Source: Acholeplasma sp. (lineage in GTDB: Bacteria; Bacillota_I; Bacilli_A; Acholeplasmatales; Acholeplasmataceae). From it: a DNA stretch of 58,043 nt. The notes beneath the pieces were generated by a model. It was not told the DNA's origin, did not search any database, and saw only the letters and a program-made list of their open reading frames with translations. Below, piece after piece: positions 1 to 58,043 of the stretch. The DNA is taken from positions 1 through 58,043 of the forward strand of contig QZKD01000045.1 of NCBI GenBank assembly GCA_003605085.1, given 5' to 3'. The position numbers and the translations under genes were made by a program. How positions within the stretch are numbered: position 1 is the stretch's first letter; every line of letters starts with the position of its first letter.

Positions 1-2
1 CT

Positions 3-1232
3 ATGGTGAATCTCCCTCAAGTTCAACCTTTAGAAGAAGTTCCAATTCGAGGACACGTTTCCACCATGTTACTCTTAGAAGGTCTGATCGGTGTGATTGG
101 CTCCTTAATCTTCTCAGTCTTTATGATTTGGAGTATACGCGATGCTTATAAAGTAGCTGAAGCGAAACGTAAGAAAGAACTTGTGTTAAATGATATTGCT
201 TATCTCAAAGATGTCTATGAAGGATCCTTTGAATATATTATTCTATTCTTCCCCATTGTTGTCTTAGCCTTTATTTCCATCATGCCTATCGCTTTTGGAT
301 TCGTCATGGCATTTACTAATATTGCCGGAAATGCATCCATGGAAGACACCTTTGACTGGGTCGGTTTATCGAACTTCTTCGCATTATTTGACTTCACGTC
401 TAACCTTGGTTCATCCTTTGGGGTTGCCTTCTGGAATGTCCTGCTTTGGACGGTGATTTGGGCAATTCTATCGACATTTACTGTTTTCTTTGGTGGATTT
501 ATCCAAGCACTTATTCTTAACAGTGAACACGTTGTTTTCCGCAAATTATGGCGTACGATTTTGATTCTTCCATGGGCGATTCCTGCGTTGTTATCGCAAA
601 TGGTATTCTCTGTCATGTTTAACGAAAACGGCTTTGTTAACCAATTCTTACAAGACGTGGGTCTCTATCAAGCATTCTTTGATTTAGGTTTATTAGGTCA
701 AAATTTCGAATCTCTCACTGGCATTATGCGCTATCTGTATTTAGGTCCAGATAACGTTCAGTGGTTCTCTAATCCATTCAATCCTACGTTCGTTAGAACG
801 ACATTAATCGTTGTTAATATCTGGTTGGGATTCCCCTACTTTATGGCACTTATGACTGGGGTTATGACCGCAATCGATGCGACGCTTTATGAGGCTGCAG
901 ATATCGATGGGGCGAATAGGTTCCAAAAGATTTTCAAGATTACGATGCCCCTCGTATTATATTCAACAGCCCCCATTTTAATTATGACGTTCTCAGGAAA
1001 CTTTAACAACTTTGGAGTCATCTACTTCATCACAGGTGGTGGACCCAATGCTGGTCAAGCTTCCAGGGGTTATGCCGGAGACACAGATATCTTAATCTCG
1101 TGGATGTACAAGTTAACCGTTGATTACTCAACCTATAACATGGCATCCGTGTTCTCAGTACTCATCTTCTTGTTCGTTGGATCGATTACCGCATGGAATC
1201 TATCCCGCACACGAGCATTCCAGGAGGACTAA
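3..1232 (+). CDS. malF: Maltodextrin ABC transporter permease MalF (5' end probably cut by window edge)
   Basis: Inner-membrane permease of a maltose/maltodextrin importer, working with MalG, a binding protein and an ATPase that are not in the window. The open frame reaches the first bases and the first ATG has no visible ribosome site, so the true start may lie upstream. There is an N-terminal membrane segment near residues 24-44, then a cluster of hydrophobic segments typical of MalF. The EAA loop that contacts the ATPase is clear near residue 298 (EAADIDGANRF followed by KITMP). The stop codon lies 2 bases before the malG ATG, and the malG ribosome site is inside the end of malF, so the two are co-translated. 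The family is confident; the sugar specificity is inferred from the surrounding glucan enzymes. Confidence 0.88.
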   Translation: MVNLPQVQPLEEVPIRGHVSTMLLLEGLIGVIGSLIFSVFMIWSIRDAYKVAEAKRKKELVLNDIAYLKDVYEGSFEYIILFFPIVVLAFISIMPIAFGFVMAFTNIAGNASMEDTFDWVGLSNFFALFDFTSNLGSSFGVAFWNVLLWTVIWAILSTFTVFFGGFIQALILNSEHVVFRKLWRTILILPWAIPALLSQMVFSVMFNENGFVNQFLQDVGLYQAFFDLGLLGQNFESLTGIMRYLYLGPDNVQWFSNPFNPTFVRTTLIVVNIWLGFPYFMALMTGVMTAIDATLYEAADIDGANRFQKIFKITMPLVLYSTAPILIMTFSGNFNNFGVIYFITGGGPNAGQASRGYAGDTDILISWMYKLTVDYSTYNMASVFSVLIFLFVGSITAWNLSRTRAFQED

Positions 1233-1234
1233 CC

Positions 1235-2620
1235 ATGAATCCACTCATCTTATTAGTGATTCTCTATCTCGTCTTGCTGCTCATTTGGGTCAATCAAGGC
1301 ACTGTATATGACTTGATGATGAAAAAAGGATATGAGGGTAGTAAATATAGACTCATGTCATTTATTCCTATCATCGGAAATCTCTACTACATCAAACTTC
1401 CATCATTAACGGATATCGATATTAGAGAAGTCAAACATTTATTCACCTTTGATATTTTAGGTAAGCGTATTTTCCTTTATGCAGGATTGCTTTTACTTGG
1501 TTTTATCATCTTAATACCCACAACCTTTGTCATTTATCGTTCATTTTTGAATAACTTGTTGAGTACATTACTCAGAATTTATGCTGTGATTATCCTTATT
1601 TTGCTCCATCAAGGTTTAGTGGTCGACTATGCAAGTAAGAAAGGCTATGAAGGTAGAGAAGTTGGTTTAATGGGTTTAGTCCCTATCTATGGGTTTATTC
1701 ATTATAAAGTGCTTCCCAAACGTCGTAATGCTTCACTAAAAGCGATTCAAGATATCTTCAAACCGGGTGCCATTATTCAAAAAGTTCTCGTCTATGCGCA
1801 GATTACCTTAGTCGCTGTGATTGTCATTGTTCCTGTTGTTTATATCTTTGGCATGGCGTTTTCAGATATCCGTACCGCGATTCCAAATACCATTTGGCCT
1901 GAAACTCCTTCATGGGAAGCATTCCGGTTCCTCTTTGAGGAAACGAACTTCACACGTTGGTACTGGAATACACTTTCGATTGCTTTAATCAATATGTTTG
2001 TGGGAACCATCTTAATTACCGGAGCTGCCTATGTCTTTGCACGTTTCAGTTTTAAGGGTAAGAAGGCAGGACTACTCACCATCTTAGTGCTTCAAGCATT
2101 CCCTTCTTTTATGGGACTTATTGCGATGTATGTTCTTTTCTGGAAGTTTGGACTTTTAGGACAACCTAGAGCACTCTCCATTCTCTATATTGGAGGAAGC
2201 ATTCCAGGTAACTTATGGCTCATTAAAGGATTCTTATCACAAATTCCTAAGGATCTGGATGAGTCTGCAATGATTGATGGTGCTTCGAAGATCCAGATAT
2301 TCTTCAAGATTATCTTGCCACTCGCTGTCCCCATCTTAACCTTTGTTGCAGTATCGATGTTTATGGGTCCATGGATGGATTACTTACTTCCTGGTTATCT
2401 CTTAAGATTTAAACCTGCAGGCGCACCACAAGATTATGACATCACCAATCAATGGACACTTGCTGTAGGTTTATTCAAGTTCATCAACGATATCAATTAT
2501 CGTAACTACTCAGCCTTTGCCGCTGGTGCACTCATGGTCGGTATTCCCATCACCATCCTCTATATGCTTTTCCAACGTTACTTAATCGAAGGCATCATGG
2601 CAGGTGCTACAAAAGGGTGA
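1235..2620 (+). CDS. malG: Maltodextrin ABC transporter permease MalG with a duplicated N-terminal extension
   Basis: Second permease of the maltodextrin importer. I chose ATG 1235 because AGGAGG at 1222-1227 is well spaced for it. The canonical MalG permease of about 275 residues fills the C-terminal part, with the EAA loop at residues 343-361 (ESAMIDGA, then FKIILP). Ahead of it are about 190 extra residues holding two copies of one module: a hydrophobic segment ending in QG, then KKGYEG, LM, a PI-x-G turn, Y and LP. The copies are offset by 105 residues (KKGYEG at 30-35 and 135-140). I do not recognise this module as part of MalG; it may be a membrane hairpin that modulates assembly or regulation. 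A strong terminator overlaps the stop codon. Confidence 0.88.
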   Translation: MNPLILLVILYLVLLLIWVNQGTVYDLMMKKGYEGSKYRLMSFIPIIGNLYYIKLPSLTDIDIREVKHLFTFDILGKRIFLYAGLLLLGFIILIPTTFVIYRSFLNNLLSTLLRIYAVIILILLHQGLVVDYASKKGYEGREVGLMGLVPIYGFIHYKVLPKRRNASLKAIQDIFKPGAIIQKVLVYAQITLVAVIVIVPVVYIFGMAFSDIRTAIPNTIWPETPSWEAFRFLFEETNFTRWYWNTLSIALINMFVGTILITGAAYVFARFSFKGKKAGLLTILVLQAFPSFMGLIAMYVLFWKFGLLGQPRALSILYIGGSIPGNLWLIKGFLSQIPKDLDESAMIDGASKIQIFFKIILPLAVPILTFVAVSMFMGPWMDYLLPGYLLRFKPAGAPQDYDITNQWTLAVGLFKFINDINYRNYSAFAAGALMVGIPITILYMLFQRYLIEGIMAGATKG

Positions 2621-2641
2621 GAACTTCTCACTCTTTTTTTT
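2611..2641 (+). terminator. Rho-independent terminator of malFG
   Basis: A 12-bp stem (2611-2622 with 2626-2637, one G-T pair) closes a 3-base loop and runs into a T tract. The stem overlaps the malG stop codon and separates malFG from the glgP transcription unit. Confidence 0.9.
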
Positions 2642-2668
2642 GATGGAATAAAAACGGTATCATATAAA
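2640..2668 (+). promoter_or_regulatory. Putative glgP promoter containing a cre-like site
   Basis: TTGATG at 2640-2645 and TATAAA at 2663-2668 are separated by 17 bp. The spacer holds TAAAAACGGTATCA (2649-2662), which fits the catabolite-responsive element consensus TGWAANCGNTNWCA at 13 of 14 positions. A regulator bound there would block polymerase. Just downstream is an inverted repeat, AAACCAT-TAT-ATGGTTT (2666-2682), which could be a second operator. Binding by CcpA or by the local LacI-type protein is inferred. Confidence 0.6.
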
Positions 2669-2723
2669 CCATTATATGGTTTTCATGATAAAATAATCGT
2701 AGATATAATTTAAGGAGACAACT

Positions 2724-5102
2724 ATGAATTCAATATTTAAGAGTAAAAATGCCTTTAAAACGGCGTTTTTGGCTGGGTTAAAAGAACATCATGGGGTTGA
2801 GTTAAGCCAATCGGATGTATTTCAGAGATACACCGTATTAGCATCTCTGCTTGAAAATGAATTTAACCAGCAAAAAGAGATTACCGAACACTATGTCAAA
2901 GAGCATCAGATGAAAAAAACGATTTATTTCTCCATGGAATTTCTTATGGGGCGTCTGATTACCAATAATCTTTATAACAGTGGCCATTATCAGGTTGTTA
3001 AAGATGTTTTTGAGGAACTTGGCGTGGATTTAAATGAAGTTGAAATCAGCGAATCCGATGCAGGATTAGGCAATGGAGGTTTAGGAAGACTCGCCGCTTG
3101 TTTTTTAGATTCAGCTGCCTCTGTCGGATTACCTCTTTATGGGAATAGTCTACGCTATCAACATGGATTCTTTAAGCAAGAGATTAAGAATCATCGTCAA
3201 GTGGAACTTCCTGATCCCTGGCTAGATAAACCTTTTATTTGGGAAAAGCGTATTGATAAAGATGCGATTGAAATCCCATTATTTGGTTACGTAGAAAATA
3301 CCCGACTTATTAACCCCCAGTGGATTAAAGCAGTTCCATATGATGTCAATATCGTCGGCGATCAAAATGGTGTGGTCACCACACTTCGTCTTTGGTCGAC
3401 AGAACCATCCGATCGTCAAGAAGTGAAAAGTGAAGAATACATTCGTATCACCAGACAGATTTGTGATCAACTCTACCCTGATGATTCCACTGAAGAAGGA
3501 AAAACCCTTCGCTTGATGCAATCGTATGTGTTTAGTGCCGCAGGTGTTAAAAATGCGATCAATGAACATAAAGTTTTAGGTAGAGATGTTAGAGAATTGC
3601 CTGATTACTACACATTTCAAATCAATGATACACATCCCACATTAATCATTCCTGAAATGATGCGTATTTTAATGGATGATGAAGGCATTGGTTATGAAGA
3701 AGCATGGCACATTACACAAAGAACGTGTGCATTCACCAATCATACCATTTTGGCTGAAGCTTTAGAAAAATGGAATATTCAAATTTTTAGAAATCTTCTA
3801 CCAAGAATTTATGAAATCGTCGCAGAAATGAATCGTCGCTTCAAGTTTATTCTTGAATCTGATGGACGCTTCAACAAAGAACAGATTTATCTGATGGGAC
3901 TGATTGGACAAAATCATGTCCGCATGGCACATATTTGTATTTACGGATCTTTTTCCATCAACGGTGTTGCTGAACTTCATACAAACATTTTGAAGAATAA
4001 TGAAATGCGCAATTTCTATCATCTTTATCCACTTAAATTTAATAATAAGACTAACGGGATTACCCATCGTCGTTGGTTGATTCACTCAAATCCTGAACTC
4101 GTCTCAATCCTTAACGAAAAAATCGGTACCGCTTGGCGCAAAGACTTAACACAACTCGTGAAGTTTGATCAGTTTAGATTTGATCGCGATGTACAGTTTA
4201 AAGTGGATTTAATGAAACGTGCGAAAAAACAAGCGCTTGCTGATCGTATTTATCAAGATACTGGCGTTAAACTAAGTGTCGATAGCTTATTTGACATTCA
4301 AGTCAAACGTCTTCACGAGTATAAACGTCAACTCATGAATATTCTTCATATCATTTATGTCTACCAAAGATTAAAGAGTGATCATGATTTCAGAGAAACC
4401 TATTATCCACATTCATTCATCTTTGGTGCAAAGGCAGCACCTTCCTATGCGATGGCAAAATCCGTGATTGAACTCATTGATACTGTCGCAGATATCATCA
4501 ATAACGATCCTGAGACGAATGATTTACTCAAAGTCGTTTTCGTGAGAAACTATAATGTCACGTATGCGGAATATATCATGCCAGCCGCAGATTTATCAGA
4601 ACAAATTTCTACAGCCACCAAAGAAGCTTCCGGTACTGGAAATATGAAATTTATGATGAATGGTGCGATCACCATCGGTACATTGGATGGGGCAAACGTC
4701 GAAATCGTTGAAAAAGCTGGATACGAAAATGAAATTATATTCGGTTTATCTGCAGAAGAAGTCACAAAACTTCATACCTTTAACCACTATAAGCCAAGAG
4801 AAATCTTTGATCAAGATCCAAGACTTCAAAAAGTCTTTCAGTTCATCAGAAAGATCAATCCAAACCCACAACACTTTGACTATATCTTAAATGCACTCTT
4901 AAACAGTGACTATTTCTTAGTCATGAAAGATTTCGCAAGTTATGTGAAAGCCCATGAAGTTGCCAATAGTGCCTACAAGAATCGTACCCGTTGGCTCGCG
5001 ATGTCGATTGCTAATATCGCCAACTCAGGCTTCTTCACCTCGGATCGAACCATTGAGCAATATAATCAAGATATTTGGAAATTAAAACGCATTACGTTAT
5101 AA
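2724..5102 (+). CDS. glgP: Glycogen/maltodextrin phosphorylase (GT35)
   Basis: Cytoplasmic enzyme that releases glucose-1-phosphate from the non-reducing end of alpha-1,4-glucans with inorganic phosphate and pyridoxal phosphate. The length of 792 residues is normal for the family. The N-terminal signature GNGGLGRLAACFLDSAA is present, and the PLP-binding lysine is K642 in the conserved EASGTGNMKF motif. ATG 2724 follows an AAGGAGA ribosome site. It is the first gene of a tight unit with amylase, pullulanase and branching enzyme, so it probably attacks the linear chains left after debranching. Sequence alone does not separate a glycogen from a maltodextrin preference; malP is an equally fair name. 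Confidence 0.95.
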   Translation: MNSIFKSKNAFKTAFLAGLKEHHGVELSQSDVFQRYTVLASLLENEFNQQKEITEHYVKEHQMKKTIYFSMEFLMGRLITNNLYNSGHYQVVKDVFEELGVDLNEVEISESDAGLGNGGLGRLAACFLDSAASVGLPLYGNSLRYQHGFFKQEIKNHRQVELPDPWLDKPFIWEKRIDKDAIEIPLFGYVENTRLINPQWIKAVPYDVNIVGDQNGVVTTLRLWSTEPSDRQEVKSEEYIRITRQICDQLYPDDSTEEGKTLRLMQSYVFSAAGVKNAINEHKVLGRDVRELPDYYTFQINDTHPTLIIPEMMRILMDDEGIGYEEAWHITQRTCAFTNHTILAEALEKWNIQIFRNLLPRIYEIVAEMNRRFKFILESDGRFNKEQIYLMGLIGQNHVRMAHICIYGSFSINGVAELHTNILKNNEMRNFYHLYPLKFNNKTNGITHRRWLIHSNPELVSILNEKIGTAWRKDLTQLVKFDQFRFDRDVQFKVDLMKRAKKQALADRIYQDTGVKLSVDSLFDIQVKRLHEYKRQLMNILHIIYVYQRLKSDHDFRETYYPHSFIFGAKAAPSYAMAKSVIELIDTVADIINNDPETNDLLKVVFVRNYNVTYAEYIMPAADLSEQISTATKEASGTGNMKFMMNGAITIGTLDGANVEIVEKAGYENEIIFGLSAEEVTKLHTFNHYKPREIFDQDPRLQKVFQFIRKINPNPQHFDYILNALLNSDYFLVMKDFASYVKAHEVANSAYKNRTRWLAMSIANIANSGFFTSDRTIEQYNQDIWKLKRITL

Positions 5103-5117
5103 AAATAAGGTGAGATT

Positions 5118-6410
5118 ATGGCTAGAAAAACGGATATCAATCTACGATCATTGACGTTTTATCAAGTCTTTCCAAGACAACACTCTATAAAACAAAACTT
5201 TGCAGGGATTCAAGATGATCTTGATCGCATCAAAGGCATGGGGGTGGATGTCCTCTATCTCCTTCCGATTCATCCCATAGGGAAAAAAGCAAGAAAGGGC
5301 AGCCAAGGCAGCCCTTATTCCATTATGGATTATTATCAAATTGATCCAAAGTACGGGACATTGGATGATTTCAAACGTCTTGTTAAAAGTGCGCATGATC
5401 GTGGAATCAAAGTGATGATGGACATCGTCTTCAATCATACTTCACGAGATTCAGTTTTGGTAAACACCAAGCCTGAGTGGTTCTACAAAAATGAGCGTAA
5501 TGAATTTGCGAATCGCGTCGGTGATTGGAGTGATATTACTGACCTTGATTTTAAATTTCGCGAGGTATGGGATTATCTTATCGATGTTTTAAAGTATTGG
5601 GCACAGATTGTCGATGGTTTTCGTTGTGATGTTGCCCCATTGTTACCCCTTGATTTTTGGCTTGAAGCACGTGCAAAAGTCGATCAAGTGCACCCTGATA
5701 TGATTTGGCTTACTGAATCTGTGCATCCTGGTTTTATCAAATATTTAAGAGATCTGGGCTATGAGTGTTCCAGTGATTCTGAAATGTATCAAGCCTTTGA
5801 TATCTGTTATGATTACGATATCTTTGACTACATGAACGAATATTTGGCTAATCCTATAAAACTCAATCATTGGCTAGAAGCCATCATTCATCAAGATGTC
5901 ATCTATCCCAAGAATTACCTCAAACTAAGAAGCTTTGAAAACCATGATCAACCACGTTTACGGTCTAAAGTAAGAGATCGTGCACATTTTATACAGATGC
6001 TAGCTTTAAATTTCTTTATTAAGGGTCCAGCATTTATTTATGCAGGACAGGAACATGAAATTTTTGTATCTCCAAGTCTCTTTGAAAATGACTTAGTGCC
6101 TTGGAATCAAAAGACGTCGCTTGAATCACTGATCAAGCGTTTGGCTTCACTCAAAAAACAACCCATTTTTGTTGAAGGAAATTTTAATTATCATGCCCAA
6201 GAAGGGGTTGCCATGTTTTCTTATACGTATCAGCATCAATTTTTGTTAGGCATTTTCAATCTTGAACAAAGTATCTCGGTTAAAGTTCCCTTAATCGATG
6301 GCATCTACACCAATTTTTATGATGAATCAGATATCATCGTGCAAGATCAAACCATCCAATTAAGCGATAAACCCATCATAATTGACACTCTAAAGGAACA
6401 CATACGATGA
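5118..6410 (+). CDS. GH13 alpha-amylase family protein, cytoplasmic
   Basis: Glycoside hydrolase of the alpha-amylase clan, expected to cleave alpha-1,4 bonds in imported dextrins. A TIM-barrel catalytic domain fills most of its 430 residues. The four GH13 regions are visible: DIVFNHTS, GFRCD with nucleophile D171, WLTES with acid/base E200, and NHD with D277. A short beta domain follows. There is no signal peptide. It starts 15 bases after glgP and overlaps the pullulanase start by ATGA, so it is part of the same operon. It is shorter than secreted amylases. Whether it acts on glycogen, maltooligosaccharides or cyclodextrins cannot be told from sequence. Confidence 0.88.
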   Translation: MARKTDINLRSLTFYQVFPRQHSIKQNFAGIQDDLDRIKGMGVDVLYLLPIHPIGKKARKGSQGSPYSIMDYYQIDPKYGTLDDFKRLVKSAHDRGIKVMMDIVFNHTSRDSVLVNTKPEWFYKNERNEFANRVGDWSDITDLDFKFREVWDYLIDVLKYWAQIVDGFRCDVAPLLPLDFWLEARAKVDQVHPDMIWLTESVHPGFIKYLRDLGYECSSDSEMYQAFDICYDYDIFDYMNEYLANPIKLNHWLEAIIHQDVIYPKNYLKLRSFENHDQPRLRSKVRDRAHFIQMLALNFFIKGPAFIYAGQEHEIFVSPSLFENDLVPWNQKTSLESLIKRLASLKKQPIFVEGNFNYHAQEGVAMFSYTYQHQFLLGIFNLEQSISVKVPLIDGIYTNFYDESDIIVQDQTIQLSDKPIIIDTLKEHIR

Positions 6411-8368
6411 AAGTATTTATTGATGATTTTACTCTGATTCGCGTTGAAACTACGATTCAAGTTTTCCAAATAACACTGACTGATCATACCATCCACTTTC
6501 TAAAGCGCGAAGGAAATCATCAGTATTTTACGACTGAGCGACCCATCGAACTTCATCTTCATGATCATATTACGATCAATCAAGAGGTGTATCCTCTTTA
6601 TATTGGACTCGTGACTTTAACCAAAGAGTTTGAACGAAGATTTCGCTATGACGGTCAACTTGGGGTCGATTATTCCAAGAGTTCGACCAGATTTGCTGTT
6701 TTTAGCCCGGTAGCAAAAGAAATTTTTGTCGTGATTGATGATATTGAATACCCCATGGTGTACCATGAACCCATTTGGGAGAGAGTGATTGATGGCGATT
6801 TTCATGGGAAACATTATATCTACAAAGTTAGACTCGTCGATCAGTTTTACTTTGTCCATGATCCATACACCACCGCTGAAGGTACAAAAGGATCCTATGT
6901 TTTAGATTGGTCCTCACTTACACCTATCCACCCAAGTCCTATAGAACTAAAAAACTACACCGATGCTGTCATTTATGAAGGGCATGTTCGAGATCTAACC
7001 ATCGATACCGATGTATCGCATCCAGGTCTTTTTGATGGTTTGATTGAAAAAAGTAAACTCTTTAATGGGTCAGTTTTAGAGTATATCAAACGTTTAGGAA
7101 TGACCCATCTACAATTACTCCCCATCTTTGATTTTGATGGAGTGGATGAAAAAGTTAAAGATAAAGCATACAATTGGGGATATAATCCTGTCCAATATTT
7201 TGCCCTAGAGGGATGGTTTTCTAAAGATCCAGATGATCCAAAAGATCGCATTGAAGCGATGCGCTCTGTTGTCAATGAAGCTCATCGACTAAATTTAGGT
7301 ATCAATATGGATGTGGTCTATAATCATGTGTTCTCGAGACATACATTTGCCTATGATTATCTTGTTCCTGGTTATTTTTATCGCCATGATAAAACAGCGA
7401 AAGGCACCAATGCTTCCTATTGTGGAAACGATGTGGAAACGAGAAATTATATGGTTAGGAAACTCATCATCGATAGTTTGATCCACTGGGTAGAAAATTA
7501 TCAAATCGATGGCTTTCGTTTTGACTTAATGGGACTCATGGACATCGATACGATGCATTCAATCGAAAAAGAACTAAAAAAAAGACATCCTTCCATGATG
7601 CTTTATGGTGAAGGTTGGAATATGATGACAGAAGTCCCTGCAAAACAACGACCTCATATGGGAAATCATGCTTATTTTCCTGCCTATGCTCACTTTAATG
7701 ATTTTTTTAGAAACACCATGAAGGGTGAACTCCATGGTCCTGGGTTAGGATTTACCATGGGAAACTCATCTTTAGTGCTGAGAGCGATGGATGCGTTGAT
7801 TGGAAGTCCGAACATGTTTTTAACGCCTAATCAATCGATCAATTACGTGGAATGTCATGATAATATGACATATTATGATAAACTGATCTTATCTTGTGGT
7901 TATGAAAAAGAGAGCTTTAAGTATTTTCAAGATTTTGCCAATCATGTGATCGCAATCTCTCAAGGTATTCCCTTCTATCATGCGGGTCAAGAGTTTTATC
8001 GCTCCAAAAAAGGTGTTGAAAATTCCTACAACAGTCCAGATGAAATCAATAAAATTTCTTGGAACACGAAAAGTGAAAGTGTTAAAAAACTAAAAGCGAT
8101 TTTAAAGATTCGTAAGCGTTATAGCCTTTATCGAAAAACGAAAGATTTATCCCATGTTGCGATTTACAAAGATCAAAACATGATTAAATACGTGCTAGAA
8201 GATAAAAAAGTGATGATCACACATTACCTTAAGCACGATGATAAAATTGAAAAATTACCATTAGAAGGTGGAAAAATTCTCTTTTATTCGCAAAATATTT
8301 TGATAGAAGAAAATCATATGTTTGTGGATAAACCTGGAGTATATATCGTCTTAATTCATAAAGTCTAA
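6407..8368 (+). CDS. pulA: Type I pullulanase (GH13_14), cytoplasmic
   Basis: Debranching enzyme that hydrolyses alpha-1,6 branch points of pullulan, glycogen or limit dextrins. The diagnostic pullulanase motif is present as YNWGYNP at residues 255-261 (the usual form is YNWGYDP). Catalytic residues are D373 in GFRFD, E402 in YGEGW and D485 in CHDN. An N-terminal beta-rich region and a CBM48-like domain precede the barrel, and a short beta domain ends the protein. No signal peptide is seen, so it acts in the cytoplasm. The start overlaps the preceding amylase stop by 4 bases; the next gene begins 11 bases after its stop. Debranching here would feed linear chains to the phosphorylase. Confidence 0.93.
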   Translation: MKVFIDDFTLIRVETTIQVFQITLTDHTIHFLKREGNHQYFTTERPIELHLHDHITINQEVYPLYIGLVTLTKEFERRFRYDGQLGVDYSKSSTRFAVFSPVAKEIFVVIDDIEYPMVYHEPIWERVIDGDFHGKHYIYKVRLVDQFYFVHDPYTTAEGTKGSYVLDWSSLTPIHPSPIELKNYTDAVIYEGHVRDLTIDTDVSHPGLFDGLIEKSKLFNGSVLEYIKRLGMTHLQLLPIFDFDGVDEKVKDKAYNWGYNPVQYFALEGWFSKDPDDPKDRIEAMRSVVNEAHRLNLGINMDVVYNHVFSRHTFAYDYLVPGYFYRHDKTAKGTNASYCGNDVETRNYMVRKLIIDSLIHWVENYQIDGFRFDLMGLMDIDTMHSIEKELKKRHPSMMLYGEGWNMMTEVPAKQRPHMGNHAYFPAYAHFNDFFRNTMKGELHGPGLGFTMGNSSLVLRAMDALIGSPNMFLTPNQSINYVECHDNMTYYDKLILSCGYEKESFKYFQDFANHVIAISQGIPFYHAGQEFYRSKKGVENSYNSPDEINKISWNTKSESVKKLKAILKIRKRYSLYRKTKDLSHVAIYKDQNMIKYVLEDKKVMITHYLKHDDKIEKLPLEGGKILFYSQNILIEENHMFVDKPGVYIVLIHKV

Positions 8369-8379
8369 GGAGGTTTCAT

Positions 8380-10233
8380 ATGCGTCCTATCCAAGATCAT
8401 GATGTCAATGAGTATTTACTAGGTAAGCATGACCAAGCGTATGCGTTTTTAGGATCTCATCTCATAAAAAATTCGCAGGGTAAAGTCATAGCCACAGAAT
8501 TTAGCCTCTATGCACCCAATGCAAAAGAGGTAAGACTCGTGTCATCTTTCAACAACTATGAAGGATGGAAACATGTATTAACTCAAATTCATCCCATGGG
8601 ATTTTGGCGGATCGAAGTTCCAGGTGATCATACCTGGGCAACCTATAAATATGAAATCCATACCTTAGATCACCGCATTATCTATAAAGCGGATCCTTTT
8701 GCCCATTATGCAGAAGAACGACCCAATACCGCTTCTAAGGTTACCGATATCGATGGCTATGTTTGGCATGATCAAGAATGGTTATATAAAAAGAAGAAGG
8801 TCTATCAAGAACCGCTTTTAATCTATGAAGTACATCTAGGGTCATGGCGTCGTAAATTTGGTGGCTACAAGCCATTTAATGAAATCGTCGATGAACTGGT
8901 TTCCTATGTTCTTGAACAAGGCTTTACGCATGTAGAATTGTTACCCATTTATGAATACCCACTGGATGATTCCTGGGGCTATCAAGGAACAGGATTCTTC
9001 GCTCCGACTTCACGCTATGGTGTACCGATGGACTTCATGTATTTCATCGATCGCATGCATCAAGCGGGGATCGGTGTCATCTTAGACTGGGTTTTGGGAC
9101 ATATCTGCAAGGATGCTCACGGCCTATCATTCTTCGATGGGACTCCACTTTATGAGTTTCCTGATCAAGACCGGAGAGAAAACGTCACATGGGGCACGGA
9201 TAATCTTGATTTTTCAAAGGGTATTACCCGTAGTTTTATGTTATCAGCTCTAAATTTCTGGGTTGATTACTTCCATGTTGATGGATATAGAATCGATGCA
9301 GTATCCAATTTAATCTATTATTTAGGAAACAAAAACAAAGGTGTCAATCACGACGCCATCCAGTTTCTTCGCCAGATTTCTTTCCATCTTTTTGGTAAAG
9401 ATGACAGGATTCTTTTCATGGCGGAAGATTCAACCGATTACCCCTATGTAACACACCCCGTATCTTCAGGTGGCATAGGATTTAATTATAAGTGGAATAT
9501 GGGATTTATGAATGATGTTTTACGCTATTTCAAAGAAGATCCTATCCACCGCAAGTTTCATCACGATAAGATCACTTTTGGCTTAGTTTACGCCTTTAAT
9601 GAGCAATTTGTCCTTCCTTTTTCCCATGATGAAGTGGTTCATATGAAAGGATCGCTCGTCAATAAAATGCCAGGGGATTATTTCCAAAAAATGGCCAATT
9701 GGCGTTTACTCATCACCCTTTGGATGACACATCCTGGCAAAAAACTACTCATGATGGGTCAAGAGTTCGCCCAGTTTTCCGAATGGAACTTTAGTGGTGA
9801 ACTCGATTGGCATCTCTTTACTTATCCTGCACATGATGCGGCAAACAGGTTCTTTCGTGACCTAGCACAAGTCTATCGACATCATGATGGACTCTATCAA
9901 TATGATCATCATCCCAAAGGGTTCGAATGGTCTGTTGTGGATGATCAGGCACAAAGTATCTTCGCCTATATCAGAAGAAGTGATATAGAAACACTGGTTG
10001 TTGTCCTTAATATGACACCCAATGTCCACGAATCCTATGAAATTGGTGTACCCTTAGAGGGTAAGTATGAAGAGATACTAAATAGCGATAAAGAAATCTA
10101 TTTTGGTAGTGGGCAATATAACGGTGTACCCTTAAAAACATTCAAAGGTAACAGACAGCAATTCCAGTATTACATCAAGCCTAAAATTGGACCACTCACG
10201 GGAATGATCTTTAGATATCAAGGAAAAAAATAA
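8380..10233 (+). CDS. glgB: 1,4-alpha-glucan branching enzyme (GH13_9)
   Basis: Transfers a cut alpha-1,4 chain to a 6-hydroxyl, creating alpha-1,6 branches. The 617 residues hold an N-terminal CBM48 (FSLYAPNAKEV), the YEVHLGSW motif, the GYQGTGFFAPTSRYG motif typical of branching enzymes, nucleophile D306, acid/base E349 and D417 in SHDEVVHMKGS. Region I reads DWVLGHICKD instead of the common DWVPGHFPKD. An AGGAGG ribosome site precedes the ATG. It is the last gene of the operon and a strong terminator follows. No glycogen synthase or ADP-glucose pyrophosphorylase gene lies in this window, so the glucan it branches may be remodelled dextrin rather than de novo glycogen. Confidence 0.94.
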   Translation: MRPIQDHDVNEYLLGKHDQAYAFLGSHLIKNSQGKVIATEFSLYAPNAKEVRLVSSFNNYEGWKHVLTQIHPMGFWRIEVPGDHTWATYKYEIHTLDHRIIYKADPFAHYAEERPNTASKVTDIDGYVWHDQEWLYKKKKVYQEPLLIYEVHLGSWRRKFGGYKPFNEIVDELVSYVLEQGFTHVELLPIYEYPLDDSWGYQGTGFFAPTSRYGVPMDFMYFIDRMHQAGIGVILDWVLGHICKDAHGLSFFDGTPLYEFPDQDRRENVTWGTDNLDFSKGITRSFMLSALNFWVDYFHVDGYRIDAVSNLIYYLGNKNKGVNHDAIQFLRQISFHLFGKDDRILFMAEDSTDYPYVTHPVSSGGIGFNYKWNMGFMNDVLRYFKEDPIHRKFHHDKITFGLVYAFNEQFVLPFSHDEVVHMKGSLVNKMPGDYFQKMANWRLLITLWMTHPGKKLLMMGQEFAQFSEWNFSGELDWHLFTYPAHDAANRFFRDLAQVYRHHDGLYQYDHHPKGFEWSVVDDQAQSIFAYIRRSDIETLVVVLNMTPNVHESYEIGVPLEGKYEEILNSDKEIYFGSGQYNGVPLKTFKGNRQQFQYYIKPKIGPLTGMIFRYQGKK

Positions 10234-10261
10234 GTTTGAGGATGTCCTCAAACTTTTTTTA
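10232..10261 (+). terminator. Terminator after glgB, likely bidirectional
   Basis: A perfect 10-bp stem (10232-10241 with 10246-10255) and an ATGT loop are followed by a T run on the plus strand. The A run just upstream provides a T run for the convergent repressor gene on the minus strand. Confidence 0.9.
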
Positions 10262-11230
10262 TTTTGTCGTTTCTCTTTCGATGAGTTTAACATCAATGAT
10301 GTCATGTAAACTATCAAGTTCAACCCCACGAATGAGTCGAGTTAGATTGATAAATGATTGTTTTCCCATGAAGTTGACGGATTGATGGATCGTTGTAATG
10401 GATGGACTGACCCATTTAGAATAGGGTGTATCATCATAACCGACCAGAGATACATCCTTGGGAACCTTTTTACCTAATTTCTGCAAGATGTTGAGTGTGG
10501 CAAACGCTAAGGTATCTGAGAAGGTAAAAATGCCATCGACATGAGGATTATTCTTTAAAACTTCTTCGATTAATCGTGTATCTGGACTTACTAAATCGAA
10601 ATCAAAGATATCCGCATAAAGATCATGTTTCTTGATTTCATTTAAAAATCCAATGGTACGTTCCATCGTGGTTAAAAGGAATGATGGCCCGCGAAAAACG
10701 ATTAAGTGTTTCGCACCTGATTTGACTAAGCGCTGTGCGGCGAGCATGCCACCTTTGACATTGTCTGAAGTGATCGAAGGGATATTTTCATCCAAAATAT
10801 GGTCAACAGTGACCACAGGGATATTGAGTTCAGCAAGTTTATCTCTATTGGAGAAGTTAGAAGCAATAATAAGACCTTCAATGTTATATTGTTCAAAGAA
10901 TTTTAAATATTCAAGTTCACGGTCAGGATCATCTTGTGTATGGCAGAACATGATCTTATAGCCATAAGCTGCGGCTTGAGATTCAATGCCTTCGAGGAGT
11001 TCACCATAAAAAGAAGGTCCGATATGGGGAACAATCACCCCGATAATTTTCGAACTGCGATTGGTTAAACTCCTTGCAAGTTGATTGGGAATAAAACCTA
11101 GTTCCTTGATGATCTTATCGACAAGATCTTTGGTTTCTTCGTGAACATAGCCCTTTTGATTAATGACACGTGATACAGTTGAGACACTGACATTGGCGCG
11201 TTTAGCAACATCGCGAATCGTAGGTTTCAT
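10259..11230 (-). CDS. LacI-family transcriptional regulator, probable maltodextrin repressor
   Basis: DNA-binding regulator with an N-terminal LacI helix-turn-helix (residues 4-25, TIRDVAKRANVSVSTVSRV), a hinge near residue 50 and a periplasmic-binding-protein-like sugar sensor domain to the end. The 323 residues are typical. Its start overlaps the stop of the upstream neopullulanase by ATGA, so the two genes form an operon transcribed away from the alpha-glucosidase unit. It probably controls the maltodextrin genes through CG-centred sites such as those at 2649-2662 and 13092-13105, responding to a sugar or sugar phosphate. It resembles MalR/ScrR types more than CcpA in the sensor domain, but this is a judgement by eye. 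Confidence 0.88.
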   Translation of the reverse strand: MKPTIRDVAKRANVSVSTVSRVINQKGYVHEETKDLVDKIIKELGFIPNQLARSLTNRSSKIIGVIVPHIGPSFYGELLEGIESQAAAYGYKIMFCHTQDDPDRELEYLKFFEQYNIEGLIIASNFSNRDKLAELNIPVVTVDHILDENIPSITSDNVKGGMLAAQRLVKSGAKHLIVFRGPSFLLTTMERTIGFLNEIKKHDLYADIFDFDLVSPDTRLIEEVLKNNPHVDGIFTFSDTLAFATLNILQKLGKKVPKDVSLVGYDDTPYSKWVSPSITTIHQSVNFMGKQSFINLTRLIRGVELDSLHDIIDVKLIERETTK

Positions 11231-13032
11231 AAGGTTTCCTCCTTTTTTAGCAGCATAAAACTATACGCTTCTACGTTCATTGTATCATGAAGTGTGAGGA
11301 TTTGTTCAGTAAGTAAATCGATGTAGCGCCCTTGATAGTTTTTAGGAATGGTGATTAACCCTTTTTTGGGTTCATTATAGATCATCACAAGTAGTTCTGT
11401 TTCTTTATCACGCTTGGTGAATAGAAGTGCATTGGAATTAATAAAATGATAATCAGGATCACGCATCACAGGATAACTTTTTCTAAGTTGAATTAACTTT
11501 TTCGTAAACGAATAAAAATCGTGATCGATCTCTTGATTATCCCAAAGCATACAACGACGATTATCCGGGTCGTGTTCACCGGTTAATCCGATTTCATCCC
11601 CGTAATAAATATTGGGTGCACCACAGGATAAAAACATCAATAAATAAGAGAGCTTCACCCTTCTTGGATCATCTTTTAACCGTCTTTTAATGCGAATAGT
11701 ATCATGACTTCCAACCAAATTAAACATGTTTTCCATCACATTTTTAGGGGTTTGTGCAAGATAATTTTGAATCATATCGATGAATGTTTCTTTATCAAAT
11801 GTATGATCCAAATACTTCCAAACTGGATAAATAAGATCATAATTCATCACGGAATCCAGTTGATCACCACGGAGCCAAGGAATCGATGAATCCCAGTTCT
11901 CACCCAAAATAAAGGTTTCTTTTTTTGCTTTTCTTGAGACTTCTTTAATCTTACGAAGGAATTCATGAGAGACTTCATTGGAGACATCCAAACGCCATCC
12001 ATCGATGTCATGCTCCTTAATCCAATAGGTGATGACAGAAAGAAGATGTTCTTCAACCAAGGGGTTGGATGTGTTCCATTTTGGCATCACTGGAGTAAAG
12101 GCAAATGTTCTGAATCTCAAAGGGATACCATGATAGTTTATTGGCTTTCCTAGGCTATCTAAAGGAAAATTAACCACAGGGAACTCATCGATAAAAAATG
12201 CATCTTTATAGATACTTTTCTCACCGTTTTTGACCACATCTTGAAAGAAGGGATGATGGTATCCACAGTGATTAAATACACCATCAAGCATGACCTTTAT
12301 CCCTAATTGATGAGCTCTTTTTACCATTTCTTTAAATTCTTCATTTGTCCCTATTTGTGGGTCAATTAAAAAATAATCACTCGTATCATATTTATGAGCA
12401 GATGGAGAAAAAAAGATAGGGGTAAAGTAGATTCCGGTAATGCCAAGATCTGCTAAATAGGGAAGCTTCTCCATAATCCCTAAAAGATTTCCACCATAGT
12501 GTTCATGATTAAACACTGGGAGTTTACCCCAAGGAAGAACCGTCTCTTCGAGTGTGGTATAAAAACGGTCTGGAAAGATTTGATACCAAATCGTGTCTTT
12601 GACCCATGAAGGCGTATGATGTAAGTCCTCTTGATTGAGATAAGGGAAATTAAAATATTCTGTCAAATCATATTCTTGATACAACTCTTTTTCAGAAACA
12701 AACTCTTTGACGCGTTTCGCACCGAAAAGATAGGTATGCTCGGGTTCCTTTAAAATGAAGGCATACTTCGTACGAAAGTTTGCAGGTTTGATTTGGACAA
12801 AGTAAAAATCGAAGTCACGCGTTTGATAACGTTTCATCATAGGTGTGATGTCATGTTTCCAAACCATCTTCGTAGATAGTGCTGTTTTGTGCCATGAAAA
12901 AGGGTCTCCATGAATACATAGGACCTCAGTTAAGTCATTTTTTCCCGTGCGAAGCACAAGGTGGAGTGTGTCTTTATCATAGGCATACGCATACTCTGAT
13001 TTTGCTTGATGCCACAAGGCTAATCGATTCAT
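11227..13032 (-). CDS. Neopullulanase/cyclomaltodextrinase-type GH13_20 hydrolase
   Basis: Intracellular GH13 enzyme acting on cyclodextrins, pullulan or maltooligosaccharides. An N-terminal CBM34-like beta domain (about residues 1-130) precedes the barrel, which starts with DTIWYQIFPDRF. Catalytic residues are D349 in GWRLD, E378 in GENW and D444 in GSHD. An in-frame ATG lies at 13044, but I place the start at 13032 because GGTGAT sits 5 bases before it, whereas the upstream ATG has no ribosome site. There is no signal peptide. The gene overlaps the LacI-type regulator by 4 bases. Maltogenic amylase is an equally possible name; these subfamily activities overlap. Confidence 0.88.
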   Translation of the reverse strand: MNRLALWHQAKSEYAYAYDKDTLHLVLRTGKNDLTEVLCIHGDPFSWHKTALSTKMVWKHDITPMMKRYQTRDFDFYFVQIKPANFRTKYAFILKEPEHTYLFGAKRVKEFVSEKELYQEYDLTEYFNFPYLNQEDLHHTPSWVKDTIWYQIFPDRFYTTLEETVLPWGKLPVFNHEHYGGNLLGIMEKLPYLADLGITGIYFTPIFFSPSAHKYDTSDYFLIDPQIGTNEEFKEMVKRAHQLGIKVMLDGVFNHCGYHHPFFQDVVKNGEKSIYKDAFFIDEFPVVNFPLDSLGKPINYHGIPLRFRTFAFTPVMPKWNTSNPLVEEHLLSVITYWIKEHDIDGWRLDVSNEVSHEFLRKIKEVSRKAKKETFILGENWDSSIPWLRGDQLDSVMNYDLIYPVWKYLDHTFDKETFIDMIQNYLAQTPKNVMENMFNLVGSHDTIRIKRRLKDDPRRVKLSYLLMFLSCGAPNIYYGDEIGLTGEHDPDNRRCMLWDNQEIDHDFYSFTKKLIQLRKSYPVMRDPDYHFINSNALLFTKRDKETELLVMIYNEPKKGLITIPKNYQGRYIDLLTEQILTLHDTMNVEAYSFMLLKKEETL

Positions 13033-13048
13033 TTTTATCACCATGGCT

Positions 13049-13054
13049 ATTATA
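13049..13054 (-). promoter_or_regulatory. Putative -10 element for the neopullulanase-repressor operon
   Basis: A perfect TATAAT on the minus strand lies 17 bases before the chosen start at 13032. No good -35 is visible at the right distance, which suits an activated or weak promoter. The cre site at 13092-13105 is a few turns upstream. Confidence 0.4.
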
Positions 13055-13091
13055 TCATGCGGCTAAACAAAGTTGCGAAAATCCTAAAATA

Positions 13092-13105
13092 TGAAACCGC
13101 TAACA
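13092..13105. promoter_or_regulatory. cre-like catabolite-responsive element
   Basis: TGAAACCGCTAACA matches the CcpA cre consensus TGWAANCGNTNWCA at all 14 positions. It lies between the divergent neopullulanase-repressor and alpha-glucosidase-malQ operons, where one site could control both. The match is direct observation; binding by CcpA or by the local LacI-type protein is inferred. Confidence 0.7.
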
Positions 13106-13118
13106 TTATCTTAGATAA

Positions 13119-13137
13119 GTATCATTCATGATACAAT
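13119..13137 (+). promoter_or_regulatory. Palindromic operator and extended -10 ahead of the alpha-glucosidase
   Basis: A perfect inverted repeat, GTATCAT-TC-ATGATAC (13119-13134), overlaps TGATACAAT (13129-13137), which reads as an extended -10 element. Polymerase and a dimeric regulator could not occupy the DNA together. The alpha-glucosidase ribosome site and ATG follow at 13162. Confidence 0.5.
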
Positions 13138-13161
13138 GAGAATGAAAAAGGAGTCGACAAC

Positions 13162-14862
13162 ATGCAGCATTTTTGGTGGATGGAAAGTGTCGGTTACCAG
13201 ATCTATCCGAAAAGTTTTTTTGACAGCAATGACGATGGCATCGGTGACATCAAGGGCATCACATTAAAATTAGATTACTTACAAACACTGGGGGTCAATT
13301 TGATTTGGATTTGTCCCTTTTACGATTCACCTATGGTGGATAATGGTTATGATGTACGTAATTATTTTGATGTCGCAAAAGAGTTTGGCACGATGGATGA
13401 TGTCAAAGAACTCATTGAACAGGCACATCAAAAAGGAATTAAAATTATTTTAGATTATGTCTTAAACCATACCTCAGATGAACATCCTTGGTTTATCGAA
13501 GCGAAATCGAGCAAAGAAAATCCATACCGTGATTATTATCTTTGGCACGATGGAAAAATCGTGGATGGTAAAAAAGTTGAACCGACCAACTGGGGTTCAT
13601 TTTTTGGTGGTAGTGCTTGGAATTACGAACCTACAACTGACGCGTATTACATGAAGATTTTTGATGATAAAATGCCTGATCTCAATTGGGCAAATCCCAA
13701 AGTGCAAGATGAAATGATTTTGATTGCACAAAAGTGGTTAGATCTAGGTGTTGATGGATTTCGTATTGATGCTGTATCCCATCTCGATCGCGCACCACTT
13801 GAAGATGCTAGAGCAAATGAGGGTGAAAAATATCCACTCGATTGGAATAAGTTTTCCAATCTTCCACGTGTTCATGACTACTTAAAGCGATTAGCAAAAG
13901 AAGTGTTTAATCAAAGAGAATGTGTCACTATTGGAGAAGTCGGTGGGGCAGCATCCATCATAGAAGGTATTAAATATAGTGCTTTTGATTCCAAAGAGCT
14001 TTCTATGGTGTTCAATTTTGACCATAATTGGTGTAATAATTTACATGAAATCACGCACCCTAAAAAATTAAAAACCAATGTTAAAGCACTAAAAAATGTC
14101 TTTGATCGTTGGCAAACTGCTTTTAAAGACATTGGATGGTTGCCACTGAATTGGCTCAATCATGATCAACCACGCCTGATGAGTCAGTACGGTGACTATC
14201 GTTATCCTCTTGCTTCTGGAAAAATGCTAGCAACTGCATTACATATGATGCGTGGGACACCATTTATTTATCAAGGTGAAGAAATTGGTATGACGAATTT
14301 CCCCTTTGAAGATGTTAGCCAATTTAATGATGTTTCATCGATTGCAAATTATCGTTATCATCTTGAAAGAGATCCTGAAGATCCGGTTACTGCACTTAGA
14401 AAAGCGGCACTAAATTCAAGAGATAATCCTCGAACAGCGATGCAGTGGTCTAGTGATTGGTATGCTGGATTTTCCAGGGTTAAACCAGTTCCGCTTGTCA
14501 ATCCAAACCATAAAAAGATTAATGTAAAAAGAAATCTATCCAAGAAAAATTCTTTATGGTATCATTATCAACAGTTGATTGATTTAAGACGAAATAGCAT
14601 CTATAAAGAAGTCATTATCTATGGCACCTATGAGCTGATTGAAAAAGAAAGTGAACTTCATTATGCTTACTTGAGAAAAGATGATGAAAGAACACTTCTT
14701 GTTATCAATTCATTTAGTCGGAAAAAGTCAACATTTGATTTAAAAAACTATCAGATAATTCATAGAGTTATATCAAATTATCCCAAAACTAATATAAAAA
14801 ATGCCCAATTGCACTTAAAACCCTACGAATCAATTGTATTCGAGGTAAAGGAGAATCTATGA
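13162..14862 (+). CDS. malL: GH13_31 alpha-glucosidase / oligo-1,6-glucosidase type
   Basis: Cytoplasmic exo-acting glucosidase that releases glucose from the non-reducing end of short oligosaccharides. The 566 residues match the family. It begins with WWMESVGYQIYPKSF, shows LDYVLNHTSDEHPWF, and has nucleophile D203, acid/base E259 and D335. The GH13_31 QPDLN motif appears as MPDLNWANP (171-179). The residue after the nucleophile is Ala204; isomaltase-type members usually have Val there, so alpha-1,4 activity may be favoured (inference). AAAGGAG precedes the ATG. The stop overlaps the malQ start by ATGA, so they form an operon. Confidence 0.9.
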   Translation: MQHFWWMESVGYQIYPKSFFDSNDDGIGDIKGITLKLDYLQTLGVNLIWICPFYDSPMVDNGYDVRNYFDVAKEFGTMDDVKELIEQAHQKGIKIILDYVLNHTSDEHPWFIEAKSSKENPYRDYYLWHDGKIVDGKKVEPTNWGSFFGGSAWNYEPTTDAYYMKIFDDKMPDLNWANPKVQDEMILIAQKWLDLGVDGFRIDAVSHLDRAPLEDARANEGEKYPLDWNKFSNLPRVHDYLKRLAKEVFNQRECVTIGEVGGAASIIEGIKYSAFDSKELSMVFNFDHNWCNNLHEITHPKKLKTNVKALKNVFDRWQTAFKDIGWLPLNWLNHDQPRLMSQYGDYRYPLASGKMLATALHMMRGTPFIYQGEEIGMTNFPFEDVSQFNDVSSIANYRYHLERDPEDPVTALRKAALNSRDNPRTAMQWSSDWYAGFSRVKPVPLVNPNHKKINVKRNLSKKNSLWYHYQQLIDLRRNSIYKEVIIYGTYELIEKESELHYAYLRKDDERTLLVINSFSRKKSTFDLKNYQIIHRVISNYPKTNIKNAQLHLKPYESIVFEVKENL

Positions 14863-16334
14863 GACGAAGCGGTGTATTACTTCATATTTCCAGTCTACCC
14901 AGCCCCTACGGGATTGGAACTTTTGGCAAAGCAGCCTATGACTTTGTCGATAAACTCTATCAAGCTGAACAAACCTACTGGCAAATATTACCTCTTGGAC
15001 CTACCTCCTACGGTGACTCTCCTTATCAGACGTTTTCTGCATTTGCGAATAACCCCTATTTTATTGATTTAGACATGCTCATTGATGAGGGTCTATTGAC
15101 GCAAAGTGATATTCAATCAACCTTTAATCATCCTCGTTATATTGAATTTGATCACTTATATGAAGAGCGATTTGACGTCTTAAAAAAAGCTTTTCATCGT
15201 TTTAATCGTTCGGATTATGCCTATCAACAGTTCATTTTTGATAATCGTTATTGGCTTTACGATTACGCCTTATTTATGGCACTTAAAGTGTATCATCAAG
15301 GACGCTCATGGGAAGAATGGCATGAAGATTTACGCCATCGAAAACCAGAAACCCTTCTTCATTATCAAGATCTTCTCAAGGAAGATGTTGAGTTTTATCA
15401 GTTTATCCAATTTAAGGCTTACCAACAATGGTATCAACTCAAAAATTATGCCAATCAAAAAGGAATTCAATTTATCGGTGACATGCCCATCTATATTTCC
15501 TACGATTCTGCAGATGTTTGGGCAAAACCTGAGTATTTCTACTTAGATCATCAAAGATTACCGATTGATGTGGCAGGGGTCCCACCTGATAATTTCTCCA
15601 AAGATGGTCAGTTATGGGGAAATCCACTATATAACTGGGACAAGCTTAAAGAAGATCATTATTCATGGTGGATTGAACGTGTTTCCTCATCGATTCATTT
15701 GTTTGATATGATCCGTATCGATCATTTTATTGGGTTCCAAAATTTCTATGCGGTTCCTTATGGTCATAAAACGGCAGCTCATGGTCAGTGGCGAAAAGGT
15801 CCTGGTGTCGAACTCTTTCACGCCATCAAGCATGCATTAGGCGATGTGAACATCATTGCTGAAGATTTAGGAGTCATCACAGATGACGTGAGAAAACTTC
15901 TCAAAGCTACGGGATTCCCAGGGATGAAGTTACTGCAATTCGCTTTCGATTCTAGAGAAGAAAGCGACTATATTCCCCATCGCTACGAACATAATACCAT
16001 CGCGTATACAGGAACTCATGATAATGAGACAACATTGCAGTGGTTTAAGAAACTTCCCAAGACAGATCTAAATTATTGTTTAAATTACATCAACCATCGA
16101 GGAGGTCATCGTGTGGATAGTTTGATTAAAGCAACTCTCCAATGTCCTGCAAACACAGCGATCATCCCCATGCAAGATTGGTTGCATTTAGGAAAAGAAG
16201 CTCGGATGAATATCCCTTCAACCACGGGAAACAATTGGCGTTGGAGAATGCTTATGGAAGAATTCAATGCTGACTTGATAAATAAGATGAAATCGTTTAC
16301 ACTATTATATGGTAGAGGATATCATTCCAAATGA
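14859..16334 (+). CDS. malQ: 4-alpha-glucanotransferase (amylomaltase, GH77)
   Basis: Transfers maltodextrin segments between chains and releases glucose, so that short maltooligosaccharides become phosphorylase substrates. The 491 residues are a single GH77 barrel. It opens with RRSGVLLHISSLPSPYGIG and contains the GDSPYQ stretch. Catalytic motifs IRIDHFIGF, IIAEDLG and GTHDNETT are all present. It is translationally coupled to the upstream alpha-glucosidase by a 4-base overlap; the GH5 gene begins 36 bases after its stop. Together with GlgP and pullulanase it completes an intracellular maltodextrin route. Confidence 0.96.
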   Translation: MRRSGVLLHISSLPSPYGIGTFGKAAYDFVDKLYQAEQTYWQILPLGPTSYGDSPYQTFSAFANNPYFIDLDMLIDEGLLTQSDIQSTFNHPRYIEFDHLYEERFDVLKKAFHRFNRSDYAYQQFIFDNRYWLYDYALFMALKVYHQGRSWEEWHEDLRHRKPETLLHYQDLLKEDVEFYQFIQFKAYQQWYQLKNYANQKGIQFIGDMPIYISYDSADVWAKPEYFYLDHQRLPIDVAGVPPDNFSKDGQLWGNPLYNWDKLKEDHYSWWIERVSSSIHLFDMIRIDHFIGFQNFYAVPYGHKTAAHGQWRKGPGVELFHAIKHALGDVNIIAEDLGVITDDVRKLLKATGFPGMKLLQFAFDSREESDYIPHRYEHNTIAYTGTHDNETTLQWFKKLPKTDLNYCLNYINHRGGHRVDSLIKATLQCPANTAIIPMQDWLHLGKEARMNIPSTTGNNWRWRMLMEEFNADLINKMKSFTLLYGRGYHSK

Positions 16335-16370
16335 GGATAGTGCCTACTATCCTTTTTCATTGAGGTGGCT

Positions 16371-17378
16371 ATGGATAAAATTAAAGGTGTCAATCTTGGC
16401 GGATGGTTCGTCCTTGAATCGTGGATGAAGCCTTCTCTTTTTGAAGGGATCGATTCAAAGGATGAAACAGGATTTGTCACAAAGCATAAGCATCCTGAGG
16501 ATGCCTTAAGCACACATTGGCATACATTTATCACCAAAGAGGATTTCGTGTATTTAAAGCGTATTGGTATCACCTCAGTTCGCTTACCCATTGCCTGGTG
16601 GTTTCAAGGCGATGATCCTTATGTAGCCAGCATTCCCTATATCCACCAAGCGATGAAATGGGCAGCTGAAGTAGGTCTTGATGTTTTACTAGACCTTCAT
16701 ACAGCTCCTGGTTGTCAAAACGGGTTTGATAATGGGGGCATCGAAGGTGTTTTGACATGGCATCTCTCACAAAAAAACATCGATTTAACGACTGATCGTT
16801 TGGAATCCATTGTCGTAATGTTTAAAGACTATCCTTCATTTTTTGGCATCGAAGTTCTCAATGAACCTCATGCAACGATCGACATGCGGATTTTACAGCG
16901 CTTTTATGCGACTGCGTACCATCGTCTAAGAAAGCATACGGATAAACTGATTGTCTTTCATGATGCATTTCGTCCTAAAGATCCCTCATGGAGTTCATTT
17001 TTTCAAACGCATAAGATGACCCACATCGCTTTTGACCTACATCTTTATCATTGTTTCGATGCTAAATTAGCTGAAAGCACCTTTGATGAACATATTGCAG
17101 TGATTATGAATGAACGTCTTCCCATGATCAAAGAGATTTCAACCTTTGTTCCTGTCATTATTGGAGAATGGTCTTTGGGCATCCGTTATAAATCAGAACA
17201 AACACCGAGTGAATTTAATCAAAAAATACTCACTCGATTGCTTGCAGATGTGCAACTTTATGTTTACTCACAAGCTTACGGATTTTACTTCTGGAGTTAT
17301 AAGATTGAACGCAACTCACATCTACAATGGGATTTTAAACGTTTAATTAAAGAAGGAATCCTTCCTTCACAATTCTAA
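16371..17378 (+). CDS. GH5-family glycoside hydrolase, cytoplasmic
   Basis: Retaining beta-glycosidase of clan A, resembling exo-beta-1,3-glucanase-like GH5 members. It opens with KIKGVNLGGWFVLESWM, has the acid/base glutamate E165 in EVLNEPH and the nucleophile E266 in IIGEWSLG, and fills 335 residues with one barrel. A GTG at 16365 is in frame, but ATG 16371 is preferred because GAGGTG (16362-16367) sits 3 bases upstream of it. There is no signal peptide, so the substrate should be an imported small beta-glucoside or glucan fragment. It follows malQ in the same direction, which is unusual for a beta-active enzyme. No plus-strand terminator follows. Confidence 0.83.
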   Translation: MDKIKGVNLGGWFVLESWMKPSLFEGIDSKDETGFVTKHKHPEDALSTHWHTFITKEDFVYLKRIGITSVRLPIAWWFQGDDPYVASIPYIHQAMKWAAEVGLDVLLDLHTAPGCQNGFDNGGIEGVLTWHLSQKNIDLTTDRLESIVVMFKDYPSFFGIEVLNEPHATIDMRILQRFYATAYHRLRKHTDKLIVFHDAFRPKDPSWSSFFQTHKMTHIAFDLHLYHCFDAKLAESTFDEHIAVIMNERLPMIKEISTFVPVIIGEWSLGIRYKSEQTPSEFNQKILTRLLADVQLYVYSQAYGFYFWSYKIERNSHLQWDFKRLIKEGILPSQF

Positions 17379-17406
17379 AAAAAAAGGAATCCATGTTTGG
17401 ATTCCT
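17377..17406 (-). terminator. Terminator of the amino acid ABC transporter operon
   Basis: A perfect 9-bp stem (17385-17393 with 17398-17406) and a TGTT loop are followed, on the minus strand, by nine T residues. It overlaps the glnQ stop codon. On the plus strand no T run follows, so it serves the minus-strand operon. Confidence 0.85.
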
Positions 17407-18157
17407 AAATCACATTAACTCGTTTGAGGAATGCCTTTGTGCGTTCCTCTTTTGGTTTCGAAAACATGATATCAGGTGCATTGATCTCAACGATTTGACC
17501 TTCAGCCATAAAGACCACTCGATCAGAGACCTCTTTAGCAAATGCCATTTCATGTGTCACGACAACCATGGTCATTCCCTTTTCTGCTAGTTTACGCATG
17601 ACTTGCAACACCTCACCGACCATTTCAGGATCGAGTGCAGAGGTAGGCTCATCAAAAAGAAGAACCTTAGGATTCATTGCGAGAGCTCTTGCAATAGCCA
17701 CCCGTTGTTTTTGACCTCCGGATAACTGACTGGGATAAGCTTCGATCTTATCTGATAACCCTACTTGTTCAAGTAATGAAACCGCGAGTTTATTCGCATC
17801 TTCCATATTCATTTTTTTAACTAGTTTAGGTGCTAAAATAATATTTTCAACCACAGATAGATGTGGAAAAAGATTAAACGATTGAAAGACCATCCCCATA
17901 TTCTCACGCAACTCGTTCAAATGAGGATCTTTTATACTCAATTCTTTTCCTTCAAACGTGACAATGCCTGAAGAGGGACTTTCCATTAAATTCATGCAGC
18001 GAAGGAGTGTCGATTTTCCTGATCCTGAAGGACCTATAATCGATACGACTTCGCCTTGATGTATGGTTAAATTTACCCCAGTTAAGGCGTGAATGGTCCC
18101 TTTAAAAGACTTCTTTAAATCGGTAACAACGATGAGTTCATTATTTTGCATCGGCAT
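17405..18157 (-). CDS. glnQ: Polar amino acid ABC transporter ATP-binding protein
   Basis: ATPase that powers import of a polar amino acid. Walker A is GPSGSGKST, the ABC signature is LSGGQKQR and Walker B is [14 protein letters not shown], all in the usual order across 250 residues. I place the start at the ATG before CCG at 18157, which has AAAGGAGA 7 bases upstream; an in-frame ATG at 18175 has no such site. The gene overlaps the permease end by 17 bases and is the last of a three-gene operon. Glutamine, arginine, histidine or cystine are all possible substrates; the symbol reflects the family only. Confidence 0.92.
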
Positions 18158-18845
18158 GACGTAATCTCCTTTCAATCCAATTCATCAACTTAGAAAGTGG
18201 ATACGTGAGCAAAAGATAAAGAATACCAGCAGTAATATAAAGTTCAGTGACTGCAGGTGAACTTGCTTTAATAATCCCCACTTGATACATGAGCTCAGCA
18301 ATCCCTAAGTACATGAAGATCGATGTTTCTTTGATGATGGTCACAAACTCATTACCAAGGGCAGGAAATATGTTTTTTATGGCTTGTGGAAGGATAATAT
18401 AACGCATGGTTTTAGTTGAAGACAACCCAAGAGATCGTGCTGCCTCAGTTTGACCGCGATCGACAGCCAAAATACCTCCACGAATGATTTCAGAAATATA
18501 GGCAGAACTGTTGATTAATAATGCAACCAGTCCAGGGACAAAACTTCCCATATCCAGACCAAAGATAATTACTAAAGGGATATTAAGGATTTGATAAATT
18601 AAAAGAACTTGTACAAGCATAGGTGTTCCGCGAATGATCTCTACATATGCGGTTGCAGGAATGCGTAACATCTTCGATGAAGATAATCGCATGAGCGCTG
18701 GAATTAAAGCTAGAATACTTCCCAAAAGCACAGCCAAAAAGGCGAGCACAAGTGTCATGCCAAGCCCTTGGAAAAGCAGAGAAATACTATAGGGATTCTC
18801 TAAAAACGAGAAATTTAAGAAAATGGGATTATGATGAGTATTCAT
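18141..18845 (-). CDS. glnP: Polar amino acid ABC transporter permease (HisM/GlnP family)
   Basis: Membrane permease of the amino acid importer. The 234 residues show several hydrophobic segments and the EAA loop [21 protein letters not shown], which contacts the ATPase. It overlaps the binding-protein gene by 17 bases and has no clear ribosome site of its own, so it is probably translated by coupling. A single permease gene implies a homodimeric channel. The substrate is not visible from sequence. Confidence 0.92.
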
Positions 18846-19632
18846 TGAGCCATTCAGTAATCTTACCTGAAGCGATAAGATCAGTGATTACTTGATTAAT
18901 CACGCTTAAAAGTTCTGTATTTCCTTTTTTAACTCCAACTGCATTTCCCTCATAACCTTCTAAAATTTCAAGTTCTAATTTGACAAAAGGTGCTCCTTGA
19001 TTGATGCGTGTATCGGCTACAGGACCTTCTGTGAATAAGGCATCGATTTGATCATTTTGTAGATTATTCATCAGTTCATTCAAATCTTGAATAATTTTAG
19101 CTGTAGCATTTGGTGTGAATACTTCGGCAAATTCAGCTTGAATGGATCCCGTTTGTGCGCCTACACGAATGCCTTCTACATTCAAATCTTCAATGTTTAC
19201 ATACTCACTGACATTATCTTGATGAATTAATACAACTTGAGGGACAGAATCTTCGGTATAGTAAGATTGACTAAAATCGATAATTTCAGCACGCGAAGGC
19301 GTTGGAGTCATCGCTGCGATGATAAAATCTACTTTCCCATTTCTGACATCTTCAATTAAAAAATCGAACCCTTTATGGACGATACGTAAGTTTTTTCCTA
19401 AAGCTTTGGCGATTTCTTTGGCGATTTCAATATCGACACCAACGACCGTGTTTTTACCATCTTCACCTTCAACAATGGATTCATAAGGGGGATAGTCAGC
19501 TGAGGTTGCCATCGTCACAAATTCGGTATAAGATTCATCCAAAATGAACTCAAAGACATTACTTGAGTTCGTACATGCAGAAAATCCAACGACACTTAAC
19601 AATAAGACGAATAAAACGAGTAATTTTTTCAT
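18829..19632 (-). CDS. Amino acid ABC transporter substrate-binding lipoprotein
   Basis: Extracellular, membrane-anchored receptor of the importer. The N terminus MKKLLVLFVLLLSVVGFSAC is a lipoprotein signal with the lipidated cysteine in the FSAC box. The rest is a type 3 solute-binding domain with ATSADYPPYE, GVDIEIAKEIAKALG and a PSRAEIIDFS stretch near residue 130. An upstream in-frame ATG (19638) lies too close to AAAGGAGAA, so the start is the second ATG at 19632. It is the first gene of the operon and follows a leader with a terminator-like hairpin. Confidence 0.92.
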   Translation of the reverse strand: MKKLLVLFVLLLSVVGFSACTNSSNVFEFILDESYTEFVTMATSADYPPYESIVEGEDGKNTVVGVDIEIAKEIAKALGKNLRIVHKGFDFLIEDVRNGKVDFIIAAMTPTPSRAEIIDFSQSYYTEDSVPQVVLIHQDNVSEYVNIEDLNVEGIRVGAQTGSIQAEFAEVFTPNATAKIIQDLNELMNNLQNDQIDALFTEGPVADTRINQGAPFVKLELEILEGYEGNAVGVKKGNTELLSVINQVITDLIASGKITEWLNEYSS

Positions 19633-19652
19633 AATCATTTCTCCTTTGATTT

Positions 19653-19674
19653 AAAAAAAGCCAAAAGCGGCTTT
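19653..19674 (-). promoter_or_regulatory. Terminator-like hairpin in the leader of the amino acid ABC operon
   Basis: On the minus strand AAAGCC-GCTTTT-GGCTTT is followed by a T run, only about 20 bases before the first gene. It lies downstream of the candidate promoter, so it would stop transcription inside the leader unless prevented. That is the layout of an attenuator or riboswitch. I see no T-box core (GGTGGNACCGCG) and no known riboswitch that I recognise. Confidence 0.6.
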
Positions 19675-19745
19675 CTTTTCTTGTGTATACTCGGAAAGGA
19701 TAAATCCCTCGTCTTGGAAAGAAGCTTGACTTTTTTAATGAACTT

Positions 19746-19773
19746 ATTGTAACACAAGACAAAATCATTGCAA
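19746..19773 (-). promoter_or_regulatory. Putative promoter of the amino acid ABC operon
   Basis: On the minus strand TTGCAA (19768-19773) and TACAAT (19746-19751) are separated by 16 bp. The predicted transcript has a leader of roughly 105 bases before the lipoprotein start. Confidence 0.45.
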
Positions 19774-19795
19774 GAATATCTTGAAAAAAAAGAAA

Positions 19796-19809
19796 AGAAA
19801 ACGTTCACA
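19796..19809. promoter_or_regulatory. cre-like site between the amino acid ABC operon and acpP
   Basis: AGAAAACGTTCACA matches the cre consensus TGWAANCGNTNWCA at 13 of 14 positions. It lies upstream of promoter elements on both strands, so it could act on the transporter, on acpP, or on both. Confidence 0.45.
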
Positions 19810-19833
19810 TTCTGAAAATGACAAAAAAATGCT

Positions 19834-19894
19834 TTGAACTTCAAAAAAATACGGTATAATTTGAATTGACAATTTTATGAAAGTATCTTATAAT
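19834..19894 (+). promoter_or_regulatory. Tandem promoters of acpP
   Basis: The downstream promoter is consensus: TTGACA at 19866-19871, 17 bp, TATAAT at 19889-19894. An upstream candidate has TTGAAC at 19834-19839 and TATAAT at 19855-19860 with a short 15-bp spacer. Strong constitutive expression fits acyl carrier protein. Confidence 0.8.
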
Positions 19895-19924
19895 TGAAAT
19901 TGCTGAACTAAGGAGGATATGAAC

Positions 19925-20152
19925 GTGATTTTTGATCGTGTAAAAGAAATGATTGTTGAAGAATTAAATGTACCTGCTGAAAAAGTAACCCTTGAAGCTC
20001 GTCTTGCTGAAGACCTTGGTGCGGATTCCATTGATGCTGTTGAACTCATTATGAACATCGAAGATGAATTCAAAATTGAAGTATCTGATGAACAAGCGCA
20101 GAGCATTAAAACTGTTGGCGATTTAGTCAAGTACATCGAAGCGGTTAAGTAA
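19925..20152 (+). CDS. acpP: Acyl carrier protein
   Basis: Small acidic protein that carries fatty-acyl chains on a phosphopantetheine arm. The attachment serine is in GADSIDAVEL (the commonest form is DSLD). I prefer the GTG at 19925, giving MIFDRVKEMI, because GGAGG (19912-19916) is 8 bases upstream; the in-frame ATG at 19919 leaves only 2 bases. The resulting 75 residues match normal ACP length and N terminus. It is a single-gene unit with strong promoters and its own terminator. No fatty-acid synthesis genes are adjacent. Confidence 0.94.
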   Translation: MIFDRVKEMIVEELNVPAEKVTLEARLAEDLGADSIDAVELIMNIEDEFKIEVSDEQAQSIKTVGDLVKYIEAVK

Positions 20153-20156
20153 AAAC

Positions 20157-20184
20157 AAAAGGGGATAACAAAATCCCTTTTTTT
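20157..20184 (+). terminator. Terminator after acpP
   Basis: AAAAGGGGAT pairs with ATCCCTTTT around a short loop and is followed by T residues, directly after the acpP stop. Confidence 0.8.
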
Positions 20185-20185
20185 G

Positions 20186-20214
20186 TTGGAAAAATGGCCT
20201 TTTTTTAATATAAT
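20186..20214 (+). promoter_or_regulatory. Putative leuS promoter
   Basis: TTGGAA (20186-20191) and TATAAT (20209-20214) are spaced by 17 bp and lie just after the acpP terminator. No T-box is present before leuS. Confidence 0.6.
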
Positions 20215-20242
20215 AGATATGATATGAAAGAAGGTAATCCCC

Positions 20243-22651
20243 ATGTACTACGACTATAATACAATTGAAAAGAAATGGCAACGTTACTGGTATGAGAATA
20301 AACTCTTCAAAACATCTGAAGATCGATATAAACCTAAATACTATGTTTTAGACATGTTTCCATACCCTTCTGCTAATGGCCTTCATGTAGGCCATATCGA
20401 AGGATATACCGCAACCGATATCATCAGCCGTTATAAAAGAATGCAAGGTTACAACGTCCTACACCCTATGGGGTGGGATGCTTTTGGTCTCCCCGCAGAA
20501 CAATATGCTCTTTCCACAGGAAAAGACCCTCGTTCGTTCACGTATCAAAATATTGTTAATTTTAAACGTCAGATTATCGAAGCAGGAAAAGGAATCGACT
20601 GGGATAGAGAATTTGCGACACCTGATCCTGAATACTTTAAATGGACCCAATGGATTTTTAAAAAGCTCTATGAACATGGTTTAGCTGTTTTAAAAGATGT
20701 TGAGGTCAATTGGTGTGAAGCCTTAGGGACTGTATTAGCCAACGATGAAATCGAAGTTGTCGATGGCAAAATGGTATCTGAAAGAGGACAATATCCGGTT
20801 GTAAAAAAAGCGATGCGACAATGGGTGCTTCGTATTACTGCCTATGCCGATCGCCTTTTAAGTGATTTAGATACGCTTGATTGGCCAGAACACCTAAAAG
20901 ACATGCAGCGAAATTGGATTGGCAAATCCAATGGAGCCATGATGACGTTTCATGTTTCAGATTCTGAAGAGTCCTTTGATGTCTTTACGACACGTCCAGA
21001 TACCATTTATGGTGCAACCTACTGTGTTTTAGCTCCAGAGCATCCTTTAGTATTAAGTATCACGACAGAAGATGAGATGGCATCGGTCAAAGCGTATATC
21101 GAAGCAACCAAGATGAAAAATGACATGGACCGGGCTTTAGATAAAACCAAAACAGGTGTTTTCACGGGCTCGTTTGCGATTAACCCACTCAACCATAAGA
21201 AAGTTCCTGTTTGGATTGCAGACTATGTTTTACCCCATTATGGAACTGGTGCGGTCATGGCAGTTCCTGCACACGATGAACGTGACTTTGAGTTTGCCCA
21301 ATCCCATGGGTTAGACATCGTTGAAGTGATCCAAGGCGAGTCTGAGACAGCATATACAGGCGATGGTATCCATTATAATTCAGGCATTATTGATGGACTA
21401 TATAACGAAGATGCTAAAGCAAAAATCATTGATTATCTCGAAAAAACAAAACAAGGCTATGGACATAGTACTTATAAAATCCGTGATTGGGTCTTCTCAA
21501 GACAACGGTATTGGGGTGAACCTTTCCCTGTGATCTATGATGAAGAAGGTAACATCCATATTCTTGATGATAAAGACTTACCTCTTGAACTCCCGATTTT
21601 AAAAAACATCCGTCCTTCTGGAACAGGTGAATCTCCACTCGCGAATGCAACCGAATGGCTGAACGTATATTATCATGGGTTGAAAGGTCGCCGTGATACC
21701 AATACGATGCCACAACTCGCTGGATCTTCTTGGTATTTTATTGGATATATCCTTAAACACCATCTCGGAATGATCCCCTTAGATACGGAAGAAGCGAAAA
21801 AACAACTGGATAAATGGCTTCCGGTCGATCTATACATTGGGGGTACAGAACATGCTGTGGGTCATCTGCTCTATTCGCGTTTTTGGACGAAATTCCTTTA
21901 TGATATTGGCATTTTATCCGTCAACGAACCTTTCAAACGTCTTTTTAACCAAGGGATGATTTTAGGTGCGGATCATTCGAAGATGAGCAAATCTAAGGGC
22001 AATGTTGTCAATCCAGATGAAATCATCGAGTCCCATGGTGCAGATGCTCTACGCCTATATGAAATGTTTATGGGTCCACTCGATGCAGAAAAACCTTGGT
22101 CTACTGAATCTCTTAATGGAGCCAAAAAGTTTTTGGATCGTGTCTGGCGACTCTTTGAATTCCCTATTGAAAAAGAAGAGGTTCATACCTTAAGACAACC
22201 CCTACATCAAACCATTAAAAAAGTCACTGAAGACTACGATAAATTAGCGTTTAACACCGCGATTAGTCAGATGATGATATTTGTCAATGAAGTTTATAAA
22301 CAAGGAACCATCGGTAAAGATCAAGCGAGAACTTTCATAAAGTTATTGAATCCCATTTGTCCTCACATCACTGAAGAAATCAATAAAGAAATTTTAAAGA
22401 TGAATGAAGAACTCATCTATTCTGAATGGCCAGAGTTTAATGAAGCCTACCTGCAGGTTGATGAAGTTGAGATGGTCGTTCAAGTCAACGGAAAGCTTCG
22501 TGGACGTTTTACGGTTGGTGTGGATCTCACCAAAGAAGAGGTTGAAAAGCTAGCCTTAGTCAATCCCAACGTGCTCAAACATCTTGAAGGATTAACCGTC
22601 AGAAAAGTGATTGTTGTTCCTAATAAACTCATCAATATTGTTGCAAATTAA
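20243..22651 (+). CDS. leuS: Leucyl-tRNA synthetase
   Basis: Charges tRNA-Leu with leucine in the cytoplasm. The 802 residues follow the bacterial LeuRS plan: the HIGH motif as HVGH at residues 48-51, an inserted CP1 editing domain in the middle, KMSKS at residues 580-584 and a C-terminal domain. A GAAGG ribosome site lies before ATG 20243. It is a single-gene unit between two terminators. The cognate tRNA-Leu(GAG) gene is also in this window at 42225. Confidence 0.97.
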
Positions 22652-22653
22652 TT

Positions 22654-22673
22654 ATGCCCACGTGGGCATTTTT
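22654..22673 (+). terminator. Terminator after leuS
   Basis: The palindrome ATGCCCACGTGGGCAT (22654-22669) is followed by a T run directly after the leuS stop codon. Confidence 0.8.
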
Positions 22674-22700
22674 AATTTAGGAGTAAAATAAAGATAAGTA

Positions 22701-22735
22701 CCAATAAAAAGAAGGTATTCTTTGTATATAGTGTG
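22701..22735 (+). promoter_or_regulatory. Putative ECF-sigma autoregulatory promoter, copy 1
   Basis: CCAATAAAA (22701) and GTATATAGTGTG (22724-22735) are repeated with identical 23-base offset in front of the lipoprotein gene at 24378-24412. The two blocks lie where -35 and -10 elements would be, and the sigma gene starts 12 bases after the second block. This is the pattern expected when a sigma factor drives its own operon and a partner gene. Confidence 0.6.
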
Positions 22736-22747
22736 TAAGGGGAAAAT

Positions 22748-23263
22748 ATGGAAAAGGTCAAGGATATCATTCGTGAACTACGTGTTCGCAATTACAACCA
22801 TTTTGACACATTTTACAGTTTAACAAAACAACAAGTCTTTTTTGCTATCTACGCGATTGTTAAAGATCAAAGTGTCGCTGAAGACCTCTTACAAGATACA
22901 TACATGCGGTTTTTAGAGAAGATTGATCATTTCAAGGATGGATATAATCCCGTGAGCTATATGACCTCCATCGGACGAAATCTTGCTTTTAATTACTACA
23001 ATGAAAAGAAAAAAGAAATTGTCTCAGATGACTATATGGACATGATTCCAGCTCCAGAAGAAGAGACTGAGGATGATCCAGATATTCTAGCACTCCTCGA
23101 TTTATTAACCCAAGATGAACGTGAAATCGTGGTGATGCACGTGATCAATGACTTAAAGTTTCGCGAGATTGCAGAAGTGACTCAAAAGCCATTAGGAACC
23201 GTCTTATGGATTTATAATAAAGCAATGAAATATTTAAAAGAAAAGGTAGGTGAATCAAGATGA
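22748..23263 (+). CDS. ECF-type RNA polymerase sigma factor
   Basis: Alternative sigma factor of the sigma-70 family with only regions 2 and 4. Region 2 spans about residues 15-85 and includes AEDLLQDTYMRFLEKID; an acidic linker (PAPEEETEDDPD) follows; region 4 spans about 110-165 with a helix-turn-helix at FREIAEVTQKPLGTVLWIYNKAMKYL. AAGGGG precedes the ATG. The stop overlaps the next gene by ATGA. The next gene encodes a one-pass membrane protein in the position expected for its anti-sigma factor. The signal sensed is unknown; the downstream RsgI-domain lipoprotein suggests an envelope cue. Confidence 0.88.
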   Translation: MEKVKDIIRELRVRNYNHFDTFYSLTKQQVFFAIYAIVKDQSVAEDLLQDTYMRFLEKIDHFKDGYNPVSYMTSIGRNLAFNYYNEKKKEIVSDDYMDMIPAPEEETEDDPDILALLDLLTQDEREIVVMHVINDLKFREIAEVTQKPLGTVLWIYNKAMKYLKEKVGESR

Positions 23264-24351
23264 CACGAAAAGAACTCAAAAAGACAATTAAATCAAAAGC
23301 AATGGCCTTTGAAGTCAAAGATTTTTCTCGCGAAATCATCGAAAAAGCACAGCACTTACCTCAAACATATGTCATAGAACAGGAAAGACAAACACTAAGA
23401 CTTAAGCCCATCGTTTGGTTAAGTTTATCGATTATGACATCTTTATTCTTGATTGTTTTAGTGTTAACCGATCAAACGGTCGTTCCACCTATTCCTACTA
23501 TACCAGAAACGCTTGCCCTAGAGGATCTTGAAGATGCGGTAGCTTTATCGACAATTCAAGCGACATCGTTAATTGATGTCTTAGATAGCGAACTATCAAA
23601 TACCTCAGATTACACGACCCTATTCATGGGACCTAGAGATCGAAATTTACTTATTCAAGCGGAACTTTTAGATGTTCAACGCTATCTTCAAACCATTGAA
23701 ATGCTCTATGCATCCAATGAAAACTTTGAAACAGTCGATGAAGCGATCACCAATGGTTTTCAAAGAGAAATGCGTTTTAAAACCAAAGACTTCCTAGATG
23801 AAGAAAATGACTATCAGGTGAGATACAATCAACAGATCAATCAAGAAACCAGACACTTTATGATTAATGGTGTCATCGAAGTAGGGAATCAATCCTATCC
23901 GATGACTGCTGAAGGAACTTTAGGAGATAAGCAATTTCGGATGGTTGCATCAAAAGATGAAAATAATTATGTTATCTTAGAATATGCTGAAGAAGATGGA
24001 ATATATAGTTATACGATAGAACTCATCAAAAACGATCTTTCGATTGAAACAGTCTCGATTACTTTAGCAGAAACTGATGATGTTAGAACCGCAACCCTTT
24101 CTTTCATCGATGGTGAATCTTTAGGAACCTATACATTTACGATGGGAATCGAAAATGATCGAAAGATCATCTTAGTGTCGTATGTGCTTGATTTTGATGG
24201 TGATATTGAACAAGGTACCATGACCATTAGAATTCTTGAACTTCCCAATGTTAGAACGTACTCAATTATCGTTGAACCCGAGGGACGTGCAGCATTTACA
24301 TTTTCTATGGGACGTATGATGCCTGGCATGAGAGAACCTCACGGTATGTAA
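23260..24351 (+). CDS. Putative membrane anti-sigma factor
   Basis: Unrecognised one-pass membrane protein. The first 48 residues are basic and should face the cytoplasm, residues 50-70 are a transmembrane helix, and the remaining 290 residues are polar and should lie outside. It lacks the H-x3-C-x2-C zinc motif of common anti-sigma factors. The 4-base overlap with the ECF sigma gene strongly suggests a sigma/anti-sigma pair in a fixed ratio. The outer part has repeated beta-strand-like stretches rich in threonine and glutamate. The role is inferred from position and topology only. Confidence 0.6.
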   Translation: MTRKELKKTIKSKAMAFEVKDFSREIIEKAQHLPQTYVIEQERQTLRLKPIVWLSLSIMTSLFLIVLVLTDQTVVPPIPTIPETLALEDLEDAVALSTIQATSLIDVLDSELSNTSDYTTLFMGPRDRNLLIQAELLDVQRYLQTIEMLYASNENFETVDEAITNGFQREMRFKTKDFLDEENDYQVRYNQQINQETRHFMINGVIEVGNQSYPMTAEGTLGDKQFRMVASKDENNYVILEYAEEDGIYSYTIELIKNDLSIETVSITLAETDDVRTATLSFIDGESLGTYTFTMGIENDRKIILVSYVLDFDGDIEQGTMTIRILELPNVRTYSIIVEPEGRAAFTFSMGRMMPGMREPHGM

Positions 24352-24377
24352 AAAGATTTACAAAATATCCCATAATC

Positions 24378-24412
24378 CCAATAAAAGAGTACTCTCTTAA
24401 GTATATAGTGTG
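24378..24412 (+). promoter_or_regulatory. Putative ECF-sigma promoter, copy 2
   Basis: CCAATAAAA (24378-24386) and GTATATAGTGTG (24401-24412) match copy 1 at 22701-22735 in both blocks and in spacing. It gives the lipoprotein gene its own promoter, separate from the sigma/anti-sigma pair. Confidence 0.6.
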
Positions 24413-24428
24413 AAAGGTAGGTAACGTT

Positions 24429-25505
24429 ATGAAAACAATGAAATGGTTTATGAGTTTATTATTTGTTGCAGGTTTAGCTTTATTCTTATCTTCATGTGCA
24501 CTGGATGTGAGCGCTCAGGATGATACATATGTCACTTTAGACATCAATCCTAGTGTCGAACTGATCGTCAATCGAAGAGAAGTTGTCGTTTATGCGAATC
24601 CATTGAATGAGGATGGCGAAGTCTTGCTAGCAGAGATTGATGTGATTGGTTTAGATCTCGATGAGGCGATTGATCTCATCATACAAACAGCGATTGAATT
24701 AGGCTATATTGATATTGATGCAGAAGAAACGATTGTTTCTGTCACTGCTGTTGCGAATGACCCAGAACTTGGTGATAAAATTCGTGATCGTGTCAAAGAA
24801 CATGTCAACGAAGCTTTTATGAATCGTGGTATGAAAGGCCGTGGCGAAGATAAGGGATTCACACCAGAATTTCTTGCAGAAGCGGAAAGTTATGGAGTTA
24901 CTCCTGGTTTCCTTCGTTTAGCACAGTCTGCAGTGATTGTGAGTGATGGATTACTTCTTGAAGATGCTTTACTGTTGACAGTAGATGAACTTCAAGCCAT
25001 CTTAAAGACAGCACGTGAAGAAATGCATGATGTTGCCCAAGCGTTAAGAGATGAATTCTTAGCTGCACGTCAAGCACTCTATGATGAATATTTTCCACAA
25101 ATCGAAACACTAAAAGTGGATTTAGCCCTTGCAGAAGATAATTTAGTGACTTTGAATGAATCATTAACAGCGAAAATAGCAGAACTTGAAGCAGCGACTG
25201 AAGGTACTGAAGCGATTCAAGCTGAAATTGATCTACTTGAAGCCGATATTTTAGCCCTTGAAACCAATATTCAAAGTTTAATTGATCAAATCCAAGTTCT
25301 TCGCGAAGCATTACTTGCTGAAGTCGAAGTGATTAGAGATCAATTTCATGAACAATCTGCAGCGATTCGTGAACAAATTGGTCAACTCGTACAAACACGA
25401 AGAAATCAACATCATCAAGATGTCGAAGATTTTATGAACCAGATGCAACAACGTCGTGATCAAATGCATGACGAAATTGAAGAATTTCAAAATAGACGCC
25501 CATAG
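24429..25505 (+). CDS. RsgI-like middle-domain lipoprotein with long coiled coil
   Basis: Secreted lipoprotein of 358 residues. The signal peptide ends in FLSSC with lipidated Cys23. Residues about 33-110 match the extracellular middle domain of RsgI-type anti-sigma factors: YVTLDINPSVELIVN, then a VVVYANPLNEDGEVLL stretch and a helix ending ELGYI. The C-terminal half (about 190-355) is strongly helical with E/Q/L-rich heptads and ends in a Q/H/R/D-rich tail. It lacks the cytoplasmic anti-sigma domain and membrane helix of true RsgI. The matching promoter in front of the sigma gene suggests it belongs to the same regulon and may sense the cell surface. Its function is not known. Confidence 0.7.
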   Translation: MKTMKWFMSLLFVAGLALFLSSCALDVSAQDDTYVTLDINPSVELIVNRREVVVYANPLNEDGEVLLAEIDVIGLDLDEAIDLIIQTAIELGYIDIDAEETIVSVTAVANDPELGDKIRDRVKEHVNEAFMNRGMKGRGEDKGFTPEFLAEAESYGVTPGFLRLAQSAVIVSDGLLLEDALLLTVDELQAILKTAREEMHDVAQALRDEFLAARQALYDEYFPQIETLKVDLALAEDNLVTLNESLTAKIAELEAATEGTEAIQAEIDLLEADILALETNIQSLIDQIQVLREALLAEVEVIRDQFHEQSAAIREQIGQLVQTRRNQHHQDVEDFMNQMQQRRDQMHDEIEEFQNRRP

Positions 25506-25521
25506 TTTCCCCTATAGGGAT

Positions 25522-25553
25522 AAAAGACGAAAGCTACTTAGCCTTCGTCTTTT
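25522..25553. terminator. Bidirectional terminator between the lipoprotein gene and mnmM
   Basis: A perfect 10-bp stem, AAAAGACGAA (25522-25531) with TTCGTCTTTT (25544-25553), has T-rich flanks on both strands. It lies between convergent genes and overlaps the mnmM 3' end. Confidence 0.8.
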
Positions 25554-26089
25554 GTTTTATAGATCATCATCATATAAGGTGGATCATTGTCTTGGTGATA
25601 AAAGGATGTCTCAGTGATTTGAAAGTGATGAGGATTTAATGTTTTTAGCCACTGTTGAATTGCATCAGACTCCACTTTACCTTCAGGATGCCCTGGATAA
25701 ACGACTATTTGTATGAAGCCATCTTTTACAAGATGACTACTAATCATTGTTAATGTTCGAATCGTCACATCATGCATGGTGGTGATGGAAGTATCTCCTT
25801 GAGGAAGATAGCCAAGGTTAAAGATGACACCACGATAATTTTTTACATAATCATGGATATGTTCAAATGAATCCAAGATTAAATGTACATGAGGAAGTGT
25901 TCCCACTTTCTCTTTTGTTTTTACTAAAGCTTGTTCTTGGATATCAAAAGCATAGACTTCTTTTGCCAGACTCGAAAGCAATAATGTGTCATGACCATTA
26001 CCCATGGTCGCATCAACCATAATATCATTTTTTTGAATGAGACCTCTTAAGATTTCATGTGCTTGTTCAAGAAGTACGTTCTTTTTCAT
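25538..26089 (-). CDS. mnmM: MnmM/YtqB-type tRNA wobble-uridine methyltransferase
   Basis: SAM-dependent class I methyltransferase of the YtqB family, which in Bacillus subtilis makes the last methylation of mnm5s2U34 in tRNA. The SAM site is MVDATMGNGHDTLLLS near the N terminus, followed by VYAFDIQEQAL and FNLGYLPQGD, the YtqB-type motif. ATG 26089 is chosen because AAGGAG lies 6 bases upstream; an adjacent ATG at 26092 is also possible. Any longer frame upstream would read through the neighbouring gene and lacks family similarity. It overlaps the radical SAM gene by about 23 bases, so they are co-translated, as in the B. subtilis ytqA-ytqB pair. Confidence 0.88.
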   Translation of the reverse strand: MKKNVLLEQAHEILRGLIQKNDIMVDATMGNGHDTLLLSSLAKEVYAFDIQEQALVKTKEKVGTLPHVHLILDSFEHIHDYVKNYRGVIFNLGYLPQGDTSITTMHDVTIRTLTMISSHLVKDGFIQIVVYPGHPEGKVESDAIQQWLKTLNPHHFQITETSFYHQDNDPPYMMMIYKTKDEG

Positions 26090-27011
26090 CATAATCTCCT
26101 TGCCATAAGTCAAGTTTTCGCATTTTTTTATCAATTTCATTCGTGACGACAAATTTTTTTCGTGTCCAATGAGGTGCAATGAGCATGGAAGAAGGAGAAT
26201 CACCAGTAAGACGGTGAATAATGATATCTTTTCTAAGCCATCCGATCTGGTCAACTGTCACATCCACATATTCTTCAAGTGTCATCAGTTTCCAAGGGTT
26301 CTTCTTGTATTGATAGCCCATTTTTGTTTTTTCCATGAGATGTAACATGTGGATCTTGATGCCTTGAATATCAAGGGTATTGAGATGTTTCACCGTTTCA
26401 ATCATCATGTCTTTGGTTTCAAAGGGGAGTCCGTTGATAATATGAACGACGACTTCGATTCTTTTTTCTCTTAATCTTTGGACTGCATCATCAAAGCACG
26501 CTAGATCATGGGCACGATTGATGAGTTCGGATGTAGTTTCATGAATGGTTTGTAATCCGAGTTCGATTTGGACTGGCATTCTTTGATTGAGTTCTCCTAG
26601 ATATTCCACCACATCACTAGGTAGTGAATCAGGGCGTGTACCAATGGATAGCATAATGATATTTTTATCAAGCGTAATGGCTTCTTCATAGAGTTCTTTG
26701 AGACGTTTTAAAGGAGCATGGGTATTGGTGTTGGCTTGGAAATAAGCGATATATAAGCCTTCTTCCCATTTGTTATGCATCATTTGCTTGATTTTTTCAA
26801 ATTGAACAGCTAAAGGTTCTAACTTGTTACCAGCAAAATCACCACTTCCCATATAAGAACAAAATGTACATCCCCCTGTGGCCACAGTTCCATCGATGTT
26901 AGGACACGTAAAGCCACCATTCAAGGATATTTTGAATACTTTTTGTCGATATTTGTGCAAATAGTAGTGATGCAGCGTGTTATAATGTTTTTCGTGATTC
27001 ATTAAGTTCAT
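26067..27011 (-). CDS. mnmL: TIGR01212-type radical SAM protein (YtqA/MnmL)
   Basis: Radical SAM enzyme with an N-terminal cluster motif: C36 (FTCPNIDGT), C48 and C51 (GGCTFC), the spacing of the YtqA/TIGR01212 family. The Elp3-like core continues through GTRPDSLP, VQIELGLQTIHETT and VVVHIINGLP. It is paired with the MnmM methyltransferase, and recent work in Gram-positive bacteria links ytqA to an alternative mnm5s2U route; I am fairly but not fully sure of that assignment. The start is placed at the ATG with GGTGA 6 bases upstream, six codons inside the longest frame. The DUF1189 gene diverges from it. Confidence 0.82.
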   Translation of the reverse strand: MNLMNHEKHYNTLHHYYLHKYRQKVFKISLNGGFTCPNIDGTVATGGCTFCSYMGSGDFAGNKLEPLAVQFEKIKQMMHNKWEEGLYIAYFQANTNTHAPLKRLKELYEEAITLDKNIIMLSIGTRPDSLPSDVVEYLGELNQRMPVQIELGLQTIHETTSELINRAHDLACFDDAVQRLREKRIEVVVHIINGLPFETKDMMIETVKHLNTLDIQGIKIHMLHLMEKTKMGYQYKKNPWKLMTLEEYVDVTVDQIGWLRKDIIIHRLTGDSPSSMLIAPHWTRKKFVVTNEIDKKMRKLDLWQGDYDEKERTS

Positions 27012-27081
27012 GTTTTTCACCACATTCATTTTATCATATGGCGTCTTATTATGTTATAATAAAACACAAGGAGTTGAAGGT

Positions 27082-27861
27082 ATGTTCAAGCGTCTAACAA
27101 CTAGTTTAACACGACCCCCGCAAGCGGTTTTTTTTATCAAGGATTCTTGGGGAAAAACGCTTCTTTATTTCTTTTTAATTCCGATGTTACTCATGATTCC
27201 TGTGTGGTTATCGGTTACGATCAATCCAGGAATGTCTGTGGATCGATACGAAATCTTAGTGACTGCATTAAAAACCGATTTTGTTCTTCAAGGGACAAGA
27301 ATCGAAGATGGGACATTGATCAATAGCCAAGATGTAACATCATCTTTTGAATATTTCACCCTCGCTATGGGAGATATCGAAACGACGAATCAACAGATTG
27401 TTTTCTATTTTGCTGAAACAGAACTCACCCTCAAAGTGGCTAACATCACCTTTAATGGTGTCAGTTATCAAGATTTAAATCTAGAAAACTACGATTTTAG
27501 CGATGAATCAAATACCAATGTAAGACGTTTAGCAGGTGCCATTAAGGCATATTATGATGAGGTTGACGTTTTTGATACCTCAGAAATTTTCATCGTCTAC
27601 TTATCAGCACTTATTGATTATGCACTTTTAGCCTTACTTATGGCATTTTTAATGATTTTCGTCAGTCGTAGTTTACCATTTACATTTTCACAGCGACTCA
27701 AACTGTCTGTTTATTTATCCACTATTTGGATTTTCATGGAATTAGTCATCATTTTATTTGCTGAACCTCTTTTAGATTTTCTAGCAGTCGGTGTGCTCTA
27801 TGTCTATCATTTTTGGGCATATCGTTCGATTAAATGGATTGAAGGGAGGCCCCAAGGTTGA
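27082..27861 (+). CDS. DUF1189-like membrane protein
   Basis: Integral membrane protein of unknown function, resembling the Gram-positive DUF1189 family. There is a short cytoplasmic N terminus, a first membrane helix at about 28-46 (LLYFFLIPMLLMIPVWLSV), a polar extracellular region of about 140 residues, and three further hydrophobic segments between about 190 and 250. ATG 27082 follows AAGGAG at good spacing; the longer frame upstream runs into the divergent promoter region. Its stop overlaps the polC TTG start, so the two genes are coupled. A link to polC function is not known. Confidence 0.7.
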   Translation: MFKRLTTSLTRPPQAVFFIKDSWGKTLLYFFLIPMLLMIPVWLSVTINPGMSVDRYEILVTALKTDFVLQGTRIEDGTLINSQDVTSSFEYFTLAMGDIETTNQQIVFYFAETELTLKVANITFNGVSYQDLNLENYDFSDESNTNVRRLAGAIKAYYDEVDVFDTSEIFIVYLSALIDYALLALLMAFLMIFVSRSLPFTFSQRLKLSVYLSTIWIFMELVIILFAEPLLDFLAVGVLYVYHFWAYRSIKWIEGRPQG

Positions 27862-30800
27862 GTCTTAATAAATTTCAAGTCTTTCTCGAACAATCAAAAT
27901 TTACCCACCCCATCATTAGTCAAGCATCCTTAAATCATGTTCTTATCGATGAGATAAATAAGACGTGGGTTTTTCACATTACTCTCCCTGAAGTGGTTGA
28001 ACCTGAAGCTCTTTTACCCTTTATTCAACATGTGAAAACATTCTTTTACATCCCACGCATATTAAGTGGTGTTGATGTTGTAATTCATTATACGTCAATC
28101 GATAAATTTGCTGATTATGCCCTTAGTTATTATGACTATGCTATCTTAGAACTCGCCAAAGAAAAAGCGCGTTTCTTAGTGCTAAAAAACTTTAAAGTAC
28201 GTTATGAAAATCAATCATTCATCGTTCAAATCGATCAAGATAGTACCTACGTGACAGAATATTTTTCTGATATTATGACCATGTTTAAAACCTTTGGGTT
28301 AACAGTTAAGGTGAAGCACGAAGTGCAAGTGCATCTAACCCCTGTATCAAAAATGATTGAAACTTCCATTGAACAACAAGAAAAAGTGATGGAACAAAAA
28401 GTGGTTTATGCAAAACAAGCCTCGAATAAACAATCGGTGAAAAAACAGTTTTCAAAAAAGTCATCAGCCTTATCTGTCCCTATTAAAGAGATCCCTATTG
28501 ATCAGTATAGACTCGACCAATACAAGAATGAAAAAGGAGATATTGTCTTTCTTATCGAAGGTGAAGTCTCAAGACTCGATTTACGTCAACTCACCAACAT
28601 GCAGCTTTTGACCTTTGTTTTAGGCGATGAAGATGATGCCATCTTTGTTAAAAGATTTATCAAATCCGATAAAGACAAAGATCTCGCTGACTCGATCCAT
28701 GAAGGCGATTTTATTCAGGTAGAAGGACGCGCCCAATTTGATACCTACCAAAAAGATGTCGTTATTTTTGCAGATGCGATTCATTTCATTGAAAAAAGTA
28801 AAAAAGAAGAGCGTATGGATCGTGCAAAAGATAAAAGAATTGAATTCCATATTCATACAAAAATGTCCAATATGGATGCGGTAACGGATGCGACTGACTA
28901 CATTGAACAAGCGATTAAGTGGGGCCATGAAGCCATCGCATTTACCGATCATAACGGACTTTATGCCTATCCTGAAATCTTTAAAGCTGTCAAAGGTAAA
29001 GATATTAAACCGATCTATGGTGTTGAGCTTGACTTTGTTGATGAAATGTCTTTTAAGATCACATCATCACCTAAACAAGATATTCCTTTAAAAGATGCAA
29101 CCTATGTCGTATTTGATATCGAAACGACGGGTTTATCCAGTACGCGTGATAAGATTATTGAAATCGCAGCTGTAAAAATCATCGGCGGTAGTATCACAGA
29201 GCGTTATCAATCATTTATCAACCCAGGTGAATCTTTATCTCAATTCACCACAGAACTTACCGATATCACCGATGAAATGCTTGAACAAGCACCGATGATT
29301 GAAGAGGAACTTCCCCATTTTCTAGCGTTTATTGAAGGTGCTATTTTGGTCGCACATAATGCACTTTTCGATATTGGTCATATTCGCGAAAATGCCTCAA
29401 AGTTGGATTTGTCATTTGATGATACCTGGATTATCGATACGTTGAACTTAGCACGTTATTATTACAATGATCAACTCAAACGCTTCAATCTTAAAGCGGT
29501 TGCAAAATACTTTAAAGTCAAACAAGAACAACATCACCGTGCCGAAGATGATGCAAATGTCACTGCACAAATTTGGCTCATGATGATGACTGATTTGATG
29601 ACCAAAGGGATCAAAACCTTTGCTCAAATCAACCTTTCACTCGAAGATAAAGAAGCATGGAAACACCTCATGCCCCATCATATTATGGTGTTAGCACAAA
29701 CCCAAACAGGTTATAAAAACTTATTTAAGGTGATGAGCGATGCTTTAACCACGCACTTTTATAATGGACCACGCACCTTAAAATCAGTCCTTGAAAAATA
29801 TCGTGAAGGACTTTTAGTGGGGAGTGGGTGTGCCAATGGTGATGTGTTTGAGGCTGCTTTAAACCGTAGTGATGAGGATTTGATTGAAGCCATCAAATAT
29901 TATGATTATATCGAAGTTCAACCTCCTCAAGCCTATAAACATCTTGTTGAAGATTTAGGAGCGCATGGAGAAGAGATTATTGAAGCGATTATCTCAAAAA
30001 TTGTCCGATTTGCCAGAGAACAAAGTAAGATAGTCATCGCAAGTGGTGATGTCCATTATCTCGAGAAAAAAGATGTATTATATCGTGAAATCTACATCAG
30101 AACACCACTGGTTGGTGGGGGAATTCACGAATTATCTCGCTACCAAGTGATGCCTGAACAATATTTTTTAACCACCGATGAAATGCTCAAATCCATGACT
30201 TTTTTAGGTAAAGAACTCGCCTATGATATCGTGGTTAAAAATACGCATCTCCTAAATGATATGATCGACAAGATTCAAGCATTTCCCAAAGCGCTTTATT
30301 CCTTACCCAATGATGCATTTAAGGATTTACTTGGAATTGATAGCATCGCTGACGAAGTCAAGCGTCTTGTCTATGATAAGATGCAATACATGTATGGATC
30401 AAGACCACATCCACTCGTGATGGAGCGTGTCTCAAGAGAACTCAAAAACATTATCGAAAATGATTTTGCTCCCAACTATTTTATCTCTCATCTCTTAGTT
30501 AAAAAATCGTTAGATGAAGGTTATCTCGTCGGATCTAGAGGATCGGTTGGATCTTCTTTAGTCGCTACTCTTCTCGATATCACAGAAGTCAATCCTTTAA
30601 AACCTCATTATCGCTGTCCAAGTGGAGATTTTACTGTCTTTCACTTAACCGATGAAGAAGCACTGCACTATGGGATGTCACCGGAACAAAAGAGTTTTCA
30701 ACCTTTCCTAAAAGGTATCCAATCAGGTTATGATTTACCGACAAAAACCTGTCCATATTGCGGAAAACCTTTGATCAAAGATGGTCATGATATTCCCTTT

Positions 30801-32321
30801 GAAACCTTCTTGGGTTTTGATGGAGATAAAGTTCCTGATATCGATTTAAACTTTTCTGGTGATTATCAAGCCAAAGCACATGCCTATGTCAGAGAACTCA
30901 TCGGTGAAGATCATACCTTTAGAGCAGGCACCATTCAAACGGTTGCCGAAAGAAATGCTTACGGCTATGTCAAAGGGTATCTTGAAGATAAAAACATTCA
31001 AGCAAGAAGTGCTCAAATCGATCGCCTTGCGAAAAAAATTGAAGGCGTCAAACGCTCCACCGGTCAACATCCAGGGGGTATTGTCGTCGTTCCTAAATCA
31101 CGAACCATCTATGATGTCACTCCGATTCAATTTCCTGCCGATGATGTCAATTCTGAATGGAAAACCACCCATTTCGATTATCACTCCTTTGAATCCAATC
31201 TATTGAAGTTAGACATTTTAGGTCATGATGATCCGACCATGATTAAGTTTTTAATGGATTATGTCTTTGAGCATCCCGATGAGTTTCCTTTTCACCGTGC
31301 ACAAGATATTCCTTTAGATGATCCCAAGGTGTATGAATTATTTTGTGGAACAGATGTCATTCATGTCAAAGAAAATGAAATCATGAGTGCAGTTGCCTCT
31401 TATGGGATCCCAGAATTTGGCACACCATTTACTAGACAAATGCTCATAGATACCAAACCGAAATCATTTGCTGGTCTGGTTAAGATTTCAGGATTATCGC
31501 ATGGAACTGATGTCTGGTTAAAAAATGCACAATCCCTTGTTTCAGGACATAAGGATTACGGGAAAATTCCCTTTGATGATATCATCGGTTGTCGTGATGA
31601 TATCATGGTTCAGCTTGAATCATTTGGTCTTGAACCCAAACGCGCTTTTGATATTATGGAATTTGTGCGAAAAGGAAAACCTTCCAAAGAAAAAGCGACA
31701 TGGCTTACCTATGAACAAGACATGCGGAAGAACAGTGTACCTGACTGGTACATATGGTCAGCAAGTCAAATCAAGTATATGTTTCCTAAAGCGCATGCCA
31801 CTGCCTATGTCATTATGGCGATGCGTATCGCTTGGTTTAAAGTCTATAAACCCTTACTCTTTTATTCCGGATTTTTCTCCAAGAGAGTCGATCAATTTGA
31901 CTATGAAGTCATGATTGCTGGTGCCAATGCGATAAGAAATAAATTGGTGACCTTATCTGAGCTCTTTAATCCCAAAGTAAAAGATGAAAATTTAACGGTT
32001 ACTTTAGGGGTAGCCCTTGAAATGACCAAGCGTGGCTTTAATTTCTTACCCATTGATATCAACAAATCCGATGCGACCGTCTTTACCATGGAAGATAAGG
32101 GACTTAGAATGCCCTTTAAGGCCATTGACGGTCTAGGGGAAGCCGTTGCCTATGATATCGTCCAAAAACGTAGTGAACGCCCTTTTACGTCGCGTGACGA
32201 TGTGAAGGAAAGAACACGCATTAACAAGACGATTTTTGAGAAACTTGAAGACTATGGTGCATTCAAGGATCTAAAATCGGAAAATAATGTGATTGATGCC
32301 GGTTTATTTGCACTTTTATAG
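27858..32321 (+). CDS. polC: DNA polymerase III alpha subunit, Gram-positive PolC type
   Basis: Main replicative DNA polymerase, 1487 residues. The order is N-terminal domain, OB fold (about 230-320), first half of PHP (EFHIHTKMSNMDAVT near 331), an inserted DEDD 3'-5' exonuclease (FDIETTGL near 417 to about 590), the rest of PHP, then the polymerase domain with PDIDLNFSGDY near residue 993. The start is TTG with GGGAGG 8 bases upstream. The zinc module has CPYC, but its first half reads RCPSGD where relatives usually have a CP-x-C pair, so one cysteine ligand seems to be missing. The start is coupled to the upstream DUF1189 gene. Confidence 0.97.
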   Translation: MSLNKFQVFLEQSKFTHPIISQASLNHVLIDEINKTWVFHITLPEVVEPEALLPFIQHVKTFFYIPRILSGVDVVIHYTSIDKFADYALSYYDYAILELAKEKARFLVLKNFKVRYENQSFIVQIDQDSTYVTEYFSDIMTMFKTFGLTVKVKHEVQVHLTPVSKMIETSIEQQEKVMEQKVVYAKQASNKQSVKKQFSKKSSALSVPIKEIPIDQYRLDQYKNEKGDIVFLIEGEVSRLDLRQLTNMQLLTFVLGDEDDAIFVKRFIKSDKDKDLADSIHEGDFIQVEGRAQFDTYQKDVVIFADAIHFIEKSKKEERMDRAKDKRIEFHIHTKMSNMDAVTDATDYIEQAIKWGHEAIAFTDHNGLYAYPEIFKAVKGKDIKPIYGVELDFVDEMSFKITSSPKQDIPLKDATYVVFDIETTGLSSTRDKIIEIAAVKIIGGSITERYQSFINPGESLSQFTTELTDITDEMLEQAPMIEEELPHFLAFIEGAILVAHNALFDIGHIRENASKLDLSFDDTWIIDTLNLARYYYNDQLKRFNLKAVAKYFKVKQEQHHRAEDDANVTAQIWLMMMTDLMTKGIKTFAQINLSLEDKEAWKHLMPHHIMVLAQTQTGYKNLFKVMSDALTTHFYNGPRTLKSVLEKYREGLLVGSGCANGDVFEAALNRSDEDLIEAIKYYDYIEVQPPQAYKHLVEDLGAHGEEIIEAIISKIVRFAREQSKIVIASGDVHYLEKKDVLYREIYIRTPLVGGGIHELSRYQVMPEQYFLTTDEMLKSMTFLGKELAYDIVVKNTHLLNDMIDKIQAFPKALYSLPNDAFKDLLGIDSIADEVKRLVYDKMQYMYGSRPHPLVMERVSRELKNIIENDFAPNYFISHLLVKKSLDEGYLVGSRGSVGSSLVATLLDITEVNPLKPHYRCPSGDFTVFHLTDEEALHYGMSPEQKSFQPFLKGIQSGYDLPTKTCPYCGKPLIKDGHDIPFETFLGFDGDKVPDIDLNFSGDYQAKAHAYVRELIGEDHTFRAGTIQTVAERNAYGYVKGYLEDKNIQARSAQIDRLAKKIEGVKRSTGQHPGGIVVVPKSRTIYDVTPIQFPADDVNSEWKTTHFDYHSFESNLLKLDILGHDDPTMIKFLMDYVFEHPDEFPFHRAQDIPLDDPKVYELFCGTDVIHVKENEIMSAVASYGIPEFGTPFTRQMLIDTKPKSFAGLVKISGLSHGTDVWLKNAQSLVSGHKDYGKIPFDDIIGCRDDIMVQLESFGLEPKRAFDIMEFVRKGKPSKEKATWLTYEQDMRKNSVPDWYIWSASQIKYMFPKAHATAYVIMAMRIAWFKVYKPLLFYSGFFSKRVDQFDYEVMIAGANAIRNKLVTLSELFNPKVKDENLTVTLGVALEMTKRGFNFLPIDINKSDATVFTMEDKGLRMPFKAIDGLGEAVAYDIVQKRSERPFTSRDDVKERTRINKTIFEKLEDYGAFKDLKSENNVIDAGLFALL

Positions 32322-32362
32322 ATCCTTATTATATAATAAAGTCGTAAAAGGAGTTGATGATA

Positions 32363-33082
32363 ATGCGCTCAACAAACCCAGTATTTAGTTCTCTAGAACG
32401 CAGTCAAGCGTATGCAAGTGCAGAAACTGCAAGTTATCGTGGCATAATGTTTAAGACAGGCTTTTTATTGATGGTTGCGGTATTAACGGGTTATTTATCC
32501 CTTGCATATATCCCTATCAATCAATTGCTCCCACTGATTGGTGTTTCTGCCATCGTTGGATTTATTTCTGTGATGATCGCAGTCAGATCCGTGCGTTTAG
32601 CTCCTGTATTTTCTGTGCTATATGCCGCTGCTGAAGGGGTATTGCTTGGACTGATCACAATTATAGTCAATAATGAAGTTCCTGGTGCTGCTTATGCAGC
32701 TTTACTTGCGACAGGAGCTATATTCACTGTGATGTTATTTCTTTACAGTTCAAGAACCATCCGTGTGACACCTACATTCAGAAGAATTATGTATTCTGTT
32801 ATTCTTGGGATCTTATTTTTCATCGTCATTCAGTTGGTTTTAGGTATCTTTGGTATTAATCTCCAAATGACTTCTGGTGTTGCACTTATCGTAAGTGGTG
32901 TGTTTATCGTGGTCGGTGCGCTTATGCTAACCCTTGATTTTGATCGGGCAGAAATGATTGTTTCTGGTGGCATGGATCGCTCCTATGAATGGATGGTTGC
33001 CGTGGGACTTATGGTGACGATCGTTTGGATTTATGTAGAACTTTTAAGATTTATTCTTATTTTATCGTCAAGAAGAAACTAA
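32363..33082 (+). CDS. Bax inhibitor-1/YccA family membrane protein
   Basis: Multi-pass membrane protein of the BI-1/YccA (TMBIM) family, which includes pH-sensitive calcium leak channels in some bacteria. About 239 residues hold roughly seven hydrophobic segments; conserved pieces include an SVLYAAAEGVLLGLIT stretch and TLDFDRAE before the last helices. The best start is ATG 32363 with AAAGGAG 9 bases upstream; TTG and ATG codons just before it are less well spaced. It stands alone before the pheST leader. Its physiological role here is unknown. Confidence 0.85.
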   Translation: MRSTNPVFSSLERSQAYASAETASYRGIMFKTGFLLMVAVLTGYLSLAYIPINQLLPLIGVSAIVGFISVMIAVRSVRLAPVFSVLYAAAEGVLLGLITIIVNNEVPGAAYAALLATGAIFTVMLFLYSSRTIRVTPTFRRIMYSVILGILFFIVIQLVLGIFGINLQMTSGVALIVSGVFIVVGALMLTLDFDRAEMIVSGGMDRSYEWMVAVGLMVTIVWIYVELLRFILILSSRRN

Positions 33083-33085
33083 TAG

Positions 33086-33302
33086 AAAATCGACGAAGAG
33101 GAAAAGTAGTCAAATCACCCTTGTTTAGCGAGCATGGACCGGTGTAAGCCATGTCAAGAAATTTGATGAATTCACCTTGGAGAGGTGCTAATCCCACCCG
33201 AATCATCCGCGTTAAGGATTCTATGAGGGCTAGATTCATATCTAGAACTAAGGTGGTACCGCGTAATAACTTACGTCCTTAGATGATAAGGACGTTTTTC
33301 TT
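33086..33302 (+). ncRNA. T-box leader controlling pheST, Phe specifier
   Basis: Tandem regulatory leader that senses uncharged tRNA-Phe and controls read-through into pheS-pheT. The T-box core AAGGTGGTACCGCG is at 33250-33263. The putative specifier codon TTC is at 33171-33173, within GAATTCACC. The terminator has an 8-bp stem, ACGTCCTT (33273-33280) with AAGGACGT (33288-33295), followed by T residues. The core can pair to form the usual antiterminator with the 5' side of the terminator. Confidence 0.93.
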
Positions 33303-33329
33303 TTTAAATGAATGAAAAGAGGTGTGAGG

Positions 33330-34346
33330 ATGAAAGAATCACTAGAATTAATGAAAAATAAAGCCTTGATGGCAATCACGCAAGCGGAAAACTTAGAACA
33401 ACTTGAAGGTATACGTGTGCAATTTTTGAGCAAGAAGGGTGAAGTTTCTTTACTGATGGGAACACTACGTGATCTACCCATGGAAGAAAGACCTTCGTTT
33501 GGTGCAGAAGTCAATCTTCTTAAAGCGAGTATTGAAGAAGCACTCTATGATAAAAAACAAATCTTAGAAGAACAAGCGCTAGCTGCCATCCTTGAAAAGG
33601 AAAAAATCGACGTCACGTTACCAGGCTATCAATTTTACCAAGGTGCGATTCATCCACTCAATCAAGTGATCGAAGATGTTGAAGATCTTTTTGTCGGCTT
33701 AGGGTATGAGGTTGCTGAAGGTCCTGAACTGGAAAATGATCATTATAATTTTGAAATGATGAACTTAGATAAAGAACATCCTGCACGTGCGATGCAAGAT
33801 TCTTTTTATACGGATGAAAATCATTTACTGCGCACGCATACCTCCCCTGTTCAAGCAAGAACCATGCTAGAAAAAAAGGGAAAACCCTTGAGAATAATTT
33901 GTCCTGGTAAGGTGTATCGCAGAGACGATGATGATCCAACACATAGCCATCAATTTACGCAAATTGAAGGATTAGTCATCGACGAACATATCACATTTGC
34001 GAACTTAAAAGATGCCCTACTCACGATGGTGCGTCATCTTTTTGGTCATGATCGCATCATTCGTCTTCGCCCTTCGTACTTTCCATTTACGGAACCATCG
34101 GTTGAAGTGGATGTCAGTTATCAGAAAAAAGATGGTACTTTAGGGTGGATTGAAGTGTTAGGTGCGGGTCGTGTCCATCCTCGTGTTCTTGAAATGGGTG
34201 GCTATGATCCTAAAAAATTCCAAGGGTTTGCCTTTGGTGTTGGGGTTGAACGCATTGCCATTTTAAAGTACAAAATTGATGATATACGTCATTTCTATTT
34301 AAACGACATAAGATTTTTAAGTCAATTCAAGGGGGTTAACCGATGA
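33330..34346 (+). CDS. pheS: Phenylalanyl-tRNA synthetase alpha subunit
   Basis: Catalytic subunit of the alpha2-beta2 PheRS. The N-terminal coiled coil (about 1-85) is followed by the class II catalytic core: [18 protein letters not shown], the [11 protein letters not shown] motif, TSPVQARTM (motif 2 region) and [10 protein letters not shown]. The length of 338 residues is normal. ATG 33330 is preferred over the ATG at 33312 because GAGGTG lies 5 bases upstream. Its stop overlaps the pheT start by ATGA. Expression is under the T-box directly upstream. Confidence 0.96.
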
Positions 34347-36700
34347 AAATCCTAGAAAACGTCCTCAAGACATTTATTGATGTACCGGATAATATGCTTG
34401 AGTTAACCAATCAAAAAATCATAGAAGTCGAATCTTTTGGACCGATCAATGAGGCGACTAAGCTCGTGATAGGAAAAGTTTTAACCTGTGAAGATCATCC
34501 GAATTCGGATCATCTTCACGTCACGACCGTTGATTTAGGTGATCGTATCGAACAAATCGTATGCGGTGCACCCAATGTCGCCAAAGATCAATATGTCATC
34601 GTTGCTCAAGTAGGCACGGTTTTACCGGGAAATTTTCAGATTAAAGCGAGCAAGATTCGCAATGTTGACTCCAATGGGATGATCTGTTCACTTTCTGAAT
34701 TAGGATTTGAAGAAAAAGTTATTCCTGATCTCTATAAAGATGGTATTTTCTATTTTAATGAAGCGAAACCTTTGGGTACGCCAGCACTTGCACATCTTGC
34801 TCAAGATGGGTGGGTGATGGAATTAAAATTAACGCCTAACCGTGGGGATTTACTTTCACATTTAGGCTTTGCCTACGATTTGGGATCCATGACAGATCAA
34901 CCTGTACGATTACCAGATATACAAATTGAAGAACTTGGCAACAAGAATCCTTATCAAGTGAAAATTGAAACAGAAGGGTGTGGTCTTTATTATGCCCGTT
35001 ATTTCGAACATGTCACGATCAAGGAATCCCCTTGGTGGCTAAAATCCGCACTCTTGGCTTCGGATATTAATCCCATCAACAATGTCGTGGATATCAGTAA
35101 TTATGTTTTAATTGAATACGGGACACCGCTGCACATGTTTGATGCTGCAAAATTAAAGTCCAAGACGATTGTCATCAGAGATGCTTATCCGAAAGAAAAA
35201 GTCGTCACTTTGGATGAAGTTGAACGTGAACTGATCAAAGACGATGTCTGCATTACCTCACATGATGAAGTGATTGCTGTGGGAGGTGTCATGGGGTTAG
35301 AAAGCACAATGATTGATGAAAAAACCACCTCTGTCCTTTTAGAAGCTGCCTATTTTGATCCCAAACGCATCCAAAAAACGAGTAAGCGACTCAATCTAAG
35401 AAGCGATTCATCCTTAAGATTTGAACGAGGTGTTGATCCGAGCCGTGTGAAACTTGGTCTAGAACGCGCCACACAACTTTTAATTGAACTTGCGGATGCT
35501 AAAGTAGCCAAAGGAATTGCGGAAGCAAAAAATCATCCCTATGAAAACCCATGGGTAAACATTAAAAAGGACTATTTCAATCAAGCATTAGGCGTCATGA
35601 TTGCAGAAGAAGAACTCCTTTCGTATTTTGATCGTTACCGTTATGAAGTCAAAGTAGAAAAAGATTCTTATGTATTAAGAGCACCTTCCTATCGCAACGA
35701 TTTAATTATTGAAGCGGACTTCTTAGAAGAAGTTGCCCGCATGTATGGACTTGACCGCATTCCGATGAAATCAGTCGATAAACCTTTGCCAGGGAAACTC
35801 ACCTTTAAACAAAAAAGACTGAGACATCTCCGTCATCATTTATCCAATTTAGGGCTTTATGAAGTCATTACCTATTCACTTCTTGCACCCGAAGAAGTCC
35901 ATCGTTATAACAAACTTGGTACACCGGTTTCTGTCTTAATGCCACTTTCAGAAGACAAAAAGACGCTTCGTCAATCCTTGGTTCATGGATTACTTGAAGT
36001 CATCAGTTACAATCAATCCCGTCAACAAGAAAGTGTCGCGATCTTTGAAATGGGAAACTGCTTTGCTGAAGATTTAGAAGAACTCCATTTAGGGATTGCT
36101 CTATCAGGTCCATGGCACCAAAACCTATGGAAAAAAGAGAAAGTTACCCCTGATTTTTACACTGTGAAGGGAATTCTTGATACACTCTTCGAACCTCTAG
36201 GCATCTCATTAACCTATCAAATGAGTCAAGCTGTTCAAGATTTCCATCCTTACAAACAAGCAACAATTCTCTATCAAAACCAGATCCTTGGGGTCATCGC
36301 AGAAGTTCATCCTTCACATACCAAAGATCTTGATATCGCACCTACTGTACTCGCAGAAATAAGTTTAATGCCACTCCTTGAAGAAGGACCGCTCATGTCC
36401 TATCAACCGATTTCTAAATTTCCTTCGATCACCAGAGATCTTGCCGTGATCGTGAACGAGGAAATCCTGGCAAGTGATCTTCTTCTTATGATTAAACAAA
36501 CCGCTAAAAAGGTTTTAGTCAAAGCAAATATCTTTGATATCTATCAAGGATCATCCATTGAAAAAGGTAAAAAATCACTGGCATTCTCCCTTGTATTCAA
36601 TGATTCGGAAAAGACATTAACGGCAGATGATATCGATCAAATCATGAAAAAAATCATCAACCGACTCAATTTTTCGTATCAAGCCATCGTACGTAGTTAA
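34343..36700 (+). CDS. pheT: Phenylalanyl-tRNA synthetase beta subunit
   Basis: Large subunit of PheRS, 785 residues. The order is an EMAP-type tRNA-binding domain (about 40-150, with [17 protein letters not shown]), the B3/B4 editing domain, the B5 domain, a catalytic-like core and a C-terminal FDX-ACB anticodon-binding domain (near 695-785, [15 protein letters not shown]). It is translationally coupled to pheS and ends at a strong terminator. Confidence 0.96.
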
Positions 36701-36724
36701 AAACCTGATTCGTCAGGTTTTTTT
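36701..36724 (+). terminator. Terminator after pheT
   Basis: An 8-bp stem (36701-36708 with 36713-36720) with a stable TTCG tetraloop and a T run. Confidence 0.92.
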
Positions 36725-36769
36725 ATTTGTTGGAGCATAAAATCGTGTATAATAAGAGAAGGTGATAAC

Positions 36770-37786
36770 ATGCTAATCTATAACCTAACTCACGAAGAGT
36801 TAGTCTCATTTGTAACTGAACATCAACACAAAAAATATCGTGCCGATCAAATATGGCATTGGCTCTATAAACAAAAAGTCCAATCCTTTGATGAGATGAC
36901 AAACCTCACTTCAGATCTCATCGATCTTTTAAAAGCCAATTTTGAAATCAAAGCACTTGAACTTGTTATTAAACATCTAAGTACAGATGGTACCATCAAA
37001 GCACTTTATGGCTTAACAGATGGAAATTTAATTGAATCTGTCTTAATGAAACATCACTATGGTAATTCGATTTGTGTGACCACACAAGTCGGATGCAATA
37101 TCGGATGTTCATTTTGTGCATCGGGATTGCTCAAGAAGAAAAGAGATCTCAATGCGGGTGAAATCATTGCTCAAATCATCGAAACTGAACGACTCCTCGG
37201 CGAACGAATCTCTTATGTCGTGGTCATGGGAATCGGTGAACCTTTCGATAATTATGAAAATCTTTTAAAGTTCCTATCTAACATCAACCATCCCAAAGGA
37301 CTTGCGATTGGAGCCCGTCATATCACTGTGTCAACCTCAGGTATTGTTCCTAAGATTAAAGAATACGCCCATATGGGACTTCAAGTCAATTTGGCCATCA
37401 GTTTACATGCACCCAACAATGAAATTCGTTCCAAATTGATGAAAATTAATAAAGCATATCCTATCGAAGAAGTGGTTGACGCTATCCGCTATTACCTCAA
37501 AGTCGCTAAACGACGTGTGACCATTGAATATATTTTAATCGATGGACTCAATGATTCCAAAGAGACAGCATTAGAACTCGTCCAATTACTTAAGGGACTC
37601 AATGTTTATGTCAATTTAATTCCTTATAACGAAGTGATCGAAGCCGATTATAAACGCAGTAAAACCGAAACAATGGAAGCTTTCTACGATATTTTGATGA
37701 AGAATAAAGTTCAAGTAACACTAAGAAAAGAACAAGGTCATGATATCAATGCCGCTTGTGGCCAATTAAGAAGCCAACAACTTTAG
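36770..37786 (+). CDS. rlmN: 23S rRNA/tRNA adenine-C2 methyltransferase RlmN
   Basis: Radical SAM methyltransferase that methylates A2503 of 23S rRNA and A37 of some tRNAs. The cluster motif is C109-x3-C113-x2-C116 (CNIGCSFC). The second catalytic cysteine, C330 in INAACGQLR, is in place, as needed for the ping-pong mechanism. AAGGTGAT precedes the ATG, and a TATAAT at 36748-36753 is a likely -10. It begins a run of closely spaced genes, rlmN-rsgA-rpe-thiN. In Bacillus the phosphatase and kinase prpC-prkC lie between rlmN and rsgA; here the gap is only 9 bases. Confidence 0.96.
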
Positions 37787-37795
37787 GAGGTTCAT

Positions 37796-38752
37796 TTGAA
37801 ACAAGGATTTATTAAAAAGATCATCTCCAATCAATATACACTGATTGATTTGGACACAAAAGAAGAAATTCTCGCTTCAGCACGCGGTAAATTACGCTAT
37901 CTTCGTCTGGATGAAAAGTCATCATTTAATAAACAAGAAACGATGAAGACAAAAAAAGAGACTAAAATAACCACGATTAGCCCTAAAGTAGGGGATAATG
38001 TAGGCTATGAAGCGGATCTTGATATCTATTGGATCAGTGAAATCAAACCACGGAAGAATGATTTAGTACGTCCCGATGTCGCCAATGTGGATCAAGTATT
38101 ACTCGTTTTTTCCTGTATTCGACCAGATTTTAGTTTCCATCTTCTCGATCAATTTTTGATTATTATGCAACAAGAAGCATTAACACCAGTACTTGTCGTG
38201 ACTAAGATTGATTTAGTTGATGAAGCCATGTTAAATGAGCTTAAAATGGCACTTCAATACTATGTAGATATGGGAATTGAAGTCTATTATGTCAACAGTA
38301 AACAACGGATTGGATTCGATGTTTTAACACATATATTTCGAGATAAAATCACGGTTCTTGCGGGTCAAACTGGTGTCGGAAAGTCAACACTACTCAATGC
38401 ACTTAAACCGGGACTCAATTTGAAGACACAAGAGATTTCCGAAGCTTTAGGTCGTGGGAAACATACGACCAGACATACAGAACTCTATGGATTTAACCAA
38501 GGGTATATCGTCGATACCCCAGGATTTTCAAAAATTGATTTTAAGATTTTCTTTCAAGACGACTTAAAAAAATATTATCCTGATTTTCAAAATGTGTCAC
38601 ATTTATGCAAATTTGGCTCGAATTGCCTTCACTTAAGTGAACCCGGATGTGAAGTCAAGAAAAGAGTTGAAGAAAAGCGTATTCCTGCATCTCGCTATGA
38701 AAACTATGTGCAATTTGCAGAAGAAATCAAAGCACAAAAAGCAAAATATTAG
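37796..38752 (+). CDS. rsgA: Ribosome small-subunit maturation GTPase RsgA
   Basis: Circularly permuted GTPase that checks late 30S assembly. An N-terminal OB domain (1-100) is followed by the permuted GTPase: G4 (TKIDL) comes before the G1 P-loop GQTGVGKSTLLNAL near residue 190, then DTPGFS as G3. The C-terminal zinc motif is C-x5-C-x-H-x5-C (CKFGSNCLHLSEPGC). The start is TTG at 37796 with AGGAGG 5 bases upstream. It sits between rlmN and rpe, an order close to Bacillus. Confidence 0.95.
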   Translation: MKQGFIKKIISNQYTLIDLDTKEEILASARGKLRYLRLDEKSSFNKQETMKTKKETKITTISPKVGDNVGYEADLDIYWISEIKPRKNDLVRPDVANVDQVLLVFSCIRPDFSFHLLDQFLIIMQQEALTPVLVVTKIDLVDEAMLNELKMALQYYVDMGIEVYYVNSKQRIGFDVLTHIFRDKITVLAGQTGVGKSTLLNALKPGLNLKTQEISEALGRGKHTTRHTELYGFNQGYIVDTPGFSKIDFKIFFQDDLKKYYPDFQNVSHLCKFGSNCLHLSEPGCEVKKRVEEKRIPASRYENYVQFAEEIKAQKAKY

Positions 38753-38763
38753 GAGGTTTATTT

Positions 38764-39399
38764 ATGAAGATCGCTCCTTCCGTACTTACGGCTGATTTTT
38801 CACATTTATCCACTGAACTTGAAACGATTGCTAATGCAGATTTGCTTCATCTAGATATTATGGATGGACATTTTGTCCCGAATATCTCCTTTGGTCCTGC
38901 CATTACCAAGTCGATACACGATCAAACTCATCTTCCATTAGACATACATTTGATGGTTTCTGATCCACTGCAGTGGGTCCCTAAGTTTGCTTTTGAGCAA
39001 ACGAAGTATCTGACGATTCATGTCGAAGCCAATCACGTCTCAGAGACGATCCAAGCGATCAGAAAAGAACATATCGGTGTGGGTATCTCACTTAAACCAA
39101 AAACTCCCTTAAGAGCCATTATCCCCTATATCAATGAAGTTTCTTTAGTTTTAGTGATGACTGTTGAACCAGGGTTTGGTGGACAATCATTTATGATTGA
39201 GATGATGGAAAAAGTGAAGGAATTGGTTGAGCTTAGAAAAAGAGAAGGACTCCATTTCTTGATTGAAATCGATGGTGGTGTCAATGAAGAGACCATCCAG
39301 ATTGCCAAATCATCAGGTGTGGATATAGCGGTGGTTGGTTCCTATCTATTCAATCAAGAAGATCGACATCAGATGATTGAGGCGTTGAAATGCGTGTAA
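38764..39399 (+). CDS. rpe: Ribulose-phosphate 3-epimerase
   Basis: Interconverts ribulose-5-phosphate and xylulose-5-phosphate in the pentose phosphate pathway. The 211-residue TIM barrel has all family motifs: KIAPSVLTADFSHL, LDIMDGHFVPNIS, DIHLMV, VEPGFGGQ and EIDGGVN. AGGAGG lies before the ATG. It overlaps thiN by 10 bases. Confidence 0.96.
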   Translation: MKIAPSVLTADFSHLSTELETIANADLLHLDIMDGHFVPNISFGPAITKSIHDQTHLPLDIHLMVSDPLQWVPKFAFEQTKYLTIHVEANHVSETIQAIRKEHIGVGISLKPKTPLRAIIPYINEVSLVLVMTVEPGFGGQSFMIEMMEKVKELVELRKREGLHFLIEIDGGVNEETIQIAKSSGVDIAVVGSYLFNQEDRHQMIEALKCV

Positions 39400-39998
39400 T
39401 CGTCGTCACACATCCCACACCAAAAGATATAAAAAAAATCCTTCATATCAAGGATTCAGATCAGATTATTGCGGTTGATCAAGCCGTACTCGCTTTATAT
39501 AAACAACGGATTAAAATTGATCTTGCTGTCGGTGATTTTGATTCATTACCTAACCAAGGTATCTTGACCCAACTTCATGTGGTTCGCTTGAATCCGATTA
39601 AAGATGTCACAGACACACATCAAGCCCTCGTTGAAGCGATGAAGATGAATCCAGATGAGCTGATTATGATGGGGGGTATCGGGGGAGATCGCGTCGAACA
39701 TTTCATGATTCATACGATGTTTTTTGATGAATTCCCGATGCTTAAGATGATGGATGATCATTCGATCATTGAAAGACTCTCGAAGGGGCTTCATGAAATC
39801 GATTCAAAAGAATATATCAGTTTTGTCGCTTATCCTAAAGCAGTAATTTCACTTTCAGGGTTTAAGTATGACTTAAATGAATATCTCCTCATGACCTATG
39901 ACCCGTTATGTATCTCCAATGAAGTGATGGGTGAGAAAGGATTTGTTCATATCCACGAAGGATCTATCTTAAAGATAATATCCAAGCGGGATTCATAA
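39390..39998 (+). CDS. thiN: Thiamine pyrophosphokinase
   Basis: Transfers pyrophosphate from ATP to thiamine, making the cofactor TPP. Motifs of the family are visible: AVGDFDSLP, KDVTDTHQALVEA and MMGGIGGDRVEHFM. The 202 residues are normal. It overlaps the rpe end by 10 bases and is last in the rlmN-rsgA-rpe-thiN run. Transketolase-linked enzymes use TPP, which fits its position next to rpe. Confidence 0.92.
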   Translation: MRVIVVTHPTPKDIKKILHIKDSDQIIAVDQAVLALYKQRIKIDLAVGDFDSLPNQGILTQLHVVRLNPIKDVTDTHQALVEAMKMNPDELIMMGGIGGDRVEHFMIHTMFFDEFPMLKMMDDHSIIERLSKGLHEIDSKEYISFVAYPKAVISLSGFKYDLNEYLLMTYDPLCISNEVMGEKGFVHIHEGSILKIISKRDS

Positions 39999-40000
39999 AA

Positions 40001-40033
40001 AAAAATAAAAGGCACTCGCCTTTTTATTTTTGA
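40001..40033. terminator. Bidirectional terminator between thiN and rpmB
   Basis: AAAATAAAAGGC (40002-40013) pairs with GCCTTTTTATTTT (40018-40030) around ACTC, with one bulged T. A and T runs on the two sides allow use from both directions. Confidence 0.85.
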
Positions 40034-40222
40034 TTAAACGCGTTCTAAATTATTCTTTTTCAGTGCACGAGCGGAAACTTTCACCTTGATCACTTTTCCG
40101 TTTTCGTCTTTGATGCGGACGGTTTGTAGATTGCTCTTCCATACACGACGCGTCGCGTTTAATGCGTGACTGCGCTTATTTCCAAAGACAGTCTTTTTAC
40201 CTGTTACGTAACATTCAGCCAT
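40034..40222 (-). CDS. rpmB: 50S ribosomal protein L28
   Basis: Small basic ribosomal protein of 62 residues. It shows [29 protein letters not shown] and VKVSARALK, all typical of L28. ATG 40222 has AGGAGTGAG upstream; the longer frame is a chance extension. It lacks the N-terminal cysteine zinc motifs of some L28 forms apart from a single cysteine. It is transcribed toward thiN, opposite to fakA. Confidence 0.95.
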
Positions 40223-40344
40223 ATTCTCACTCCTAACTGCACAACCTAATTTAACATAAAAAAATAAAAAAAGCAACCGAGAAACGAATAATCAGAGCAA
40301 GAAAATTTCAAATCATTGACAACTTGCCAAATGTGACTAGACAA

Positions 40345-40434
40345 TTGAAGTATTTCGAAGAAATATGCTATAATATAGGCGTATTATTATGTAATCTGAA
40401 AATGCTTGTTTTTTAAAAACAATAATGCTATACT
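40345..40434 (+). promoter_or_regulatory. Tandem promoters of fakA in a 296-bp intergenic region
   Basis: The region 40223-40518 has no gene. Candidate P1 is TTGAAG (40345-40350) and TATAAT (40369-40374), spacer 18, with an extended TGC before the -10. Candidate P2 is TTGTTT (40406-40411) and TATACT (40429-40434), spacer 17, again with TGC. The two share the words ATGCTATA. The rpmB promoter on the other strand is not obvious to me. Confidence 0.65.
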
Positions 40435-40518
40435 AAAACAGTATAAAAATGTATTACCTCATGAAACAAATATTTCACCCTTTATTATAGATCAATTTTT
40501 CCAATAGGGAGGTTCAAT

Positions 40519-42192
40519 ATGGCGAATCAAACAGTCAGTGGAACTCTATTTAAGAAAATGGTAACGAACGGCGCAGTTAACCTAAAAAATAATCACAAAG
40601 AAATTGACCATCTCAATGTCTTTCCTGTCCCCGATGGAGACACTGGAACGAATATGCAAATGACGATGATGGCCGGCATTAAAGAAGTCAGTAACTTAGA
40701 TTCTCAATCAATCGTTGATATTTCAAAAATTTTATCTCGCGGCTTGCTCATGGGGGCACGTGGTAACTCAGGTGTTATCTTGTCCCAATTTTTCCGCGGT
40801 GTTTATTCAGAAATCGCGAAGATCGATAATGGATCTGCAACTGTCAAGGAGTTTATTCAAGCATTAGTTGGTGGCTACCAAATGGCTTACCGTGCTGTGA
40901 TGGACCCCGTTGAAGGAACCATACTTACTGTCGTTAGAGAATCCGCCGAAAAAGTAGTTCGTGAATCCAGTCATTTAAATAGTGTTGAAGAAGTATTAAA
41001 GATGTATTTAGATCAAGCAAATGAAACCCTCATCAAAACTCCAGAGTTACTTCCTGTTTTAAAAGAAGCTGGTGTCGTCGATAGTGGTGGTGCTGGATTT
41101 ATTAAAATTATTGAAGGTTGGCTCATGGCCCTTGAAGGTCAAATGCTCAATGAACAAGAAGTCAGCCATCATGTTCAACAAAGAGAACATTATCATGGTG
41201 CAGAAAACTTAGGTCAAGTAGACATCAAGTTTGGGTACTGTACTGAATTCATCGTTAAGCTCCACAAACCAGAGAAGTTTAACGAAAACTTTATGAAAGA
41301 TCCCCTATCTCAAATGGGTGATTCTTTAGTGGTTGTCACTGATGATGATCTACTCAAGGTTCATGTCCATACCAATCAACCCGGTGTGGCACTCACCTTA
41401 GCACAAAAATATGGTGATCTTCAAACCATTAAGATTGAAAATATGAGAATCCAAAATGAAACGATTTTGGGTGATCAAGTGAGTGATCATAAAAAAGCAC
41501 AACCTACTCCTACCAAAGTTGCCAAGCCCAAAGCTAAATTTGGCATTATTGCTGTGGCATCCGGACAAGGAATCCATGAAGCATTTAAAGAATTAGGCGT
41601 AGACTTGATTATAGATGGTGGCCAAACCATGAATCCTTCTACGGAAGCTTTCGTGAAAGCTGTTGAAGAACTCAACACAGACCATGTCATCATTTTACCT
41701 AACAACAAGAATATAATTTTATCCGCTGAACAAACATTGGATTTACTCCCCGATCGTTCCATCCGCGTCCTTAAGACAAAGAGTATTGCTCAAGGCTATT
41801 CATCATTGATGGCATTTGATCCAACAGCTGAAGTCGATGATAACGTAGAACAGATGATGGATGTCGTCTCCAATATGCGTTCAGGAGAAGTCACTTACGC
41901 AGTTAGAGATACTGAACTCAATGGGGTTCAGATCAAAAATGGCGACTTTATCGGAATCACAAGAGGTGAAATCAAACTCTCCACTCCATCGCGTTTAGAA
42001 ACCACTCAAGGGCTTTTAAATGATATGATCGATGAATCAAGAGAAATTGTGACCATTTTCTATGGAAATGATACTGATGAAGATGAACTCGATCAGGTTG
42101 TAGCCCATGCGAAGAAGCTCAATCCAGACATCGAAGTCGATGTCATCGAGGGTAAGCAAGATATTTATACCTATATCATTGCTGTTGAATAA
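40519..42192 (+). CDS. fakA: Fatty acid kinase catalytic subunit FakA (DAK2 domain, YloV)
   Basis: Phosphorylates fatty acids bound to a FakB protein, feeding exogenous fatty acids into phospholipid synthesis. The N-terminal DhaL/DAK2 domain has NVFPVPDGDTGTNM, whose aspartates bind Mg-ATP, and LLMGARGNSGVI. Middle and C-terminal YloV domains follow to residue 557. AGGGAGG precedes the ATG. In Bacillus the order is rpmB-yloU-yloV; the Asp23-like yloU is absent here and rpmB is inverted. No fakB is in the window. Confidence 0.93.
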   Translation: MANQTVSGTLFKKMVTNGAVNLKNNHKEIDHLNVFPVPDGDTGTNMQMTMMAGIKEVSNLDSQSIVDISKILSRGLLMGARGNSGVILSQFFRGVYSEIAKIDNGSATVKEFIQALVGGYQMAYRAVMDPVEGTILTVVRESAEKVVRESSHLNSVEEVLKMYLDQANETLIKTPELLPVLKEAGVVDSGGAGFIKIIEGWLMALEGQMLNEQEVSHHVQQREHYHGAENLGQVDIKFGYCTEFIVKLHKPEKFNENFMKDPLSQMGDSLVVVTDDDLLKVHVHTNQPGVALTLAQKYGDLQTIKIENMRIQNETILGDQVSDHKKAQPTPTKVAKPKAKFGIIAVASGQGIHEAFKELGVDLIIDGGQTMNPSTEAFVKAVEELNTDHVIILPNNKNIILSAEQTLDLLPDRSIRVLKTKSIAQGYSSLMAFDPTAEVDDNVEQMMDVVSNMRSGEVTYAVRDTELNGVQIKNGDFIGITRGEIKLSTPSRLETTQGLLNDMIDESREIVTIFYGNDTDEDELDQVVAHAKKLNPDIEVDVIEGKQDIYTYIIAVE

Positions 42193-42196
42193 GGAT

Positions 42197-42220
42197 AAAA
42201 AAGGTGTTCGCACCTTTTTT
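42197..42220 (+). terminator. Terminator after fakA
   Basis: A 10-bp stem (42197-42206 with 42211-42220) with a TTCG loop and a T run. It ends only 4 bases before tRNA-Leu, so the tRNA must be made by read-through or from a promoter I cannot see, or the hairpin also serves RNA processing. Confidence 0.85.
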
Positions 42221-42224
42221 AATG

Positions 42225-42312
42225 GCGGACGTGGTGGAATGGTAGACACGCATGTTTGAGGGGCATGTGGCCGCGTTAGGCCGTGTGAGTTCAAATCTCA
42301 TCGTCCGCACCA
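42225..42312 (+). tRNA. tRNA-Leu, anticodon GAG
   Basis: An 88-base class II tRNA. The acceptor stem GCGGACG pairs with CGTCCGC, the anticodon stem CATGT/GCATG holds the loop TTGAGGG with anticodon GAG, the variable arm is long (about TGGCC to GGCCG) as in leucine tRNAs, and the T arm contains GTTCAAAT. CCA is encoded at 42310-42312. It is followed directly by foreign-looking DNA, so its 3' end is a likely attachment site. Confidence 0.97.
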
Positions 42313-42324
42313 TATGAAATGCAT

Positions 42325-42357
42325 AGGTTTGATACAATCGTATCAGGCCTTTTTTTG
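42325..42357 (+). terminator. Terminator after tRNA-Leu
   Basis: AGGTTTGATAC (42325-42335) pairs with GTATCAGGCCT (42340-42350, two G-T pairs) around AATC, followed by seven T residues. Confidence 0.8.
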
Positions 42358-42380
42358 CTTTAATAAGGGCTTTTTCTTAC

Positions 42381-42406
42381 TTTGATGAATGGGTTTTGAC
42401 ATCAAA
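42381..42406. repeat. Inverted repeat downstream of tRNA-Leu
   Basis: TTTGATG (42381-42387) and CATCAAA (42400-42406) flank a 12-base spacer. It lies in the 321-base gap between tRNA-Leu and the Xre gene, which holds the tRNA terminator, this repeat, the four iterons and a promoter, but no gene. It may be a recombinase arm site; that is a guess. Confidence 0.35.
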
Positions 42407-42449
42407 AGTTGTAAAAATCAAGGATAAAACTCGAGAGCATAATAGACGC

Positions 42450-42529
42450 TTACACGATTTGATTGAATTTTACACGATTACAAGTCATTTTACACGATTT
42501 GCCTTTGATTTACACGATTTGCTTATATG
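42450..42529. repeat. Four direct repeats with exact 20-bp period (iteron-like)
   Basis: TTACACGATT starts at 42450, 42470, 42490 and 42510; three copies continue as TTACACGATTTG and one as TTACACGATTAC. The remaining bases of each unit differ. A 20-bp period puts the copies on about the same face of the helix, as for protein-binding arrays. A fifth copy, CTACACGATTTG, is at 49553-49564 beyond the ImmA gene. Candidate ligands are the Xre protein or HTH peptidase of the cassette, or an element recombinase or replication protein. Confidence 0.85.
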
Positions 42530-42594
42530 AACTATCAAACAATTAATATATCTATCTAAATGTTTTGACTTTTAGTTTCAATTTTTATAAAAAG

Positions 42595-42603
42595 TGATAT
42601 AAT
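42595..42603 (+). promoter_or_regulatory. Putative extended -10 promoter of the R-M cassette
   Basis: TGATATAAT (42595-42603) is an extended -10 without a good -35, about 30 bases before the Xre start and about 75 bases after the last iteron. It would drive xre-mod-res and probably the two following genes. Confidence 0.5.
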
Positions 42604-42633
42604 AATGTTAACGATATGATGAGGAGATGTCCT

Positions 42634-42837
42634 ATGGAATATTCACAAAAAATAAAGCTTCTTAGGGAAAAAATGTTTGTCTCACAAAAAGAGCTTGCAG
42701 AAACACTAGGAGTTTCTTTTGTTTCAGTGAATCGCTGGGAGACTGGTAAATTTAACCCAACTATTAAAGCTAAAAAAAAGCTTAATCAATTATTTATTCA
42801 GTATAAAATTGCGGAGGGTAATGATGACAATAAATGA
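42634..42837 (+). CDS. Xre-family helix-turn-helix regulator, possible controller protein
   Basis: Small DNA-binding protein of 67 residues. The HTH is clear: KIKLLREKMFVSQKELAETLGVSFVSVNRWETGKFNPT. ATG 42634 follows GAGGAG at 7 bases; upstream ATG codons lack a site. It overlaps mod by 14 bases, which suggests it is made together with the methyltransferase and may time expression of Mod and Res. It could bind the iterons just upstream. It could also be a phage-type repressor. Confidence 0.85.
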   Translation: MEYSQKIKLLREKMFVSQKELAETLGVSFVSVNRWETGKFNPTIKAKKKLNQLFIQYKIAEGNDDNK

Positions 42838-44512
42838 CAACAAATTAATTTTTGAACAAAAAAAGAAACAATTTATAGAAAGAATAGATTTAATTGCAAA
42901 AGAATCATTTAATAACGAGCAAAAAGAAACTGCAAAACAAATTATTGAATCAGCTAATGAAAATAACATAGATGCAGTATATCAGCTTGTTACCCAAAGG
43001 GTAAAAACCGGATTTGTTTTTGATGCTGCACCAGAAGTTAATCATAATTGTGTTGCTTTGATTTCAGAAAATGAGTCTTTAAGCATAACATCTACTGAAG
43101 CGGTCCATAACGAGCACTCGCTTATAATAGGAGAAAATTACGACACATTAAAAAATCTTCTTTGTACATATATTAACCCTTCAACAGGTGAAGGTATGAT
43201 TGATATAATCTATATCGATCCTCCATACAATACTGAATCTGCAAAAAAAGATGGCAATGATTATAAGGAGGAAGTAGAAGCAGCTAAATTCGTTTATAGA
43301 GATAAGTATACTAGAGACGGTTGGTTGAACATGATGAACGAGCGACTTAAGTTAGCAAAGAAAATCTTATCTAATCGCGGAGTCATATATATTTCAATTG
43401 ATGATGGGGAACAAGGCTATTTAAAGGTTTTGTGTGATGAAATATTTGGTGAAAAGAATTTCATTGCTAATTTAATATGGAAATGCAGAAGTTCATTATA
43501 TTATACTGAACCGCTAATATCTATCCAAACTGAATACATTTTAGCCTATGCCAAAGATAAGAGTAAATTTTCACTAAAAACGTTTGATAAGGATAATATA
43601 GATGGTGATGAAAAAGCTCTTGAAGGTTTCTTTTTCAATAGAGTTAAAAAACTATACGATGATGAAGATTATTCAAATAATGATAATGATCCAAGAGGCC
43701 CTTATAAAACATCAGGAAAAGTAAGAAACGATGGAAGACCAATTTATACAGTGACTTCACCTACGGGTGTTCAACATACTGCAGCTTGGGTGTATTCTCC
43801 TGAAGTTTTTCAGCAATTAATTGATGATAATCAAATATATTGGGGTGTTGATGGTAGTGCACAACCGAGAAAAAAATCATATTTTAAAGACTACATAGGA
43901 AAAGTATCTTCAAATCTTCTCTATGATGAATTTGTGATTACAAAAAATGGCGATAAAACTAAAAAGGAAAAAATATTTGAAGTAGGGACTACTGAAAGTG
44001 GCACAAAAGAATTAAAAGACATAGTAGGGGAGAACAAATTTCCTTATCCAAAACCTGTTGAGTTAATCAAATATCTTATAAGTCTATATCCAGTAAATGA
44101 TTGTACTGTATTAGATTTTTTTGCAGGATCTGGAACTACTGGCCAATCGGTTATGGAATTAAATGAAGAAGACGGTGGAAAAAGAAAATTTATTTTAACT
44201 ACAAACAATGAAAACAATATTGCGAATGATGTAACACTTGAAAGACTGTTTAGAGTCATTCATGGTAAAGGTTCAAAAGGAGAACATATCAGTTGGAAAT
44301 ATTCAAATACAGTTCCGTCATTGATAAATAATTCAGTTAGAGTGTTTGACGTAGAATACCATGAACTGCAACTTTATGACTTTGAAAAGGCTAACAAGTT
44401 GATTCCGATTGCTGAAATACAATTCAAAAAACTAAACCCAAATTACAAGATTAAGGATCGTTTTGATATATATAATGAATTAGCTGCGCTAAATCCATAT
44501 AAGAAGGTGTAA
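42824..44512 (+). CDS. mod: Type III restriction-modification DNA methyltransferase (Mod)
   Basis: N6-adenine DNA methyltransferase subunit, also the sequence-recognition subunit of a type III system. Motif IV DPPYNT (about residue 131) comes before motif I DFFAGSGTTGQSV (about 430), the beta-class order of Mod proteins. The region between (about 230-410) should be the target recognition domain. GGAGGG sits 5 bases before ATG 42824; an ATG one codon earlier is less well spaced. It overlaps xre and is 3 bases from res. Codon use is strongly AT-biased compared with the core genes. Confidence 0.93.
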   Translation: MTINDNKLIFEQKKKQFIERIDLIAKESFNNEQKETAKQIIESANENNIDAVYQLVTQRVKTGFVFDAAPEVNHNCVALISENESLSITSTEAVHNEHSLIIGENYDTLKNLLCTYINPSTGEGMIDIIYIDPPYNTESAKKDGNDYKEEVEAAKFVYRDKYTRDGWLNMMNERLKLAKKILSNRGVIYISIDDGEQGYLKVLCDEIFGEKNFIANLIWKCRSSLYYTEPLISIQTEYILAYAKDKSKFSLKTFDKDNIDGDEKALEGFFFNRVKKLYDDEDYSNNDNDPRGPYKTSGKVRNDGRPIYTVTSPTGVQHTAAWVYSPEVFQQLIDDNQIYWGVDGSAQPRKKSYFKDYIGKVSSNLLYDEFVITKNGDKTKKEKIFEVGTTESGTKELKDIVGENKFPYPKPVELIKYLISLYPVNDCTVLDFFAGSGTTGQSVMELNEEDGGKRKFILTTNNENNIANDVTLERLFRVIHGKGSKGEHISWKYSNTVPSLINNSVRVFDVEYHELQLYDFEKANKLIPIAEIQFKKLNPNYKIKDRFDIYNELAALNPYKKV

Positions 44513-44515
44513 TAT

Positions 44516-46798
44516 ATGGAATTGACAAAAATACAAAAGGAAGCTGTTGAAAAAATTCTAGGTTATTACTCTCCTATAGAAAAAGTAAATGTAGATTTTA
44601 AAGCACCAACTGGTAGCGGAAAAACTTTGATGGCATCGTGGATAATCTCATTGATAATTGAAAGAAACATAAAAGAAAAATTTGTTTTTGTTATTGCGAC
44701 ACCATCTTCATCAAGTTTACCGTTTTTCTTTGAGCAAAAATTAAACGTATATAAAAAAGATTTACCATATTCAAAGTTTGAAGTTGAATATATTGAGTCA
44801 CCCTCATCATCTCAAGCAGACAAAACTGAAGCTAATGCCACGATAAAGGTAGAATCTAATAAAGTTTACATATTTGGTAAATCAACGTTTGGTAAAGGAA
44901 GAATTTTTACTGAAAGACATATCATTGATGATTTTGTTGACGAGGTCAAAAATACAGGACATAAACTTATATATATCCGTGATGAAGCTCATATTGGTGA
45001 TATAACAAGGACAGATAGCGAAACTAAGATGTTTGAAGAATTAATGCAAAACCACTCAGATTTCATTATAAAAATGACAGCAACACCAAACTTGAGTGAT
45101 TCAACAGTAAAATTCGTACAAATATTAGAATCAGACATAAATGATGGTTATAAAAATGAGAATAAATGGCTTTTAAAAACACAACCAACTTTGCTTTTAA
45201 ACGATAGTATGAATGAAGATGCTTTATTAGAAAATGCAATATTAGAGTTCAAAAAGCTAAAAGAATCATATAAAACACTTGAAAAGGATAATATTTTTAT
45301 TCATCCAGCATTATTAATACAAGTAAGTAATGAACCTTCGAACACAAATGATAAGAAGATTTTTTTTGATGCTTTAGATGATGTTAAAAAAAGATTAGAT
45401 TATCATGGCTTATCATGGGTAAAATATTTTGGTGATAGTGACAAAGAATCAAATTCTGTATTAAAAGATAAATTTACACTTGATGAAATAACCCAGATTG
45501 ATCATCCCACTGATGTAGTGCTTTTTAAAATTGGTCCATCGACAGGGTGGGATATACCAAGAGCTTGTATGCTTTTACAATTAAGAAAAGTATGCTCAGA
45601 CAAGTTAAATATTCAAACTATTGGTCGAATTAAAAGAAATCCTTATCCAAACTTAGCAAAAAACTCCGTTACTGACAAATATTATATATACTCGAATACT
45701 CCAAAAATTGATGAAGACTTTACTTATTATCAATACCAAGTAAAAGAAGCACTTATTGGTGAAGAGTTTCCAGTTATTGAGATTATGAACAAGAAAGATT
45801 TCAGGATTTCTGTTCAAAAACCATCCATAACAAAAGATTTACTGAAATTCATTGATGATAACAAATACATTCTTGTTCAAGAACTTCAGAAATACTTTGT
45901 TAAAGATAATGGAGTAGATATTTTTCGAAAAGAATTATATGAAGTCAATGGGGCAATGGTATACACATCTGTAAGCAATCCATTTATTTTTTTGAAAGAC
46001 CTTAAACGACTTATTGATTCACGAAGTAACATATATGAATATTGTAATGAAGCGATAGAAAAGTCGCTAAAGTCTGTATTTAAAGATGTTCTGTTGTATC
46101 AAAATGTGAAATTACAAATTGAACATATTCAGTACATACTATTTCACAATCATACGACAGAAATTATTGGAATTATTAAGAAAAATAGTCCGTTTATATC
46201 AAAATACAAAGTATCAATGGTTCCATATGAGCCAAAACAATATGTTGAAGTATATGATTCCGTTATGGGGGAAGGTATTATAGAGAATAGCGATAATACT
46301 TATTTATTTGATGTAGTAAAGAATAATTCCACAAGAAATCTCCAACCTTTAGATTCTACCAATTCGGAACCGGTAGTATTTAGATTCTTAAGTAGAGAAA
46401 TAAACGCAATAAATGAATATATTGGAGACAAGGTGAGAATATGGAGTAAAAACTTAAGAAACAGTTCTATAAGTGGTGATTATTTAGACAAAACCCATAC
46501 ATTCCATAAAAGTTTTTTTGATTTTATTATTAAGTTCACCAATGGAAATCATCTATATATTGAAGTAAAAGGAAAAAATGATATTAATCCACAAAAAACT
46601 GCATTATTAAAAGAGGCATATTCAGATTATTTTAAAAAAAGACAAATAAGTCTTTTTAGTCATCCTCTTGTTATTAGCATATGGATAGTTGATGGTCAAA
46701 ATATAACTCACGAATCTTATTATGATAAAAATTTAGTTAATGAAGAATTAAACAACTTATCAGTCAAAGATATGTTTAAAAAACTAGCATTAATGTAA
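44516..46798 (+). CDS. res: Type III restriction enzyme Res subunit
   Basis: ATP-dependent restriction subunit that works with Mod. The SF2 motor has Walker A APTGSGKT (about residue 31), the DEAH box RDEAH (about 156) and MTATPN. A motif near 340 (KIGPSTGWDIPRA) and the following QTIGRIKR are helicase motifs V and VI. The C-terminal nuclease is a PD-(D/E)XK fold: FDFIIKFTNGNHLYIEVKGK, about residues 670-690. The length of 760 residues is a little short for the family. AAGGTG precedes the ATG. It should cut unmethylated DNA after translocation. Confidence 0.93.
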   Translation: MELTKIQKEAVEKILGYYSPIEKVNVDFKAPTGSGKTLMASWIISLIIERNIKEKFVFVIATPSSSSLPFFFEQKLNVYKKDLPYSKFEVEYIESPSSSQADKTEANATIKVESNKVYIFGKSTFGKGRIFTERHIIDDFVDEVKNTGHKLIYIRDEAHIGDITRTDSETKMFEELMQNHSDFIIKMTATPNLSDSTVKFVQILESDINDGYKNENKWLLKTQPTLLLNDSMNEDALLENAILEFKKLKESYKTLEKDNIFIHPALLIQVSNEPSNTNDKKIFFDALDDVKKRLDYHGLSWVKYFGDSDKESNSVLKDKFTLDEITQIDHPTDVVLFKIGPSTGWDIPRACMLLQLRKVCSDKLNIQTIGRIKRNPYPNLAKNSVTDKYYIYSNTPKIDEDFTYYQYQVKEALIGEEFPVIEIMNKKDFRISVQKPSITKDLLKFIDDNKYILVQELQKYFVKDNGVDIFRKELYEVNGAMVYTSVSNPFIFLKDLKRLIDSRSNIYEYCNEAIEKSLKSVFKDVLLYQNVKLQIEHIQYILFHNHTTEIIGIIKKNSPFISKYKVSMVPYEPKQYVEVYDSVMGEGIIENSDNTYLFDVVKNNSTRNLQPLDSTNSEPVVFRFLSREINAINEYIGDKVRIWSKNLRNSSISGDYLDKTHTFHKSFFDFIIKFTNGNHLYIEVKGKNDINPQKTALLKEAYSDYFKKRQISLFSHPLVISIWIVDGQNITHESYYDKNLVNEELNNLSVKDMFKKLALM

Positions 46799-46849
46799 GC
46801 TAAATACTAAAGAATATTTATCCACTTTAGTGAGATACAGGAGGAAATT

Positions 46850-47443
46850 ATGGGAAGATGGAGTAATGATTTTTACATAATCAATTTGAGAGAATTACCG
46901 GAAAGCATCCTTTCTAAAATTCAAGAGTTTTCTGAAAAAGTTTGTATGGAAACATATGATCGTTTTTCATATGATTTTGAACGCAGAGTTGAGACTATCA
47001 AAATAGGAAAAATTGCTGAAGAGGTTTTCGCCAAATTTATGAAAGATGAATATGAGATGACACTTTCTATAAATTATGAAATATATGAAGGGACATCTAA
47101 TGTTGATGAAGATGATTTTGAGATTAATGGATATCAAATTGATATTAAATCATCAAAGGATACGTATGAAGAAGGGATAGAGAGTTGTTATAATAGATTC
47201 AATTTTCCTGTACCCTATGATCAAGGGATAAAAGACTTAACTATCTCAATTTTATACACGCATGATTTATCTAATTATGTTATTAGCAGTGCAATATTCA
47301 AAGAGGATTATTTACGAAAAAGTCGTATTGGGAGTCTACCTGTAGGAAATGGAGTATTTAAAAATTTTTATTTATGCAAACTAACTAATGGAATAAAAGT
47401 AAGAAATGCAATCGAGTACATTTTAAAGTTTCCAAAAAAATAA
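46850..47443 (+). CDS. Uncharacterised PD-(D/E)XK-like protein in the R-M cassette
   Basis: Protein of 197 residues that I do not recognise as a named family. A nuclease-like pattern is visible: E57 in a GKIAEEVF helix, D89, then D98-I-K100 in INGYQIDIKSSK, the order E...D...(D/E)XK seen in restriction-like nucleases. The rest is alpha/beta without signal peptide or membrane segment. It follows res by 51 bases with AGGAGG upstream and no terminator between, so it is probably in the same operon. It may be an accessory nuclease that adds a second cutting activity, or a DNA-binding relic of one. Function is inferred from motif and context. Confidence 0.6.
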   Translation: MGRWSNDFYIINLRELPESILSKIQEFSEKVCMETYDRFSYDFERRVETIKIGKIAEEVFAKFMKDEYEMTLSINYEIYEGTSNVDEDDFEINGYQIDIKSSKDTYEEGIESCYNRFNFPVPYDQGIKDLTISILYTHDLSNYVISSAIFKEDYLRKSRIGSLPVGNGVFKNFYLCKLTNGIKVRNAIEYILKFPKK

Positions 47444-47500
47444 TCTAAATTATTGAATTGATCAATCATCAGATTTTGCTTATTCAGTGGGGTGTATATA

Positions 47501-49423
47501 TTGGAAAAAGCAGCTAACTCTTTTCTAGAATATCTTGGAACTGATAGATTTTATGACAAAATTTACAAATCTATTTTTTCATGGTGCACCGGTAATAAGG
47601 ATTTATTGCTTGAGAAAATAACTAAATATAACATCAGTTACATAGGTCATATCGAAGAGGACATCGAACTTGATTACATTAACGTGTGGATTGACAGCAA
47701 GGAAAATACTAAAATCGAGTTTGATCTAGCTGTTGAAGTATCTGTTGATGTCGAAGGGGTATCTGGCAAACATCATGATAGAGACTTATATAATACTAAT
47801 ATTTGGGTTATGGTCTACTGTTCAGGCTCATTGATAAATAGACTAAATGATTTCAGAATTTTAGGAATCGAAGAATTCAATAAGTCAAAGCCTAAAAAAC
47901 CACTATCAGGGGATTTTGTGCCATATATTAAGAAGAGTGAATATGATCAATATGCTAATGAAATACTAGAAAAATACTACTTCAACCACCATCCAGAAGC
48001 AAGAGTTAAACCTATACCAGTCAATGTTGATGAGCTGGCGATAAATATGGGATTAAGTGTTTGTGATACATCCATATCGAAAAATAGAAGTATATTTGGA
48101 CAAGTTTATTTTGCTGATGCAGAGGCTAAGATATATAATACTGATACATTGGCTTATGAAAAAAGACAGATTAAGAAAGATACAATACTAGTTGATAGTG
48201 AGGCTGCATATCTAAGGTCTTATGGGTCTAGAAATATGACGATTGCTCATGAATGTGTACATTCTTATTACCATAGACACGCTTTTTTATTTGCACAAAT
48301 GTTTAATGAGAATCTTCATTTTATTCAATGTCAAGTTAATGGTGTAATGAAAAATGGTGAATCAAATACAACAGCTGATTGGATGGAAATTCAAGCAAAT
48401 GGACTTGCACCTTATATACTTATGCCAAAAGAATCTTTTGAAGCTTATGCAAATAGTTTATTTGAACACTATAATCAATTCAGTCGAATAGGATCAAATA
48501 GTATTAATCGGATTATTGATGAACTTGCTAAAACCTATGAGGTTACTATTTATGCAGCTAGAAAAAGATTGATTGATTTAGGTTATGAACAAGCAATTGG
48601 TGCTTATAATTGGGTAGATGGTCATTACGTAAGACCTTACTCCTTTAAAAAAGGATCTCTTGCTAACGATGAAACTTATACTGTTAGCTATAAAGATGTT
48701 TATAATAAAGTTGTTACTAATCCTATTATAGCTATGTCTGTTCTAATGAACGATTATGTTTTTGTAGAAAACCATTTGTGTATCAATCATCCAAACTATA
48801 TTGAAAAAGATCAGAATGGAGATCTTATATTATCAGATTATGCATTGGTTCATATGGATGAGTGCTGTGTTAAATTCAAATATCAAACGATACGAGGATT
48901 TAATGAAGGTTCTGAATTAGGTTTGATTTGTTATCTCAGTAGAGATACAAGTAAAGAGATTGAATTTGATTTGGAACTATCAAAATTACCTGAGAAGAAG
49001 ATAGATGAATCTCTTTTTAAGGAAAGATACAGAATTCACACAGAGAATGTTGCAGAGGTTGCTAAAGCAATAAATGACATGACATTCGGTGAAATAATCA
49101 CTTATTTAATGAAATATCTTGATATAAAACTTTATGAACTTGAAATCGACTCAGGAGTTAATGAAAGAACAATAAGGCGATATACAAGTGGTGAAAACAA
49201 AAAACCAGATAAAAGAACAGTCGTGGCTCTTTTAAGAGCACTAAATCTTCCTCCAAGAATATGCGATATTGCAGTTAGACAAGCAGGTATATCATTTAGA
49301 AATGGAGATAAAGAAGATAATGCTCTGCTTAATGCAATGATGACTCTAAGAAATGGAAGTGCAAATGATGCCAATAGATTTATGAAATTGGCTGGGTTTG
49401 AACCGTTAAATAAAGAAGAATAA
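47501..49423 (+). CDS. ImmA/IrrE-type metallopeptidase with C-terminal HTH
   Basis: Large protein of about 640 residues. The zinc peptidase site is H250-E-C-V-H254 in TIAHECVHSYYH, with E296 (DWMEIQANGLAPYILMP) as third ligand, the ImmA/IrrE pattern. The N-terminal 150 residues are unknown. A middle region (about 380-500) carries two cysteine-containing stretches (NHLCINHP and DECCVKF). Residues about 540-575 form an HTH (LYELEIDSGVNERTIRRYTSG) near the C terminus. The start is probably TTG 47501 with GGGGTG 6 bases upstream; GTG 47492 is an alternative. ImmA-type peptidases cleave repressors in phages and conjugative elements. Here it ends the R-M operon, so it may control or trigger the system. 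Confidence 0.75.
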   Translation: MEKAANSFLEYLGTDRFYDKIYKSIFSWCTGNKDLLLEKITKYNISYIGHIEEDIELDYINVWIDSKENTKIEFDLAVEVSVDVEGVSGKHHDRDLYNTNIWVMVYCSGSLINRLNDFRILGIEEFNKSKPKKPLSGDFVPYIKKSEYDQYANEILEKYYFNHHPEARVKPIPVNVDELAINMGLSVCDTSISKNRSIFGQVYFADAEAKIYNTDTLAYEKRQIKKDTILVDSEAAYLRSYGSRNMTIAHECVHSYYHRHAFLFAQMFNENLHFIQCQVNGVMKNGESNTTADWMEIQANGLAPYILMPKESFEAYANSLFEHYNQFSRIGSNSINRIIDELAKTYEVTIYAARKRLIDLGYEQAIGAYNWVDGHYVRPYSFKKGSLANDETYTVSYKDVYNKVVTNPIIAMSVLMNDYVFVENHLCINHPNYIEKDQNGDLILSDYALVHMDECCVKFKYQTIRGFNEGSELGLICYLSRDTSKEIEFDLELSKLPEKKIDESLFKERYRIHTENVAEVAKAINDMTFGEIITYLMKYLDIKLYELEIDSGVNERTIRRYTSGENKKPDKRTVVALLRALNLPPRICDIAVRQAGISFRNGDKEDNALLNAMMTLRNGSANDANRFMKLAGFEPLNKEE

Positions 49424-49476
49424 CAAGTGGACAATACCTGTCCGAATATTTTTTAGAAAATTTATATTAGTTATAT

Positions 49477-49501
49477 AGAGGACTTTTTGTCCTCTTTTTT
49501 T
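49477..49501 (+). terminator. Terminator of the R-M/ImmA cassette
   Basis: AGAGGAC (49477-49483) pairs with GTCCTCT (49489-49495) around TTTTT and is followed by T residues. It lies just after the ImmA-type gene and sets the end of the cassette transcript. Confidence 0.9.
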
Positions 49502-49552
49502 ACGCATTTTTATCGATATTAGCTTTATTGAATCTTACTGGACAACTGCTGC

Positions 49553-49582
49553 CTACACGATTTGAAACTCATTTGATATACT
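49553..49582 (+). promoter_or_regulatory. Fifth iteron copy beside an extended -10 element
   Basis: CTACACGATTTG (49553-49564) matches the 42450 iterons over 11 contiguous bases. About 10 bases later TGATATACT (49574-49582) is an extended -10, so the iteron would occupy the -35 position. If a promoter, it would drive the phage-type operon that begins at 49823. The gap 49424-49822 holds no convincing gene. Confidence 0.45.
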
Positions 49583-49614
49583 TACGATGAATTAAGAAAA
49601 AGCTATCTTGATTC

Positions 49615-49654
49615 GTACTTCACAACCTTAGCTAAGTTGGTCACAATGAAGTAC
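49615..49654. repeat. Interrupted 40-bp inverted repeat
   Basis: GTACTTCA (49615-49622) pairs with TGAAGTAC (49647-49654). Inside, CAAC (49623-49626) and GTTG (49636-49639) pair, and TTAG can pair with CTAA at the centre. It could be an operator, a cruciform recombination site, or a leader hairpin of the following operon. Confidence 0.55.
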
Positions 49655-49781
49655 AGCAAACAATTAAATCATGCAGTTCGATCTTTTGTGAGGAGAGGTC
49701 TGCAAATTGAAATGGAGTTATTCATCTAACCCTTCTTTTTGCGACCCCTTTGAACTGCCTACATGACTGAGAGAAGAATAT

Positions 49782-49822
49782 CTCCATTTTTAGAAAACAA
49801 ATCTAAATGGAGGTATTTTTTT
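49782..49822 (+). promoter_or_regulatory. Hairpin that hides the ribosome site and ends in a T run
   Basis: CTCCATTTTTAGA (49782-49794) pairs with TCTAAATGGAG (49802-49812), with two bulged T residues. The right arm contains most of the GGAGG ribosome site (49809-49813), and a run of T (49816-49822) follows up to the ATG. The same structure could stop transcription and block translation of the first gene of the phage-type operon. Confidence 0.7.
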
Positions 49823-50407
49823 ATGAAGCTAACAAAAGCAGAAAAGAATCAAAACCCTAAGTTTTATGGTTATGGAAGTTTAGAGCAACTTCAAAGCGAT
49901 TCAGATAATACATTGACACACTGGATTCCTTATAAGGATGCAGATGGAGATTTAAGGTTCATTCCTTGTGATGAGGAGTATTTTCACTTTCACAGAAATG
50001 ATGTTCGAAATGAAAGACGTAGAAGAGATATCGAATCACGATGTTTGATTCCATCAGAAAAGTTTGGATTGGTGAAATGTCGTGCTGATTGTAGCTTGTG
50101 TCCAAAGGTAAGAGACGGCCTTCCTATCTCTATTGATTACATGCGCGAGAATTACGATTTCGATTTCAAGGACGATTCCTATGAAGAACATCAAGAACAA
50201 TTCAAGGAACAAGAACAAAGTGACTTCATTTGGAATCTCGTCAGTGAGCTTAATGAAACAGATCAACTGATTTTGAAATATTTCAACGAAGGAAAAACTG
50301 ATGCTGAAATAGCTACAGAACTTAATAAGGCAAGAAGCACCATACAAGAACGCAAAACCAAATTAATCATGATGCTTAGAGAAAAATATGAGAAAAATAA
50401 AAAATAA
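49823..50407 (+). CDS. Sigma-region-4-like HTH protein of the mobile element
   Basis: Protein of 194 residues. The C-terminal quarter (about 140-190) is a sigma-70 region 4-type HTH: NETDQLILKYFNEGKTDAEIA, then NKARSTIQERKTKL. The N-terminal part holds CRADCSLC, a possible zinc knuckle, and a charged linker. The start at 49823 has GGAGG upstream, hidden in the hairpin described above; a longer frame would need an unsupported start. It heads the replication module, so it may be an early transcription regulator. Similar proteins occur in phages and conjugative elements of Bacillota. Confidence 0.75.
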   Translation: MKLTKAEKNQNPKFYGYGSLEQLQSDSDNTLTHWIPYKDADGDLRFIPCDEEYFHFHRNDVRNERRRRDIESRCLIPSEKFGLVKCRADCSLCPKVRDGLPISIDYMRENYDFDFKDDSYEEHQEQFKEQEQSDFIWNLVSELNETDQLILKYFNEGKTDAEIATELNKARSTIQERKTKLIMMLREKYEKNKK

Positions 50408-50486
50408 CCGGCAAAGCAGAACAAACCTCGCCATTAATCCTTTGAAAGGGAAGAACGACCTTTTCAAAACCAAAGGAGGTTTAGCA

Positions 50487-50666
50487 ATGAAGAAAGAACC
50501 AAAAGCCGATAAGCCTTATCTGACGGATAAGGATTTAGTCGAAACATTACTGCTTATTAGCGAGACGACTAAAACATTGGCACTGGAAGTGATGTTGCTT
50601 CCAGAAGAAACGGATAGTAAAGAAGGAGGGATTACAGATGTCAAGAAGTCCAACGATCCACAGTAG
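50487..50666 (+). CDS. Small acidic phage-type protein
   Basis: A 59-residue protein with no family that I recognise. It starts at ATG 50487 after AAAGGAGG at 7 bases. It is charged, with a central helix (LVETLLLISETTKTLALEVMLL written here only in part) and no membrane or signal segment. It overlaps the DUF2800 gene by 29 bases, so it is translated in the same operon. Small proteins at this place often precede the nuclease gene in related modules. Confidence 0.6.
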   Translation: MKKEPKADKPYLTDKDLVETLLLISETTKTLALEVMLLPEETDSKEGGITDVKKSNDPQ

Positions 50667-51819
50667 AAAGTATAGCCCGAGCAAGAGTAGTACATGGTTA
50701 AACTGTCCACTTAGTACGCTCTTAAATGATGGATCAAGCCAGGAAACCAATCCACAAGCTGAGTTTGGAACACAGTGCCATGAATTAGGTGCAGCACTCA
50801 TTGGTCAGTCACTCAATTTAATCGACTATGACAGTGAATTAAAACCGATTGAAGAAGTCATCAAAGATTTGGATATGTACTCAGAAGAGATGCAAGAAAT
50901 TGCTGATGGGTACGCAGATTTCGTTATTCAGACCATTGAGTTTGATAAGAAGAGAACAGATACAGAACCACTCATCGTTATCGAGCAGCATCTTGATATG
51001 GATTTTGATGATGATGCAGGAGGAACCTTAGATTGTGGAATCATATCATCTCTGGGTGGTGGAACGCTCACAGTGATTGACTTGAAAACAGGTCGCACAC
51101 CAGTTTATGCATTTGATAGTGAATCAGGACTGTTTAACTCTCAACTAGGTATCTATGCACTCTACTTTTACAAATCCTACAAGGATTTATATCCAATCAA
51201 AAAAATCAGACTTGTCATTTATCAACCAGTTATTAACAACACAAACGACTATGAGATGCCGATTGAAGAGTTACTTCAGTTTGAATCAAATGTACTCGTA
51301 CCAGCAGTGAAAAGAACAAAAGTAGAAAACCCTGAAGCGCATCCAGGTAAGTACTGTAGATACTGCGCAGGAAAGGCGATATGTGCGAAGCGAGCTGAAG
51401 CTAACAAATTAGTCATGCAAGCGTTAAAAAAACCTGTTTCAACTATGATAGACGCTGATATCGAAGCATTACTACCACACTTGGATGAAGTTATTCAATA
51501 TGCAAAAGATGTGATGGAGTTTGCTATCAAGAAAGCACTCAATGGTCACAAGTGGTCTAAGTACAAACTCGTTCATACCAAAGGATCGAGAAAGATTACT
51601 GATGAAGAAGGTGTCATCAAAGCATGTGAACAAGTAGGCATCGATCCTTATGCAACAAAGAAGGTAGCTGGAATTACAGAGTTAACCAAAAGAATAGGTA
51701 AGAGTAAAGTTGATGCCCTTATCGGAGCTTACATCAATATGCAACTTGGCTCATTAGTTTTAGTACCAAAATCAGATCCTCGTGAAGAGGCAAATATTAT
51801 CGAAGAAGGAGATAAATAA
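50638..51819 (+). CDS. DUF2800 RecB/Cas4-like phage nuclease
   Basis: Predicted PD-(D/E)XK exonuclease of 393 residues, used in phage recombination. The N-terminal part has SSTWLNCPLS and GTQCHELGAALIG; the active site is GTLDCGII and IDLKTGR. A cysteine cluster, KYCRYCAGKAICAKR, resembles the iron-sulphur cluster end of Cas4/AddB nucleases. AAGGAGGG precedes the ATG. It is followed within 4 bases by the Sak4-like ATPase, so the pair may work as an end-resection and annealing system. Confidence 0.85.
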   Translation: MSRSPTIHSRKYSPSKSSTWLNCPLSTLLNDGSSQETNPQAEFGTQCHELGAALIGQSLNLIDYDSELKPIEEVIKDLDMYSEEMQEIADGYADFVIQTIEFDKKRTDTEPLIVIEQHLDMDFDDDAGGTLDCGIISSLGGGTLTVIDLKTGRTPVYAFDSESGLFNSQLGIYALYFYKSYKDLYPIKKIRLVIYQPVINNTNDYEMPIEELLQFESNVLVPAVKRTKVENPEAHPGKYCRYCAGKAICAKRAEANKLVMQALKKPVSTMIDADIEALLPHLDEVIQYAKDVMEFAIKKALNGHKWSKYKLVHTKGSRKITDEEGVIKACEQVGIDPYATKKVAGITELTKRIGKSKVDALIGAYINMQLGSLVLVPKSDPREEANIIEEGDK

Positions 51820-51822
51820 AAC

Positions 51823-52791
51823 ATGTTAAAAATTATTGAAGGTAAAGAAAAACGTCCACTAAAGATTGTCATTTATGGTCCAGAAGGAATTGGTAAATCA
51901 ACCTTTGCTAGCCAGTTTCCAGATCCGTTATTTATTGACACCGAAGGTGGTACAAGCAACTTAGATATTAGAAGAATCAAGTGCAATAAATCGTGGGATG
52001 AATTGATCACAGTTGTAAAAGAGATTATTACTAATCCAACGATATGTAAAACGGTTGTTTTAGATACCGCAGACTGGGCTGAATCATTATGCACAAATGC
52101 AGTATGTGAGAAGTATCGGAAGAACAACATAGAAGATTTTGGCTATGGGAAAGGTTATGTCTACTTAGTTGATGAGTTTTCAAAACTACTCACTCTGATG
52201 GATCAACTGATCGAAGTCGGTATCAATGTGGTTATTACAGCACATGCAAAACCTAGAAAGTTTGAACTCCCAGAAGAACAAGGCGCATTTGATCGCTATG
52301 AAATGAAACTATCTAAACAAGTCGCACCACTTATCAAAGAATGGTCTGATGCACTTTTCTTTGTGAACTACAAAATCTATGTCATTACAACAGAAAACAA
52401 CTCCAAGAAAGCTCAAGGCGGAAAGCGTGTTTTATACACAACACATAATCCAACCTATGATGCCAAGAACAGATATGACTTGCCAGAAGAACTCGAACTC
52501 AGTTTTTCATCCATCGCACACCTATTTGAAGATCAAGAATTTACAAAGCCTGAAGTACCCTTTCCTGATCCCAAAGATATTACTAGTATTTCAATTGTAA
52601 CAAAACTAGAAAAAATGATTGAAGATTCGGATATATCAGCGATTGAATTACAACAGGTGGTTGCAGCTAAAGGTCATTATCAAGAAACAGAACCGATTAC
52701 CAATTATTCAGACGATTTTATAACCAGATGGATCATCCCTAATTGGAAGAAGATCGTAGAAACTATTAAAAAAAATAAAGGAGAACAATAA
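51823..52791 (+). CDS. Sak4-like RecA-fold ATPase (phage nucleotide-binding protein)
   Basis: Single-strand annealing or strand-exchange ATPase of 322 residues. Walker A is GPEGIGKST (19-27); a Walker B-like segment is KTVVLDTADW; the C-terminal third is helical and variable. No membrane segments. AAGGAGAT is upstream at 10 bases. The gene lies between DUF2800 and DUF669, the common order of phage recombination modules. Family assignment is by motif and neighbourhood. Confidence 0.82.
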   Translation: MLKIIEGKEKRPLKIVIYGPEGIGKSTFASQFPDPLFIDTEGGTSNLDIRRIKCNKSWDELITVVKEIITNPTICKTVVLDTADWAESLCTNAVCEKYRKNNIEDFGYGKGYVYLVDEFSKLLTLMDQLIEVGINVVITAHAKPRKFELPEEQGAFDRYEMKLSKQVAPLIKEWSDALFFVNYKIYVITTENNSKKAQGGKRVLYTTHNPTYDAKNRYDLPEELELSFSSIAHLFEDQEFTKPEVPFPDPKDITSISIVTKLEKMIEDSDISAIELQQVVAAKGHYQETEPITNYSDDFITRWIIPNWKKIVETIKKNKGEQ

Positions 52792-52793
52792 CC

Positions 52794-53249
52794 ATGATAG
52801 ATAACAAAGATATGTTGATGGATTGGAACGATGCCATCGAAGAAGACGGTCAGGAGTATGTTTTACTACCTGAAGGTGATTACAATTTTACAGTTACAAA
52901 TTTTGAACGCGGAAGATTTCCTGGTGGACCAAAAGTACCCGCTTGTAATAAAGCTACAATTACAGTTCAAGTGGATACCAAAGAAGGTATTGCAACCGTT
53001 AAGTTTGATTTGCTTTTATATCGTTCTTTAGAATGGCGTATTTCATCATTTTTTAGATGTATTGGTCAGAAGAAACATGGTGAAAAGTTAACGATGGACT
53101 GGAATAAAGTGATTGGCTCTAAAGGTCGCGCTCATTTTAAACAAAGATCATACACTAACAATCAAGGTGAAGAGAAGTTTACAAATGATATTGATCGTTT
53201 CATCGATTACAACGAAGAGTTCTTTTTTCCAGACGATCTTCCATTTTAG
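52794..53249 (+). CDS. DUF669 probable single-stranded DNA-binding protein
   Basis: Protein of 151 residues of the DUF669 type. The N-terminal half is beta-rich (EYVLLPEGDYNFTVTNFE), and the C terminus is acidic and ends in FFPDDLPF, like the tail of bacterial SSB that recruits partners. It starts 2 bases after the Sak4-like gene. It probably coats single strands for the annealing ATPase; this is inferred from neighbours and the SSB-like tail. Confidence 0.82.
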   Translation: MIDNKDMLMDWNDAIEEDGQEYVLLPEGDYNFTVTNFERGRFPGGPKVPACNKATITVQVDTKEGIATVKFDLLLYRSLEWRISSFFRCIGQKKHGEKLTMDWNKVIGSKGRAHFKQRSYTNNQGEEKFTNDIDRFIDYNEEFFFPDDLPF

Positions 53250-53261
53250 GAGGGATCAGTC

Positions 53262-54839
53262 ATGGTATTAAGACCTTATCAAAATGAAGCGGTAAGTGCA
53301 ATTCAACATGAGTGGAATCAAGGACATCAAAGAACGCTATTAGTCCTTCCAACTGGCACTGGTAAAACAGTCGTGTTTTCAAAGGTTGTTGAAGAGGAAA
53401 CGAAAAACGGTAGTAACGCACTAATTCTCGCTCATCGTGGAGAGTTGCTCGATCAAGCTTCAGAGAAATTATTAGAAACGAGTGGATTGGATTCAGCTTT
53501 GGAAAAGGCTGAGTCTAGTTCCATCGGGTCAAAAAAGCGAGTGACTGTTGCATCAGTACAAACTTTATCACAAGAAAAAAGACTTTCTGCATTTGCTAAG
53601 AATCATTTTAAGACCATTGTTGTAGATGAGGCGCATCATTCGATGAGTGATACTTATCAGCGCATACTTACCCATTTTGATGGTGCTAATGTGCTCGGTG
53701 TTACAGCAACGCCTGATCGCTCTGATCAGAAAAGTCTAGGAAAGTATTATGATTCAAAAGCCTATGAATATTCACTACATCAAGCGATAAGAGAAGGTTA
53801 TCTTTGCCCGGTTAAAGCACAGATGATTCCACTCGAACTCGATATTCACAGTGTTAGCGTATCAAATGGTGATTATGCAGTAGGTGAAATAGGATCCGCC
53901 TTAGAGCCTTACTTAAACCAAATAGCACTCGAAATGCTTAAATATTGCAAAGGCAGAAAAACTGTTGTGTTCTTACCGTTAGTGAAGACATCTCAAAAGT
54001 TTTGTGAACTACTTAATTTACATGGTATTAAAGCAGCAGAAGTTAATGGAAACAGCACAGATCGTGATGAAATCTTAGCTGACTTTGAAGCAGGTGAATA
54101 TGATGTGTTATGTAATTCTATGCTTTTAACTGAAGGTTGGGACTGTCCAGCTGTGGATTGCATCATTGTGCTAAGACCAACTAAGATTAGAAGTCTCTAT
54201 CAACAAATGGTAGGTCGTGGGATGAGACTCCACCCAGGAAAAGAAGAGTTACTATTACTTGATTTTCTATGGATGACAGAACGCCATGATTTATGTAGAC
54301 CGTCCGCACTGATTTCTAAGGATGCAGAACTTGCAAAACGTATCGATCAAAAGATGATGGATAAAGAAAGTGGTATTGATTTACTTGCTGCTGAAAAAGA
54401 AGCTGAAAATGATGTGATACAAGAACGTGAAGATGCACTTGCCAGAGAACTAGCAGCCATGCGTAGAAAGAAAACCAAACTCGTCGATCCGATTCAATAT
54501 GCTTTCTCTATTGCAGCAGAAGATTTAGCAAATTATGAACCTGCATTTATGTGGGAGATGGGACCGGCAACTGAAAGACAACTTGATTACTTAGAAAAGC
54601 ATGGTATTTATCCAGAAGCAGTAACGAGTTGTGGGATGGCAAGCATGCTCATTGAAAAACTTAAGAATAGACAAATTGAAGGCTTAGCTACACCAAAACA
54701 GATCCGTTTCTTGGAACGTTATGGATTCTTACATGTTGGTATGTGGGCATTTGATGCAGCGAGCAAAATGATTACACGTATCGCAGAAAACAACTGGTTT
54801 TTACCAAGAGGTATCAATGCTACAAGTTATCAACCGTAG
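53262..54839 (+). CDS. SF2 DEAD/DEAH-box helicase of the phage module
   Basis: DNA helicase of 525 residues. Motifs are in order: LPTGTGKT (about residue 28), VVDEAHHS (about 122), TATPDRSD (about 147), and QMVGRGMR as motif VI (about 320). The C-terminal 150 residues are helical and probably contact DNA or the primase. AGGAGG precedes the ATG. It lies directly before the primase gene in the same operon, so it most likely unwinds DNA during phage replication. Confidence 0.9.
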   Translation: MVLRPYQNEAVSAIQHEWNQGHQRTLLVLPTGTGKTVVFSKVVEEETKNGSNALILAHRGELLDQASEKLLETSGLDSALEKAESSSIGSKKRVTVASVQTLSQEKRLSAFAKNHFKTIVVDEAHHSMSDTYQRILTHFDGANVLGVTATPDRSDQKSLGKYYDSKAYEYSLHQAIREGYLCPVKAQMIPLELDIHSVSVSNGDYAVGEIGSALEPYLNQIALEMLKYCKGRKTVVFLPLVKTSQKFCELLNLHGIKAAEVNGNSTDRDEILADFEAGEYDVLCNSMLLTEGWDCPAVDCIIVLRPTKIRSLYQQMVGRGMRLHPGKEELLLLDFLWMTERHDLCRPSALISKDAELAKRIDQKMMDKESGIDLLAAEKEAENDVIQEREDALARELAAMRRKKTKLVDPIQYAFSIAAEDLANYEPAFMWEMGPATERQLDYLEKHGIYPEAVTSCGMASMLIEKLKNRQIEGLATPKQIRFLERYGFLHVGMWAFDAASKMITRIAENNWFLPRGINATSYQP

Positions 54840-54849
54840 GAGGATTTAA

Positions 54850-56847
54850 ATGGACAATTTACTTGAAGCTTTAAAACAGATTGATGTATCAAAAATATCT
54901 TATCAAGAATGGATAAATATAGGCATGGCACTTAAAGCTGAAGGATATGATTGCTCGGTATGGGATAACTGGAGTAAAAATGATGCTCGCTATAAACAAG
55001 GTGAGTGTGATAGAAAATGGAGGAGCTTTGCTGGCTCCTCTAATCCCATAGCCGGAGGAACGATTATAAAAATGGCAAAAGACGCAGGATGGGTTCCTTA
55101 TGTTCATGAAAACGGTGGACTTATGGAATGGGATGACATCATCGAATACGATGGTGATGGCATGATTTACGATCCTACTGTTAGTATGACTCCAACCGAA
55201 CAACTTATAAAATATCTTGAAATATTATTTAAAAGTAATGAATATGTTGCGTATGTAACAACGGATGTTTGGCAGAATGCAGATGGCAAATGGATGCCAG
55301 GTAGAGGCCAGTATGACAGAACAGCTAAAGAATTAATTGATTTACTTAAAAAACATCCAGATGATATCGGTGCCGTGATTGGTGATTGGAAAGATGAGAG
55401 TGGGGCATGGATTAGGTTTAATCCGGTTGATGGTAGTGGTGTTAAGAATGACAACATTACAAGATTTTCCTATGCATTAGTTGAATCAGACAATATACCC
55501 ATTCCAGAACAAGATGCAATCTATCGAAAGTTCGAACTTCCTATCGCTTGTCTAGTACATAGTGGCAGTAGAAGTCTACATGCTATAGTTAGAGTTGATG
55601 CAAATGATGCAGAAGAATATCGTAAGCGTGTGGAATACTTATATGGTTTCCTAGATAAGAATGGACTCAAAGTTGATACAGCTAATCGAAATCCATCAAG
55701 ATTATCACGATTACCTGGTGTGACTCGAAATGGCATTATTCAAACATTGGTGGATACTAACATAGGTAGACGTAATTGGAATGAATGGTTAGATTTTGCT
55801 GAAGGTATTGTCGATGAAATGCCTAGACTTGATTCACTTGATGAAGAATTATCACATTTACCTCCTCTTGCACCTGAACTTATTGAAGGGGTTGTTAGAG
55901 TTGGACATAAAATGCTTATTTCAGGCTCATCTAAAGCAGGGAAAAGTTTCTTATTAATGCAACTAGCTATCGCATTATCTGAAGGTGGTAAGTGGCTAGG
56001 TTTTCAGTGCAAGAAATCAAAAGTCCTCTATGTGAATTTAGAAATAGATAGAGCTAGCTGCTTGCATCGTTTTGACAAGATTTATAAAGCATTAAAACTT
56101 GATCCTAAGCATAGCGGAAATATCAAAGTTTGGAACTTACGTGGTCGAGCGATGCCTTTAGATAAACTTGTACCGAAGCTTATAAGAAAAGTTGCAAATC
56201 AAGGCTTCGATGCAATTATCATAGACCCTATATATAAAGTAATTACAGGAGATGAAAACAATGCTTCTGAAATGGGAGCTTTCTCTAATCAATTTGACAA
56301 AATTTGTAATGAAACAGGATGTGCAGCCATCTACTGTCATCATCATTCTAAAGGCTCTCAAGGCTACAAAAGAGCGATGGATAGAGCTTCTGGTTCGGGA
56401 GTATTTGCGCGTGATCCAGATGCACAGCTCGATATGATTCAACTTGAAACTACCGATGAGTTTATGGCTCAATACGCAGATGTACAAACATCTACAGCTT
56501 GGAGACTTGAAAGTAGTCTAAGAGAATTTGGTAACTTCAAGCCAGTTAATTTTTGGTTTGAGTATCCGATTCATAAACTTGATGATAAAGGTATATTAAC
56601 AAAACACTATGCAGAAGGTGACCCTAAAGCAAATCTAGAAAAAAGTGGTAAGAGAAATCAATCTACCGAGTCAAGAAAAGATGAATTTGATGCTGCATTT
56701 GATATTAACATGGAAGACGACGGCACTTGTAAAGCATCTGTGCTTGCAGAATATTTAGGCATAGCCGAGCGTACTGTCAGATCTCGTGTTACAGAATTTC
56801 AAGAAGAGTACGAAACAAAAAAAGGAATCATAACGCGTAAGGAATGA
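54850..56847 (+). CDS. Phage primase-ATPase with PriCT domain and C-terminal HTH
   Basis: Replication protein of 665 residues. Residues 1-78 are a PriCT-type domain (ISYQEWINIGMALKAEGYD, WSKNDARY). The next 250 residues look like an archaeo-eukaryotic-type primase or RepB-like fold (SLHAIVRVDANDAEEY, LKVDTANRNPSRLSRLPG). A RecA-like ATPase follows with SGSSKAGKSF near residue 358 and IIDPIYKV. The last 45 residues form an HTH (VLAEYLGIAERTVRSRVTEF). AGGAGG precedes the ATG. It could initiate and drive replication of the element. Confidence 0.85.
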   Translation: MDNLLEALKQIDVSKISYQEWINIGMALKAEGYDCSVWDNWSKNDARYKQGECDRKWRSFAGSSNPIAGGTIIKMAKDAGWVPYVHENGGLMEWDDIIEYDGDGMIYDPTVSMTPTEQLIKYLEILFKSNEYVAYVTTDVWQNADGKWMPGRGQYDRTAKELIDLLKKHPDDIGAVIGDWKDESGAWIRFNPVDGSGVKNDNITRFSYALVESDNIPIPEQDAIYRKFELPIACLVHSGSRSLHAIVRVDANDAEEYRKRVEYLYGFLDKNGLKVDTANRNPSRLSRLPGVTRNGIIQTLVDTNIGRRNWNEWLDFAEGIVDEMPRLDSLDEELSHLPPLAPELIEGVVRVGHKMLISGSSKAGKSFLLMQLAIALSEGGKWLGFQCKKSKVLYVNLEIDRASCLHRFDKIYKALKLDPKHSGNIKVWNLRGRAMPLDKLVPKLIRKVANQGFDAIIIDPIYKVITGDENNASEMGAFSNQFDKICNETGCAAIYCHHHSKGSQGYKRAMDRASGSGVFARDPDAQLDMIQLETTDEFMAQYADVQTSTAWRLESSLREFGNFKPVNFWFEYPIHKLDDKGILTKHYAEGDPKANLEKSGKRNQSTESRKDEFDAAFDINMEDDGTCKASVLAEYLGIAERTVRSRVTEFQEEYETKKGIITRKE

Positions 56848-56866
56848 AGTCGTGATTAAGGAAAAA

Positions 56867-57047
56867 TGGCAGTTGCCAGCATATGTTTTGCGTTTTGGTA
56901 TAAAGGTAAATTTTACCTATCTACCAGCAGGCAAAAAAACTGGCAGAAAGGCCTTATATATATGTGTTGCAACCAACACGCTGACGCATGTTTGTAGGAT
57001 AGGGCTTTTAGCCTTGCCCTATCCCAAACAAATGCATCATCGTCAGC
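56867..57047 (+). ncRNA. Candidate structured RNA between the primase gene and rusA
   Basis: A series of inverted repeats lies in 243 bases without a convincing gene. TGGCA/TGCCA is at 56867-56878. TGGTA (56896-56900) and TACCA (56922-56926) enclose GGTAAA/TTTACC. GTGTTG-CAAC-CAACAC is at 56964-56979. Directly after it, GCTGACG (56980-56986) pairs with CGTCAGC (57041-57047) and encloses a 9-bp stem, GGATAGGGC (56997-57005) with GCCCTATCC (57016-57024). The density of perfect stems suggests a folded RNA or a DNA site such as an origin. I do not recognise a known family. Confidence 0.55.
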
Positions 57048-57090
57048 ACTCGCCTATCTGCACCTAAAAATTAGAAAAATGGAGGTAACT

Positions 57091-57507
57091 ATGAAAATAT
57101 TCCTATTACTAGATCCGCCTACAGTTACCGCGCAACAAAATAAAATTGCACTTGTCAAAAACAAACCAGTATTTTATAAACCCGAGAAATTAAAAGAGGC
57201 AAGAAGCATAATCATCAAACACTTAAAACCATTCAAACCTGAAAAACCAATTGAAGGTCCGATTAAGCTTCAAGTCATATGGAGATTCGCTAAAGGTAAA
57301 AGGCACAAACACTTTGAATGGAGAGTAACAAGACCGGACACTGATAATTTGGAAAAGATGCTCAAAGATTGTATGACTGAGGTTGGATTTTGGATTGATG
57401 ATGCACAGGTGGTTGCAGAGCATGTTGAAAAGGTATGGTCTGATGATCCGACTGGCATCTCTATAGAAATAGATGTATTAAGCAAATTCAAGGAGGAAAC
57501 AAGATGA
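57091..57507 (+). CDS. rusA: RusA-family Holliday junction resolvase
   Basis: Endonuclease that resolves Holliday junctions and branched DNA during phage replication. The catalytic aspartate pattern of RusA is clear: RPDTDNLEKMLKDCM then FWIDDAQVV. The 138 residues match the family. ATG 57091 is chosen because GGAGG lies 5 bases upstream; an ATG 12 bases earlier contains that site. It overlaps the next gene by 4 bases. Confidence 0.93.
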   Translation: MKIFLLLDPPTVTAQQNKIALVKNKPVFYKPEKLKEARSIIIKHLKPFKPEKPIEGPIKLQVIWRFAKGKRHKHFEWRVTRPDTDNLEKMLKDCMTEVGFWIDDAQVVAEHVEKVWSDDPTGISIEIDVLSKFKEETR

Positions 57508-57911
57508 ATGTAAAAGAATACTTGAGTAGATATCACAATACAGAACTTAAAATATCACGTTTGCAAGTTGAAGTTGAAGAATACATTCGTCTTGCAAACT
57601 CTATACCAGGCATTAACTTTGATCAGATTCGTGTGGATGGAACTAAAAGTCTAGAAGCACCGTTTGAGAAATGGATACGTAAGGCATTAGATAATGAAAA
57701 CTTAATCGTGGATTTGAAAAGGAGACTTCCAATCATAAAAGGTGAAATCATGTCAGTTGTTGATGAACTTGAAGACACCGAACTCAGAAAAGTTTTGATC
57801 TATCGATATATAGATTGGTTAAGTTGGAATGAAATAGCAGTTAAGATGTTTGTATCTATTTCGACACTAAAAAGATGGCATATAAAAGCACTTAGCTTAT
57901 TGAAAATTTAG
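57504..57911 (+). CDS. DUF1492/ArpU-like phage regulator with region-4 HTH
   Basis: Protein of 135 residues. The N-terminal 95 residues are helical (EYLSRYHNTELKISRLQVE), and the C-terminal 40 form a sigma-region-4-like HTH (LRKVLIYRYIDWLSWNEIA, then VSISTLKRWHIKAL). Such proteins lie at the end of early phage operons and control late genes. The ATGA overlap with rusA supports coupling. The exact family (DUF1492 or ArpU) is not certain. Confidence 0.78.
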   Translation: MNVKEYLSRYHNTELKISRLQVEVEEYIRLANSIPGINFDQIRVDGTKSLEAPFEKWIRKALDNENLIVDLKRRLPIIKGEIMSVVDELEDTELRKVLIYRYIDWLSWNEIAVKMFVSISTLKRWHIKALSLLKI

Positions 57912-57927
57912 AGAAGTAATGTAAAAT
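57900..57927 (+). promoter_or_regulatory. Putative promoter near the window end
   Basis: TTGAAA (57900-57905) and TAAAAT (57922-57927), spacer 16, overlap the end of the DUF1492-like gene and precede the last partial gene by about 50 bases. The DNA here is very AT-rich, so chance matches are likely. Confidence 0.35.
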
Positions 57928-57980
57928 ATAGATAATACATTATTTTACTGAATAAATATGACAAGAAAGGGGAAATGAAT

Positions 57981-58043
57981 ATGCCCAAATTTAAAGTGGT
58001 AATAAACTATCAAAATGGCGATACTGATGAGCTTGATGAGTTA
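57981..58043 (+). CDS. Partial gene cut by the window edge
   Basis: Twenty-one codons from ATG 57981, after AAAGGGGA at 7 bases. The start of the protein reads MPKFKVVINYQNGDTDELDE and is too short to assign. It probably belongs to the same mobile element. Confidence 0.55.
   Translation, partial: MPKFKVVINYQNGDTDELDEL

What the first reader, a model, noticed from the sequence alone, without database searches (positions are those of the whole stretch)
42634..49423. Five-gene defence cassette: type III Mod-Res with an extra nuclease-like protein and an ImmA/HTH peptidase
Seen: xre (overlaps mod), mod, res, a PD-(D/E)XK-like protein (E57, D89, D98-x-K100) and a 640-residue HExxH peptidase with C-terminal HTH lie in one direction with no internal terminator; a terminator follows at 49477. 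Known: type III systems need only Mod and Res; ImmA/IrrE peptidases cleave repressors. Inference: the two extra genes may form a regulated or abortive layer, for example a peptidase that removes the Xre repressor when DNA damage or phage is sensed. I know of no named system with this exact set.
Basis: partly seen in the sequence, partly recalled or inferred. Interest (0 to 1): 0.8.

Follow-up and report, generated by a model that had tools for sequence, protein, structure and literature searches.

The report
Prophage defence slot beside peptidase repressor
The five genes are not one defence system: they are the left end of a virus dormant in the bacterial chromosome, with an exchangeable DNA-cutting defence (type III restriction plus a likely extra nuclease) next to what is probably the virus's own switch protein, a repressor with a built-in protein-cutting domain.

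Summary
They are not one cassette but the left end of a prophage next to tRNA-Leu. (1) xre is a left-end phage gene, kept in a same-genus relative with entirely different cargo. (2) mod-res-PDDEXK is a three-gene type III restriction cargo: the trio recurs in a goat-reticulum Bacilli contig, and PD-(D/E)XK-like genes adjoin three other type III mod genes, though one common family is unproven. (3) The 640-residue peptidase-HTH protein is a phage family (PHROG 4031). Relatives keep it beside the same replication genes while the upstream restriction system changes (types I, II, III); an upstream methyltransferase is found in 23 of 29 clusters against 1 of 35 downstream. Palindromes after its stop codon recur 100-150 bp on, and their sequence changes with the protein's clade. 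I read it as a single-chain repressor with its own peptidase (fused ImmA-ImmR switch). Against this: 6 of 12 close relatives lack it, 5 of these with ABC-3C genes in its place, so it may instead be an alternative slot gene. Protease activity, DNA binding and the third gene's nuclease activity are inferred.

The parts
42225..42312 (+). tRNA-Leu (GAG), likely attachment side of the prophage
   Evidence: ARAGORN. Of 13 other genus genomes whose fakA-tRNA hit reaches the tRNA end, 7 go on with different DNA, in 3 the contig itself ends at or within 1 nt of the tRNA end, and in 3 similarity runs about 45-65 nt further. Contig L159 with the same phage begins with a 67-nt stretch 85% like the tRNA 3' end plus terminator. 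Against: the G006 phage (L141) lies elsewhere, with no tRNA found in the fetched stretch.
42313..42615 (.). phage/host left junction region: terminator 42325-42350 and four TTTACACGATT-type repeats 42450-42519
   Evidence: 79% match of 42321-42520 before xre in the G006 phage. Exact boundary not resolved.
42634..42837 (+). small Xre/Cro-type HTH protein, left-end phage gene
   Evidence: HTH_3 2.9e-9; 83% identical copy at the left end of the G006 phage, 50% in L165
42824..44512 (+). mod: type III N6/N4 DNA methyltransferase
   Evidence: Pfam N6_N4_Mtase 3.2e-36, PADLOC MTase_III
44516..46798 (+). res: type III helicase-nuclease
   Evidence: Pfam ResIII 2.6e-13, PADLOC REase_III, motifs
46850..47443 (+). 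third gene: PD-(D/E)XK-like protein linked to type III mod-res
   Evidence: look-alikes in L176, L029 and L246
47501..49423 (+). M78 (ImmA/IrrE) peptidase with C-terminal HTH; phage regulator, PHROG 4031
   Evidence: Pfam Peptidase_M78 1.4e-6, PHROG 4031 9.6e-136, HTH profile match to C.BclI 9.8e-7, model pLDDT 81
49429..49443 (.). operator-like palindrome 1, GGACA-N5-TGTCC, just after the peptidase-HTH stop
49477..49495 (+). intrinsic terminator
   Evidence: conserved in L008-L011
49540..49554 (.). operator-like site 2 (imperfect second copy)
49608..49761 (+). possible DUF2800-type RNA leader (sub-threshold)
   Evidence: Rfam RF02960 30.5 bits against gathering 60.2, E 0.044; none of 8 relatives reached the gathering score for it
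49763..50407 (+). sigma-region-4-like phage early protein
50638..56847 (+). phage replication block: DUF2800, Sak4-like, 151-aa protein, helicase, primase
   Evidence: same order in L009 and L011

Best explanation
The segment is the left end of a prophage inserted at tRNA-Leu. Between its left-end xre and its early lytic genes lies an exchangeable slot, here filled by a three-gene type III restriction-modification cargo (mod, res and a PD-(D/E)XK-like third gene). At the end of the slot lies a single-chain regulator (M78 peptidase plus HTH). I propose that its HTH binds the two palindromes that flank the terminator after its gene and keeps the early promoter (sigma-like gene, DUF2800, Sak4 and onward) off in the lysogen, and that its peptidase ends repression by cutting this protein or a partner on an inducing signal, as ImmA does to ImmR. 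In the lysogen the restriction cargo protects cell and prophage from other phages. Shown by sequence: gene content, slot swapping, co-conservation with the phage block, paired clade-specific palindromes. Inferred: DNA binding, proteolysis, the inducing signal, expression and protection.
For: PHROG 4031 full-length match. Same replication block next to different restriction genes in L009-L011 and other phages. Of 30 clusters (90% identity) with either an upstream MTase candidate or at least 4.5 kb upstream, 23 have a candidate; 22 of those 23 were sent to Pfam and 22 of 22 are DNA methyltransferases; the 23rd (L008) is the window's own phage. Home-made MTase profiles: upstream 23 of 29, downstream 1 of 35. 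In 8 further m78 loci met through DUF2800, 5 have restriction genes (L172, L174, L192 by profile; L165, L201 by Pfam) and the other 3 (L180, L188, L191) have under 2 kb upstream. Clean swap: L028 and L029 are 97% identical over 3432 bp covering the peptidase gene, share a left end (84% over 535 bp), and differ between (type I against type III). In the genus, G006 and G008 carry the same phage with other cargo. Palindromes: 28 of 52 cluster representatives have one at shuffle p<=0.05 within 45 bp of the stop, some of them terminators; of 26 loci left after filtering, the own second copy scores 0.81 on average against 0.64 for unrelated loci (Mann-Whitney p 6e-13), and 14 of 26 beat every unrelated locus.
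Against: Of 12 close relatives with about 4.4 kb or more upstream of DUF2800 (L177 and L178 being L009 and L008 again), 6 lack the peptidase gene; Pfam shows an ABC-3C component in its place in 5 of these 6 (L164, L170, L176, L181, L183) and in L141 and L159. So it is not indispensable, and those phages must use another repressor. 12 of 26 loci did not beat all unrelated loci for the second palindrome; several of the 14 that did are related to each other, so the p value is optimistic. The MTase profiles were trained on upstream genes of these loci; a cruder motif scan marks 4 of 43 representatives downstream (L008, L010, L011, L065). Foldseek found no PDB match below E 0.001. The G006 phage is not at tRNA-Leu. 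The right end and integrase are not in the contig.
Confidence: 0.72

Rival explanations
1. One reading: a five-gene defence system in which the peptidase removes Xre to release restriction or abortive infection.
For: Same strand, tight spacing, no internal terminator.
Against: The peptidase gene sits beside type I and II systems and beside non-restriction cargo; mod-res-PDDEXK exists without it (L015); xre exists without the other four genes (L141).
Confidence: 0.06
2. The peptidase-HTH protein is itself a second defence or anti-defence gene in the slot, an alternative to the ABC-3C systems, and not the phage's repressor.
For: It alternates with ABC-3C genes in close relatives: 6 of 12 have it, and 5 of the 6 others have an ABC-3C component there by Pfam; likewise G006 and G008. 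PADLOC capP, a CBASS peptidase, is its best PADLOC hit (1.7e-11).
Against: Clade-specific paired palindromes at the early promoter side; it persists in phages whose slot shows resistance or other genes (L004, L070); long M78-HTH genes and short M78 ORFs of about 220-270 aa hold the same position before the DUF2800 block in different phages.
Confidence: 0.17
3. The peptidase-HTH protein is a controller of the adjacent restriction operon (C-protein-like), not of the phage early promoter.
For: The nearest upstream gene is on the same strand in 28 of 39 representatives, in 17 of those 28 within 20 bp or overlapping (starts taken as the first start codon). Its HTH is closest to C.BclI in the PDB sequence set.
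Against: The palindromes lie downstream, before the sigma-like gene. In the window the GGACA-N5-TG(T/C)C(C/T) pattern occurs only at 49429 and 49540. The restriction type changes while the gene stays.
Confidence: 0.05

Closest known systems
ImmR/ImmA switch of ICEBs1 and related phages (recalled)
   Same: M78 metallopeptidase and an Xre-type HTH at a lysogeny/early-gene boundary; related phages carry short M78 ORFs of about 220-270 aa at this place
   Different: Here peptidase and HTH are one chain of about 640 aa, with the HTH near the C terminus and an extra N-terminal beta-rich region in the model
IrrE/PprI-DdrO (recalled)
   Same: M78 peptidase acting on an HTH repressor; DdrO HTH among the weak Foldseek matches (E about 0.3)
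   Different: Two separate proteins in the known system; no DNA-damage link tested here
Type III restriction-modification (EcoP1I/EcoP15I type, recalled)
   Same: Mod and Res with the motifs sought
   Different: 760-aa Res of a short branch: 18 of the 19 other hits in a 395-genome class sample have in-frame TGA, as in mycoplasma-like genomes; and an additional PD-(D/E)XK-like third gene
Prophage defence hotspots of the P2/P4 kind (recalled; PMC9519451 seen only as a search listing)
   Same: Fixed phage slot with changing defence cargo
   Different: Phages of Firmicutes, including Ca. Heliusvirales and phi-SsUD.1 records; restriction dominates, and the slot borders a peptidase-HTH gene
Ca. Heliusviridae (PMC9226167; passages seen)
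   Same: Records L003 and L005 are labelled Ca. Heliusvirales and carry the same gene next to methyltransferases
   Different: The nine shared genes named in that passage were not tested here; the word restriction occurs twice in its main text and both passages seen are about data access

Membership tests
Type III restriction-modification | Mod: N6-adenine MTase with DPPY before FxGxG | tested here: met
Type III restriction-modification | Res: SF2 helicase with C-terminal PD-(D/E)XK nuclease motif | tested here: met
   (D669, E683, K685 invariant in 3 of 3 aligned)
Type III restriction-modification | Two head-to-head asymmetric sites needed for cleavage | not testable with these tools
   needs enzyme assay or methylome
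ImmA/IrrE (M78) peptidase | HExxH plus distal Glu | tested here: met
   Pfam PF06114 28.5 bits against cut-off 22; invariant in 25 of 25 rows
ImmA/IrrE (M78) peptidase | Cleaves an HTH repressor | not testable with these tools
   inferred only
HTH phage repressor | Cro/CI-type HTH | tested here: met
   profile match to C.BclI E 9.8e-7; the single sequence is below the Pfam cut-off (17.3 of 23)
HTH phage repressor | Operators at the early promoter | tested here: inconclusive
   paired clade-specific palindromes; binding not shown
PD-(D/E)XK nuclease (197-aa protein) | Motif E...D...(D/E)xK | tested here: met
PD-(D/E)XK nuclease (197-aa protein) | Fold or family match | tested here: inconclusive
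   no Pfam hit, no PDB sequence hit, model pLDDT 33 and thus uninformative
One family of third genes at type III loci (window, L015, L246, L029, L176) | Significant sequence homology among all five | tested here: not met
   L029-L246 E 9e-27, L246-L176 0.001 and L246-window 0.027 in a nine-sequence set; window-L015 59%; profile comparisons of the window pair with the rest E 0.03-0.12; not significant against decoys; none has a Pfam match (L015 not sent)
Prophage | Integration site plus phage genes | tested here: inconclusive
   tRNA-Leu break and replication block met; integrase and right end not in the contig

The most novel reading that the evidence does not exclude
A widespread family of single-chain peptidase-repressors controls lysogeny in many Firmicutes phages, each clade with its own paired operator, and the repressor gene is transcribed from the end of an exchangeable restriction operon. 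Lysogeny would then be coupled to expression of the phage's own restriction system. In addition, some type III systems form a subtype with a third PD-(D/E)XK subunit.
Probability: 0.25. Interest if true: 0.8.

Novelty: new variant of a known kind. Interest (0 to 1): 0.58.

Why it matters
It replaces a supposed new defence system by a testable general rule: one phage slot that collects type I, II and III restriction systems beside a probable one-protein lysogeny switch with predicted operators. The operator prediction can be tested by simple binding assays, and the third gene adjoining type III systems suggests an uncharacterised partner in an old enzyme class.

Tried and rejected
AlphaFold2 of the 197-aa protein with two sequences failed. 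Foldseek of the peptidase model gave only weak HTH or unrelated matches, none below E 0.001. Searches for the 197-aa protein: none in phages or plasmids, only itself in 20 genus genomes, itself and two partial hits at E 3e-4 and 5e-4 in 392 phylum genomes, only the window's own phage in viral contigs, L015 in genome contigs. Searches for its look-alikes: the L176 gene had no phage or plasmid match, only itself in viral contigs, and two partial weak hits in 390 genomes; the L029 gene found L246 in phages, nothing in plasmids or viral contigs, and only itself in 336 genomes; the L246 gene found only itself in phages and nothing in plasmids. None of the 19 other res places showed a significant third gene within the flank held. 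Res itself had only partial, distant hits in phages (4 records) and plasmids (11 records), and only the window's own phage in viral contigs.

The idea that the peptidase gene is tied to mod-res was rejected. The idea that the 11-bp repeats or the tRNA terminator mark the exact attachment site was left open: the terminator also follows other tRNA genes in the genus. The home-made methyltransferase profiles were trained on upstream genes, so the contrast leans upward; the crude motif scan gives 23 of 30 upstream and marks 4 of 43 representatives downstream, with unequal flanks.

Rows dropped before counts: 14 of 78 loci below the length or score limit and 13 of 43 clusters with less than 4.5 kb upstream and no candidate; 26 of 52 loci without a usable palindrome, with one that looks like a terminator, or with too short a flank; of 80 DUF2800 loci kept out of 559, L190, L195 and L208 gave no row.

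Paper searches: searches listed no title or abstract start describing this slot, a fused M78-HTH phage repressor with paired operators, or a third type III gene; listings were capped at 12-20 of up to 282 papers. Only listings were seen except passages of PMC12427128, PMC12813430 and PMC9226167. Preprints and most subscription papers are not in that library.
Full report
Observation. The five genes exist as described. Mod and Res are ordinary in domain content. The 197-aa protein has the motif E57, D89, D98-x-K100 but no usable library match. The 640-aa protein carries an M78 domain above the Pfam cut-off, and its HTH is supported by profile.

Surroundings. Left of xre lies tRNA-Leu. Of 13 other genus genomes whose fakA-tRNA hit reaches the tRNA end, 7 go on with different DNA, 3 have a contig end there, and in 3 similarity runs about 45-65 nt further. 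Right of the peptidase gene come a sigma-region-4-like protein, DUF2800, a Sak4-like protein, a 151-aa phage protein, a helicase and a primase, all with phage families. The contig ends at 58043, so integrase and right end are unseen. I read the segment as the left end of a prophage, so the finding spans phage genes and cargo. The related phage in G006 lies at another place, with no tRNA in the fetched stretch.

The peptidase gene is a phage gene. It matches PHROG 4031 over nearly its full length and has relatives in 46 phage records, 38 of them Streptococcus. In L009, L010 and L011 it stands before the same kind of early genes (L010 shows no match to DUF2800, Sak4 or the helicase). Upstream are, respectively, a DUF4357 gene (GIY-YIG by eye; contig cut 1.2 kb upstream), a Pfam-confirmed C5 methyltransferase with a second one by motif and a Vsr-like gene by eye, and a Pfam-confirmed N6/N4 methyltransferase with a second one by motif. 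Records L003 and L005 (Ca. Heliusvirales) have methyltransferases there, L005 also an LlaJI-type endonuclease.

Counting. From 8 IMG/VR or phage loci, 10 unnamed-genome loci and 60 further IMG/VR loci I kept 64 long-peptidase loci, in 43 clusters at 90% identity. Thirty clusters had either an upstream methyltransferase candidate or at least 4.5 kb upstream; 23 of 30 had a candidate. Pfam confirmed 22 of the 22 sent; the 23rd is L008, the window's own phage. Of the 7 without, L063 has an LlaJI-type endonuclease, L080 GmrSD, and L006 a methyltransferase piece; L004 has resistance genes, L070 a Rib-type surface protein, and L033 and L035 look like host genes by eye. With home-made profiles, upstream is 23 of 29 and downstream 1 of 35 (Fisher p 7e-11). 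These profiles were trained on genes from these loci, which inflates the contrast; the crude motif scan marks 4 of 43 representatives downstream. Eight further peptidase loci met through DUF2800 give 5 of 8 with restriction genes; the other three have under 2 kb upstream.

The slot is exchangeable. L028 and L029 are 97% identical over 3432 bp covering the peptidase gene and share a left end, but carry a type I methyltransferase set and a type III system between. In the window's genus, 4 of 20 genomes, the window's own included, carry the phage by its Sak4 gene. G006 keeps xre (83%) and the early genes (Sak4 98%) but has a 1357-aa helicase-methyltransferase and ABC-3C components in the slot. 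G008 has a type I system (HsdM and HsdR by Pfam) and an ABC-3C set. G018 is cut by its contig end. G006, G008 and G018 have no peptidase match by profile. Of 12 close relatives with about 4.4 kb or more upstream of DUF2800, 6 have the peptidase gene and 6 do not. Five of the 6 without have an ABC-3C component in its place by Pfam (L164, L170, L176, L181, L183). Five of the 6 (L170, L176, L181, L183, L185) also have restriction-type genes. So restriction cargo goes with the slot rather than with the peptidase gene.

Operators. Just after the peptidase stop codon lies GGACAATACCTGTCC (49429), and beyond the terminator an imperfect copy at 49540. Among the 31 loci the pair occurs in L009, L010, L011 and the duplicate records L177 and L178; L181 has one distant single match and the rest none. 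The related clade L174/L180/L165 has a different palindrome (TTCGTAAC-N2-GTTACGAA in its best form) in the same place, while the DNA further on is alike. Across 52 cluster representatives, 28 have a palindrome at p<=0.05 (100 letter shuffles) in the first 45 bp, some of them terminators. For 26 usable loci the second copy of the own palindrome scores 0.81 against 0.64 for unrelated loci, and 14 of 26 beat every unrelated one; the 26 are not fully independent. This is what a repressor and its operators would leave behind; binding is not shown. The early leader resembles Rfam DUF2800 RNA below threshold.

The third gene. Mod, res and the 197-aa gene recur together in L015 (69%, 59% and 59% identity), a goat-reticulum Bacilli contig with no xre or peptidase match. 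In L176 and L029 the gene after a divergent type III res, and in L246 the gene just before a type III mod, is also PD-(D/E)XK-like, with G-(K/D)-x-A-(E/K), D-(D/N)-F and K-S-(S/T) elements. Only L029 and L246 are strongly related (E 9e-27); the window pair against the rest is not significant. So a PD-(D/E)XK-like neighbour recurs at five type III loci, but one common family is unproven, and the 19 other res places showed none within the flank held.

Mechanism. I take the peptidase-HTH protein as a fused ImmA-ImmR switch (by analogy with ImmA/ImmR and IrrE/DdrO, recalled): HTH on the operators holds the early promoter down, and proteolysis releases it. HExxH and E296 are invariant in 25 of 25 rows. 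Related phages with short M78 ORFs of about 220-270 aa at this place fit. The alternation with ABC-3C genes is the main fact against: either those phages keep their repressor elsewhere, or this gene is a slot gene of another use. The restriction cargo would serve the lysogen. The nearest upstream gene is on the same strand in 28 of 39 representatives, so read-through from the restriction operon into the repressor is possible; this is the boldest part and untested.

Verdict. I place it as a new variant of known kinds.

Noticed in passing
42450-42519; L013 8800-8860: Four TTTACACGATT-type repeats at 20-bp spacing before xre; similar repeats follow a tRNA-Ser on another contig of the same genome and appear in other genus genomes.
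   Followed up: partly
L141 9654-12376; L176 5526-8709; L159, L164, L170, L181, L183: Reverse-strand ABC-3C genes (Pfam MC2, CTD6, CTD11, DUF2326) occupy the place of the peptidase gene in phages that lack it.
   Followed up: partly
49608-49761: Sub-threshold match to Rfam DUF2800 RNA in the leader before the sigma-like gene.
   Followed up: partly
L028 and L029: A 97% identical phage segment in two genomes assigned to different bacterial families (f9 and f19).
   Followed up: no
L010 18868-18955: SAM riboswitch inside a phage contig.
   Followed up: no
L004 and L006: Streptococcus suis phage records carry antibiotic-resistance genes in the same slot; L006 also has a piece of an N6 methyltransferase directly before the peptidase gene.
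   Followed up: partly
L154 578-1579 (and L155-L157): About 335-aa proteins in four genus genomes match the C-terminal HTH part of the peptidase profile; the one read (L154) looks by eye like a macro domain fused to the HTH.
   Followed up: no
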